Below are positions 1 through 35,538 of a stretch of 35,538 bases of DNA, one piece after another. The notes below the pieces were generated by a model, which saw nothing but the letters and a program-made list of their open reading frames with translations, had not been told where the DNA came from and ran no database searches. Source of the stretch: a virus. Within the stretch, counting starts at the first letter, position 1; every line of letters starts with the position of its first letter. Position numbers and translations under genes: made by a program. The stretch lies in IMG/VR virus record IMGVR_UViG_3300032163_000064, positions 1 to 35,538 of that record; one strand, given 5' to 3'.

Positions 1-127
1 CCTCCACGCAATCAATGGTTGCAATGACGGTCAGCTCATGGAACCGCACCACAGGGCACGGGTCGAGTTTCGTCAACGCCGTAGGGCCATCGATGGCGAT
101 TTCACCAAGCCCCTTTGTTGTCCCCCA
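1..127. repeat. Left copy of 127-bp terminal direct repeat
   Basis: Bases 1-127 are identical to 35412-35538. The repeat lies inside a leftward gene, which is rebuilt in frame when the two copies are merged. This shows that the two ends are neighbours in the real genome. The length equals a common assembler k-mer, so an assembly overlap of a circular or permuted genome is the simplest reading. A genuine short terminal redundancy is the alternative. Confidence 0.95.
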
Positions 128-304
128 TACCCGGATGACACTCGCTTTTTCCAGCGTACAATTACTCCCGTCCTGGTTGAAATAACCCACAGTCACCCAC
201 CCACGTTGCAATATCACGATGCGGACATTTCCGCGAGTTATGGGTATTGAATCCTCAAAACGCACATACTTAACGCCATTAATCATCAATGCTCCAGAAT
301 CCAT
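1..304 (-). CDS. Small phage protein, 5' part of a gene crossing the circle junction
   Basis: The start ATG (304-302) has a good ribosome site (TTGGAGG, 6 nt spacer). The frame stays open to base 1 and continues at 35411 in the circular molecule to a TAG at 35391-35389, giving 108 aa. The protein has a hydrophobic beta-rich core (VRIVILQRGWVTVGYF), then VIRVWGTTKGLGEIA and a C-terminal HELTVIATIDC. From memory this resembles small phage proteins of the DUF6948 kind, which have no known function, but that assignment is unchecked. It is the last leftward gene before the junction and overlaps the downstream Gly-rich gene by 19 nt. It does not look truncated: the break is only the window edge. 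Confidence 0.85.
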   Translation of the reverse strand, partial: MDSGALMINGVKYVRFEDSIPITRGNVRIVILQRGWVTVGYFNQDGSNCTLEKASVIRVWGTTKGLGEIAIDGPTALTKLDPCPVVRFHELTVIATIDCVE

Positions 305-355
305 GAAATCCTCCAAGGAAATTGTTAAAAATTACCATTAACAGCCATGAAACCG

Positions 356-553
356 TCACTGTAACCGTCTCTCCAGCAAGGCACTGGAGACGACGAGGCG
401 CACCCATATGGCCCAATTCCGGTGTCCAACCGATTCCAGCGTGTTACAAACTACAGCGGAATCTGCGTCTTCCAGCCCAGGATTGGCGAGGAACCAGGCG
501 ATTCCCTCAGGGCAGGCGTAGCTTTCCCTTAAAAGCTTCATGGTTATTTTCAT
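356..553 (-). CDS. LRV-family paralogue, N-terminal module only (65 aa)
   Basis: The protein carries the family's N-terminal module: MKIT, then ACPEGIAWFLA, then a DxxxVC..LE segment and a final W.IW. It ends after a short unrelated tail (SSALLERRLQ) before any LRV repeat begins. Full members at 4768, 5324, 6312 and 32980 continue with 2-5 repeats, so this copy is a truncated or minimal version. Its ATG overlaps the stop of the DUF5131 gene (ATGA) and has an AAGGGAAAG ribosome site. Either the module alone is functional or this is a decaying copy. Function unknown. Confidence 0.8.
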   Translation of the reverse strand: MKITMKLLRESYACPEGIAWFLANPGLEDADSAVVCNTLESVGHRNWAIWVRLVVSSALLERRLQ

Positions 554-1299
554 TTTTCTTTCCCTTTCACAGCCGGAAACTCGTTATGTTCGACTCCGTC
601 CAGCAGGCGGCTACTGTTTTTCCCGCCGTGTTTTTTAAAGAAGAACGGCACACCAGCCGCCAAACATTGGTTACGCAATCCCCGCGCCCAATCGGGATTC
701 ATCGGACGTGCTCCGGGGCCTGTTTCACCACCGCATATTACCCATGCCTGTTTTCCCCGTGCGAGAAATTCATCCGGCAGAATGACGGGCCCCAGCATTG
801 GCTCGATACTACAAACCGTCACCCCGCTGGTAATTCGGAGAAGATGCGGCAGCCTCTTATCGGCGAATTGCTGGTTTTCGGTAGTTACACCTAACCACCA
901 GTTCGGCGGCACTGCGCGCGTACAATACAGCCACTCGGCAATTAGTAACTCCATGATGATGTGACGTTTTGTCAGGAAAATATATGTGTGTTGTGGCGCG
1001 TTCATCGCCGCGTCCAGAACGGCCAGAACGGCCTTGTCAGGAACGAGATGGTGAAACAAATCGCCCATTGAGCAGACAAAAATCCGTGACGGCTTTTTCC
1101 AGCGCAATGGCTCGTTCAGCCGCGTGGGATGCAAGGTAATGTCAAACGGGTTTGTTGCTGGATACCCAACTCGCCCGGCCAACCTTTTGCTCATCCGTTT
1201 TGCGTAACAATTTTTACAGCCGGGGCTTATCTCCGTACAACCAGTTACCGGGTTCCATGTCCGTTCAGCCCATTCGATTTTTGTTGTCCTTGTTGTCAT
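550..1299 (-). CDS. DUF5131 (phage Gp37/Gp68) family protein, 249 aa
   Basis: The N-terminus has the family signature WNPVTGC-x6-C-x2-CYA, three cysteines arranged as in radical-SAM-like Gp37/Gp68 proteins. Further conserved stretches follow: FVCSMGDLFH, FLTKR, WLGVTTENQ, CSIEPMLGP, WVICGGETGPGARPM and the C-terminal VPFFFKKHGG. Length (about 250 aa) is normal for the family. The biochemical role of these proteins is unproven; a 4Fe-4S/SAM activity is inferred from the cysteines. Two ATGs are possible. The one at 1299 sits 10 nt after AGGAG, while the one at 1308 is only 1 nt from it, so 1299 was chosen. The start overlaps the preceding gene. It lies at the end of the replication genes. Confidence 0.93.
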   Translation of the reverse strand: MTTRTTKIEWAERTWNPVTGCTEISPGCKNCYAKRMSKRLAGRVGYPATNPFDITLHPTRLNEPLRWKKPSRIFVCSMGDLFHHLVPDKAVLAVLDAAMNAPQHTYIFLTKRHIIMELLIAEWLYCTRAVPPNWWLGVTTENQQFADKRLPHLLRITSGVTVCSIEPMLGPVILPDEFLARGKQAWVICGGETGPGARPMNPDWARGLRNQCLAAGVPFFFKKHGGKNSSRLLDGVEHNEFPAVKGKEK

Positions 1300-1886
1300 T
1301 CCGGCCATTCTCCTATTTGCTTGTACCTCATCTTATTCCCGCCGTTTTCCACGTCATGGATTGCCAGTTTCGGTTTTACGCCACGCTCCATTCCGGCATT
1401 TCCGTTGCCGATTTCATACGCGCCGGATAAATAACCGATTTGGGGTAACTCCTGTTTCCGCAAAACGTGCGCCATATACAACGCCTGAAATTCCTTCGCC
1501 CGGAACGGGAGTTCCGTATTTGTCATTGCCGACACGGCTATCCACCCACCCATACCCGTGATGATATGGTGCACCAGCGGGTCGGCGAATCTGACGCTGT
1601 GATAATGGCCATAATCGCGGATGGCGGCAAGAACTTCGTGCCAAGCCAGTAGCGCGGCATCGGTTTGCGAACCAATTAATATTTCCGTGACGTCGCCGAT
1701 GGCCGGGGCGAACCGTTTCCCCGGAGTTTTCACATACTGCGTCATTGCGGCGCGTATCGCCTCTATTGGGTAATCCGCCAGAGCTTCCCACCATATTGAT
1801 AGCGCGGCTTCGGATAGCGGTTGCCGGTACACGTCGCTCATGCCCACAAGGTATTTGAAAAACTCGGCCTTGTCGCTAGATTTCAT
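1296..1886 (-). CDS. Helicase-loader-like protein (DUF6475-like), 196 aa
   Basis: The N-terminal half is helical (FFKYLVGMSDVYRQPLSEAA, then WWEALADYPIEAIRAAM). It resembles the domain found in phage replicative-helicase loader/inhibitor proteins. The C-terminal half has a conserved W-HEV, Y--SVRFADPLVHHII and GMGGW pattern that I associate with DUF6475. A role in bringing the host replicative helicase to the phage origin is inferred. Its neighbour upstream is a DnaT/O-like protein, which supports a replication-initiation module. The start overlaps the upstream gene by 11 nt and has GGAG at 6 nt. Moderately sure of the family, less of the function. Confidence 0.75.
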   Translation of the reverse strand: MKSSDKAEFFKYLVGMSDVYRQPLSEAALSIWWEALADYPIEAIRAAMTQYVKTPGKRFAPAIGDVTEILIGSQTDAALLAWHEVLAAIRDYGHYHSVRFADPLVHHIITGMGGWIAVSAMTNTELPFRAKEFQALYMAHVLRKQELPQIGYLSGAYEIGNGNAGMERGVKPKLAIHDVENGGNKMRYKQIGEWPE

Positions 1887-2226
1887 TTTCCGCTCCTTTT
1901 CCCAAAATACGTTTGGCCGCGTCCAATGTCATCATTCCCGCATCGGAAAGGTGGGGCACGGCAACGGGATGTTCATCGTTCCAACGCTCCTGATTCAGCC
2001 ATGTCGCGGGCATCGGGATGTATTTCCCGCTACTTTTCCGCCATTGCGGGGTTTGCATGGCCGTATGAATCGCCGCTATCATTGTTTCCAACAATCCATC
2101 GTCTGGGGCAATCCTGAAAAATGATTTTCGCGCCGGTTTTTTACCAATCTTCTGGGGATATATTCGCCAGAATTTATCAAACCTGATTTCCATTATCAAT
2201 GTCGGGATTTTATTGGTTTTTTTCAT
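1876..2226 (-). CDS. DnaT/lambda-O-like replication protein, 116 aa
   Basis: Residues about 13-30 (MEIRFDKFWRIYPQKIGKK) and the later W-K--GKYIPMPATWLNQERWNDE segment match the C-terminal domain of many phage replisome organisers and DnaT-like proteins. That domain binds ssDNA or the helicase loader. A separate DNA-recognition domain is absent, so this is a short stand-alone version. The chosen ATG has AGGAG at 7 nt. An upstream in-frame extension to 2349 lacks a ribosome site and overlaps the previous gene, so it was not used. It is followed directly by the helicase-loader-like gene. The origin partner is unknown. Confidence 0.8.
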   Translation of the reverse strand: MKKTNKIPTLIMEIRFDKFWRIYPQKIGKKPARKSFFRIAPDDGLLETMIAAIHTAMQTPQWRKSSGKYIPMPATWLNQERWNDEHPVAVPHLSDAGMMTLDAAKRILGKGAENEI

Positions 2227-2236
2227 TTCATCACTC

Positions 2237-2536
2237 CTAGAACGGCAGTTCTTCATCCGATATTTCCGGTTTGATAAACGCGCTCTTCTTCTCGCCCGAT
2301 TTCCCGTCTTCGATGGAAAAACACAGGTTATAATCCGGCGCGTTTTCATGTTTTTTATCGTTTTTGAACATCACGATATTCACATCTCCCTGTTGGTTGG
2401 CCAGCCATTCCGCAAGTTGGGATACAGTTAAATCGTAGTCACTTTTCGCGCTGGCCACCACTTTGCCGGTGAGTACAATTTTGGATTCTTTGCGCGGGCT
2501 CCATAACCCGCAGATTTTTTTAAACGCCACCTTCAC
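2237..2536 (-). CDS. Small protein with SSB-type acidic C-terminal tip, 99 aa
   Basis: The C-terminus reads ISDEELPF, the canonical SSB tail tip (acidic run ending in hydrophobic-Pro-Phe) that docks host RecO, PriA, ExoI and other repair proteins. The body is beta/alpha with a KNDKKHENAPDYNLCFSIED stretch reminiscent of small DUF736-like proteins. It is shorter than ordinary SSBs (about 110-180 aa) and I do not see a clear OB-fold signature. It sits between the recombinase pair and the replication initiators, as expected for an ssDNA-binding or SSB-mimicking protein. The tail is seen directly; the function is inferred. Confidence 0.8.
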   Translation of the reverse strand: MKVAFKKICGLWSPRKESKIVLTGKVVASAKSDYDLTVSQLAEWLANQQGDVNIVMFKNDKKHENAPDYNLCFSIEDGKSGEKKSAFIKPEISDEELPF

Positions 2537-2545
2537 GCCTCCTTG

Positions 2546-2776
2546 TTATTTTTTTTGTTCATTTATCAATCTCACCCGGATAATATTCTGATTCCTCCTG
2601 ATTTCCGATTTCAGTACCTCCATTTTTTTTATTTCATCCAGTGCCACTCCCGCCTTCAAGCACAACAACGCGGCAATCCCCATTACAGAGATAACCGAAA
2701 ATATAAGGCCGTGCGCGGCTTTAATATTCATTTTTAATATCCATACGCTTCTCTGTTCGGTTATTTTATTTTCCAT
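2546..2776 (-). CDS. Small single-pass membrane protein, 76 aa
   Basis: A hydrophobic segment (GLIFSVISVMGIAALLCLKAG) follows a short N-terminus. After it comes a charged, coiled-coil-like tail (DEIKKMEVLKSEIRRNQNIIRVRLINEQKK). The predicted form is one membrane helix with a cytoplasmic helix. The ATG at 2776 overlaps the end of the upstream gene but has no clear ribosome site. An internal ATG at 2731 would give 61 aa with the same membrane segment. Location among recombination genes gives no functional hint. Function unknown. Confidence 0.6.
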   Translation of the reverse strand: MENKITEQRSVWILKMNIKAAHGLIFSVISVMGIAALLCLKAGVALDEIKKMEVLKSEIRRNQNIIRVRLINEQKK

Positions 2777-3803
2777 GCTTCACAATAAACGCGAACCCCT
2801 CAAACTTTCCGTCTTCCATCGCTGTGTAAACATCTTCAGCCTCGGCGGCAGAAATGGATTTAAGCTTTTCGGGGTAATAATCGTATCCGTGTTTGAGGTT
2901 GGCCATGCAAACCCGCTCGATTTTTTTGAACTGCTGGGGTGTGATGGAGCCGGGGGGAATGGTTGCCTCCTCCGGCGCGGGTTTCACGTTCGTTTTTTCC
3001 ATGACTGCCGTTTTTAGCCCGGCCACACCCTTGCCACCGTCTTTATCCGCCACCTGAAAAATGGTTTCGAGGGTCGCTTCGCCATCGCGGATGGCTGTCG
3101 CAAATCCTCGCAGGATGGCCAGTTGTTCGAGTCCGATATCCTCAATCCTGGCCACGCCCAGGGTGTTGCAAATCATTTCCGGGGATGCTCCGAATTTAAG
3201 CAGGTGCGCCAACGCATCCGCCCGCCGGGTGGATAGCGTTTTCGCGTCCCCCATCGCCACCTGCCGCGCCGCCGCGAACAGGTCAGCCCAAAAGGCCTTC
3301 GGGATTCCTTTCAGGATGGCGTTCCGCATGGCAATAGAACAGGCCGCCGCGCCGGTGACCCCTATCATATCCAACCCGAATCGCCGCCCGAATTTATTTA
3401 CAATCCGGCGGCGGACTTCATACGTCACGGAAACGTTTTTTTCAAGGTCATGGAAAATCCCCTGCGCCGTGATAAATTCGCCGTCTTCCGCCACAACACG
3501 GGCCGCATACCTGTTATTGCCCCACGCGGAAGCGAGAATTTCCGCAAACCGGCTCGATGGCCCTTCAACCACCTTCCCGTCCCGCGGGAGTGCGTAACCA
3601 CATTCGGACGCTATAGCCTCGGTCAGCGTTACCATGTTCAGAGCCTCGGCGCGGAATGTTTTGAGTGAGCGCGGATGTTTTTTCGCCGTTGTGATTTGTA
3701 TATCGTATTCGGCTTTCGCTATTACGGCAAGCGGGCGACTATCCACTATCTCATAAGGAGTTTCCGTTTCCGTTACCGCTGTCATTTCTGTTTCCTTTTC
3801 CAT
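2766..3803 (-). CDS. Probable phage recombination partner of YqaJ (ssDNA-annealing candidate), 345 aa
   Basis: The start ATG overlaps the exonuclease stop (TAATG), so the two are translationally coupled. The central part (about residues 45-180) holds SLKTFRAEALNMVTL, GPSSRFAEILASAWGNNRY, FHDLEKNVSVTYEVRRRI and MRNAILKGIPKAFW. I recognise this block from proteins next to phage exonucleases but cannot name a Pfam family with certainty. The C-terminal part contains a PGSITPQQFKKIERVC helix pair. Exonuclease plus annealing protein is the standard phage recombination pair (Red/RecET-like), so an SSAP-like role is inferred from position. It could instead be an accessory recombination protein. Confidence 0.7.
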   Translation of the reverse strand: MEKETEMTAVTETETPYEIVDSRPLAVIAKAEYDIQITTAKKHPRSLKTFRAEALNMVTLTEAIASECGYALPRDGKVVEGPSSRFAEILASAWGNNRYAARVVAEDGEFITAQGIFHDLEKNVSVTYEVRRRIVNKFGRRFGLDMIGVTGAAACSIAMRNAILKGIPKAFWADLFAAARQVAMGDAKTLSTRRADALAHLLKFGASPEMICNTLGVARIEDIGLEQLAILRGFATAIRDGEATLETIFQVADKDGGKGVAGLKTAVMEKTNVKPAPEEATIPPGSITPQQFKKIERVCMANLKHGYDYYPEKLKSISAAEAEDVYTAMEDGKFEGFAFIVKHGK

Positions 3804-4771
3804 TATTCTCTTTCCTTCCATAAAAATCGGCGAGCACCGGGTTTGGTTACTGTAAATTTTTGGATGAGTTCGGCGGACACTCCCGATGCTTTGGCCACCG
3901 CCTCCCAATCCGTTTTTTGACTATCCTTTGTGTTTTTCCACGTTGCCCGGTATTGCAAACCGTCCAGCCCGTCAGCATCGCCGATGAACTCTTTCAGTAA
4001 CGTGCTATAGCGAGATTCCTCCGCCTCCGCCCCTGCCAAGTTCTCCCGCGCCAGCGCATACATTTCCAATAGTTCGTTACCAGCGTTGTCGGCGGATTTG
4101 AGTTTTTCCACGTTTCGCGGAAACCGCCATGCAATATAATCAGCAGCGCTCCGGGAGCCGTCCAGCACGGGTTCCACACCCTCAATGATGTGCCGCTGCC
4201 ACCACGCCGCCGCTTTTTCCAACAAAGACGCCTCCAGTTCCGCGTCTCGGTGTATACGGTATTCCGCGTAATCGGAACCGCCGAACAGAACGGCGACATC
4301 CCATGACGACTTGCCCGTTACGGCCATGTACCATATACATTGGAGCAGATAATTTTGGGGGATATCATCGCTCCCAGGCTCACCCCATTTTGCCATGGTA
4401 TACCAGCCCGCTGTTTTTGCTTCGACGCCAACCTCGGCAGTCAAGGCGTCGGGGGAGCCGATTGCGCATGGCATTGTGGGGTGGCGATATATCAGCGGTT
4501 CCGTTGTTTCCATCAGCACCAGACCGTGGTTCTCCCCGTACCGCTCCAGCACCATGCGTTCCAACCGCCGCCCCCACGCCATTTGCGGGGTCATGGGTTT
4601 TTCGGGCATTTCCGTTGTTTTCGACAGCCATACATCCAGTTCCGTTGCCCAGGATGACAGCCCCAGTATGGCGGCAATATCACTCCCGCCGATGCCGCTC
4701 CGGCGTTCGGCCAGCCATTTAGGCCGTTGCGATTCGGTTATTTTCGGTATTGTCAAAATTCCGTGGTTCAT
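3803..4771 (-). CDS. YqaJ-like viral recombinase (lambda-exonuclease fold), 322 aa
   Basis: The PD-(D/E)XK exonuclease motifs are visible in order: GIGGSDIAAILG (26-37), GRRLE (67-71), GSPDAL (105-110), VEAKTA (116-121, catalytic E-x-K) and the Q-x3-Y pair (Q144, Y148). The usual length is about 200-320 aa, so this is complete. The enzyme should degrade the 5' strand of dsDNA ends to leave 3' ssDNA for annealing. The C-terminal 100 residues are helical, with a region typical of YqaJ proteins in phages. The gene overlaps the upstream LRV paralogue (ATGA) and the downstream partner (TAATG), with AAGGGA as ribosome site. Confidence 0.93.
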   Translation of the reverse strand: MNHGILTIPKITESQRPKWLAERRSGIGGSDIAAILGLSSWATELDVWLSKTTEMPEKPMTPQMAWGRRLERMVLERYGENHGLVLMETTEPLIYRHPTMPCAIGSPDALTAEVGVEAKTAGWYTMAKWGEPGSDDIPQNYLLQCIWYMAVTGKSSWDVAVLFGGSDYAEYRIHRDAELEASLLEKAAAWWQRHIIEGVEPVLDGSRSAADYIAWRFPRNVEKLKSADNAGNELLEMYALARENLAGAEAEESRYSTLLKEFIGDADGLDGLQYRATWKNTKDSQKTDWEAVAKASGVSAELIQKFTVTKPGARRFLWKERE

Positions 4772-5229
4772 TTTTTCCCTTTCCCCGTTAAAGTTTTTTT
4801 TGCCGCCTCGCGGATATGCCGTTCCAAGTTCCGGGCCAGGGTGCTAACGTAACGATTCTCGTCCGTTGCCAGCGTAGCCAGCACTTCGAGGGAAGTGTTG
4901 AGGTTTTTGGCTACGGCGGCGCGGGCGTACTCATTCCCATCCCCGGCCAGCCGCGCAAGCACGGCGGAGGGTGTGTTGGGGTTCGCCGCGACCGCCTCGC
5001 GGACGTCCCCGCCCTCGTCCTCGGCCAGCCGCGCAAGCACTTCGGGGGTGCTGGCGTTGCTGGCTATGGTTTCCCGGAGCCAGAAACTCCAGTTACAACG
5101 CGCATCCTCTTCCAGCACCTCGCAAACCACAGCGTAATCCTCGCCGTCTAGGTCGGGGCGGGCTAGGAACCATGCGATACCCTCCGGGCATACATTTATT
5201 TCTTTTAAAAACTGGGGTGTTATTTTCAT
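4768..5229 (-). CDS. LRV-repeat paralogue, 153 aa
   Basis: The N-terminal module MKITPQFLKEINVCPEGIAWF is followed by DLDGEDYAVVCEVLEE and W-FWL. About four LRV-type repeats of roughly 24 residues come next. Their recurring core is VAxNxNTxxxVLARLAxDxxxxVR, as in AANPNTPSAVLARLAGDGNE and KNLNTSLEVLATLATDENRY. LRV repeats form curved all-helical solenoids that usually bind proteins; the partner is unknown. The start at 5229 overlaps the stop of a 32-codon remnant (ATGA) and has GGGAAAAAG upstream. The basic end (KKTLTGKGKK) is unlike the other copies. It is the closest paralogue to the recombination genes. Confidence 0.88.
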   Translation of the reverse strand: MKITPQFLKEINVCPEGIAWFLARPDLDGEDYAVVCEVLEEDARCNWSFWLRETIASNASTPEVLARLAEDEGGDVREAVAANPNTPSAVLARLAGDGNEYARAAVAKNLNTSLEVLATLATDENRYVSTLARNLERHIREAAKKTLTGKGKK

Positions 5230-5324
5230 TTCTTTTTCCCTTTTGAGGCCGAAAAATAGCGAAACCAGTCTATACCTACTATGCATGTGTCGATTTTCCG
5301 CAAAAACCCTATGGTAATTTTCAT
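5226..5324 (-). CDS. 32-aa mini-ORF, remnant of an LRV paralogue
   Basis: The frame reads MKITIGFLRKIDTC, then IVGIDWFR, then a lysine-rich tail and TGA. This matches the first 22 positions of the family's N-terminal module (MKITxxFLxKIxxCxxGIxWF) and then diverges. It is coupled on both sides: its ATG overlaps the upstream paralogue's TAA (TAATG) and its TGA overlaps the downstream paralogue's ATG (ATGA). The likeliest origin is deletion between repeated copies. It may still be translated, at least to keep coupling of the flanking genes. Confidence 0.6.
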   Translation of the reverse strand: MKITIGFLRKIDTCIVGIDWFRYFSASKGKKK

Positions 5325-5388
5325 TACCCCTGCTCCGCTTGAGGCCGAAAAATATAGGTGGGAATGGAAACGCTAATTGTGGATACGG
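5321..5388. repeat. Dispersed repeat A, copy 1 (coding)
   Basis: This is a near-identical partner of 6154-6223. In this place it is read as the last part of an LRV paralogue and also contains its TAA stop and the overlapping ATG of the 32-aa remnant. The conversion of an intergenic segment into coding sequence points to unequal recombination between paralogues. Confidence 0.85.
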
Positions 5389-5731
5389 TTTCCGCCGCTG
5401 CAATAGTAGCCTTTGCCGCCCTGCGGACAAACCAATCCCCATCCCCGGCCAGCGTAGCCAGCACGGATAGGGGCGTGTTGCGGTTCCCCGCGACCGCCTC
5501 GCGGACAGCCCAATCCCCATCCACGGAAAGCCGCTCCAAAACGGCGGGGGATGTGTTGTTGCAGACCATGGCGCGGCGCAACCACAAGCTCCAACCCCCT
5601 AGCCTATCCCCCTCCAGAGCGGCGCACACGGTCACATAATCTGCTCCGTCTAGGTCGGGCCGGGCGCGGAACCAGTCGATTCCGGCTTCACAAGCCTTGA
5701 TTTTTCTCAAAAACTCGCAAGTTATTTTCAT
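5324..5731 (-). CDS. LRV-repeat paralogue, 135 aa
   Basis: The N-terminal module (MKITCEFLRKIKACEAGIDW) is followed by about two LRV repeats (CNNTSPAVLERLSVDGDWAV; GNRNTPLSVLATLAGDGDWF). The last 25 codons (ETVSTISVSIPTYIFRPQAE) derive from a 68-bp segment that is intergenic after the 6312 paralogue (6154-6223). This copy therefore gained a new C-terminus by recombination. The first 92 bp at its 5' end, including the ribosome site TAGGGAGATAAA, match those of the 6312 gene except at two bases. The start lies 1 nt after the preceding stop. Confidence 0.87.
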   Translation of the reverse strand: MKITCEFLRKIKACEAGIDWFRARPDLDGADYVTVCAALEGDRLGGWSLWLRRAMVCNNTSPAVLERLSVDGDWAVREAVAGNRNTPLSVLATLAGDGDWFVRRAAKATIAAAETVSTISVSIPTYIFRPQAEQG

Positions 5732-5746
5732 TTTATCTCCCTAAAA
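5655..5746. repeat. Dispersed repeat B (LRV 5' end), copy 1
   Basis: These 92 bp match 6589-6680 with two adjacent differences. The repeat covers the ribosome site and the first 25-30 codons of the 5324 and 6312 paralogues. So high a DNA identity implies recent duplication or gene conversion. Confidence 0.85.
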
Positions 5747-5945
5747 GTTTCCTCGCAGGTACTTCCGGCGGGAGCCACAAGGCCCACTCCCGGAGCCATG
5801 CGCTCCAACCCGGATGCCCATCCGCTTCCAGTGCGGCACAGACAATTTTGTAATCCTCTCCTTCCAGTTCGGGCCGGGCGCGGAACCAGTCGAGTCCCCT
5901 AGGGCAAGCCTTGAGTTTTTCCAAATATTCAAGTTTTGTTTTCAT
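5733..5945 (-). CDS. LRV-family paralogue, N-terminal module only (70 aa)
   Basis: The module MKTKLEYLEKLKACPRGLDWF, PELEGEDYKIVCAALEADGH and W-AWLREW is present. The protein then ends in a short Pro/Leu tail (LWLPPEVPARKLLGR) with no LRV repeat. Its middle 89 bp (5801-5889) match 6521-6609 of the next copy with four differences, exactly 720 bp away. This looks like a mosaic or truncated duplicate. It is tightly packed: the stop is 1 nt before the next ATG, and the small membrane-protein gene ends 2 nt upstream of its start. Like the 356-553 copy, it suggests that the N-module can stand alone. Confidence 0.8.
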   Translation of the reverse strand: MKTKLEYLEKLKACPRGLDWFRARPELEGEDYKIVCAALEADGHPGWSAWLREWALWLPPEVPARKLLGR

Positions 5946-5947
5946 TG

Positions 5948-6070
5948 TTAATGGAATACCCGATAGATGAGATAGAGGATTATCCCCGCGCCGCCCATAA
6001 CGATTATGGCGTTCATCAGTGCGTTGAATTCCCGTTGTTCATCCCGCAGTTTGTTCTGTTTCCATGTCAT
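5948..6070 (-). CDS. Small single-pass membrane protein, 40 aa
   Basis: The protein starts MTWKQNKLRDEQREFNALMN and continues into one hydrophobic helix (AIIVMGGAGIILYLIYRVF) that runs almost to the C-terminus. The ATG at 6070 has GGAG 8 nt upstream. In-frame ATGs at 6085 and 6157 would extend it, but they read through repeat-derived DNA, so the short form is preferred. It lies inside the LRV cluster. The topology is a cytoplasmic charged N-terminus with an anchored tail, and no functional signature is visible. Confidence 0.6.
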   Translation of the reverse strand: MTWKQNKLRDEQREFNALMNAIIVMGGAGIILYLIYRVFH

Positions 6071-6153
6071 TTTTTTATTCTCCATTTTTATTGTTTTTAG
6101 AGGGCCGGGGTTTGGGAGGGAGTTCCCGCCCCCCGGCTTGGTGATGGAGCAGG

Positions 6154-6223
6154 TCATTACCCCTGCTCCACTTGAGGCCGAAAAATATAGGCGGGAGTGG
6201 AAACGCTCGAATTGTGGATACGG
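6154..6223. repeat. Dispersed repeat A, copy 2 (intergenic)
   Basis: This 70-bp segment matches 5321-5388 with three substitutions and one 2-nt gap. Here it is intergenic, between the 6312 paralogue and the small membrane protein. In the other copy it encodes the C-terminus of the 5324 paralogue. Its right edge carries TTGTGGATACGG (6212-6223), which is repeated in inverted form at 6270-6281 and could form a hairpin in the intergenic transcript. The rest of 6224-6311 holds no gene that I can support. Confidence 0.85.
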
Positions 6224-6311
6224 GGGTTCCGCCCGAAGGACTGCTCCCGCCTAATGTTTTTATCTTTATCCGTATCCACAACGTGCATCATATGTATTCC
6301 CGCCGTCTTTG

Positions 6312-6665
6312 TCAATTATTTTTTCTTTTTGCAATAGTGGCCGTTGCCGCCTCGCGGACGTACCTGTCCATGTCCATAGTGAGTTTCACAAGCACTGCGG
6401 GTGACGTGTTGAGGTTGCGGGCTACTGCCAAGCGCACATCCCCATCAACGTAATCAGCCATCCGCGCCAGTACGGCTGGTGGAGTATCGCCGTGGCGGGC
6501 TATGGTTTCCAGGAGCCAGCCGCTCCAACCCGGATGCCCATCCGCCTCCAGTGTCACACAGACAATTTTGTAATCCTCTCCTTCCAGTTCGGGCCGGGCG
6601 CGGAACCAGGTGATTCCGGCTTCACAAGCCTTGATTTTTCTCAAAAACTCGCAAGTTATTTTCAT
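6312..6665 (-). CDS. LRV-repeat paralogue, 117 aa
   Basis: The N-module (MKITCEFLRKIKACEAGITW; PELEGEDYKIVCVTLEADGH; WSGWLLET) is followed by two to three LRV repeats: RHGDTPPAVLARMADYVDGD, ARNLNTSPAVLVKLTMDMDR and a final capping helix REAATATIAKRKNN. It is the first LRV gene in the operon. The ribosome site TAGGGAGATAAA is shared base for base with the 5324 copy. The solenoid fold is known for LRV proteins. The N-module looks like a conserved cap, and its function is unknown. Confidence 0.88.
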   Translation of the reverse strand: MKITCEFLRKIKACEAGITWFRARPELEGEDYKIVCVTLEADGHPGWSGWLLETIARHGDTPPAVLARMADYVDGDVRLAVARNLNTSPAVLVKLTMDMDRYVREAATATIAKRKNN

Positions 6666-6680
6666 TTTATCTCCCTAAAA
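6589..6680. repeat. Dispersed repeat B (LRV 5' end), copy 2
   Basis: This is the partner of 5655-5746 and contains the start of the 6312 paralogue. Upstream of it, 6521-6609 matches 5801-5889 (four differences in 89 bp). The 6312 gene therefore shares its 5' end with one neighbour and its middle with another, a mosaic pattern. Confidence 0.85.
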
Positions 6681-6702
6681 AAACACCCGCCCGAAGGATT
6701 CA

Positions 6703-7047
6703 TTATTCCGCCCCATCCCCATCCTCATGATAAAAGTCGCGCCAGTCGATATTTTCCAATATCCCAATTTGAAAATCCCGCCATTCCTCGATTTCAGCCG
6801 AGCTGTAATCGTTATTTTCATATTCGCGCACAACATCGTCCATATACCACTCCGTGTTGCCCTCATAGATTCCCAACGGCCCCAGCACGGCCCGCACGGC
6901 CTCATCGTCATACTCGCCCGCCTGCCACGCTTCCCACGGCGGCAAATTGGGGAGGTGCGGTGATGCGGGGGTGGACGGGTTGGCCGTCAATTTTTCCAAC
7001 CCCCGCGCCTCCATTTCTGATTTAATGTAATTGTAATCTGTTTTCAT
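6703..7047 (-). CDS. Hypothetical acidic protein, 114 aa
   Basis: The protein starts MKTDYNYIKSEMEARGLEKL and is strongly acidic towards the end (WYMDDVVREYENNDYSSAEI; DWRDFYHEDGDGAE). A Pro-rich linker (NPSTPASPHLPNLPPWEAW) separates two helical parts. I do not recognise a family. The high acidic content would suit a DNA mimic or a protein inhibitor, but that is only a thought. The start has AAAGGGAGAACGGAA upstream, a strong ribosome site. It is the second gene of the leftward operon. Confidence 0.75.
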   Translation of the reverse strand: MKTDYNYIKSEMEARGLEKLTANPSTPASPHLPNLPPWEAWQAGEYDDEAVRAVLGPLGIYEGNTEWYMDDVVREYENNDYSSAEIEEWRDFQIGILENIDWRDFYHEDGDGAE

Positions 7048-7353
7048 TTCCGTTCTCCCTTTAAGTTTCCCGCCGGGTTATCCAGCGGGCTGATTTTAAA
7101 GTTTGCCCGCGCAAAGTATATTTAAGCTGGTGCGTTTTAAAGTTTATGCTTCCTCATCCGCTTTCCTTCTCCCTTAAAAAGTTTTTGTCTAAACCCGTAC
7201 CCGTAACAGCCACTGGCTCACTGAAAAGTTAATTCCAGCTGCTCCCCAATGTCAACAATGGGACTGCTGCCCAATTAAACGGTTGCCTCACACCTAAGCG
7301 CGAGGTCTAATATATTGCATTACAGCCCATTCGCTCGCTGTTACGGGTTGATT
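7048..7353. promoter_or_regulatory. 306-bp gene-free leader with inverted repeats
   Basis: No convincing gene is present. A 12-bp inverted repeat (ACCCGTAACAGC at 7199-7210, its complement at 7337-7348) brackets 126 bp. Inside lies an 18-bp dyad at 7245-7262 (CCCA-n-TGT-nn-ACA-n-TGGG) whose centre contains a leftward TTGACA (7255-7250). A leftward hexamer 17 nt further on (TTAACT) is a poor -10. Just before the next gene, the ribosome-site-like block AAGGGAGAA occurs twice, and the upstream one precedes a 6-codon ORF (MRKHKL) that could be a leader peptide. A secondary regulated promoter is the best guess. Confidence 0.5.
7245..7262. promoter_or_regulatory. Operator-like 18-bp dyad over a leftward TTGACA
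   Basis: The sequence has 14 of 18 positions in two-fold symmetry (CCCA, TGT, ACA, TGGG as conserved parts). The leftward TTGACA lies at its centre, so a repressor bound here would block that -35 box. The matching -10 is weak, so promoter activity is uncertain. Confidence 0.45.
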
Positions 7354-7686
7354 TTACCGCCCCACGGCGGCACTGTCTTCCGCCTCATCATCATCCGGGC
7401 AGATAAGTTCTTCCACGCCGCCGGCTACTGTATAGCCCAAGGTGTGTTGGGGGAACCTTTCGCTGAAAAAATAAGCGATTTCTTCAGTTTCTGTTTCTTC
7501 GCCAAACACATAAGTAACAGTATCGTAAAAAACTCGTTGGAATTTGGTGTAGCACGCCGCCTCGTATTTTTGGAGTATCCGTTCTCCCACGGTGTCCCCG
7601 TTGGCTATCTCAGCGAGAATTCCAGTAGCTTCTCCTACATCGGCTGCGGCAGTAACGAATCTATCAAGCTCATGATATGTTTTCAT
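7354..7686 (-). CDS. Hypothetical protein, first gene of the leftward operon, 110 aa
   Basis: The protein starts MKTYHELDRFVTAAADVGEA and is mostly helical and acidic, with a PDDDEAEDSAAVGR tail. Tyr and Phe are frequent in the middle (FQRVFYDTVTYVFGEETETE). No family is recognised. GGGAG lies 8 nt before the ATG. It is the first gene after the tandem leftward promoters, which for phages is the usual place for host-takeover or anti-defence proteins. That function is only suggested by position. Confidence 0.75.
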   Translation of the reverse strand: MKTYHELDRFVTAAADVGEATGILAEIANGDTVGERILQKYEAACYTKFQRVFYDTVTYVFGEETETEEIAYFFSERFPQHTLGYTVAGGVEELICPDDDEAEDSAAVGR

Positions 7687-7889
7687 TTTTCATTCTCCCA
7701 AAAAATGTTTTTGTAATGTACTTAAAACATATTGCATGTTTGATACCAAAGCCTAATCACTTGTTTTTATTCACAATCATTTACCAAAATCCCCCCCAAT
7801 GTAACATTTTGCTTGCACGTTTCGTTCACATTGTTCACATGACTTGAATATTTTGTTACATTGATTAAATCTAATCCAATCTAATCTCA

Positions 7890-7918
7890 GGAAACTTATT
7901 ATATGTCCCAAAGTTTCC
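7890..7918 (-). promoter_or_regulatory. Leftward promoter/operator dyad, proximal copy
   Basis: Perfect 8-bp arms GGAAACTT (7890-7897) and AAGTTTCC (7911-7918) flank 13 bp. On the minus strand the interior contains a consensus TATAAT (7903-7898). There is no good -35, so activation or unusual sigma contacts may be needed. A protein binding the dyad would overlap the -10. It shares its first 16 bases with the dyad at 7970. Confidence 0.6.
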
Positions 7919-7969
7919 ATACACCACCCACAATATACCACAAAGTTATAATCATCCCAAACCACCCTC

Positions 7970-7998
7970 GGAAACTTATTATATGCCGTAGAGTTTCC
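7970..7998 (-). promoter_or_regulatory. Leftward promoter/operator dyad, distal copy
   Basis: The 7-bp arms GGAAACT (7970-7976) and AGTTTCC (7992-7998) flank an interior with minus-strand TATAAT (7983-7978). It lies exactly 80 bp from the first copy. The same length (29 bp) and the same -10 placement in both copies argue for selection rather than chance. Confidence 0.6.
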
Positions 7999-8161
7999 AC
8001 CCCTTTTTAACTCACCTGAATTCAACGCCCTAAAAATAACACTTGACAAACGATATGGTTTATCCCCTTTATATACCCCTAGGGGGGTCGGGGGGAAAAA
8101 CAAGACCTTACGCACGTTCAGTGCGGTGTTCGGATACCGCAAACGATGATATCAATCGCTT

Positions 8162-8179
8162 CTATCGGTGTTCCGATAG
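8162..8179. promoter_or_regulatory. 18-bp perfect inverted repeat
   Basis: CTATCGG, a TGTT loop, then CCGATAG. It could be an operator or a short RNA hairpin. Its core (CGGTGTTCCGATA) recurs with one change at 8124-8136, 42 bp upstream and hence about four helical turns away. Confidence 0.5.
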
Positions 8180-8313
8180 TCGCTCATATAACGGTTCCCC
8201 CCCCCCAAGCGAAGTAAGACGTCGACCGTGAGTTGCCATCAAATATCGCTGGCTCGTGTCAAGCATGGCGACAAATAATTAACAGCCACCGATTCGGGAT
8301 ATCTATAGGTGGT

Positions 8314-8367
8314 GGGGAAAAAAAGAAAAAGGGAAAAAAAGAAAAAGGGGAAAAAAGAAAAAGGAAA
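8314..8367 (+). repeat. 54-nt homopurine tract, three 16-17-bp units
   Basis: The tract is only A and G, made of about three copies of G3-4 A6-7 G A5. It is non-coding, just upstream of the rightward unit. Such tracts can form triplexes, exclude nucleosome-like proteins or act as easily melted or R-loop-prone elements. An origin or transcription role is a guess. Confidence 0.8.
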
Positions 8368-8416
8368 TGCGTCTGTAAGGAAGACATTGAAAAGCTCTTC
8401 TATACACGATTGTCCC

Positions 8417-8445
8417 TTGACAGCTGTTTTTATGTATGGGATATT
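8417..8445 (+). promoter_or_regulatory. Candidate rightward promoter before the lysis cassette
   Basis: A perfect TTGACA (8417-8422), a 17-nt spacer and GATATT (8440-8445, 4 of 6 matches) point at transcription starting about where the M15 peptidase ATG (8452) begins. The transcript would be leaderless or nearly so, which is odd. The -10 lies inside a motif (8438-8452) that recurs before the small terminase gene. Confidence 0.5.
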
Positions 8446-8451
8446 TACCGC

Positions 8452-8889
8452 ATGAGCAACAGGCAGATAACAGCCCTCATCCCGGCGATGCAACCTCTCG
8501 TTACGTCATGGCTCGATGATTGTCACCGCGCCGGGCTGGATATCATCGTCACGTGCACCCACCGAACCATAGCCGAACAGGCCGCATTGTACGCTCAAGG
8601 TAGGGGTGGACTGGATGCAGTTAACGCTCTACGCCACGTTGCAGCCATGACGCCCATCACTGAGGCGGAGAATGCCCACTGCCGCACTAACGCGCGTTTA
8701 TCACTACATACATCGGGGTGGGCGGTAGATTTTGCGGTCATGGACGGCGGCAAATATGCGCCTGACGTGTCCCCGCTATGGGACATAGCCGGGGAACTGG
8801 CCGAAAAACACGGGCTGGAGTGGGCCGGACGCTGGAAATCGTTTGGGGAAAAATGCCACGTCCAGCTATCCCAATTGGCGTCATGGTGA
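8452..8889 (+). CDS. M15-family L,D/D,D-peptidase endolysin, 145 aa
   Basis: The protein has the M15 metallopeptidase layout. HRTIAEQAALYAQGR (37-51) matches the substrate-side segment. SLHTSGWAVDFAV (84-96) supplies zinc ligands H86 and D93, and CHVQLS (135-140) supplies H136. The length of about 145 aa is normal for VanY/L-alanyl-D-glutamate peptidase-type endolysins. It should cleave peptidoglycan stem peptides at lysis. The frame extends upstream to 8233 but through the homopurine tract, so the ATG at 8452 is taken. There is no signal peptide, so a holin is needed. It is followed by two small membrane proteins. Confidence 0.93.
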   Translation: MSNRQITALIPAMQPLVTSWLDDCHRAGLDIIVTCTHRTIAEQAALYAQGRGGLDAVNALRHVAAMTPITEAENAHCRTNARLSLHTSGWAVDFAVMDGGKYAPDVSPLWDIAGELAEKHGLEWAGRWKSFGEKCHVQLSQLASW

Positions 8890-8969
8890 TGGAGGATTTG
8901 GCCGTGGGCGCGTTGGTGATGGTAACCATCGATGCGGTGTTGATATGGATGTTTACTAACAAAAGATAG
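8889..8969 (+). CDS. 26-aa single-pass membrane peptide in lysis cassette
   Basis: The start MEDLAVGALVMVTIDAVLIW continues to MFTNKR. The peptide is one hydrophobic helix with an acidic N-terminus and a basic C-terminus, giving an N-out topology. The ATG overlaps the stop of the peptidase (TGATG); an ATG two codons earlier (8883) is possible. Position between endolysin and holin candidate suggests a lysis accessory such as a holin regulator. No family is recognised and the peptide is too short for certainty. Confidence 0.5.
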   Translation: MEDLAVGALVMVTIDAVLIWMFTNKR

Positions 8970-8981
8970 GAGATAATAATA

Positions 8982-9185
8982 ATGGGTTTCCAATTGATGT
9001 TTGCAAGGACAAAAAACGCTGTTTTTAATAATCCCAAAACCACCCTCCCCGCCGTGGGACTTGGGGTAGCGCAAATAGCCGCCGCGTTTGGCTACGTTAT
9101 TCCAGGCATCGGGCAGATAACTGCGTTGGCCGTGGTGCTGATAGGCCTGTTTTCGCGTGACGGGGGTACTGGCTCGGATGCGTAA
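8982..9185 (+). CDS. Probable holin, 67 aa
   Basis: After a basic N-terminus (FARTKNAVFNNPK) come two hydrophobic stretches joined by a Gly-Pro turn (PAVGLGVAQIAAAFGYVIPG; IGQITALAVVLIGLF), and then a short charged end. Size and topology suit a class II-like holin, which would let the M15 endolysin cross the membrane. AGGAGA precedes the ATG. The call rests on position next to the endolysin and on topology; there is no diagnostic sequence signature. Confidence 0.65.
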   Translation: MGFQLMFARTKNAVFNNPKTTLPAVGLGVAQIAAAFGYVIPGIGQITALAVVLIGLFSRDGGTGSDA

Positions 9186-9208
9186 CTCCGTATTCCCGGC
9201 GTTATAAC

Positions 9209-9604
9209 ATGCCTGTAGCCGCCCGCCATCCGTGCAATCATCCAGGTTGCAACGCACTAACGAGCGGATGTTATTGTGCGCGGCATGCAACGGTTGCATT
9301 GGCAAGCCGCCGCGCCGGGAACCGTGCGTACAAATCACAACGCCATGATGATGGATTGTACCGCTCCCCTCGCTGGCGTTCCATCAGGGCACTGCAATTA
9401 TCAGCATATCCATTATGTGCCGCGTGTGCCAGATGGAGAGTGCGGGCGGCTACGATGGTTGACCACATCATCCCGGTCAAGGCGGGCGGTGACCCGTTCG
9501 ATTCCGGCAATCTGCAATCCATGTGCCAATCATGCCACAACACAAAGACCGGCCAAGAAAACAAAAACCGTGCCAAATCACACCCTGCGGTAGGGGCATA
9601 TTAA
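9209..9604 (+). CDS. HNH endonuclease, 131 aa
   Basis: An N-terminal Cys-rich knuckle (C9, C14, C23, H26) precedes the HNH core. The core comprises the C70-x2-C73 pair, VDHIIPV (D85, H86), N101 and the C106-x2-CH (109-110) end. This ordering is typical of the small HNH nucleases placed directly before the terminase genes in HK97-like phages, where they are needed for cos or pac cleavage with the terminase. Location and size fit that role exactly. There is no sign of degeneration. Confidence 0.92.
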   Translation: MPVAARHPCNHPGCNALTSGCYCARHATVALASRRAGNRAYKSQRHDDGLYRSPRWRSIRALQLSAYPLCAACARWRVRAATMVDHIIPVKAGGDPFDSGNLQSMCQSCHNTKTGQENKNRAKSHPAVGAY

Positions 9605-9682
9605 ATATCTATGGATGCCGCTATAGGAGTCGGTGTGTGAATAAAACTCTTGCAACCGCGAAATGAAACCATTCAATAATGT

Positions 9683-9731
9683 GGTATATTTACCGCAGTT
9701 GAACCTTTTTTAGTGGGGTATATTTATGGCA
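9683..9731 (+). promoter_or_regulatory. Tandem TATATT motifs upstream of terminase
   Basis: GGTATATTTACCGCA (9683-9697) is followed 34 bp later by GGTATATTTATGGCA (9717-9731), the second overlapping the terS start. The first is near identical to 8438-8452 before the endolysin. TATATT is a 5 of 6 match to a -10 box, but no standard -35 lies 17 nt upstream of either. These may be late promoters needing a phage or host activator. Confidence 0.45.
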
Positions 9732-10199
9732 GGTAGAAAACCGAAACCAGCGGCTCTTAGGATATTGCAGGGGAACCCCGGCAAGCGGGCTATCCGCGAT
9801 GCCGTGCAGTTGCCGGTGGATGTTATAGCGGCTCCTGATTTTTTGGGGGACTATGCCCGCGCGGAATGGGAGCGACTGGAGCCGGTGTTGCGGGGGGTCG
9901 GCATTGTGACCGTGGCCGATGCGATGGCGTTGGCCGCCTATTGTGGTGCATATGGAGATATGCGGGACGCGGAAAAGGCATTATCCGAGTTGCCGCGTGG
10001 GGAACGGATTTGCGTTGAGGGTGTAGATGGCCGAACTATGCGGCAACCGTTGGCGCGGGCGCGGGATGAATCGCGGCGGGACATGATTCGCTTTGCCGGT
10101 GAACTTGGTATCACCCCATCGGCTCGAAGCAGGGTGACACCGGTTTCCAAGGCGAACAAGCCGAACAAATTTCAGGGGCTCGATGGCGGCAAAAAATAA
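9726..10199 (+). CDS. terS: Terminase small subunit, P27 family, 157 aa
   Basis: It begins MAGRKPKPAALRILQGNPGK, the hallmark of P27-family small terminase subunits. Helices follow with EWERLEPVLRGVGIVTVADA and LAAYCGAYGDMRDAEKAL, also typical. The C-terminal part (FAGELGITPSARSRV) contains the conserved LGLTPSSRSRV-like motif. It recognises the phage genome and regulates packaging by the large subunit. It overlaps terL by 17 nt. TAGTGGGG upstream is the only ribosome-site-like element. Confidence 0.94.
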   Translation: MAGRKPKPAALRILQGNPGKRAIRDAVQLPVDVIAAPDFLGDYARAEWERLEPVLRGVGIVTVADAMALAAYCGAYGDMRDAEKALSELPRGERICVEGVDGRTMRQPLARARDESRRDMIRFAGELGITPSARSRVTPVSKANKPNKFQGLDGGKK

Positions 10200-11880
10200 C
10201 CACGTTGCCGTTGCCGATAAATACGTCAAGGACGTTTTATCCGGCAAAATATCGACGTGCAAATGGACGCGCCTCGCCTGTAAACGGCATCTGAAGGATT
10301 TGAAAAAATCAAAAACGCAATGGCGGTATAAATTCGATGGGGCGAAAGCGGACGGGGTTTGTAATTTTTTAGAAAACTTTCCGCACACGAAAGGGAAATG
10401 GGCCTCGCATGGTGAGCCGTTTGTTTTGTCCCCGTGGCAATGTTTTTTGACCTGCTCAATTTTCGGATGGGTGGATAAAAAGACGGAGCTTCGGCGGTTC
10501 CGCGTGGCGGATTTACGCGTTGCCCGGAAGAACGGTAAATCAGATTGGTCTGCCCGTGTTGGTTTGTACATGCTCGCCGCCGATGGTGAGCATGGCGCGG
10601 AAGTTTATTCCGGCGCGACCACGTTGGAACAGGCCCACGAAATTTTCCGCCCGGCCAACAAAATGGCATCGGCGGAATCTGAATATCGGGAAGCGTTTGG
10701 CGTGGAAGTGATGAAAACCTCCGTCTCCATTTTAGAAACCGGTTCCCGGTTCGTTCCTCTCATTGGAAAGCCCGGCGATGGCGCATCTCCATCCTGTGCA
10801 TTGATTGACGAATACCACGAACACGCCACCGATGAATTTTGCGATACGATGATGACCGGCATGGGGGCGCGCTCCCAGCCGCTCATGTTACGCGTGTCAA
10901 CGTCCGGTGTTGATATGGGCGGGCCGTGCTATGCCGCCGATATTGAGAATCAGAAGATTCTGGAAGGCGTGGTTGAAAACGATACCCGCTTTGTTTTGAT
11001 GTACGGCAAGGATGCTAATGATGATTGGGCCGCCCCGGAATCTTTGGCGAAGGCAAATCCAAACATGGGCATTTCCGTATCCGAAGAGTTTTTACTACAG
11101 CAATTATCGGACGCCAAAAATAATGCCCGGTTGCAGGGAGCCTATCGCACGAAACACCTCAATGAGTGGGTGGGTGCGCGTTCGGGCTTTTTTAACATGA
11201 AGGCGTGGGACGATTGCGCCCGGCCCGGCTTGCATATGGATAATTATGCGGGCAACAGGGCGATATTGTCGCTCGACCTTGCCAGCAAGCGGGACATTGC
11301 CGCGCTGGAAATCCTGATTTTCACGGGCATGGGGCAATATGCGGAGTTTGGAAAATATTATCTTCCCCGCGCGACGGTGGAAATGGACGCACATGCTCAC
11401 TACCAGGCATGGGAACGCGATGGCTGGTTGACCGTTACCGAAGGAAATATCACCGATTACGATGTAATCAAGGACGCAATACTGGAAATCGCTTCCCGCT
11501 TCGAGTTGTTGGAAGTGGTTTATGACCCATTTCAATCTACCATGCTGGTTACGCAATTGATGGCGGAAGGTTTGACGTGTGTGGAATTGCGAAACACGGT
11601 ACAGAACATGTCCGAGCCGATGAAGGTTCTTGATGCGCTGATTGTTAATGGGCAATTGGTACACGCCGACAATCCAGTTATGACATGGATGATGTCAAAC
11701 GTTGTGGCACACGAAGATGCCAAGGAAAATGTTTTCCCGCGCAAAGAAAAGGCGGGCAATAAAATAGATGGCCCGGTTGCACTTATCATGGCGGTGAATC
11801 GGGCCACGGCTCAAAACATCGCGGACATATCACCGGCGGGCAATACCATTTACAATACGGAAGGGATAATGGTTGTATGA
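10183..11880 (+). CDS. terL: Terminase large subunit, 565 aa
   Basis: Terminase_1-type (HK97-like) ATPase-nuclease. Walker A is at 113-120 (VARKNGKS), Walker B is CALIDE (205-210) followed by YHEH, and a coupling STSG lies at 239-242. The RNase-H-like nuclease begins with LSLDLASKRD (D365), and a second acidic site is in VVYDPFQ. The length is normal. It translocates DNA into the prohead and cuts the concatemer. It overlaps terS and portal (ATGA), a typical packaging operon. The HNH upstream fits the cos-type HK97 arrangement. Confidence 0.96.
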   Translation: MAAKNNHVAVADKYVKDVLSGKISTCKWTRLACKRHLKDLKKSKTQWRYKFDGAKADGVCNFLENFPHTKGKWASHGEPFVLSPWQCFLTCSIFGWVDKKTELRRFRVADLRVARKNGKSDWSARVGLYMLAADGEHGAEVYSGATTLEQAHEIFRPANKMASAESEYREAFGVEVMKTSVSILETGSRFVPLIGKPGDGASPSCALIDEYHEHATDEFCDTMMTGMGARSQPLMLRVSTSGVDMGGPCYAADIENQKILEGVVENDTRFVLMYGKDANDDWAAPESLAKANPNMGISVSEEFLLQQLSDAKNNARLQGAYRTKHLNEWVGARSGFFNMKAWDDCARPGLHMDNYAGNRAILSLDLASKRDIAALEILIFTGMGQYAEFGKYYLPRATVEMDAHAHYQAWERDGWLTVTEGNITDYDVIKDAILEIASRFELLEVVYDPFQSTMLVTQLMAEGLTCVELRNTVQNMSEPMKVLDALIVNGQLVHADNPVMTWMMSNVVAHEDAKENVFPRKEKAGNKIDGPVALIMAVNRATAQNIADISPAGNTIYNTEGIMVV

Positions 11881-13361
11881 AAATCGGCAATAGATTGATA
11901 AATATTTTCAATGCGGCGTTTTCGCGCGGCAATCCACAAGACCCGGTGATAGCGTCGTGGTTCGGCGCGGGAGCCGCATCATCAGGTGAAATGGTGACGG
12001 CTGAATCAGCCATGACCATATCGGCGGTATACGCGTGTGTGCGTTATATTTCGCAATCGCTCGGTTCTCTTCCCTTTCCCGTCTATCAGCGGGATAAAGA
12101 CGGAGGTAAAAGCCGCGCGTTGAATCATTACCTTTACCCGGTGCTCAATCGCAAGCCGAACGGAAAACAAACGCCGATGGCATTTCGGGAAATGATGACG
12201 GCGCATTGCCTGTTGCGCGGCAACGCGTACGCGCTGATTATCGGCAATGGCGCGCCGGTTACGGAATTGATACCGCTTCATCCCGACCGCGTGGAAATCA
12301 TCTATCAAAATGGCAAGCGGTTTTACCGGTATCAGCCAGTCAATGGCGCAATCGTGGTTTATGGGCAGGATGCGATTTTGCATTTGATGGGACTGACGCT
12401 CGACGGTGAAACTGGTATCACGCCTATCAGCTACATGGCGGAGACGTTCGGCACGGCGATGGCGGCGGAAAAGTTCGCGGGGCGGTTTTTCAAAAACGAT
12501 GCGACCAGCGGCGTTTATCTCAAAATGCCGGGCCGGTTCAAGGATAAAATGGCGCGGGACAATTTCAAGGAATCTTTCAACGCGGCGCGAACCGGCGGCA
12601 ATCAGCATAAAACGATTGTGCTGGAAGACGGGCTTGAGATGAATAATTTGGGATTGACGAATAAGGATTCTCAGTTTCTGGAATCCCGGCAATTCGGGAA
12701 AAGCGATATTGCCAGCATTTTCGGAGTGCCGCCTCATAAAATCGGCGACTTGACGCGCGGCACATTTTCGAATATTGAACATCAAGCCATCGAAGCGGTG
12801 GTGGACTGCATCCGCCCATGGGCCGTGCGCTGGGAACAGACGGTAAATCTCAATCTAATTACCGAGTCAAATTATCGAAGTGGAATATTTGCGGAGATTT
12901 TGCTTGATGGATTGCTACGCGGAGATATGGCGTCGCGCTATGCGGCCTATTCCATCGGCCGCCAAAATGGATTTCTTTCCGCAAACGACGTGCGGGCTTT
13001 GGAAAACATGAACCCGGTCGAGGGTGGTGATATTTACCTTATTCCGCTGAACATGGTTCCGGCAAACAAGGCGGGCGCGGATAAATCAAAACAGATTATC
13101 AAAGCGGCGGCGGCGCGGGCGGCGCATAAGGAAATTACCGCCATCGCCAAGGAGCGCAAGAAAAAATTCGGCGAAGAATTTGCAAAGTGGGCCGATGATT
13201 TTTACGCGAAACACGCGCTCTATTTGGCGGAGGCGTTCGCCTGTTCGCCGGAAGTTTTTGATTCCGTGATTGCAATATGGAAAACACAATCAGCGGATGG
13301 TGACATTGAAGCCGCCGCGCGGGTAGCGGAAATCATAGCATTAATGGAGGGGAAATGGTAG
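11877..13361 (+). CDS. Portal protein, HK97 family, 494 aa
   Basis: Features typical of HK97 gp3-like portals are visible: ESAMTISAVYACVRYISQS near residue 45, then LPFPVYQRD, ALIIGNGAPVTELIPLHPDR and GVPPHKIGDLTRGTFSNIE at the distal part. The C-terminus is basic and Ala-rich (AAARAAHKEITAIAKERKKK), a helical crown-like end. It forms the dodecameric DNA entry channel. The final codons overlap a small gene at 13355. The length of about 494 is somewhat longer than average but intact. Confidence 0.95.
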   Translation: MKIGNRLINIFNAAFSRGNPQDPVIASWFGAGAASSGEMVTAESAMTISAVYACVRYISQSLGSLPFPVYQRDKDGGKSRALNHYLYPVLNRKPNGKQTPMAFREMMTAHCLLRGNAYALIIGNGAPVTELIPLHPDRVEIIYQNGKRFYRYQPVNGAIVVYGQDAILHLMGLTLDGETGITPISYMAETFGTAMAAEKFAGRFFKNDATSGVYLKMPGRFKDKMARDNFKESFNAARTGGNQHKTIVLEDGLEMNNLGLTNKDSQFLESRQFGKSDIASIFGVPPHKIGDLTRGTFSNIEHQAIEAVVDCIRPWAVRWEQTVNLNLITESNYRSGIFAEILLDGLLRGDMASRYAAYSIGRQNGFLSANDVRALENMNPVEGGDIYLIPLNMVPANKAGADKSKQIIKAAAARAAHKEITAIAKERKKKFGEEFAKWADDFYAKHALYLAEAFACSPEVFDSVIAIWKTQSADGDIEAAARVAEIIALMEGKW

Positions 13362-13534
13362 TTGACGAAAAACCGCAAGGGGAAATCATCCGGGGCGGAT
13401 TTCACGCGCTGGCAAAGAAGCTGGAAAAATCAACACGGCATATGCGCCGCATGGTGATTGATGATAAATTGCCGGGAGTGGTGGCTTATCAGCCATACCC
13501 CGGCGCACATTATCAGTTATTCAAAATAAAATAG
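13355..13534 (+). CDS. Small unknown protein after portal, 59 aa
   Basis: An excellent ribosome site (GGAGGGGAA) precedes an ATG that overlaps the portal end. The protein starts MVVDEKPQGEIIRGGFHALA, is basic in the middle (KKLEKSTRHMRRMVIDDK) and ends PGAHYQLFKIK. No family is recognised. Its 3' end is partly duplicated in the spacer between the two CCNNG arrays (13625-13655), where HYLILKIA can be read. It is the last rightward gene before the counter-oriented cassette. It could be a head-assembly accessory. Confidence 0.75.
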   Translation: MVVDEKPQGEIIRGGFHALAKKLEKSTRHMRRMVIDDKLPGVVAYQPYPGAHYQLFKIK

Positions 13535-13624
13535 CCTTGCCCTGCCTTGCCCTGCCTTGCCGCGCCTTGCCCGGCCATGCCTCGCCTTGCCCTGCCATGC
13601 CGGGCCGCGCCCTGCCGTGCCGTG
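13535..13624. repeat. CCNNG pentamer array 1 (18 units)
   Basis: Eighteen contiguous 5-bp units all obey CC-N-N-G, with variable middle bases (TT, CT, GC, CG, AT, TC, GG, GT). The array begins right after the TAG of the 59-aa gene. A period of half a helical turn and strict conservation of C1, C2 and G5 with free N3-N4 are unlike a simple slippage repeat. Confidence 0.95.
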
Positions 13625-13655
13625 GGAAATACACATTATCTGATATTAAAAATAG

Positions 13656-13760
13656 CCTCGCCTTGCCAAGCTTTGCCCAGCCATGCCCCGCCATGCCGCG
13701 CCTTGCCTCGCCCCGCCGGGCCATGCCTCGCCCTGCCTTGCCTTGCCCGGCCTTGCCGCG
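13656..13760. repeat. CCNNG pentamer array 2 (21 units)
   Basis: Twenty-one units; 20 obey CCNNG and the exception is CTTTG at 13671. It is preceded by a 31-bp spacer (13625-13655) that resembles the sequence before array 1 (CACATTATC, AAAATAG), so leader and array were duplicated as one unit. It ends 17 bp before the stop of the leftward gene at 13778. Confidence 0.95.
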
Positions 13761-13777
13761 TTCGGGATAAACTTAAT

Positions 13778-14371
13778 TTACTCCCATTTATTCACGATAA
13801 ACTTTCCAAAAACGCCGCGAAATGTTCCGAGGCCAAGAGCCCGCCCGCCCTCTTCGAACAGGTTTTGGATTTCCTGCTCCTGAATTTCCTTAGTGGGAAA
13901 AATTTGAAGCGTGAATTCCAGCGACCAATCAAGCGGAAGCACTGGCCTGACCTTCGGATTGGGAATGCCCTTATCCAAACGCGCAACGGCGCGGTGGATA
14001 TATATGCCTGAAAGTTTGTCAACGTCGTTTTCGAGCTTTCCGAATTGCACGGGGACACCTCCGCGCAAGAACGGGATGAACGATTCTTTGATATTCACAA
14101 ACGACAGACAGGCGTTAGCGATGTCTTTGTACTGTCTTTTGTCGCGCAAACGTTTCGGCGCGGAATTGGTGTTGTGTGCAGATAAGAAGCTCATGATGTT
14201 CAAACTGGGCAGACTGATTATGGTCGTGTTGGGTTTGAAGTACAGCTTCTGCCACGGCTCCAGTTGTGTCTTGTTGTCGCCCGCGTACCGGTCGAACATG
14301 ATATCGTTTATCCCGCATAATTCCACCTTTCTTTCAACCATTTCAGTTTTTCGTAATACTTTTACCGTCAT
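13778..14371 (-). CDS. Counter-oriented cassette gene, unknown 197-aa protein
   Basis: The frame reads against the surrounding late operon. Notable segments are ELCGINDIMFDRYAGDNKTQ, SLPSLNIMSFLSAHNTNSAP, KRLRDKRQYKDIANACLSFV, GGVPVQFG and, at the end, GLGTFRGVFGKFIVNKWE. The last has a Gly-rich loop with aromatic residues. I do not recognise a family. The Gly-rich end loosely recalls RAMP-type folds, but this is weak. The ATG has GAGG 8 nt upstream; a GTG nine bases earlier is an alternative. It has its own promoter-like sequence and a structured leader (14372-14520). A moron-type gene for host interaction or phage exclusion is possible. Confidence 0.8.
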   Translation of the reverse strand: MTVKVLRKTEMVERKVELCGINDIMFDRYAGDNKTQLEPWQKLYFKPNTTIISLPSLNIMSFLSAHNTNSAPKRLRDKRQYKDIANACLSFVNIKESFIPFLRGGVPVQFGKLENDVDKLSGIYIHRAVARLDKGIPNPKVRPVLPLDWSLEFTLQIFPTKEIQEQEIQNLFEEGGRALGLGTFRGVFGKFIVNKWE

Positions 14372-14421
14372 AAACCACACCTCGATTAAATTATCTGGGC
14401 AATCCCCCGCCTGTTCGAATG

Positions 14422-14485
14422 TGTGAAGATTGCCCCAGAACGGGGAACGCCCAGAAATATTTTAGAGGTTTTGGCAATCTTCACA
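14422..14485 (-). promoter_or_regulatory. 13-bp inverted repeat in leader of the counter-oriented gene
   Basis: TGTGAAGATTGCC (14422-14434) and its perfect complement GGCAATCTTCACA (14473-14485) are 38 bp apart. The outer arm begins about where transcription from the leftward promoter would start, so the transcript could fold it as a long stem. Inside is a second small stem, CCCC(14435-area)/GGGG. It could be an operator pair (looping) or an RNA switch. GGGCAATC occurs a third time at 14397-14404. Confidence 0.6.
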
Positions 14486-14491
14486 AGAATG

Positions 14492-14520
14492 ATGCTACAG
14501 GACGGGGGAGAATTTGTCAA
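14492..14520 (-). promoter_or_regulatory. Sigma70-like leftward promoter of the counter-oriented gene
   Basis: On the minus strand there is a perfect TTGACA (14520-14515), a 17-nt spacer and TAGCAT (14497-14492, 4 of 6). It lies in the short space after the 107-aa gene's stop and drives the 197-aa gene. It is one of the best standard promoters in the window, and it would be active with host polymerase alone. Confidence 0.65.
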
Positions 14521-14524
14521 CCAT

Positions 14525-14848
14525 TCAAAATTGGGAAATAAAATCTTTGAATCTTTGCCAAAGACTTCTGCTGTTTAAACAATTCAGATTTTTGATTTGG
14601 CTCTCATAATGGTTAACCAATGACGCTATGCCGGGAATGTGCGCGGCTTTTTGCGCGTGAGCCTTTGTTATTAAAGATTCGCCAGCGTCGTCTTTTTGTT
14701 TCATCAGCAATTGGACAAAGTCCCGCCGGTTTAGTGCCGCTATCCGGTCAAGTTGTTTTTTAGTTTGCGGCGGCCTGTCACTCATTGTGAGACAGATAAG
14801 ATTTCCCTTATTTCCGGGAACCATAAAAAGTTCATCTTTTTTCTTCAT
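14525..14848 (-). CDS. Counter-oriented cassette gene, unknown 107-aa protein
   Basis: The protein has a lysine-rich start (MKKKDELFMVPGNKGN), then DRPPQTKKQLDRIAALNRRD, FVQLLMKQKDDAGESLITKA and a helical end. It is rich in Lys, Gln and Asn compared with the late genes around it. The RIAALNRRDFVQLL segment looks like a helix-turn-helix-sized unit, but no family can be named. The first ATG (14848) has GGGGA very close; an internal ATG at 14785 gives 86 aa. It is read in the same direction as the 197-aa gene and lies directly upstream of that gene's promoter, so it may regulate it. Confidence 0.6.
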   Translation of the reverse strand: MKKKDELFMVPGNKGNLICLTMSDRPPQTKKQLDRIAALNRRDFVQLLMKQKDDAGESLITKAHAQKAAHIPGIASLVNHYESQIKNLNCLNSRSLWQRFKDFISQF

Positions 14849-14945
14849 TCCCCAAATCTACCACAATGTTCCTCGCCAAACAATAGGACAAAACGGACAC
14901 AATGGGCGCGACATAATTGATATTGTTTCCGTATGGGAAACAAAA

Positions 14946-15959
14946 ATGCCTTATCCCGGTGAACATGCGGCCCGCATAAAAGACCCGGCGGGTTTCGACC
15001 GCTTCCGCCGTGAAAACGACAAATTCGGCGCGGGTATCGATGTTATCTGGGGCATTACTACAGATGGCACAACCGATGTTCAATCAATCCGCTTCAACGC
15101 CGATAAATTCACGCCCGAAGAGGCTAAAAAATGGTGTGCCGACCATGACTATGAAATCCTCGAATTTGAAGATGCCGCGCCCTCGAATTTAATCCGGTTG
15201 GCAAAAAACACCAAGCCCATAACCATCCGCAATCAGGATGGCGATACCGCCGAAATCCTGCTCTATGACGTGATAGGGGCTGACCCGTGGAGCGGCGAAG
15301 GCACAAGCGCGAAGGCATTTGCGGAAACCATGAACGGGTTTAAATCCAAGAAATCCGTCACCATCCGCATGAATTGCCCTGGCGGATACGTCCACGAAGG
15401 ACTGGCAATGTACAACACGCTGGTAAATCACCCAGCCGAAATCAACGTCATTATCGATGGCATCGTTGCATCTATGGCTACCGTGGTGGCAATGGCCGGG
15501 GATACCGTAACGATGGCAAAAAACGGTCTATTCATGATTCACAATCCTTGGGGATTTTGTATGGGGGATGCCGATGCAATGCGGCTTGAGGCTTCCATCA
15601 TGGAAAAAATGAAAGAGTCAATCATCATCGGTTATCAGCGGAAAAGCACGCTATCGGCGCAAGCCTTGTCCGATGCGATGGACGCGGAAACATGGATGAA
15701 CGCCGATGGCGCGAAGGCGGCGGGATTTGTCGATGAAATCAGCGGCGAAATGAAAATAGCGGCTTGCGCCGACATGGAAAAATTCGGTTATCGCAAAATG
15801 CCGAAAGCGTTGGCGGAAAAACCGGAAGAAAACCCGGCAAACAATGAAGATTTTAAAATAGCCAACGCCAATTATCGGCGGCGGCTGGAACTCGCAGAGG
15901 CTGGATGGGGCGTTAGAGCTGTTGCTACTAGCGCATCAATCGGCGGAAGCGGTGCATAA
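14946..15959 (+). CDS. ClpP-like prohead protease with N-terminal PYPGEH domain, 337 aa
   Basis: Residues about 1-75 form a separate domain (PYPGEHAARIKDPAGFDRF ... KFTPEEAKKWCADHDYEILEF). Phages often carry it fused to, or near, protease or portal proteins. Residues about 95-270 are a ClpP/S14 serine protease: NCPGGYVHEG (143-152), nucleophile S176 in GIVASMATVVAMAGD, and H199 in LFMIHNPWG. It should cut the scaffold or capsid N-terminus during head maturation. The C-terminal 70 residues are probably linker or scaffold-like. The frame is open far upstream, but MPYPGEH is the natural start. Confidence 0.92.
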   Translation: MPYPGEHAARIKDPAGFDRFRRENDKFGAGIDVIWGITTDGTTDVQSIRFNADKFTPEEAKKWCADHDYEILEFEDAAPSNLIRLAKNTKPITIRNQDGDTAEILLYDVIGADPWSGEGTSAKAFAETMNGFKSKKSVTIRMNCPGGYVHEGLAMYNTLVNHPAEINVIIDGIVASMATVVAMAGDTVTMAKNGLFMIHNPWGFCMGDADAMRLEASIMEKMKESIIIGYQRKSTLSAQALSDAMDAETWMNADGAKAAGFVDEISGEMKIAACADMEKFGYRKMPKALAEKPEENPANNEDFKIANANYRRRLELAEAGWGVRAVATSASIGGSGA

Positions 15960-15980
15960 ACAACGAATGAAGAGGATATT

Positions 15981-17207
15981 ATGGCAACTCACTTGATTGA
16001 ATTGAAAGAGAAACGGATGAAGGCCGTTGCGGATGCGCGCGCGTATCTGGATAAGGCCGAAACTGAAAAGCGCGGAATGACCACCGAAGAAAACGCCAAT
16101 TATGGCCGCGCCCTGGATGATGCTGAAAAAATCAGCGGCGAAATCAACAATCTCGAACGGATGGCGAAACTCGAAACCGATGGCATTGTGGCGATGCCGA
16201 TTGCCAAGCAATCAGCCAAGGGCCGCTCCGCACGGTTCGCGGCATTGCCGACCGATACCCCCGCCGACCTTCAGCACAAGGCTGTATCGGAATACATCGT
16301 CAATTACGGTGGTATGCCGACGATTCAGAATGCGCTACAGACCGCGCCGGATTCGCAGGGCGGATACCTGCTCTCGGAGCAACTTTCCCAGCAGATTATC
16401 ATAGCGGTGAATGACGAAGTGTTTATCCGCGGCCTTGCCACGGTGGAAACCGTCAATCAGGCCGGTGGACTTGGCATCGTTTCGGTTGATGCAGACCCTG
16501 CCGATGCGGACTGGACTGCGGAGATTACCGCCGTGTCCGAGGATTCGACGATGGCATTCGGCAAACGGGAACTCAAGCCGAACATCCTTTCCAAACTGAT
16601 TAAGATTTCCCGCCGGTTGCTCAACGCCTCCACCAAAGCGGAATCTCTGGTTATGGAACGCCTCGCCTACAAACGCGCAATCACCGAGGAAAAAGCATTT
16701 CTCACTGGTTCGGGCGTGAATCAGCCGCTCGGTTGTTTCACCGCCTCGGCGATGGGTATCCCCACCAGCCGCGACGTTTCAACCGGCAACACCACCACGG
16801 CGTTCACGGTTGACGGCCTCCGCAATGCGAAATACTCGCTCAAGGGGCAGTATTTGCGCAATGCGACGTGGATATTCCACCGCGACGCGGTAAAAATGCT
16901 TTCCAAATTGAAAGACGGTGATGGGCAATATCTCTGGCATCCGAGCTTGATTGCCAATGCGCCGGACATGCTCGACGGTCGCCCCATCGCCATGAGCGAG
17001 TACGCGCCCAACACGTTCACCACCGGCCTTTACTCCGGGATGATTGGAGATTTCGGCTGGTATCACATCGCCGATTTTGAGGCGATGAGCATCCAGCGGC
17101 TGGTGGAATTGTACGCGGCATCGAATCAGGTTGGGTTCATTCTGCGTTCGGAAACCGATGGTATGCCGGTATTGGGTGAAGCGTTCGCCCGCGTGAAATT
17201 GGCCTAA
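15981..17207 (+). CDS. Major capsid protein, HK97 fold, 408 aa
   Basis: The N-terminal 70 residues are charged and helical (LIELKEKRMKAVADARAYLD; YGRALDDAEKISGEINNLER), the delta/scaffolding domain removed by the protease in HK97-like phages. The body shows gp5-like features: GGYLLSEQLSQQII, DADWTAEITAVSEDSTMAFG, KRELKPNILSKLIKISRRLL, EEKAFLTGSGVNQPLG and the C-terminal LYAASNQVGFILRSETDG. It forms the icosahedral shell. It lies directly downstream of the protease with AAGAGGAT as ribosome site. Confidence 0.96.
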   Translation: MATHLIELKEKRMKAVADARAYLDKAETEKRGMTTEENANYGRALDDAEKISGEINNLERMAKLETDGIVAMPIAKQSAKGRSARFAALPTDTPADLQHKAVSEYIVNYGGMPTIQNALQTAPDSQGGYLLSEQLSQQIIIAVNDEVFIRGLATVETVNQAGGLGIVSVDADPADADWTAEITAVSEDSTMAFGKRELKPNILSKLIKISRRLLNASTKAESLVMERLAYKRAITEEKAFLTGSGVNQPLGCFTASAMGIPTSRDVSTGNTTTAFTVDGLRNAKYSLKGQYLRNATWIFHRDAVKMLSKLKDGDGQYLWHPSLIANAPDMLDGRPIAMSEYAPNTFTTGLYSGMIGDFGWYHIADFEAMSIQRLVELYAASNQVGFILRSETDGMPVLGEAFARVKLA

Positions 17208-17219
17208 ACAAAAACATGC

Positions 17220-17241
17220 GCGGGGGCGTAAAAACCCCCGC
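17220..17241 (+). terminator. Stem-loop after the major capsid gene
   Basis: GCGGGGG (17220-17226) and CCCCCGC (17235-17241) form a 7-bp G+C stem with an 8-nt loop, 13 bp after the capsid stop. No T-run follows, so it is more likely an RNA-stabilising or attenuating hairpin that raises capsid mRNA relative to downstream genes than a full terminator. Confidence 0.6.
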
Positions 17242-17259
17242 CACAAAAAAGGAGTAAAT

Positions 17260-17706
17260 ATGCAGTTCAAATCTCTCTTAAAAAATCTGGATGTGCAGAG
17301 TGTCCATATTCCCATTGCGCTTGCATCTAACACCGATGCAAACAGCACCCGTATCGATATGAGCGGCTACGATGGCGTCATGTTCGTCCTGCCGATTGAG
17401 GATTCCGTTTCCACCGGCATTGCGACGCTGACCGTTGAGGCCAATACCATCGATAGCGACACCGGCATGGTGGCGATTACCGGCGCATCGGCAACCAAAA
17501 CCTGCGCTGTTACCGATGACATTAACGGCACTCTCTTGGTCGTGGACGTGAAAGGCCCGGCGAAACGGTACGTTCAGGGCGTTATCACAAGCGCAACGGC
17601 TAACATCGCCTTTGGCACGCTGACCGCATATCTGTACGGCGCGAAGAAACTTCCGATTGCGCAGGGCGCGACGGTATCGGCCTCAACCACCGTGGCGGGA
17701 TTCTAA
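17260..17706 (+). CDS. Head decoration-like protein, 148 aa
   Basis: This is a beta-rich protein without signal or membrane segment. It has MSGYDGVMFVLPIEDSVSTG, TLTVEANTIDSDTGM and VDVKGPAKRYVQGVITSATA. I have seen the pattern DMSGYDGVMF ... PxKRYV in phage genes placed right after the capsid gene, so a minor head or decoration role is inferred. AAAGGAG precedes the ATG. The C-terminus is Thr/Ser-rich (ASTTVAGF). Neighbouring genes are structural too. Confidence 0.7.
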   Translation: MQFKSLLKNLDVQSVHIPIALASNTDANSTRIDMSGYDGVMFVLPIEDSVSTGIATLTVEANTIDSDTGMVAITGASATKTCAVTDDINGTLLVVDVKGPAKRYVQGVITSATANIAFGTLTAYLYGAKKLPIAQGATVSASTTVAGF

Positions 17707-17718
17707 AAGGAGGTTTTT

Positions 17719-18057
17719 ATGTCTGACTCATTGACACAAACGAAGATTTACACCGAGCAGGGCGGGGATAAACTCTTCGTCAAAAGCGGCGGGATTATCG
17801 ACATCGAAACCGGAGGGAAGATTTATTCCAACGGTGCTCAAGGCGCGGCATTGACTGCTCAGTTAACCACCATCACCCCCGCCGATGCCGAGGGAACGCC
17901 GGATTATGCGATACAGGCGATAACGGCTACCACGCCTTACGGATTCGTCAACGCCCAAGAGTGCATAACTCTTTTGTACGTTGTCAAAAATCTTCAGGTT
18001 AGGTTGGCTGAAGTTGAGGCGCGTCTTGAAGCCGCTGGGCTGGTAATCGCAAATTAA
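17719..18057 (+). CDS. Head fibre/decoration-like protein, 112 aa
   Basis: The N-terminal part is repetitive beta (KLFVKSGGIIDIETGGKIYS), as in phage head fibres and cell-wall-like beta-helices. It is followed by a hydrophobic stretch (PYGFVNAQECITLLYVVKNL) and a coiled-coil end (RLAEVEARLEAAGL) that could trimerise. AAGGAGG precedes the ATG closely. A structural head role is inferred from place and composition. No firm family assignment. Confidence 0.65.
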   Translation: MSDSLTQTKIYTEQGGDKLFVKSGGIIDIETGGKIYSNGAQGAALTAQLTTITPADAEGTPDYAIQAITATTPYGFVNAQECITLLYVVKNLQVRLAEVEARLEAAGLVIAN

Positions 18058-18078
18058 GCGTAAATATCCCAGAGTAGG

Positions 18079-18116
18079 ACACCCTCCAACTCCGGTAAGG
18101 GTAGGGGAGTGGGTGT
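18079..18116 (+). other. Intergenic RNA hairpin candidate
   Basis: ACACCC plus ACTCC (18079-18093) can pair with GGAGT plus GGGTGT (18106-18116), leaving a 4-nt bulge and a 12-nt loop. It fills much of the 95-bp gap before the next gene. With no U-run it is not a classic terminator. It may process the mRNA or reduce read-through. Confidence 0.5.
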
Positions 18117-18152
18117 AACAGCCCGCCCCACCCGATTTTGAAAGAGGATGTG

Positions 18153-18353
18153 ATGGCGATTGATGACGAACGAAGGAAATTTCAAACAGCCGATGTTTGT
18201 AACGTGCAATATGGCGCGGTGGAAAAACAATTCAGCGAAATAAAAGCCGACATTGAAAAAATATTCGACAAACTCGACCGTCTGCCTAACTGGGCTGTGG
18301 CTCTCATTGGATTATTGACCGCTTTTATTGGCTGGTTGGTGAAAGGGAATTGA
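18153..18353 (+). CDS. Coiled-coil membrane protein, XhlA-like, 66 aa
   Basis: An amphipathic region (YGAVEKQFSEIKADIEKIFD) leads to one membrane helix (WAVALIGLLTAFIGWLV) and a short basic end (KGN). This is the architecture of XhlA-type haemolysin/holin-associated proteins. The ATG at 18153 has AGAGGAT upstream; a TTG at 18138 would add five residues. It sits among head genes rather than with the lysis cassette at 8.4-9.2 kb, so it may be a second lysis factor or a membrane-attached structural accessory. Confidence 0.7.
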   Translation: MAIDDERRKFQTADVCNVQYGAVEKQFSEIKADIEKIFDKLDRLPNWAVALIGLLTAFIGWLVKGN

Positions 18354-18354
18354 T

Positions 18355-18726
18355 ATGAGTTTTTGTATACGCGAAGCAGTTACGGTAACGACAATCGCCG
18401 ATGGTTCGGCAACCGCTTATTCCGTTGGATTGACCGGTCGGCTTTCACAAATTCGCTATGTCAAAACCGACTTCACCGACGGCGTGGATTTTACCATCAC
18501 GAATGAATCCACCGGGGAAACCCTGTGGGCTGAAGACAATGTCAATGCCAGCACAACCCGCGCACCGAGACAGGCCACGCACAGCACTGCGGGCGTTGCC
18601 GCGCTTTACGCGGGCGGCGGCGCGGCGGTATTGGATAAAATCGCACTTGCCAATGACCGGATAAAAATCGTCATTGCCAGCGGCGGCGCTACCAAAACCG
18701 GGACGTTTCATTTTTTGGTGGATTAA
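18355..18726 (+). CDS. Conserved phage structural protein, 123 aa
   Basis: This beta-rich protein has LSQIRYVKTDFTDGVDFTIT, NESTGETLWAEDNVNAS and APRQATHSTAGVAALYAGGG, a combination I recall from uncharacterised phage head or virion proteins. It could be a minor head or decoration protein. It is almost contiguous with the upstream (1 nt) and downstream genes. The beta-sandwich nature is suggested by alternating hydrophobics. Function not known. Confidence 0.65.
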   Translation: MSFCIREAVTVTTIADGSATAYSVGLTGRLSQIRYVKTDFTDGVDFTITNESTGETLWAEDNVNASTTRAPRQATHSTAGVAALYAGGGAAVLDKIALANDRIKIVIASGGATKTGTFHFLVD

Positions 18727-19632
18727 ATGCCCACGCATGATATTGCCCAGTTCGCGCCCCGCACCGGGCGGTTGATAAAGGAAAACGGAGAGATTATCAA
18801 CATCGGCGATGGAAATCCCCTCGCCTATCTAGACGTTGATACCGGGCTGATTACCAAGGTAAACGGCCATGAGGGAATGATTCACACCATCGGTTATCTG
18901 ACGGCCGTCGGCATTGGGAAAATTCCGGGGCATGAATCATTCCGGGGATTCGGCGAACGCTCCGGAATAACAAATATCGCCGCTGGAAACGATGTATGGC
19001 AGGGGACTGCCACCACCGTGCCGATTCCCTCTCAAACTGTCGGCGAGCAGATGACGGTGGTATCCACCTCCGCCGCCGATGCCAACGCGGGAACCGGCAT
19101 TCAAACGCTGGACGTTCATGGCCTCGATATATCCGGCAATCCTCAATCCGAGGTAATAACGATGAACGGGGTGACGCCCGTCAACACGGTTCGCGCAAAT
19201 TGGAGATTTATCCAATCAATTCACGCCGAAACCGTGGGAACCGGCGGCAGTGCCGCCGGAACGATTTCCATTTACAAAACGGGAAGCGCATCCGCTATTT
19301 ACAATGTCCTTGCGGCGGGTGGGAATATGTCCCTTAATTCCGCCCGCATGGTGCCCCTCGGTAAAACATTTTATCTTTGCAACCTGAGCGTTATGGCGGC
19401 TGATAACACGTCCGTATCGGTGAGGCTCCGGAGTACCTCCACTTTTGAAAATACACTTACGCCGGGTTATTTTTTTCTCTTCAAAGATGTTTCCATCCTG
19501 CTGAATTCCAGCAGAGAAAAAACATTCTGCGTCCCGTTGAAATTCCCGGAATTGTGCATAATTAAATTTACGGGCTATGCCAGCACGAATGGCGCGGCGG
19601 CGGCTATCAATTATGATGGATTTATAGAATGA
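18727..19632 (+). CDS. Virion structural protein, 301 aa
   Basis: The protein starts MPTHDIAQFAPRTGRLIKEN. The N-terminal 90 residues form an attachment domain (GRLIKENGEIINIGDG). Long beta-rich parts follow, with TGIQTLDVHGLDISGNPQSE and SVSVRLRSTSTFENTLTPGY. The pattern GNPQSEVITMNGVTPVNT is typical of jelly-roll or adsorption-type virion proteins. It may be a head fibre or an outer capsid spike, given its place between capsid and connector genes. It abuts the upstream gene and overlaps the connector gene (ATGA). Confidence 0.65.
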   Translation: MPTHDIAQFAPRTGRLIKENGEIINIGDGNPLAYLDVDTGLITKVNGHEGMIHTIGYLTAVGIGKIPGHESFRGFGERSGITNIAAGNDVWQGTATTVPIPSQTVGEQMTVVSTSAADANAGTGIQTLDVHGLDISGNPQSEVITMNGVTPVNTVRANWRFIQSIHAETVGTGGSAAGTISIYKTGSASAIYNVLAAGGNMSLNSARMVPLGKTFYLCNLSVMAADNTSVSVRLRSTSTFENTLTPGYFFLFKDVSILLNSSREKTFCVPLKFPELCIIKFTGYASTNGAAAAINYDGFIE

Positions 19633-20219
19633 ACGCGCTCATTTTAAAAACGGCCCCCACGGTAGAACCGGTTTCCTCCGCCGAAGCAAAAGCGCATTTG
19701 CGCGTGGATATTTCCACCGACGACACTTACATCGGCACGTTGATTACGGCGGCGCGGGAAGCGGCGGAAAACTACACCGGGCGGGCGTTCATTACCCAAA
19801 CATGGGAATATTACCTGACTACCTTTGCCACTTGCGGGCGGGAATTTAATGAAATCATTTTGCCAAAAGCCCCGTTGCAATCTGCAATCGTCACCTACAC
19901 GGACACGGACGGCGTGTCGCAGACGCTCTCATCCGCGCTCTACACCGTGGACGCAAAGGGCGAGGAAGGCCGCATCGTGCCCGCATACGGGCAAGCGTGG
20001 CCCTCAACGCGCTGGGTTCCCAACGCGGTCAAGATTACGTTTATTGCGGGATATGGAGATGCTGGAACGGCTGTCCCGGCGGCAATCAAACAGGCCATTC
20101 TTTTGATGGTCGGCCAATATTACGAGCAACGCGAAGACTTGATTATCGGCACGAGTCAAACAGAAATGGATAACGGCGCAAAAGCGTTGCTTGCTCCCTA
20201 CGTTGTGAGGCGCATGTGA
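19629..20219 (+). CDS. Head-tail connector protein (gp6-like), 196 aa
   Basis: VSSAEAKAHLRVDISTDDTY, IGTLITAAREAAENYTGRAF and a C-terminal AAIKQAILLMVGQYYEQRED are the hallmarks of HK97 gp6/SPP1 gp15-like adaptor proteins (phage_connect_1). It forms the ring below the portal. The length of about 196 aa is normal. The gene overlaps both neighbours by 4 nt, in the standard order connector, closure, gp10-like, completion. Confidence 0.92.
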   Translation: MNALILKTAPTVEPVSSAEAKAHLRVDISTDDTYIGTLITAAREAAENYTGRAFITQTWEYYLTTFATCGREFNEIILPKAPLQSAIVTYTDTDGVSQTLSSALYTVDAKGEEGRIVPAYGQAWPSTRWVPNAVKITFIAGYGDAGTAVPAAIKQAILLMVGQYYEQREDLIIGTSQTEMDNGAKALLAPYVVRRM

Positions 20220-20536
20220 AAGCGGGAATGCTTCGGCACGTCGTTATTATCCAGCAGGTGACGGAAACCCGCGACGGTTTCGGCGGCATATCCGAAAGCT
20301 GGGCGACTTTTGCCACGCGCCGGGCGCATATCGGGCCGATAAAGGGCGCGGAGTATATCGCGGCGAAAGCCATGACCAGCAAGGTTTCGGTGGAAATGCG
20401 TCTGCGCTATGTGTCCGGATTGATAACCAAAATGCGCGTCCTTTGGGGGGCACGAATTTATAACATCATCGACGCCATCAATATCGATGAACGTGGCAAA
20501 GAACATCGGCTTATGTGCGAAGAGGTGGTTTTATGA
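20216..20536 (+). CDS. Head closure protein (SPP1 gp16/HK97-type), 106 aa
   Basis: MLRHVVIIQQVTETRDGFGG, SWATFATRRAHIGPIKGAEY and VRMRYVSG-like segments identify the phage head-tail joining family. It closes the connector after packaging and binds the tail. The start is a GTG at 20216 overlapping the connector stop; the ATG at 20228 would remove a few residues. It is complete at about 106 aa. Confidence 0.9.
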   Translation: MKAGMLRHVVIIQQVTETRDGFGGISESWATFATRRAHIGPIKGAEYIAAKAMTSKVSVEMRLRYVSGLITKMRVLWGARIYNIIDAINIDERGKEHRLMCEEVVL

Positions 20537-20772
20537 AAATCAAATTATTGAAAGATGCCATCGGCCCGCGCGGGAATTGCGGGGCTGGTTGCATTGTGGA
20601 TTTCCCGAATGAAGTGGCGCGGGATTTAATTGACGCGGGCAAGGCTGAAGCGGTGAATTTTTATGATGGCATCAACCCCATTGAAGAGGCATTAAGCCAG
20701 GAACAAGAAATCGTACATCCCAAAAAGAAAAGCAAATCCAAATACCACGCGGAGCCTGACGATGGCGTTTGA
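20533..20772 (+). CDS. Small head-tail region protein, 79 aa
   Basis: It starts MKIKLLKDAIGPRGNCGAGC and has a middle part (VDFPNEVARDLIDAGKAEAV) similar to short phage proteins that begin with KVKLLK--GP and contain A--LI-AG-A. The end is Lys-rich (PKKKSKSKYHAEPDD). The ATG overlaps the stop of the closure gene. Its role is unknown. The fold is probably a small SH3-like or beta-barrel domain, as the DUF-type connector accessories have. Confidence 0.75.
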   Translation: MKIKLLKDAIGPRGNCGAGCIVDFPNEVARDLIDAGKAEAVNFYDGINPIEEALSQEQEIVHPKKKSKSKYHAEPDDGV

Positions 20773-21205
20773 AAATGGAATGTCTGTATCTTATACCTTC
20801 ACCGGTGGCAAAGAAATTGAGGAAATTCTCAAAACTTTACCGGAAAATGTGCAACGCGAAATCGGGTTAAAGGCCACGAAAGAGGGTCTTGAAGTGATAG
20901 TGGCGGAAGCGCAAAGCAAGGCTCCCGTCCGTACTGGGCGGACGGCGGCGGCTATCGGTATAATGACCGCGCCGAAATCCAAAGAGATAATATCCGTTGA
21001 CGTAGGCGTTATGCGGGGGGTCAAACGCACCGATAAAAAGGGGGCGTGGTATGCGCATTTTGTAGAGTTAGGCACGGTGCGCAGGGCCGCGCGGCCATGG
21101 TTACGCCCGGCGTTTGATACCAAAGCAGGGGAGGCTGTGCAAATAACTGGGCAAGCACTCTGGAAATTTATCGAAAAATTTCTGGCAAGCGGGCGGCGCA
21201 AATGA
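20762..21205 (+). CDS. HK97 gp10-like tail/connector protein, 147 aa
   Basis: The sequence has ILKTLPENVQREIGLKATKE, then AQSKAPVRTGRTAAAIGI and WYAHFVELGTVRRAARPWLR, the conserved markers of the HK97 gp10 (tail completion) family. APVRTG and FVE-GT are diagnostic. It acts at the head-tail interface. It overlaps both neighbours. Length is normal. Confidence 0.93.
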   Translation: MAFENGMSVSYTFTGGKEIEEILKTLPENVQREIGLKATKEGLEVIVAEAQSKAPVRTGRTAAAIGIMTAPKSKEIISVDVGVMRGVKRTDKKGAWYAHFVELGTVRRAARPWLRPAFDTKAGEAVQITGQALWKFIEKFLASGRRK

Positions 21206-21591
21206 TTGAGACGGCGGTATATACCAGGTTATCAACTTTCGCGGGGCTGACCGCGCTGGTATCTCTACGCATTTATCCAAACATCATGCCGCAGGATACC
21301 GCGATGCCCGCGTGTGTCTGGAATGTCGTCTCCGCGCAACGCGAAAAAGCGATGACGCCGGTGACGGCAATGACCACCAAACGCATCCAAGTCAATTCTT
21401 ACGCGACAAGCTACGCTTCCGCAAAAGCGGTATCCGAGCAAGTGCGGGCGGCCTTGCAATGGTGGAAGGGTACGGTATCCGGCGTGGTCGTGCATTATTC
21501 GGAATTGCAAAACGACATGGATTTTTATGACGATGCCGCGTTGATGCACGGCGTCATGACTGATTTTTTGATTACATTTACGGAGGCTTGA
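21202..21591 (+). CDS. Tail completion protein (DUF3168), 129 aa
   Basis: IETAVYTRLSTFAGLTALVS, LRIYPNIMPQDTAMPACVW and MTTKRIQVNSYATSYASAKA fit the DUF3168/gp17-like tail terminator family. It caps the tail tube so that tails can join heads. It follows gp10 in the usual order and ends in a conserved Phe-rich strand. The start overlaps gp10 (ATGA). Confidence 0.9.
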   Translation: MIETAVYTRLSTFAGLTALVSLRIYPNIMPQDTAMPACVWNVVSAQREKAMTPVTAMTTKRIQVNSYATSYASAKAVSEQVRAALQWWKGTVSGVVVHYSELQNDMDFYDDAALMHGVMTDFLITFTEA

Positions 21592-21593
21592 TT

Positions 21594-22301
21594 ATGGCTA
21601 TTTTTCAGGGGTGTAAACTGTGGCTGGGAAAATATGACGTGTCCGGCCAATCAAATGTAGTCTCCCTTGACTACGGCGCGGAATTGCTGGATTCAACTAC
21701 ATTTGACAAAGCGACGAGGATTAACGCCGGTGGATTGAAAACGGCTGGATTCGGCGTTTCCGGTTTTTGGGATACCGTAACGGATACTGCGTTGTTTGAC
21801 AATATCGGATTGATAGATGTCCCATTTACGGCGGGCATGGTGGCCGGTGCGGATGGCGAACTTGCCTACATGCTCAATACTATTTCCGCCGAGTACAAGG
21901 TTGGCGGCGTAATTGGTGAGATGCTCCCCTTTTCCGTTGGTGGCAAGGGGAATACATTGGTGCGCGGCAATATCATGCACAACGCCACGCGCACGGCATC
22001 TTCCACCGGGGTTATCAGGCAGTTGGGCGCGGTGACGGCGGCGCAAAAACTCCACGCATCGTTACACGTTATATCGGCATCCGGGGCTGCACCCACGCTC
22101 GATGTGCTGGTGCAAAGCGACAATCTTGTTGGATTCGGTTCGCCGATTAACCGAATTACGTTCTCGCAAAAAACGGCCATCGGCTCGCAGTATTCCATGC
22201 TTGCCGGGGCAATCACTGATGACTGGTGGAGAGTGTCGTACACGATAGGGGGAGGTTCCCCATCGTTTGAATTTATTGTTGCGATTGCAATTGGTCTTTA
22301 A
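21594..22301 (+). CDS. Tail-tube-like protein 1, 235 aa
   Basis: The N-terminal part (VSLDYGAELLDSTTFDKATR, INAGGLK) matches the second tube-like protein at 22318 (LDDTAMGDTTRSNAGGLK). Both share LDxTxxxxxTRxNAGGLK. The C-terminal half (after about 150) is an extra beta domain (SLHVISASGAAPTLDVLVQS ... WWRVSYTIGG), similar to the add-on Ig-like domains of tail tubes. GGAGG lies 8 nt before the ATG. It is either a second tube subunit or a decorated tube-like protein. Which of the two is the main tube cannot be told. Confidence 0.8.
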   Translation: MAIFQGCKLWLGKYDVSGQSNVVSLDYGAELLDSTTFDKATRINAGGLKTAGFGVSGFWDTVTDTALFDNIGLIDVPFTAGMVAGADGELAYMLNTISAEYKVGGVIGEMLPFSVGGKGNTLVRGNIMHNATRTASSTGVIRQLGAVTAAQKLHASLHVISASGAAPTLDVLVQSDNLVGFGSPINRITFSQKTAIGSQYSMLAGAITDDWWRVSYTIGGGSPSFEFIVAIAIGL

Positions 22302-22317
22302 ATAGGAAGGAGAATTT

Positions 22318-22725
22318 ATGGCTACATTGGTTTTAACGGACGCATTTCTTAGTATCGGCGGGACGGATTATTCCGCGAACGTGCAAAGCGTAAAGCTCAA
22401 TTATACGGCGGAAACGCTGGATGATACGGCGATGGGCGATACCACGCGCTCCAACGCGGGTGGGTTAAAAGTTTGGAGCTTGGACGTAACATTCCTCAAC
22501 GATTATGTCGACAATGGCATTGATGAAGTTCTTTTCGGCCTTGTCGGCACTACCGCCGCGCTTATTTTCCGGCCCGTCAAGGGAACGGTTGTGGGCCCGG
22601 GCAATCCGAATTACACCGGCACGGGCATCCTTGAGGGTCTGCCGCAGGGCGGAGGCGTGGGTGCGTTGGATACCAAGAGTATTTCTTTCAAGTCCGCCGG
22701 CACTTTAACGCGCGCTGTAGCGTAA
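22318..22725 (+). CDS. Tail-tube-like protein 2 (major tail protein candidate), 135 aa
   Basis: FLSIGGTDYSANVQSVKLNY, LDDTAMGDTTRSNAGGLKVW and LDVTFLNDYV fit the typical tail-tube fold (as in TP901-1/lambda gpV-like proteins) of about 135-170 aa. The LDDTxMGDTTRSNxxGLK motif is a classic. It precedes the tail assembly chaperone, as expected for the major tail protein. It shares its core motif with the larger gene just upstream, which suggests duplication. Confidence 0.88.
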   Translation: MATLVLTDAFLSIGGTDYSANVQSVKLNYTAETLDDTAMGDTTRSNAGGLKVWSLDVTFLNDYVDNGIDEVLFGLVGTTAALIFRPVKGTVVGPGNPNYTGTGILEGLPQGGGVGALDTKSISFKSAGTLTRAVA

Positions 22726-22747
22726 AAAAATTAATAGGAGGGTAACG

Positions 22748-23143
22748 ATGTTAAGCAGGGAACAGATACTCAAAGCTAATGACCTAAAAACCGAAACCGT
22801 TGCCGTGCCTGAATGGGGCGGCGAGGTTTTGGTGCGCATGATGACCGGTACGGCGCGGGATAAATTCGAAGAGCAGATGTTTGGGGGTGGCCGTAAAAAG
22901 GGCAAGCCCGAAATGTCGTTTGACAATATCCGCGCCCGCCTTGTGGCCGCCGTGGTGGTTGATGAGGCCGGGAATTTACTATTCGAACCGGCTGACATCG
23001 TGGAACTGGGTAAAAAAAGTGCGGCGGCCTTAGACCGTATTTTTTCCGTTGCCCAGCAACTCAACGGATTCACAAAAAAGGACATTGACGAACTCGCAAA
23101 AAACTCCGAGACCGACCCGAAAGAAGATTCTATTTCGTCTTAG
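22748..23143 (+). CDS. Tail assembly chaperone, short form (gpG-like), 131 aa
   Basis: LKTETVAVPEWGGEVLVRMM and TARDKFEEQM are typical of phage tail assembly chaperones. The ILFEPAD-like segment and FSVAQQLNGFTKKDIDELAK follow. It sits between major tail and tape measure, the fixed position for these proteins. A GAGGG ribosome site is present. A probable -1 shift near its end yields a longer form. It coats the tape measure during assembly. Confidence 0.9.
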   Translation: MLSREQILKANDLKTETVAVPEWGGEVLVRMMTGTARDKFEEQMFGGGRKKGKPEMSFDNIRARLVAAVVVDEAGNLLFEPADIVELGKKSAAALDRIFSVAQQLNGFTKKDIDELAKNSETDPKEDSISS

Positions 23144-23304
23144 CCACACGGCTGGGGAAAACGGTTTCGGAACTTTTGGCGTCGGTGGATAGCGGAGAGA
23201 TTGCCGAATGGCAAGCCCTATATCAAGTCGAGTACGAAGAAGAGCGGCAAAGGGAAATGGAACGCAAGGCCGTCGCGGAATCCGGGCGGCAAAGGAAAAG
23301 GTAA
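22748..23304 (+). CDS. Tail assembly chaperone, -1 frameshift form (gpG-T-like), about 185 aa
   Basis: At 23098-23104 the heptamer A AAA AAC lies in the zero frame. A -1 slip there leads through KKLRDRPERRFYFVLATRLG, then TVSELLASVDSGEIAEWQAL, YQVEYEEERQREMER and a stop at 23302-23304, just before the tape measure. LGKTVSELL---S--EIAEWQALY is the well-known T-domain pattern, which confirms that the second frame is coding. The exact slip site is inferred, since an alternative with stop codons is ruled out. The ratio is unknown. Confidence 0.85.
23098..23104 (+). promoter_or_regulatory. Slippery heptamer for -1 frameshift
   Basis: GCA-AAA-AAC in the zero frame contains A AAA AAC (X XXY YYZ), with both tRNAs able to re-pair. 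After slipping, no stop occurs until 23302. No obvious stem-loop is seen by eye in the next 30 bases. Confidence 0.7.
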
Positions 23305-23308
23305 GACA

Positions 23309-26300
23309 ATGGCTACAATCGGGCAATTGGTAATCAATGTTGGGATGAATGTCGCCGACATGATAGGCGCGTCCGAAAAGGCCGAGAAAAGCTTTTCAAA
23401 CATGGTCAAGCGCATGGAAAAAGACGCAAAAATCATGCGAAAAGAGCTTAATCATTTAGGCGAAGAATTTCTTTCCATGGGTAAATATGCCGCTGTCGGG
23501 GCGGTTATCGGCCTTGCCGCCGTCGTTAAACATTCTTTTGAAACCGCTGATGCGCTGGGGAAAACATCCGACGCGCTGGGTATCAGCACCGAGAAACTAA
23601 CGCAGTTGCAATATGCCGCCGCGTTAGCTGGTGTTAATAGCGAGGCCTTCACCGGCTCCATGTTTACCATGACCAAAAACGTGGCCGATGCGTCAATGGG
23701 GCTGGGAAAGGCTCAGGTGGCATTTGCGGCGATGGGCATAAATGTGCAAAAACTGGTGACAATGGCTCCAGACAAGCAATTTGAATTGATTGCGAATAAA
23801 ATAGCCGCGATAGAAAATCCCGCCATCAAAGCGCAAATGGCCATGAAAATATTCGGCGATTCCGGCGCGGCCATGCTGGCGGTTATGAAAGATGGGGCGG
23901 GGGGATTGAAGGATGCGGCGGAGCAAGCGGATGCACTGGGTCTTTCTATAAGCCGCGTGGATGCGGCGAAGATTGAACAGGCAAACGATGCTATGACCTC
24001 GGCGGGCGGAGTTTTTAAGGGCGTTGGAAATACAATAGCCATCATGCTCGCACCCGCCATTGAAGGGTTGTCGAAAGATTTTATCAAAATGGCGACCAAT
24101 TCCGAATGGTGGAAAGACGGAATTAAGGCGGCTTTTGATGCGATGATTACAGGCGCGGGATGGGCGGCCAATGGGATTCGCGGCATCGGTTTAGTGTTGC
24201 TGGTTATCGAAGAGGGGTTTCAATCTTTAAAAGTTTTGGGATTAGGCGTACTTCTCGCGCTTGGTGATGGATTTTTCGGGTTTGTTGAATTTTTCGGGAC
24301 ATCGTTTTCCAAAGTTTTAGATTTTGTATCCAGCTCGATGATAAGCCTTGGGAAAGGGATGCAAGACACCGGCATCCCCGCGATAAAAGAACTCGGCATT
24401 GGGCTGGAGGCCGTAGGTGATGCTGGAAAAGCGGCGGCGGCGGCGACCATGGAATTAACTGACGGTGCTGAATCCTCTCAACAAGCGATAAAGTTGATGC
24501 TCAATGATTCCATTGCATCCTTGGCCGATATGCAACTAAGACGCGCGGTTTGGGTTAAGAACATGGAAACGCCATTTGATTTCCACAAATCGATGGCCGC
24601 TTATACCGCGCTATCGCAAGCTGAAGCCGGCCTTGTAAAGCAATCAATCGATAACGCAAAGACGGCCGCTGAAGCAAAACATATAATATGGGTTAAAAAC
24701 CTGCAAGAAAAAATGAAGGCTCATTTTGAGCATGAAAAAAAGATTGACGAAGAGGCACTTAAATACATAGCCAAATCCATCGTTGACACGTCATCCGGGC
24801 AAGAAAAACTCCGCGCGGAATATGATGTCACGATGAAACAATTTAGCGGCGGCACTGTAACCCAATTGGAAGCGCAAAAAACCGCGTGGAGGGTTTATAA
24901 CGCAAAGCTCATCGAGATGAATGGCAAGGTCGCCGCTGAAATGCGCGATAAGAATTACGAAGCCCTTAAGGCGATGGTTAAAAATACCGAAGATATGTCC
25001 AACGAGGCCGTGGATAAACGTAGAGCAGCCATGGCTGAAATGGAAAAGCGCGACAATGAATGGGGTCAGAACTTTAAAGATAAATTTGAGGAAGGTCTCG
25101 GAGCCGCGAAAAGTTTTTACGACCAAGTTGGCATACTGGGGGCGAAGTGGGGCGAGGCCACAAAAAACACGTTTAAAGATGTTTTTGAAGACGGATTGAA
25201 TGGGAATTTAAAAAATTCCGGGGATTACATTGAAGCATTTAAAAGGGCTGTGGTCGCGGCCATAGCGACTATGGCCGCTGAATGGGTGACTGCCCACATC
25301 ATAATGACTGCGGCGTCGGAAGTGTTTTTTATAGCGCAAGTGGTTGGATGGACTGCTGTGGGCATTGCTATGACGGCGGCATTGTTTATTATTGTTGCGG
25401 CGTGGGTTCTTATCAAGGCGATACTAGACAATTGGAATGGCATTATGACCACATTGCAGGATGCTTGGGATGGATTGGCAAAAACTATTAATGACGTTGG
25501 TCAAATTTTCACTAGCATTGGGCAATCAATTGTAAAAGCATTTGAACCCGTGCAAACCTTATTAAACGACATTTGGAAGATTTTTCAGGATATCGCGGAT
25601 TTAGGGAAAAATGCCTTTTCATTCAAAATCGAATGGCCTGACTGGCAGGGAAAGGGGACTGTCGAAACCCTGCTAGGTATAGACATTCCTTTTCTGAGTT
25701 TTGCGGATGGAGGAAATATTCCCGGCATGTGGAATGGTCAAAAGGGCTTGCGGGGTGATACTGTCCCGGCCATATTGACGCCGGGGGAGTATGTTATCCC
25801 ACGCGATAAGGTCAACCCTGAAACGCGGGCGACAATAGAATATATCCACAAAACGGGAAGGGTTCCCGTTCCATTTTGGGATTTAGGCGGAGTATCAGAT
25901 TTCGTATCGAACATTACTAACGGCGCGGTAACATTATCGGGGTCGGGGGACACGATAGATTTCGTGAATAGTTTATTTTCAGACCCTTGGGCGTATGTGA
26001 AAAAAATGGTAATGGATGGCATGAAGGGCATTATGGAGCACATGGGACTGGCTTCAGGATTTGTCAATGGCGGCATAATGACGGCGCAAGGCGCACTCCC
26101 GCTCAATGCCTATGCTGATGGTGGCATTGCCGATAGGCCTCAAGTCGCATTATTCGGTGAAGGCCGCATGAATGAGGCATACGTTCCTTTGCCTGACGGG
26201 AAAAGTATCCCCGTGACCATGAAAGGCAATCAACAGGGCGGCGGCGATGTTATCCTGATGCTCGATGGCCAGGTGCTAGGGCGCATCCTCAACGCCATGT

Positions 26301-26359
26301 CGCAACAAGGCCGCCTATCAATCAATCCCATAGCTGTCCGTTCCGGGTATGCGATATGA
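23309..26359 (+). CDS. Tail tape measure protein, 1016 aa
   Basis: This is the longest gene. The N-terminus (MATIGQLVINVGMNVADMIG) and ASEKAEKSFSNMVKRM are typical of tape measures, followed by SLGISTEKLTQLQYAAALAG-like helices. Hydrophobic stretches lie near residues 20-60 and 650-720 (AAIATMAAEWVTAHIIMTAA; GIAMTAALFIIVAAWVLIKA). The latter are probably membrane-interacting. The end has GEGRMNEAYVPLPDG, a widespread tape-measure C-terminal motif. At about 0.15 nm per residue the tail would be about 150 nm. ATG follows an AAGGTAAG site. Confidence 0.95.
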   Translation: MATIGQLVINVGMNVADMIGASEKAEKSFSNMVKRMEKDAKIMRKELNHLGEEFLSMGKYAAVGAVIGLAAVVKHSFETADALGKTSDALGISTEKLTQLQYAAALAGVNSEAFTGSMFTMTKNVADASMGLGKAQVAFAAMGINVQKLVTMAPDKQFELIANKIAAIENPAIKAQMAMKIFGDSGAAMLAVMKDGAGGLKDAAEQADALGLSISRVDAAKIEQANDAMTSAGGVFKGVGNTIAIMLAPAIEGLSKDFIKMATNSEWWKDGIKAAFDAMITGAGWAANGIRGIGLVLLVIEEGFQSLKVLGLGVLLALGDGFFGFVEFFGTSFSKVLDFVSSSMISLGKGMQDTGIPAIKELGIGLEAVGDAGKAAAAATMELTDGAESSQQAIKLMLNDSIASLADMQLRRAVWVKNMETPFDFHKSMAAYTALSQAEAGLVKQSIDNAKTAAEAKHIIWVKNLQEKMKAHFEHEKKIDEEALKYIAKSIVDTSSGQEKLRAEYDVTMKQFSGGTVTQLEAQKTAWRVYNAKLIEMNGKVAAEMRDKNYEALKAMVKNTEDMSNEAVDKRRAAMAEMEKRDNEWGQNFKDKFEEGLGAAKSFYDQVGILGAKWGEATKNTFKDVFEDGLNGNLKNSGDYIEAFKRAVVAAIATMAAEWVTAHIIMTAASEVFFIAQVVGWTAVGIAMTAALFIIVAAWVLIKAILDNWNGIMTTLQDAWDGLAKTINDVGQIFTSIGQSIVKAFEPVQTLLNDIWKIFQDIADLGKNAFSFKIEWPDWQGKGTVETLLGIDIPFLSFADGGNIPGMWNGQKGLRGDTVPAILTPGEYVIPRDKVNPETRATIEYIHKTGRVPVPFWDLGGVSDFVSNITNGAVTLSGSGDTIDFVNSLFSDPWAYVKKMVMDGMKGIMEHMGLASGFVNGGIMTAQGALPLNAYADGGIADRPQVALFGEGRMNEAYVPLPDGKSIPVTMKGNQQGGGDVILMLDGQVLGRILNAMSQQGRLSINPIAVRSGYAI

Positions 26360-27135
26360 CGATTAGATTCACCTATACAAATCGCGCGGATACCGGGACA
26401 CTTACCAGTTTGACGGCGGCGACCGGCTACCCGGCTGCGAACGTGCAACACCCATTCAAAACCAAAACATATCGCTCAACCGGCGTTACCGATGAATGGC
26501 TGAAATGGAATCTAGGCTCCGCCCAAAGTGTGACGATGATTGCCATCGTCAATACCAATTTGACGGCGGCGGCAACCGTTTATTTTTGCGGGCATGCTAG
26601 CGATTTGGGAAACACTACGGCGGCGTGGCACGGCACGGCCACGGTGGATGAGACAATCACTATCCCAGCGGCGGGCATGGCGATAAAATACTTTACTGGA
26701 GCATCTAAACAATGGTGGTTTCTTGGCGTGGCCCCGGCGGGCGCGGGAACTTATATTGAGATAGGAAGGGTATTTTTCGGAGCATATTATGAACCTGCGC
26801 AAAACTTCGCTCAATCATATGGGCATTCGAAGATTGATTTATCCAGTTCTGGAATATCAATTGGAGGCCAAACGCATACAGATGTGAGAAGTCAATTTAA
26901 CGAACTGTCATTGCCATTCCCGCTGATTTCCAAAACGCAAAAAGAGGAACTATTGGCAATGTTTGCGGCGGTTGGATTATATCGGGATATTATCGTATCG
27001 CTTGACCCGTCCGGCGATTTGAATGCCCTTACATTTTACGGACGTTTAACCGACGCGGTGAAATTTAAAATGATAGCGCAAGGGTCAACGTCGGAATTGC
27101 ATGGTGTAACGCTGGATTTCAGGGAAAGCCTGTGA
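26356..27135 (+). CDS. Distal tail protein-like, 259 aa
   Basis: TRFTYTNRADTGTLTSLTAA-like start, AANVQHPFKTKTYRSTGVTD and LGSAQSVTMIAIVNTNL resemble a carbohydrate-binding-module/galactose-binding-like fold that many phage tail-tip proteins have. The C-terminal half (FNELSLPFPLISKTQKEELL; LDPSGDLNALTFYGRL) suits a baseplate/Dit-like tail-tip role. It lies between the tape measure and the hub gene and overlaps both (ATGA/GTGA). Family not certain. Confidence 0.75.
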   Translation: MTIRFTYTNRADTGTLTSLTAATGYPAANVQHPFKTKTYRSTGVTDEWLKWNLGSAQSVTMIAIVNTNLTAAATVYFCGHASDLGNTTAAWHGTATVDETITIPAAGMAIKYFTGASKQWWFLGVAPAGAGTYIEIGRVFFGAYYEPAQNFAQSYGHSKIDLSSSGISIGGQTHTDVRSQFNELSLPFPLISKTQKEELLAMFAAVGLYRDIIVSLDPSGDLNALTFYGRLTDAVKFKMIAQGSTSELHGVTLDFRESL

Positions 27136-29153
27136 GTATTGTAACCTTCGCCGATTTAATTGCATATCCCGATACGCAAAAAATCGCTCTGGCGGAAATT
27201 TCGGTAGCGGAGAGCATTACCGGGACATGGACTTTGCATTCCGGCAACGTCTATAAAAAAACCATCGGCAATGAATCAATCGCCTTGCCCGGCGGTGGAA
27301 CATACCACTACCTGGAAGAAGTGTCTGGCCTTAAATACGGCTCAACCACAATCATCACAACGGCGGCGGTTGCTAACCTTGCCACTTGCATAACCACCAG
27401 CTCATCGTGGTATCAGGACGTTGCGGCATCGTTATTGTACGTCAACTTTGCCGGGAGTAATCCAAACACAAACGCCTCATTGTTACCCATTATGATGGCA
27501 TTCCCCATGCGGTTTGCAACGCAAGGTATTTCATTGGCAGTCACAGCCGGGACGCGGCCTTTCGACCCGTTCATTAAAAACATGCCCATGATTTCCCAAG
27601 TCAATAATCAAATCGTGGGTGGTTATTCGTCAACGTCCATTTCCAGTCTTTCGGTGAATAATGAGACAGGAGTTTTCGACCAATTACTTTACAATTATGT
27701 TTTTGAAAAACGGTTCATTACAATCCGATTTGGCGGGGAGAGTTTGCCGTATTCGGAATATGCTGTGGTTTTTAAGGGTATTATTACGGACGTGGAATGG
27801 ACGCGCATGGGGGTTACTTTTAATCTACAGTCCATTCAGGAGATGCTCGCACAAACTACAATTCCAGCGGTAACATTTGATGCGACGTATCCGAATATCG
27901 ACCCCGCATTTTCTGGGGCGGTAATTCCGATTGCCTATGGGAATTTTACGACATCAGGAACGCCTGGCCGTGATTCCATTCAGGGCATAGGTGAAGATGA
28001 GGTAACAAACATCGGCGTAGATACCGTGAAGATACGCATTGTCTATAATCCAGTAGCCACCGTTGACAAGGTGTCCATTAGTTACGATAACATGGTCAGC
28101 TGGGTGGTGGCGACATTGGACGCGGCGGCACTACCGACGGCGGCTAATAAATATTCCACGATTGCGGCGGCGGTTGGATTGGAAGGCGCGGTCTGGGTTC
28201 GCTTTACCGCCGCCACTTATGCTCCCGCCACCAGCAAACGCCCCATTGTGCGCGTTCAATTCACCGGCCATTATGATGGCCAAGGCGGGCGCGGATATAT
28301 TGGCGCGACCGGAAGCGAAATTATCGATAACCTATTGCGCAGCTCACCGCTTTCGTTCGCCGATTCCGATATAGACACAGCGGCGTTTGCCACGGCACTT
28401 GTCCGGGCCAATGGCAATCAGGCGGTATATTTAAACAAGGGCGAATCCATCGCCACCATCATTGACAATGTCAGCAAGGGGGACATTGGTTTTTTTTATG
28501 TAAACAATGCGGGAAAGTTCACTTATTCAGTTTGGCTGCCAAGTCTCATTGCTGACATAACGCTTACCGATGAAGACATTATGGAAGATTCCTTGAGAAT
28601 TATGTTTCACACAGATGAACAATTTACAACGGCTCGCACCGGATATAATCGGCAAAATACAGGTGAGTTAAAATATTTATACAAACAAACATCTGCATCG
28701 CAGGAATCCGCGAAATATGATAACGCGGCGACAAAAACCGTCAACACATATTTAACAGGGGATTCATCCGCCGAAACGCTTTCGCAGCGTTTGATACGTC
28801 TGCATAAAAATCCACTCGCTTCCATATCGGGCGTTTGCAAGTGGCGGCTGGGAAATTCCAACGTCGGGGATAGAATAGGCATTACCACAGCCCGCGCTCC
28901 ATATACTCTCGGAACGTATTCCAATTTTATTATTGAACTAACAGCGATTCAAAAAAGTTTTGTAACCGGGACGATAGCCTACAGCGGGCGGGCTTCGGCG
29001 GGGCTTAATATTGGAACAGTCACAGCTGGCGGGTATCCATCTTTTACAGCCGCAACACGGGCGGAGCGGAATGTTAGTGGTTTCGTCACCGATGATTCCG
29101 GTTATGCGGAGCCGGGTAATCCGGCATCTTTAAATATTTCTCAAGTTTGGTAA
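27132..29153 (+). CDS. Tail hub/tip protein, 673 aa
   Basis: A large beta-rich protein. Near residues 10-100 it shows LAEISVAESITGTWTLHSGN and LPGGGTYHYLEEVSGLKYGS. A middle TRMGVTFNLQSIQEMLAQTT region resembles the ring-forming hub domain, and a long part holds repeated beta-sandwich strands. Placed after the Dit-like gene, it is the probable central hub (gpJ/Tal-like) that contacts the host or carries fibres. The start is GTG overlapping the upstream TGA. No lysozyme or peptidase domain is seen. Confidence 0.75.
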   Translation: MSIVTFADLIAYPDTQKIALAEISVAESITGTWTLHSGNVYKKTIGNESIALPGGGTYHYLEEVSGLKYGSTTIITTAAVANLATCITTSSSWYQDVAASLLYVNFAGSNPNTNASLLPIMMAFPMRFATQGISLAVTAGTRPFDPFIKNMPMISQVNNQIVGGYSSTSISSLSVNNETGVFDQLLYNYVFEKRFITIRFGGESLPYSEYAVVFKGIITDVEWTRMGVTFNLQSIQEMLAQTTIPAVTFDATYPNIDPAFSGAVIPIAYGNFTTSGTPGRDSIQGIGEDEVTNIGVDTVKIRIVYNPVATVDKVSISYDNMVSWVVATLDAAALPTAANKYSTIAAAVGLEGAVWVRFTAATYAPATSKRPIVRVQFTGHYDGQGGRGYIGATGSEIIDNLLRSSPLSFADSDIDTAAFATALVRANGNQAVYLNKGESIATIIDNVSKGDIGFFYVNNAGKFTYSVWLPSLIADITLTDEDIMEDSLRIMFHTDEQFTTARTGYNRQNTGELKYLYKQTSASQESAKYDNAATKTVNTYLTGDSSAETLSQRLIRLHKNPLASISGVCKWRLGNSNVGDRIGITTARAPYTLGTYSNFIIELTAIQKSFVTGTIAYSGRASAGLNIGTVTAGGYPSFTAATRAERNVSGFVTDDSGYAEPGNPASLNISQVW

Positions 29154-29162
29154 GGAGGGAAA

Positions 29163-30086
29163 ATGGCTTTTACAACGGCATCACCTTGGGCAATAGGGGA
29201 TTCCACGACAAAAACAAAACTTGACGTGACCCACGCCAATACCGTGGCCTTGAAAGACGAGGACATAACTATGGCTGGTGTAAAGACGTTTTCATCAATA
29301 TCACCGGGGGTGAATTTTGTTCAGGGCTATCGCACACAGGCACTTTCCGCAACCCCGCTCGTGTTGGTTGTTGGCGATGCATTTACACAAGTATTTACCG
29401 GGACGGTGCAACCGCAGATAGTGACACTCCCCGCGACAAACACTATAACTACGGGACACCGCTACGAGATAATCAATAGAGGTACTGGTATTTTGGGATA
29501 TGTTACCGTCAGAGCGTCTGGCGGGGCAGGGAATGAAATCTGCGTGTTACCGGGAAATAACTCAATAGCGACATTCACCTGCATTGCCACGGCAAACGCG
29601 GGTACTGCCGCAGAGTGGCTGTTAGAGTATCTAACGCCCAAAACCGCAGTAATCGTGCATGATGAAACATCGGGAACAAGCGGTGGTCAGATAACACCTG
29701 TTAATACGTTCAAGACCCGTAAAATAACATCGGTGCTTTCTGACCCCTCGGCTATGGTATCTCTTGCGTCAAATCAGATAACGCTCCCTGCTGGGACGTA
29801 TGTGTTTTCAGGGTCAATGGTCTACTACAACACATATCACACGCTGATAAGGCTGTACAATATTACGGCCTCGGCTGCATCAATCATGGGGCCGACAGGC
29901 AGGGCCGCAGACAATTCCAGCCTCATATTGTCATTGTATGGGATAGTGACCGTTACAGTTACCACCATATTTGAATTGCAGCATGAGGTTTCAAACACGT
30001 TAGGCACGAATGATGCTGGTATCTCCACAAGCGTTCCGAATCCCAATGAGCGATATATGCAAATGCTCATTACGAAAATACAGTGA
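29163..30086 (+). CDS. Receptor-binding fibre with C1q-like tip, 307 aa
   Basis: The N-terminal part (LDVTHANTVALKDEDITMAG, VKTFSSI) is a fibre-anchor motif. A middle beta domain follows (LPATNTITTGHRYEIINRGT). The C-terminal 120 residues (LPAGTYVFSGSMVYYNTYHT ... NPNERYMQMLITKIQ) have the C1q/TNF-like jelly-roll pattern common in phage receptor-binding tips. It probably trimerises and recognises the host surface. AAGGAGGG precedes the ATG. It is the main candidate host-range determinant. Confidence 0.82.
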   Translation: MAFTTASPWAIGDSTTKTKLDVTHANTVALKDEDITMAGVKTFSSISPGVNFVQGYRTQALSATPLVLVVGDAFTQVFTGTVQPQIVTLPATNTITTGHRYEIINRGTGILGYVTVRASGGAGNEICVLPGNNSIATFTCIATANAGTAAEWLLEYLTPKTAVIVHDETSGTSGGQITPVNTFKTRKITSVLSDPSAMVSLASNQITLPAGTYVFSGSMVYYNTYHTLIRLYNITASAASIMGPTGRAADNSSLILSLYGIVTVTVTTIFELQHEVSNTLGTNDAGISTSVPNPNERYMQMLITKIQ

Positions 30087-30091
30087 GGTAA

Positions 30092-30409
30092 ATGATGAAT
30101 GACGTATATATACCAGCGGCGGCGGTGTCGTTGGTTCCATCCGCAAAGTTCCGCGATGCTTCGAGTTATGAACGGTTAGTGGCAACGTGGACGGACGCCA
30201 GAGCCATCCCGACCGAGGCCGAGATTGCCGCAGAGATTGTCAACATAATGGCTGGCATATCTGCCAATGCCTACAAAGGAAAACGCTCCGCCGAATACCC
30301 GCCGATGGCAGATTACCTTGACGCCGTGGCGAAAGGTGATGCGGTTCAACAGCAAGCGTATATCGACGCTTGTTTGGCGATTAAATTAAAGTATCCGAAG
30401 GGAATATAA
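30092..30409 (+). CDS. Small tail fibre-associated protein, 105 aa
   Basis: It contains KRSAEYPPMADYLDAVAKGD and ACLAIKLKYPKGI, the RxxEYPP-xDxLDA---- and Y-P patterns typical of XkdW/fibre-assembly-like phage proteins. In this position it may help fold or attach the fibre. Two in-frame ATGs (30092, 30095) follow GAGGTAA. It is the last rightward gene; a short 43-bp gap without clear terminator separates it from the convergent leftward operon end. Confidence 0.75.
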   Translation: MMNDVYIPAAAVSLVPSAKFRDASSYERLVATWTDARAIPTEAEIAAEIVNIMAGISANAYKGKRSAEYPPMADYLDAVAKGDAVQQQAYIDACLAIKLKYPKGI

Positions 30410-30451
30410 ATGGATAAAATGTTGCAAGGAAGGCGACTACCGGGATATTTT

Positions 30452-30937
30452 TCACCTCCCCTCTTTCCACGCATTGAATCCCGCCACGATTTTTCCGAAC
30501 GCGACGGCCGATGCGGATGATTTATCGATGTCCCGCCGGTGTTCAACCGCGCACCGGGATTTGATAAAATCAGTCACCTGCCGGACTGCCGTTGTTTCTG
30601 GTCTCGCACCTTCGAGGGTGAGAATCCATTCCTGAAACCGCTTGTCTTTCGGCAACGAATACGCCAGTAGTTCCGTCTCGCTGACATGGCGTTTGCGTTT
30701 TGGGGATTCCGCCTGTTCATACGGTTCTCCCTCATACGGCGCATCGTAATCAATCCGGGTTGCCCGCACCGCGAAACAGGCTCCATCCAGATTCGCCGTG
30801 ATGAATTGGTCAAATACCGCTTTATCCACCTCGGCGGTAATCCGGTATTGTGGCCCCGCTTTGGTGGTTTTCCCAACAGCGGAAACGTGGCGCATCTCAA
30901 ACTTAAAGGGAATGTTGGCGGTATCCAGCGGGTTCAT
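30452..30937 (-). CDS. Hypothetical protein, last gene of leftward operon, 161 aa
   Basis: The start MNPLDTANIPFKFEMRHVSA is beta-rich, followed by QYRITAEVDKAVFDQFITAN, a charged region (YEGEPYEQAESPKRKRHVSE) and a helical C-terminus (VAFGKIVAGFNAWKEGR). No family is recognised. The ATG at 30937 has only GGCGG upstream. The frame extends to 31099 but would overlap the preceding gene. It may be an ssDNA- or RNA-associated accessory by location, but that is not shown. Confidence 0.7.
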   Translation of the reverse strand: MNPLDTANIPFKFEMRHVSAVGKTTKAGPQYRITAEVDKAVFDQFITANLDGACFAVRATRIDYDAPYEGEPYEQAESPKRKRHVSETELLAYSLPKDKRFQEWILTLEGARPETTAVRQVTDFIKSRCAVEHRRDIDKSSASAVAFGKIVAGFNAWKEGR

Positions 30938-30945
30938 GGCCGCCG

Positions 30946-31188
30946 TTACTTCTGATACATCGTTGACGGTTTGGATGTGTTGAGGAATACCACTCCCACC
31001 ATGTTGGCGAAAATAGCATGCCCGCCGCCTACCGCCATGATTTCCGGTTCCCGTTCCGGGTTGGCCTTTTTGATACGTTCGCATTCGAGCATGAGCCATG
31101 ACGACCCCGGCACGGCTCCCTTGTTGGTGCTGATGCGTTCATTGGGCATAACCGATTCTGTTATCTGTGTTTTTTTATCGCCACCCAT
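30946..31188 (-). CDS. Hypothetical protein, 80 aa
   Basis: The protein reads MGGDKKTQITESVMPNERIS, then GAVPGSSWLMLECERIKKAN and VGGGHAIFANMVGVVFLNTS. It may be a small alpha/beta protein. No family is recognised. GGAG lies in front of the ATG, overlapping the end of the RusA-like gene. It is followed by 8 nt and then the next ORF. Role unknown. Confidence 0.7.
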   Translation of the reverse strand: MGGDKKTQITESVMPNERISTNKGAVPGSSWLMLECERIKKANPEREPEIMAVGGGHAIFANMVGVVFLNTSKPSTMYQK

Positions 31189-31189
31189 T

Positions 31190-31570
31190 TCATTCTCCTT
31201 TTTTTTTTTCGATTGATGATACCGTGAACACCACCCTCGGATTTTCTTTATCAATCCGTTTATAAAGGATTTTGGCCACAAACTGCCTGTCATTTTCGAT
31301 AATCCCGGCCTTTTCCATTAAATCGCAAAATAGCTCATCCGATAAATCGCTCCGATTACTCCGATAATAAATCACGGCGGTGAGGTGTAATTCCCCCTTC
31401 ATCCCGATTTTTGCAGACCCCGGAACCTGCCGCATGAAATCCCGCTCGTAATCCAATGCGTCTTGGCTTTTTATCACCATCGGTTTTCCAGTCCGCCTGT
31501 TAACCACGATGCGCCGGGAATTGGATTTGCGCGGCAGGTGGCCGTGGATGGTCAACGTTATTTGCTTCAT
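31190..31570 (-). CDS. RusA-like Holliday junction resolvase, 126 aa
   Basis: Residues 4-35 (ITLTIHGHLPRKSNSRRIVV) form the typical N-terminal strand with a basic loop, and RSDLSDELFCDLMEKAGIIE (73-92) is followed by NDRQF. This is the RusA pattern D-x2-N/S ... K/D-L----I-DD-Q, with acidic residues D75, D83 and D94. RusA dimers cut four-way junctions and resolve phage recombination or concatemers. The protein is of usual length. ATGA overlap with the HTH gene upstream. Confidence 0.85.
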   Translation of the reverse strand: MKQITLTIHGHLPRKSNSRRIVVNRRTGKPMVIKSQDALDYERDFMRQVPGSAKIGMKGELHLTAVIYYRSNRSDLSDELFCDLMEKAGIIENDRQFVAKILYKRIDKENPRVVFTVSSIEKKKGE

Positions 31571-31785
31571 GTCCCGCTCACTTCAAATTGGTATTGGAAT
31601 AATCCCTTGCCCATGGCCTTGCAGGTTATCCCATACCCATTAGCCCGCAGTTCCGATATGCAACTGTTCACCGCGCAGACGTTCGCCCCGACAATAATTT
31701 CTCTCGTGGTTTTGGGTTTGCCATCCCGCAGATATTCGAGTACCCGTTGCAACCTGTCGCTGGTTTCAATACGCGCGTTGTGCAT
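31567..31785 (-). CDS. Small winged-helix/HTH protein, 72 aa
   Basis: DRLQRVLEYLRDGKPKTTRE, IIVGANVCAVNSCISELRAN and GYGITCKAMGKGLFQYQF make a compact winged-helix: helix, helix, recognition helix, beta-hairpin. Similar small HTH proteins of about 70 aa occur in many phages near RusA. It could be a DNA-binding regulator of middle or late genes or an accessory of recombination. It overlaps the downstream gene and lies 3 nt after the upstream one. Confidence 0.82.
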   Translation of the reverse strand: MHNARIETSDRLQRVLEYLRDGKPKTTREIIVGANVCAVNSCISELRANGYGITCKAMGKGLFQYQFEVSGT

Positions 31786-31788
31786 TAT

Positions 31789-32301
31789 TCATTCCTCCTT
31801 AAAATATTCAGTATAGGCCGGTGGTATTTTGTAATTCTCATTTTTCAACTCATTTATTATCTCCCTATTAATTCTATGGTTGTGCCCGATTGCCCGCTCG
31901 CCATCTTCCCGGGGTATTTTTTTTGCGAAGTCTGGATACCGGTTAATAAGTTCCCGCTGAATGACGGCCATGCTGGAATCCTTCGGTTGCGGCAGGGCTT
32001 CAATCAATGCCGATGCCGGTATTGCAACTGTATCTGGCCGCCGTTGCTTCCAGCGTTCTTCCGCCACCGAATCCATTACCAATAACGCCAGATTGTTATG
32101 GCTATGCCATGTTTTTTCTTGGCAGATGTGCAATATCGCCCGCAAGAACTCATCCTCATAAATAGGGCATTCGGAATTGACCAGCGTATCAAACCATGTA
32201 GCCGCCGATTCGGGAAGCTCCATGCCGGGATATTCCCGCCGCACCATGGCCATGGCGTCATCAAACGCCATTTGACGGATTGGACGTTTTTCTTGAATCA
32301 T
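31789..32301 (-). CDS. Hypothetical helical protein, 170 aa
   Basis: A charged, mainly helical protein: MAFDDAMAMVRREYPGMELP, ATWFDTLVNSECPIYEDEFL, RAILHICQEKTWHSHNNLAL, then AVIQRELINRYPDFAKKIPR. Part resembles the N-terminal helical domain of the helicase-loader-like protein at 1296 but no strong match can be claimed. It overlaps the methyltransferase gene (ATGA). Unknown function; possibly replication-associated. Confidence 0.7.
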   Translation of the reverse strand: MIQEKRPIRQMAFDDAMAMVRREYPGMELPESAATWFDTLVNSECPIYEDEFLRAILHICQEKTWHSHNNLALLVMDSVAEERWKQRRPDTVAIPASALIEALPQPKDSSMAVIQRELINRYPDFAKKIPREDGERAIGHNHRINREIINELKNENYKIPPAYTEYFKEE

Positions 32302-32813
32302 CCTTTATGTCCATTCGTAAATATCTCAATAACCACTATTGTGTCATTGTGCCAACCACCATGAGGAACCAGTAATATTTCCTCAATTTCAAATCCGTAC
32401 TTCTTCCCAATTCCCCCGCTGTTCCACGAACAGGAAAGAACCTTGCCTCCGGGAGCGATAATGCGACTTATTTCTTTTTTCATGTTAGACCAGAATGACG
32501 CTTGTGTGGTTTGCATATTCACGGTTCGACCCAGTTTCTTGTATACCTCGCTAACTTGCCTCGGAGAGTATGGAGGGTCAAACAATACGGTATTTATAGA
32601 CCTCGGCTGGAAGGCAGCGAGAAATTCAAGAGCGTCCATGTGGAAATCAGTATTAAATTCCGGGTCTATATCATTAGTTATTTCAGCCAGTCTGTTATTG
32701 TTGGCGAAAGGGTCTATCGACAATCCTTTCAAGTGGCGTGAAATTAGTTCCGCAATAGGTTTAATGCTGAAAGTATTGCTGTCAGGCATTGACCATATTC
32801 TGTTAATTTTCAT
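32298..32813 (-). CDS. Small DPPY-type DNA methyltransferase, 171 aa
   Basis: Motif IV is VLFDPPYS (76-83), with a second acidic DPF (34-36, motif I-like, in SIDPFANNNR) and a C-terminal SWNSGGIGKKYGFEIEEIL. The order fits an amino-methyltransferase of the N6-adenine or N4-cytosine class. At 171 aa it lacks room for a large target-recognition domain. It may protect phage DNA against host restriction. It overlaps the zinc-ribbon gene (TGATG) and the next one (ATGA). Specificity cannot be read from the sequence. Confidence 0.85.
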   Translation of the reverse strand: MKINRIWSMPDSNTFSIKPIAELISRHLKGLSIDPFANNNRLAEITNDIDPEFNTDFHMDALEFLAAFQPRSINTVLFDPPYSPRQVSEVYKKLGRTVNMQTTQASFWSNMKKEISRIIAPGGKVLSCSWNSGGIGKKYGFEIEEILLVPHGGWHNDTIVVIEIFTNGHKG

Positions 32814-32983
32814 CAATCCGCCCCCAGCGGCACGAAGGCATCGTATCCAGCCTGGAATTCAGCCACCTCAACAGCAATTCCTTGCGTCCACCATGCCTTA
32901 TCAATGGATGCTTCCCAGCACATTTGACATAGGTCATCCGGCCAATTGTCATCATTTTCAATTTTGCAATTAGGGCAAGTCAT
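32813..32983 (-). CDS. Zinc-ribbon-like small protein, 56 aa
   Basis: MTCPNCKIENDDNWPDDLCQ, MCWEASIDK holds two CxxC pairs (C3/C6 and C19/C22), an obvious zinc knuckle. The rest is acidic and helical (AVEVAEFQAGYDAFVP). The ATG overlaps the LRV gene stop (ATGA) and has GAGGA. The longer frame up to 33046 is not needed. Role unknown; such small zinc proteins are common in early phage operons. Confidence 0.75.
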   Translation of the reverse strand: MTCPNCKIENDDNWPDDLCQMCWEASIDKAWWTQGIAVEVAEFQAGYDAFVPLGAD

Positions 32984-33510
32984 TTTGCATCCTCTTTTCC
33001 TCTTTCGCATGATGGTCGCCGTTTCGCGGACTGGCGGACGCACCATTTCTTATCCCCGATTAACCATACCAGCGCGCCGGAGGGCGTGTTGCGGTTACAG
33101 GCCACGGCGGCGCGGACGTGCTTGTACTTGTCCTTTGCCAGCACGGCAAGCACGGCGGGTGGGGTGTTGCGGTTCCCCGCGACAGCCGTCCGGACGTCTG
33201 CGAACGCATCTTTAACTAGCCATTTCAGCACTTCGGGAGAGGTGTTGGTGTTCTCCGCTACAGCGATGCGGATGTCTGTGTCCGCGTTTTTGGCTAGCCG
33301 AGCCAGTGCTTTACGGGAGGTGTTACTGTTGCCCGCCACGCCCCAACGGAGCCAAACGCTCCAGTGGCTATACCCAGCCCTATCAAGCGCGGCGCACACT
33401 ATGGAATAATCCGCGCCATCCAATTCAGGATGAGCGTGGAACCAAATACGTCCTTTACGTCCGTCTGAGCAAGTATATATTTTCCTCAAGAATTTCTTGG
33501 TTATTTTCAT
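32980..33510 (-). CDS. LRV-repeat paralogue, distal copy, 176 aa
   Basis: The N-module is MKITKKFLRKIYTCSDGRKG with PELDGADYSIVCAALDRAGY and WSVWL; it has a 3-residue insertion (RKG). Four or five LRV repeats follow: NSNTSRKALARLAKNADTDI, ENTNTSPEVLKWLVKDAFAD, GNRNTPPAVLAVLAKDKYKH and CNRNTPSGALVWLIGDKKW. It is the longest member and lies in the same operon but about 10 kb (through the junction) from the cluster at 4768-6665. The AGGAG site is strong. It ends in a basic, disordered tail (KRRPSCERGKEDAK). Confidence 0.88.
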   Translation of the reverse strand: MKITKKFLRKIYTCSDGRKGRIWFHAHPELDGADYSIVCAALDRAGYSHWSVWLRWGVAGNSNTSRKALARLAKNADTDIRIAVAENTNTSPEVLKWLVKDAFADVRTAVAGNRNTPPAVLAVLAKDKYKHVRAAVACNRNTPSGALVWLIGDKKWCVRQSAKRRPSCERGKEDAK

Positions 33511-33683
33511 TTTTCGGTCTCCTCTTTTCTTTTATTGTAGCTTTCCTCATTCCACGCTCGCAATGTGGCCCAAGCGGCTTCCTGCGCCGCCTTTGCCGCC
33601 GCCGCCAACGCCGCCGCCGCCAACGCCGCCGCCGTCACGTCCAGCTGTTCTATTACCCGAAACAACGCAATTAATGTAATCAT
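33507..33683 (-). CDS. Ala-rich coiled small protein, 58 aa
   Basis: MITLIALFRVIEQLDVTAAA leads into an alanine-rich stretch encoded by repeated GCC-type codons (AALAAAALAAAAKAAQEAAW), then a charged end. It forms one long helix. The DNA of the Ala stretch is a small tandem repeat (33590-33636), so its length may vary between relatives. The ATG at 33683 has AAAGGA; overlaps both neighbours. Unknown function. Confidence 0.65.
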   Translation of the reverse strand: MITLIALFRVIEQLDVTAAALAAAALAAAAKAAQEAAWATLRAWNEESYNKRKEETEK

Positions 33684-33811
33684 TCTATTTCCTTTCCAAC
33701 TGTTGAATTTTCGCACTCATCCCGCAGGTTGCATTTCTCGCAATCCATCCGGCACTCATCCGGGTACGGGTCTGCCAGATGGTTATATGTCGCGTCTACA
33801 TAATCGCCCAT
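33680..33811 (-). CDS. Cys-rich mini-protein, 43 aa
   Basis: A perfect GGAGG lies 7 nt before the ATG. The protein starts MGDYVDATYNHLADPYPDEC and has four cysteines in the pattern C-x3-C-x2-C-x5-C, a plausible zinc site. It is acidic. Its stop overlaps the next ATG (ATGA) and its start lies inside the DUF7220-like gene's end (29-nt overlap). It is too short for usual ORF cut-offs. Unknown function. Confidence 0.72.
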   Translation of the reverse strand: MGDYVDATYNHLADPYPDECRMDCEKCNLRDECENSTVGKEIE

Positions 33812-33989
33812 TGAATATCCTCCTCCAAAAATAAGACCTTGCCACCGATACCAGCGTGTATATCATAACGATGTTCATCGACTGCGCCGCGCCGGTATCA
33901 AATAACCACATCGTTAGAAACCAACTAATCACTATCCCGCTTGCCGTGTTGACAGCCGCCTCGATGGCGGATTCCCTATGTGTCTGCAT
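33783..33989 (-). CDS. DUF7220-like two-helix membrane protein, 68 aa
   Basis: MQTHRESAIEAAVNTASGIV, ISWFLTMWLF, NIVMIYTLVSVARSYFWRRI match the small phage membrane family that I know as DUF7220 (start with QTR/H-ES--EA--N---G, two membrane helices, and a VS-ARSY--RR-F end). Two membrane helices are seen. AAGGTGA precedes the ATG. Function of the family is not known. It overlaps Dam (14 nt). Confidence 0.8.
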   Translation of the reverse strand: MQTHRESAIEAAVNTASGIVISWFLTMWLFDTGAAQSMNIVMIYTLVSVARSYFWRRIFNGRLCRRDI

Positions 33990-35025
33990 TTTTATCACCT
34001 TGGTTAAAAAGTGGCAGACCGGTGGTCATGCCCATGCAATGCGGGGACAGCCATAATCGCTCGGTGTGGTGATTATTGTTTACCCCTCCCCCCAAATTTG
34101 AATAACCCCCATTCGCTTTCCATTCAATTTTACTCCATCCAGCGGATTCAAGTGTTGGGTATTCGCCTTCGTATCCGGCGCACACGATGCGGTAATCAGG
34201 GTTATCGCCGCGCGGCAAGCACCATTTTTCCACGTCCAGCGCGACGGTCATGGAATCGTGGTGATAAATGGAATCATCACGCGATTCATGGCTGTACGGC
34301 GGGTCGAAAAATATCCCCACTAATCCATTTCTATTTTGCCAATTCCCGCCGCAAACACGCTCCCATGAACCGCAAACAACTTTCACATATCGCAATCGTT
34401 CGGACAATTCCCGGAACCATTCATACGTCCGCGCATTATACGGGTCTTGTACGCCCTTATTGCACGTTAGATGCGGTCTCTGCCCGCCGCTGTTTACGCC
34501 CATATTGTCCGCTAGATGCGGTCTCTGCCCGCCGCTGTTTACGCCCTGATTGCGCGCTAGATGCGGTCTCTTCCCGCCGCTGTTTACGCCCTGATTGCGC
34601 GCTAGATGCGGTCTCGCATTTGCACGCGTCAACCCAGTCCCTATCCAGCTGGATGCCGCCCATATCCAATATCCGGCCATTTTTGAATCAAACCATGCCG
34701 GGTCGGATTCCAATCCCCTCAACAATGCGCCTTCGTTGGCGATTAGAAATTTCCGCCGGGCATTTAAATCAGCGTGGTTTATCGGCCAATCGCAGAACTT
34801 CGCCACCGCATCGGGGTCAGCCTGTAACGCCCGCCAGACGTTACAAATAAAACCATCCTTATCATTCACGATTTCATACGTTTTATCGTGATGCTCCGGC
34901 CTGTTTAGCAATACCGCTCCGCTACCGAAAAACGGCTCTATATATTGGTTGACCTCCCCCAGCGCGTTCCAGACCTCATGCGCTATCGTTGATTTGCCGC
35001 CGAAATATGGAAATGGCGCCTTCAT
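33976..35025 (-). CDS. Dam-type adenine-N6 DNA methyltransferase (D12 class) with RPHL repeats, 349 aa
   Basis: The N-terminal MKAPFPYFGGKS (motif I-like, SAM site), YIEPFFGSGAVLL (29-40) and the catalytic DPPYS (241-245, in GIFFDPPYSHES) are all present. Between them, at about 138-192, lies a tandem insert of a 15-residue unit (RPHLARNQGVNSGG-like) repeated 3.6 times. It corresponds to the 45-bp DNA repeats at 34456-34616. Such RPHL repeats are known in Dam-like phage enzymes, where they probably lie at the target-recognition region. Methylation should shield phage DNA. ATGA overlap with the 56-aa gene upstream. Confidence 0.92.
   Translation of the reverse strand: MKAPFPYFGGKSTIAHEVWNALGEVNQYIEPFFGSGAVLLNRPEHHDKTYEIVNDKDGFICNVWRALQADPDAVAKFCDWPINHADLNARRKFLIANEGALLRGLESDPAWFDSKMAGYWIWAASSWIGTGLTRANARPHLARNQGVNSGGKRPHLARNQGVNSGGQRPHLADNMGVNSGGQRPHLTCNKGVQDPYNARTYEWFRELSERLRYVKVVCGSWERVCGGNWQNRNGLVGIFFDPPYSHESRDDSIYHHDSMTVALDVEKWCLPRGDNPDYRIVCAGYEGEYPTLESAGWSKIEWKANGGYSNLGGGVNNNHHTERLWLSPHCMGMTTGLPLFNQGDKNADT
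34456..34616. repeat. 45-bp in-frame tandem repeat inside the Dam gene
   Basis: The word AGATGCGGTCTC recurs at 34469, 34514, 34559 and 34604, a period of exactly 45 bp (15 codons). Copies 2-4 differ at a few bases only. In-frame copy-number change could alter the enzyme without a frameshift. Confidence 0.92.
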
Positions 35026-35192
35026 CGCCGCGCCTGGCTGGTTAAATGATACCCGGCACACTCGGCGCAGTAGTAGTACCGGCATTCCGATGACCCGCCA
35101 CCACGTTTGTGGTCTGATGGTCGCCTTCGCCGCGTGTGTGCCAGCGCATTGTGCGCATCTTTGGGGTTACTATAAATATATTTGCCACACAT
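35022..35192 (-). CDS. Cys/His-containing small basic protein, 56 aa
   Basis: The start overlaps the Gly-rich stop (TAATG) and the stop overlaps Dam's ATG (ATGA). The protein starts MCGKYIYSNPKDAHNALAHT, is basic (RRRRPSDHKRGG) and ends with YYYCAECAGYHLTSQARR. The C-x2-C ... YHLTS end is a recurrent small zinc-binding motif in phage proteins. It is too short for most gene finders but well supported by couplings. Function unknown; possibly nucleic-acid binding. Confidence 0.78.
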   Translation of the reverse strand: MCGKYIYSNPKDAHNALAHTRRRRPSDHKRGGGSSECRYYYCAECAGYHLTSQARR

Positions 35193-35407
35193 TAAAAACC
35201 ATCCCCGTCCCCGGAACCGGCTCCGGAACCGTCCCCGTCCCCGTAACCATCCCCGGCTCCGGAACCGTCCCCGGAACCGTAACCGTAACCGTAACCGTAA
35301 CCGGCTCCGGAACCGCCACCGTAACCGGCTCTGGAACCGGAACCGGAACCGTGACCGCCACCGTAACCGGTTGTTTGCGAATCATCCCCTATAAATATTT
35401 GGCCCAT
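35192..35407 (-). CDS. Gly-rich low-complexity protein, 71 aa
   Basis: The start MGQIFIGDDSQTTG is followed by about 55 residues of Gly with Tyr, Ser, Asp and Ala at alternate sites (GYGYGYGYGS, GDGDGSGAG). Similar Gly-Tyr/Asp small proteins occur in other phages. The GGAGG site lies 5 nt before the ATG at 35407. Its DNA is a degenerate CCGTAA/CCGGAA hexamer-like repeat (35209-35360), so length variation is likely. It overlaps the preceding gene end by 19 nt. Role unknown. Confidence 0.75.
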   Translation of the reverse strand: MGQIFIGDDSQTTGYGGGHGSGSGSRAGYGGGSGAGYGYGYGYGSGDGSGAGDGYGDGDGSGAGSGDGDGF

Positions 35408-35538
35408 TTTTCCTCCACGCAATCAATGGTTGCAATGACGGTCAGCTCATGGAACCGCACCACAGGGCACGGGTCGAGTTTCGTCAACGCCGTAGGGCCA
35501 TCGATGGCGATTTCACCAAGCCCCTTTGTTGTCCCCCA
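35389..35538 (-). CDS. 3' part of the junction-spanning small phage protein
   Basis: This holds codons 60-108 and the stop (TAG at 35391-35389) of the gene whose start lies at 304. The segment at 35412-35538 duplicates bases 1-127. The amino acids include GLGEIAIDGPTALTKLDPCP, VVRFHELTVIATIDCVEEKW and AKYL. Count it once, as one gene, in a circular map. Confidence 0.88.
   Translation of the reverse strand, partial: WGTTKGLGEIAIDGPTALTKLDPCPVVRFHELTVIATIDCVEEKWAKYL
35412..35538. repeat. Right copy of 127-bp terminal direct repeat
   Basis: Identical to 1-127. See the left copy for interpretation. Confidence 0.95.

Follow-up and report, generated by a model that had tools for sequence, protein, structure and literature searches.

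Recombining copies of a helical module with LRV repeats in one phage genome: a possible family of expandable protein-binding adaptors

Why would one phage encode the same N-terminal module at seven places, followed by LRV repeats in some and by none in others? The window, that is the whole stretch of DNA analysed here, comprises the 35,538 bp of a virus record. All seven loci listed in a preliminary description of this sequence are open reading frames of the minus strand. The module has about 58 residues, and its profile, built from the six full copies themselves, matches exactly seven places in the 35.5-kb genome, with E values of 1e-32 to 1e-36 for the full copies and of 3e-8 for copy C, which is truncated.

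The copies differ in what follows the module. Copy A (356..553, 65 aa; profile E 3e-32) consists of the module only, with no LRV in any downstream frame. Copy B (4768..5229, 153 aa) joins the module to three LRV repeats and a C-terminal helix; its start overlaps the end of C, and its end overlaps the start of the YqaJ gene. In copy C (5226..5324) the first ~22 module residues (model positions 1–22) run into the leader sequence of copy B. Copies D (5324..5731, 135 aa) and F (6312..6665, 117 aa) each carry two LRV repeats, the module of F being a mosaic, and copy G (32980..33510, 176 aa, pI 10) has a module with a 3-residue insertion followed by four. Copy E (5733..5945, 70 aa) ends without LRV in a short tail, WLPPEVPARKLL, which looks like a broken LRV start. 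The repeats of B, D, F and G are recognised by the LRV model PF01816 at E values of 4e-13, 1.5e-8, 1.3e-7 and 3.7e-17 (49.2, 34.9, 32.0 and 61.9 bits), all above the Pfam cut-off of 21.6 bits. Counted from the regular 26-residue spacing, the numbers for A, C, D and E (0, 0, 2 and 0) agree with the preliminary description, but those for B, F and G had been set at 4, 2–3 and 4–5, where we count 3, 2 and 4. The repeat-less copies A, C and E may be debris. DNA mimicry by acidity was considered and rejected, as the pI ranges from 5.0 to 10.1 across the copies, with no common acidic character.

The genome carries a 127-bp direct terminal repeat, consistent with a complete genome that is circular or permuted. 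Late genes (terminase, capsid, tape measure) are on the plus strand, and a minus-strand block that spans both record ends contains YqaJ exonuclease, DUF5131, RusA and methyltransferase genes. In a circular or permuted genome, which the terminal repeat allows, the block with copy G would join the other minus-strand block in one continuous leftward unit. All seven module loci lie within the block containing the YqaJ exonuclease gene, which fits the earlier placement of the family in an early operon. This YqaJ-type recombination exonuclease (3803..4771, minus strand; PF09588, E 6e-27) is encoded directly downstream of copy B and marks the early region; it is also a candidate for the machinery of segment exchange between the copies. 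A D12 adenine methyltransferase gene (33976–35085, minus strand) contains 3.7 copies of an in-protein 45-bp tandem repeat at 34450–34615, with RPHLARNQGVNSGG-type units. A 69-residue alanine-rich ORF (33507–33716, minus strand) overlaps the start of copy G, and its AAALAAAALAAAAK run recalls the alanine-rich C-terminal parts of the Imm5-type relatives described below. Dense short tandem repeats of the CCGGAA and GCCTTGCCCT types lie at 35205–35370, near the record end, and at 13534–13758, between late genes.

The DNA-level repeats reported earlier between the copies are real, and so is the exchange of segments deduced from them. Copies D and F are 72% identical over 351 bp, with the ribosome binding site and the first ~45 nt identical, and E and F are 83% identical over 161 bp (E side 5788–5946). 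The segment 6154–6233 (minus strand), now the leader of the gene 5948–6157, is 90% identical over 80 bp to 5321–5396, the stretch where the 3' end of D adjoins C, and by its sequence it is probably the 3' tail of an additional, lost D-like copy. Copy F is a clean mosaic that switches from D-like to E-like and back to D-like. Its D-like tract (6614..6680, minus strand) covers the ribosome binding site and the first 52 nt of the gene, where 19/19 informative gene sites are D-like, and its E-like tract (6509..6588, minus strand) has 26 of 27 informative sites E-like (maxchi2 27.5, reached in none of 20,000 permutations, P<5e-5). We take copy C, where the beginning of a module is joined to the leader of B, for a further scar of recombination.

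In the tree, the six full modules of the window fall in a clade of their own, with every relative outside it (support 0.989). The expansion thus took place in this lineage, and the view of one family amplified within this phage holds. The preliminary description had also proposed copy counts in relatives as a check: 26 of 29 contigs with module-bearing relatives have one module gene, and three (G002, G020 and G038) have two in tandem. Seven places is the highest number seen in the comparison. The module is absent from 16 contigs with related terminases (about 36–50% identity; several of these contigs are fragments).

Does the array need selection for diversity to explain it? A recombination-active phage could simply duplicate one small accessory gene wherever leaders are repeated, then convert and break the copies; the expansion would in that case be mostly non-adaptive. 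Three of the seven loci are truncated or repeat-less (A, C and E), the 3' remnant at 6154–6233 adds to them, leader sequence is repeated at the junctions, the YqaJ recombinase gene is next door, and most relatives manage with one copy. Pure decay, however, would not leave four full-length copies with open frames and dN/dS below 1, and a compact genome of 35 kb has kept the array. Pairwise dN/dS of the module is 0.16–0.72, with every estimable value below 1, although these values are rough because of conversion between copies and near-saturated synonymous sites; as a rough reading, they point to constraint with no measurable positive selection. We consider the mostly non-adaptive explanation somewhat unlikely, while taking it seriously.

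The module alone is modelled by AlphaFold2 as a compact fold of four helices and short strands (pLDDT 96), and in full-length B (pLDDT 88) the helices continue from the module into the repeats. The predicted solenoid of B resembles the LRV protein 1LRV (Z 8.5, rmsd 3.4, 100 residues aligned) and the alphaRep designed binders (Z 8.9), values within the range that helical repeats give without kinship. The earlier suggestion of an LRV solenoid of the protein-binder type is supported. Against a binding role counts that not all LRV solenoids have a known one. A comparison of the module alone with 14 PDB chains gave no strong fold match (best Z 3.4), which does not by itself prove a new fold, and a search of the PDB by sequence gave no match. 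The best viral model match was A0A8S5VC97, with a TM score of 0.80 but an E value of 0.04.

Our preferred reading, to which we give a probability of roughly 45%, is that these genes encode early, accessory, protein-binding adaptors, each with a solenoid of LRV (HEAT-like) repeats that can grow behind an unvarying cap, and that the seven loci are amplified, recombining copies. Duplication of the copies within the lineage and exchange of segments between them are shown by the sequence. The cap, as predicted, would be an independently folding helical domain of ~58 residues that runs into the solenoid, and it may either nucleate the solenoid or dock on a constant partner. The repeat face would bind a host protein, or one from a competing element, with repeat number and copy number as the variables that are easiest to change. 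Such binding might serve to counter host defences, as suggested earlier, but this is a guess: no defence family matches, and the scans gave no close relative that might show selection.

Is the module confined to this phage? It had been called undescribed, which stands insofar as no Pfam model matches it, but the YdhT family NF007410 and PHROG 38757 have an N-terminus homologous to it. The window modules have no convincing match in NCBIfam or PHROGs: the curated YdhT model NF007410 matches no window protein at E<=1, and PHROG 38757 matches copy A only, weakly (E 0.056). In contrast, PHROG 38757 matches the relatives L084 and L085 at 4e-33 and 3e-20, and NF007410 matches 3 of the 13 modules of alignment A9 (best E 8e-32). 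Comparison of profiles with hhalign joins the window module to the Imm5-type modules at E 2.3e-15 and to the YdhT-type modules at 1.9e-12. A profile made from the window copies only, searched against 23,016 ORFs from 126 loci, returned module proteins of other phages as its top 37 matches; the first other ORF had an E value of 0.19. Weak tblastn matches (T4-like, Gordonia and one gut clone) were rejected as relatives, since they looked like chance: those in Gordonia fall in the terminase gene, and the T4-like and gut-clone ORFs score E 0.28 and 0.19 with the window-only profile.

The profile search against phage genomes proposed in the preliminary description was productive, with homologues in other phages, in the Methanosarcina virus MetMV and in YdhT. 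Searches with the module alignment and with relatives yielded two viral contigs and then MetMV and Edwardsiella phage GF-2. Further carriers are the Komagataeibacter phages phiKX1 and phiKX2, one E. coli record and one human gut phage. The Imm5-type form of the module was found in 24 viral contigs, two of them already known from the earlier searches. Close relatives of the LRV-type copies were found neither in the viral contigs (scans with B, F, G and module alignments) nor in the genome contigs (both scans), and a search of the phage collection with these copies gave only an LRV protein of a Moorella phage, which has no evident module. Elsewhere, a Deinococcus psychrotolerans plasmid (NZ_CP034187.1) has 40 LRV-like places, and a HEAT/LRV gene of Allomeiothermus (NC_014213.1) lies beside VWA and MoxR genes. 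No publication describing the module was found in the literature searched.

In the relatives, the cap is constant while the number and kind of repeats vary. The module caps at least four repeat types: LRV in this phage, an Imm5-like segment with alanine-rich repeats, IGSSG/AGFSG repeats, and the IKAGGGI-type repeats of a human gut phage protein. The Imm5-type relatives (L084, L085, MetMV and L125–L147) share with the window proteins the homologous N-module, a repeat-rich C-terminal part, an early neighbourhood and occasional tandem copies. They differ in carrying an Imm5-like helical segment and then alanine-rich runs of the YAAYAADAA type where LRV stands here, with a similar tail wherever the frame is complete. 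The YdhT family (E. coli YdhT, GF-2 ORF-55, phiKX1 ydhT) is likewise similar in its module, its early-region place in phages and its variable repeat number, but its C-terminal part consists of 9-residue repeats with a 27-bp DNA period, found in Edwardsiella and Komagataeibacter phages and in E. coli YdhT (27-bp arrays in L097 and L105), and it is single-copy in the records searched. Komagataeibacter-type prophages have anywhere from about 2 to 11 of these 9-residue units. A laboratory evolution study reported a 54-bp in-frame deletion at 782,372 in ydhT_1 of Serratia symbiotica, a gene inside a mitomycin-inducible prophage region (771,733, 48 kb) (PMC12505973). If ydhT_1 shares the architecture of its relatives, this deletion would equal two 27-bp units. 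One prophage homologue (L109, from 3001 onward) has the usual leader and 9-residue repeats without the cap module, as if, judging from the sequence, the cap had been cut out.

The Imm5-like relatives raise another explanation for the array, in which tandem diverged copies would neutralise toxins, either those of abortive-infection systems or those made by competitors, a function proposed for Imm5-type proteins and polyimmunity loci. Many viral proteins have this module in front of an Imm5-like segment, and PF21805 (Imm5_like, cut-off 25 bits) matches two loci above its cut-off (L085, 34.0 bits; L084, 31.5 bits for the N-terminal 123 residues). Furthermore, tandem arrays of immunity proteins have been described as polyimmunity loci (PMC3482391), which resemble the array studied here in consisting of diverged paralogues in tandem. 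In this phage, by contrast, no immunity domain and no toxin partner was recognised: PF21805 has no match in the window, and PADLOC profiles, from a library that covers described systems, gave no defence-family match to the phage proteins. The immunity role of Imm5 is itself a prediction. We regard a polyimmunity-like function as improbable, and the adaptor with a constant cap and an LRV solenoid as the better account of these copies.

The kinship with YdhT points in yet another direction, namely to a role in housekeeping or assembly, as a scaffold or as a redox or metal accessory. The E. coli gene row reads ydhY, ydhV, ydhW, ydhX, a cytochrome gene and, last, ydhT, which places YdhT with ferredoxin-like and oxidoreductase genes, and Cys14 of the module is near-invariant in the alignment. 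However, E. coli YdhT is the exception that lacks Cys14, no redox genes were recognised near the phage copies, and the common context is the phage early region. We therefore hold this role to be very unlikely. Nearly all complete E. coli genomes, 5,367 out of 5,426, have the chromosomal ydhT region; it also occurs in CP025887.1, the E. coli record named among the carriers above, which was deposited as 'Escherichia phage 503046' and may be largely host DNA.

Gene neighbourhoods in the relatives are those of an early, accessory gene, which speaks for the adaptor reading. Neighbouring genes include replication initiation, DnaB/DnaC-like, RusA, methyltransferase and anti-restriction-like genes. 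In Edwardsiella phage GF-2 the module gene stands after a putative N antiterminator gene and ahead of CIII and a recombination gene; in phiKX1 it comes after the antirepressor gene.

A broader proposal is that phages in general, from those of Komagataeibacter and Edwardsiella to a methanogen virus, use one helical cap with interchangeable, fast-expanding solenoids (LRV, alanine-rich Imm5-like, IGSSG, IKAGGGI), so that slippage, duplication and recombination would allow them to refit a protein that binds the host. We put it forward as unlikely on present evidence. The parts are already catalogued, as LRV proteins, YdhT (named yet uncharacterised) and the PHROG family. Compared with other LRV proteins, such as the Azotobacter protein of 1LRV, the copies described here are alike in repeat sequence and predicted solenoid, but their N-terminal part is a phage module, and several recombining copies occur in one phage. 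As far as our searches reach, what appears to be new is the link of these groups through one module, together with the recombining array at seven places.

One shared domain ties several groups of 'hypothetical' phage proteins to a core E. coli gene without an assigned function. It also offers a testable design rule, in which the cap is constant and the repeats are replaceable. Should the repeats bind host proteins, then which repeats a phage carries, and how many, would be a record of the targets it has needed to bind.
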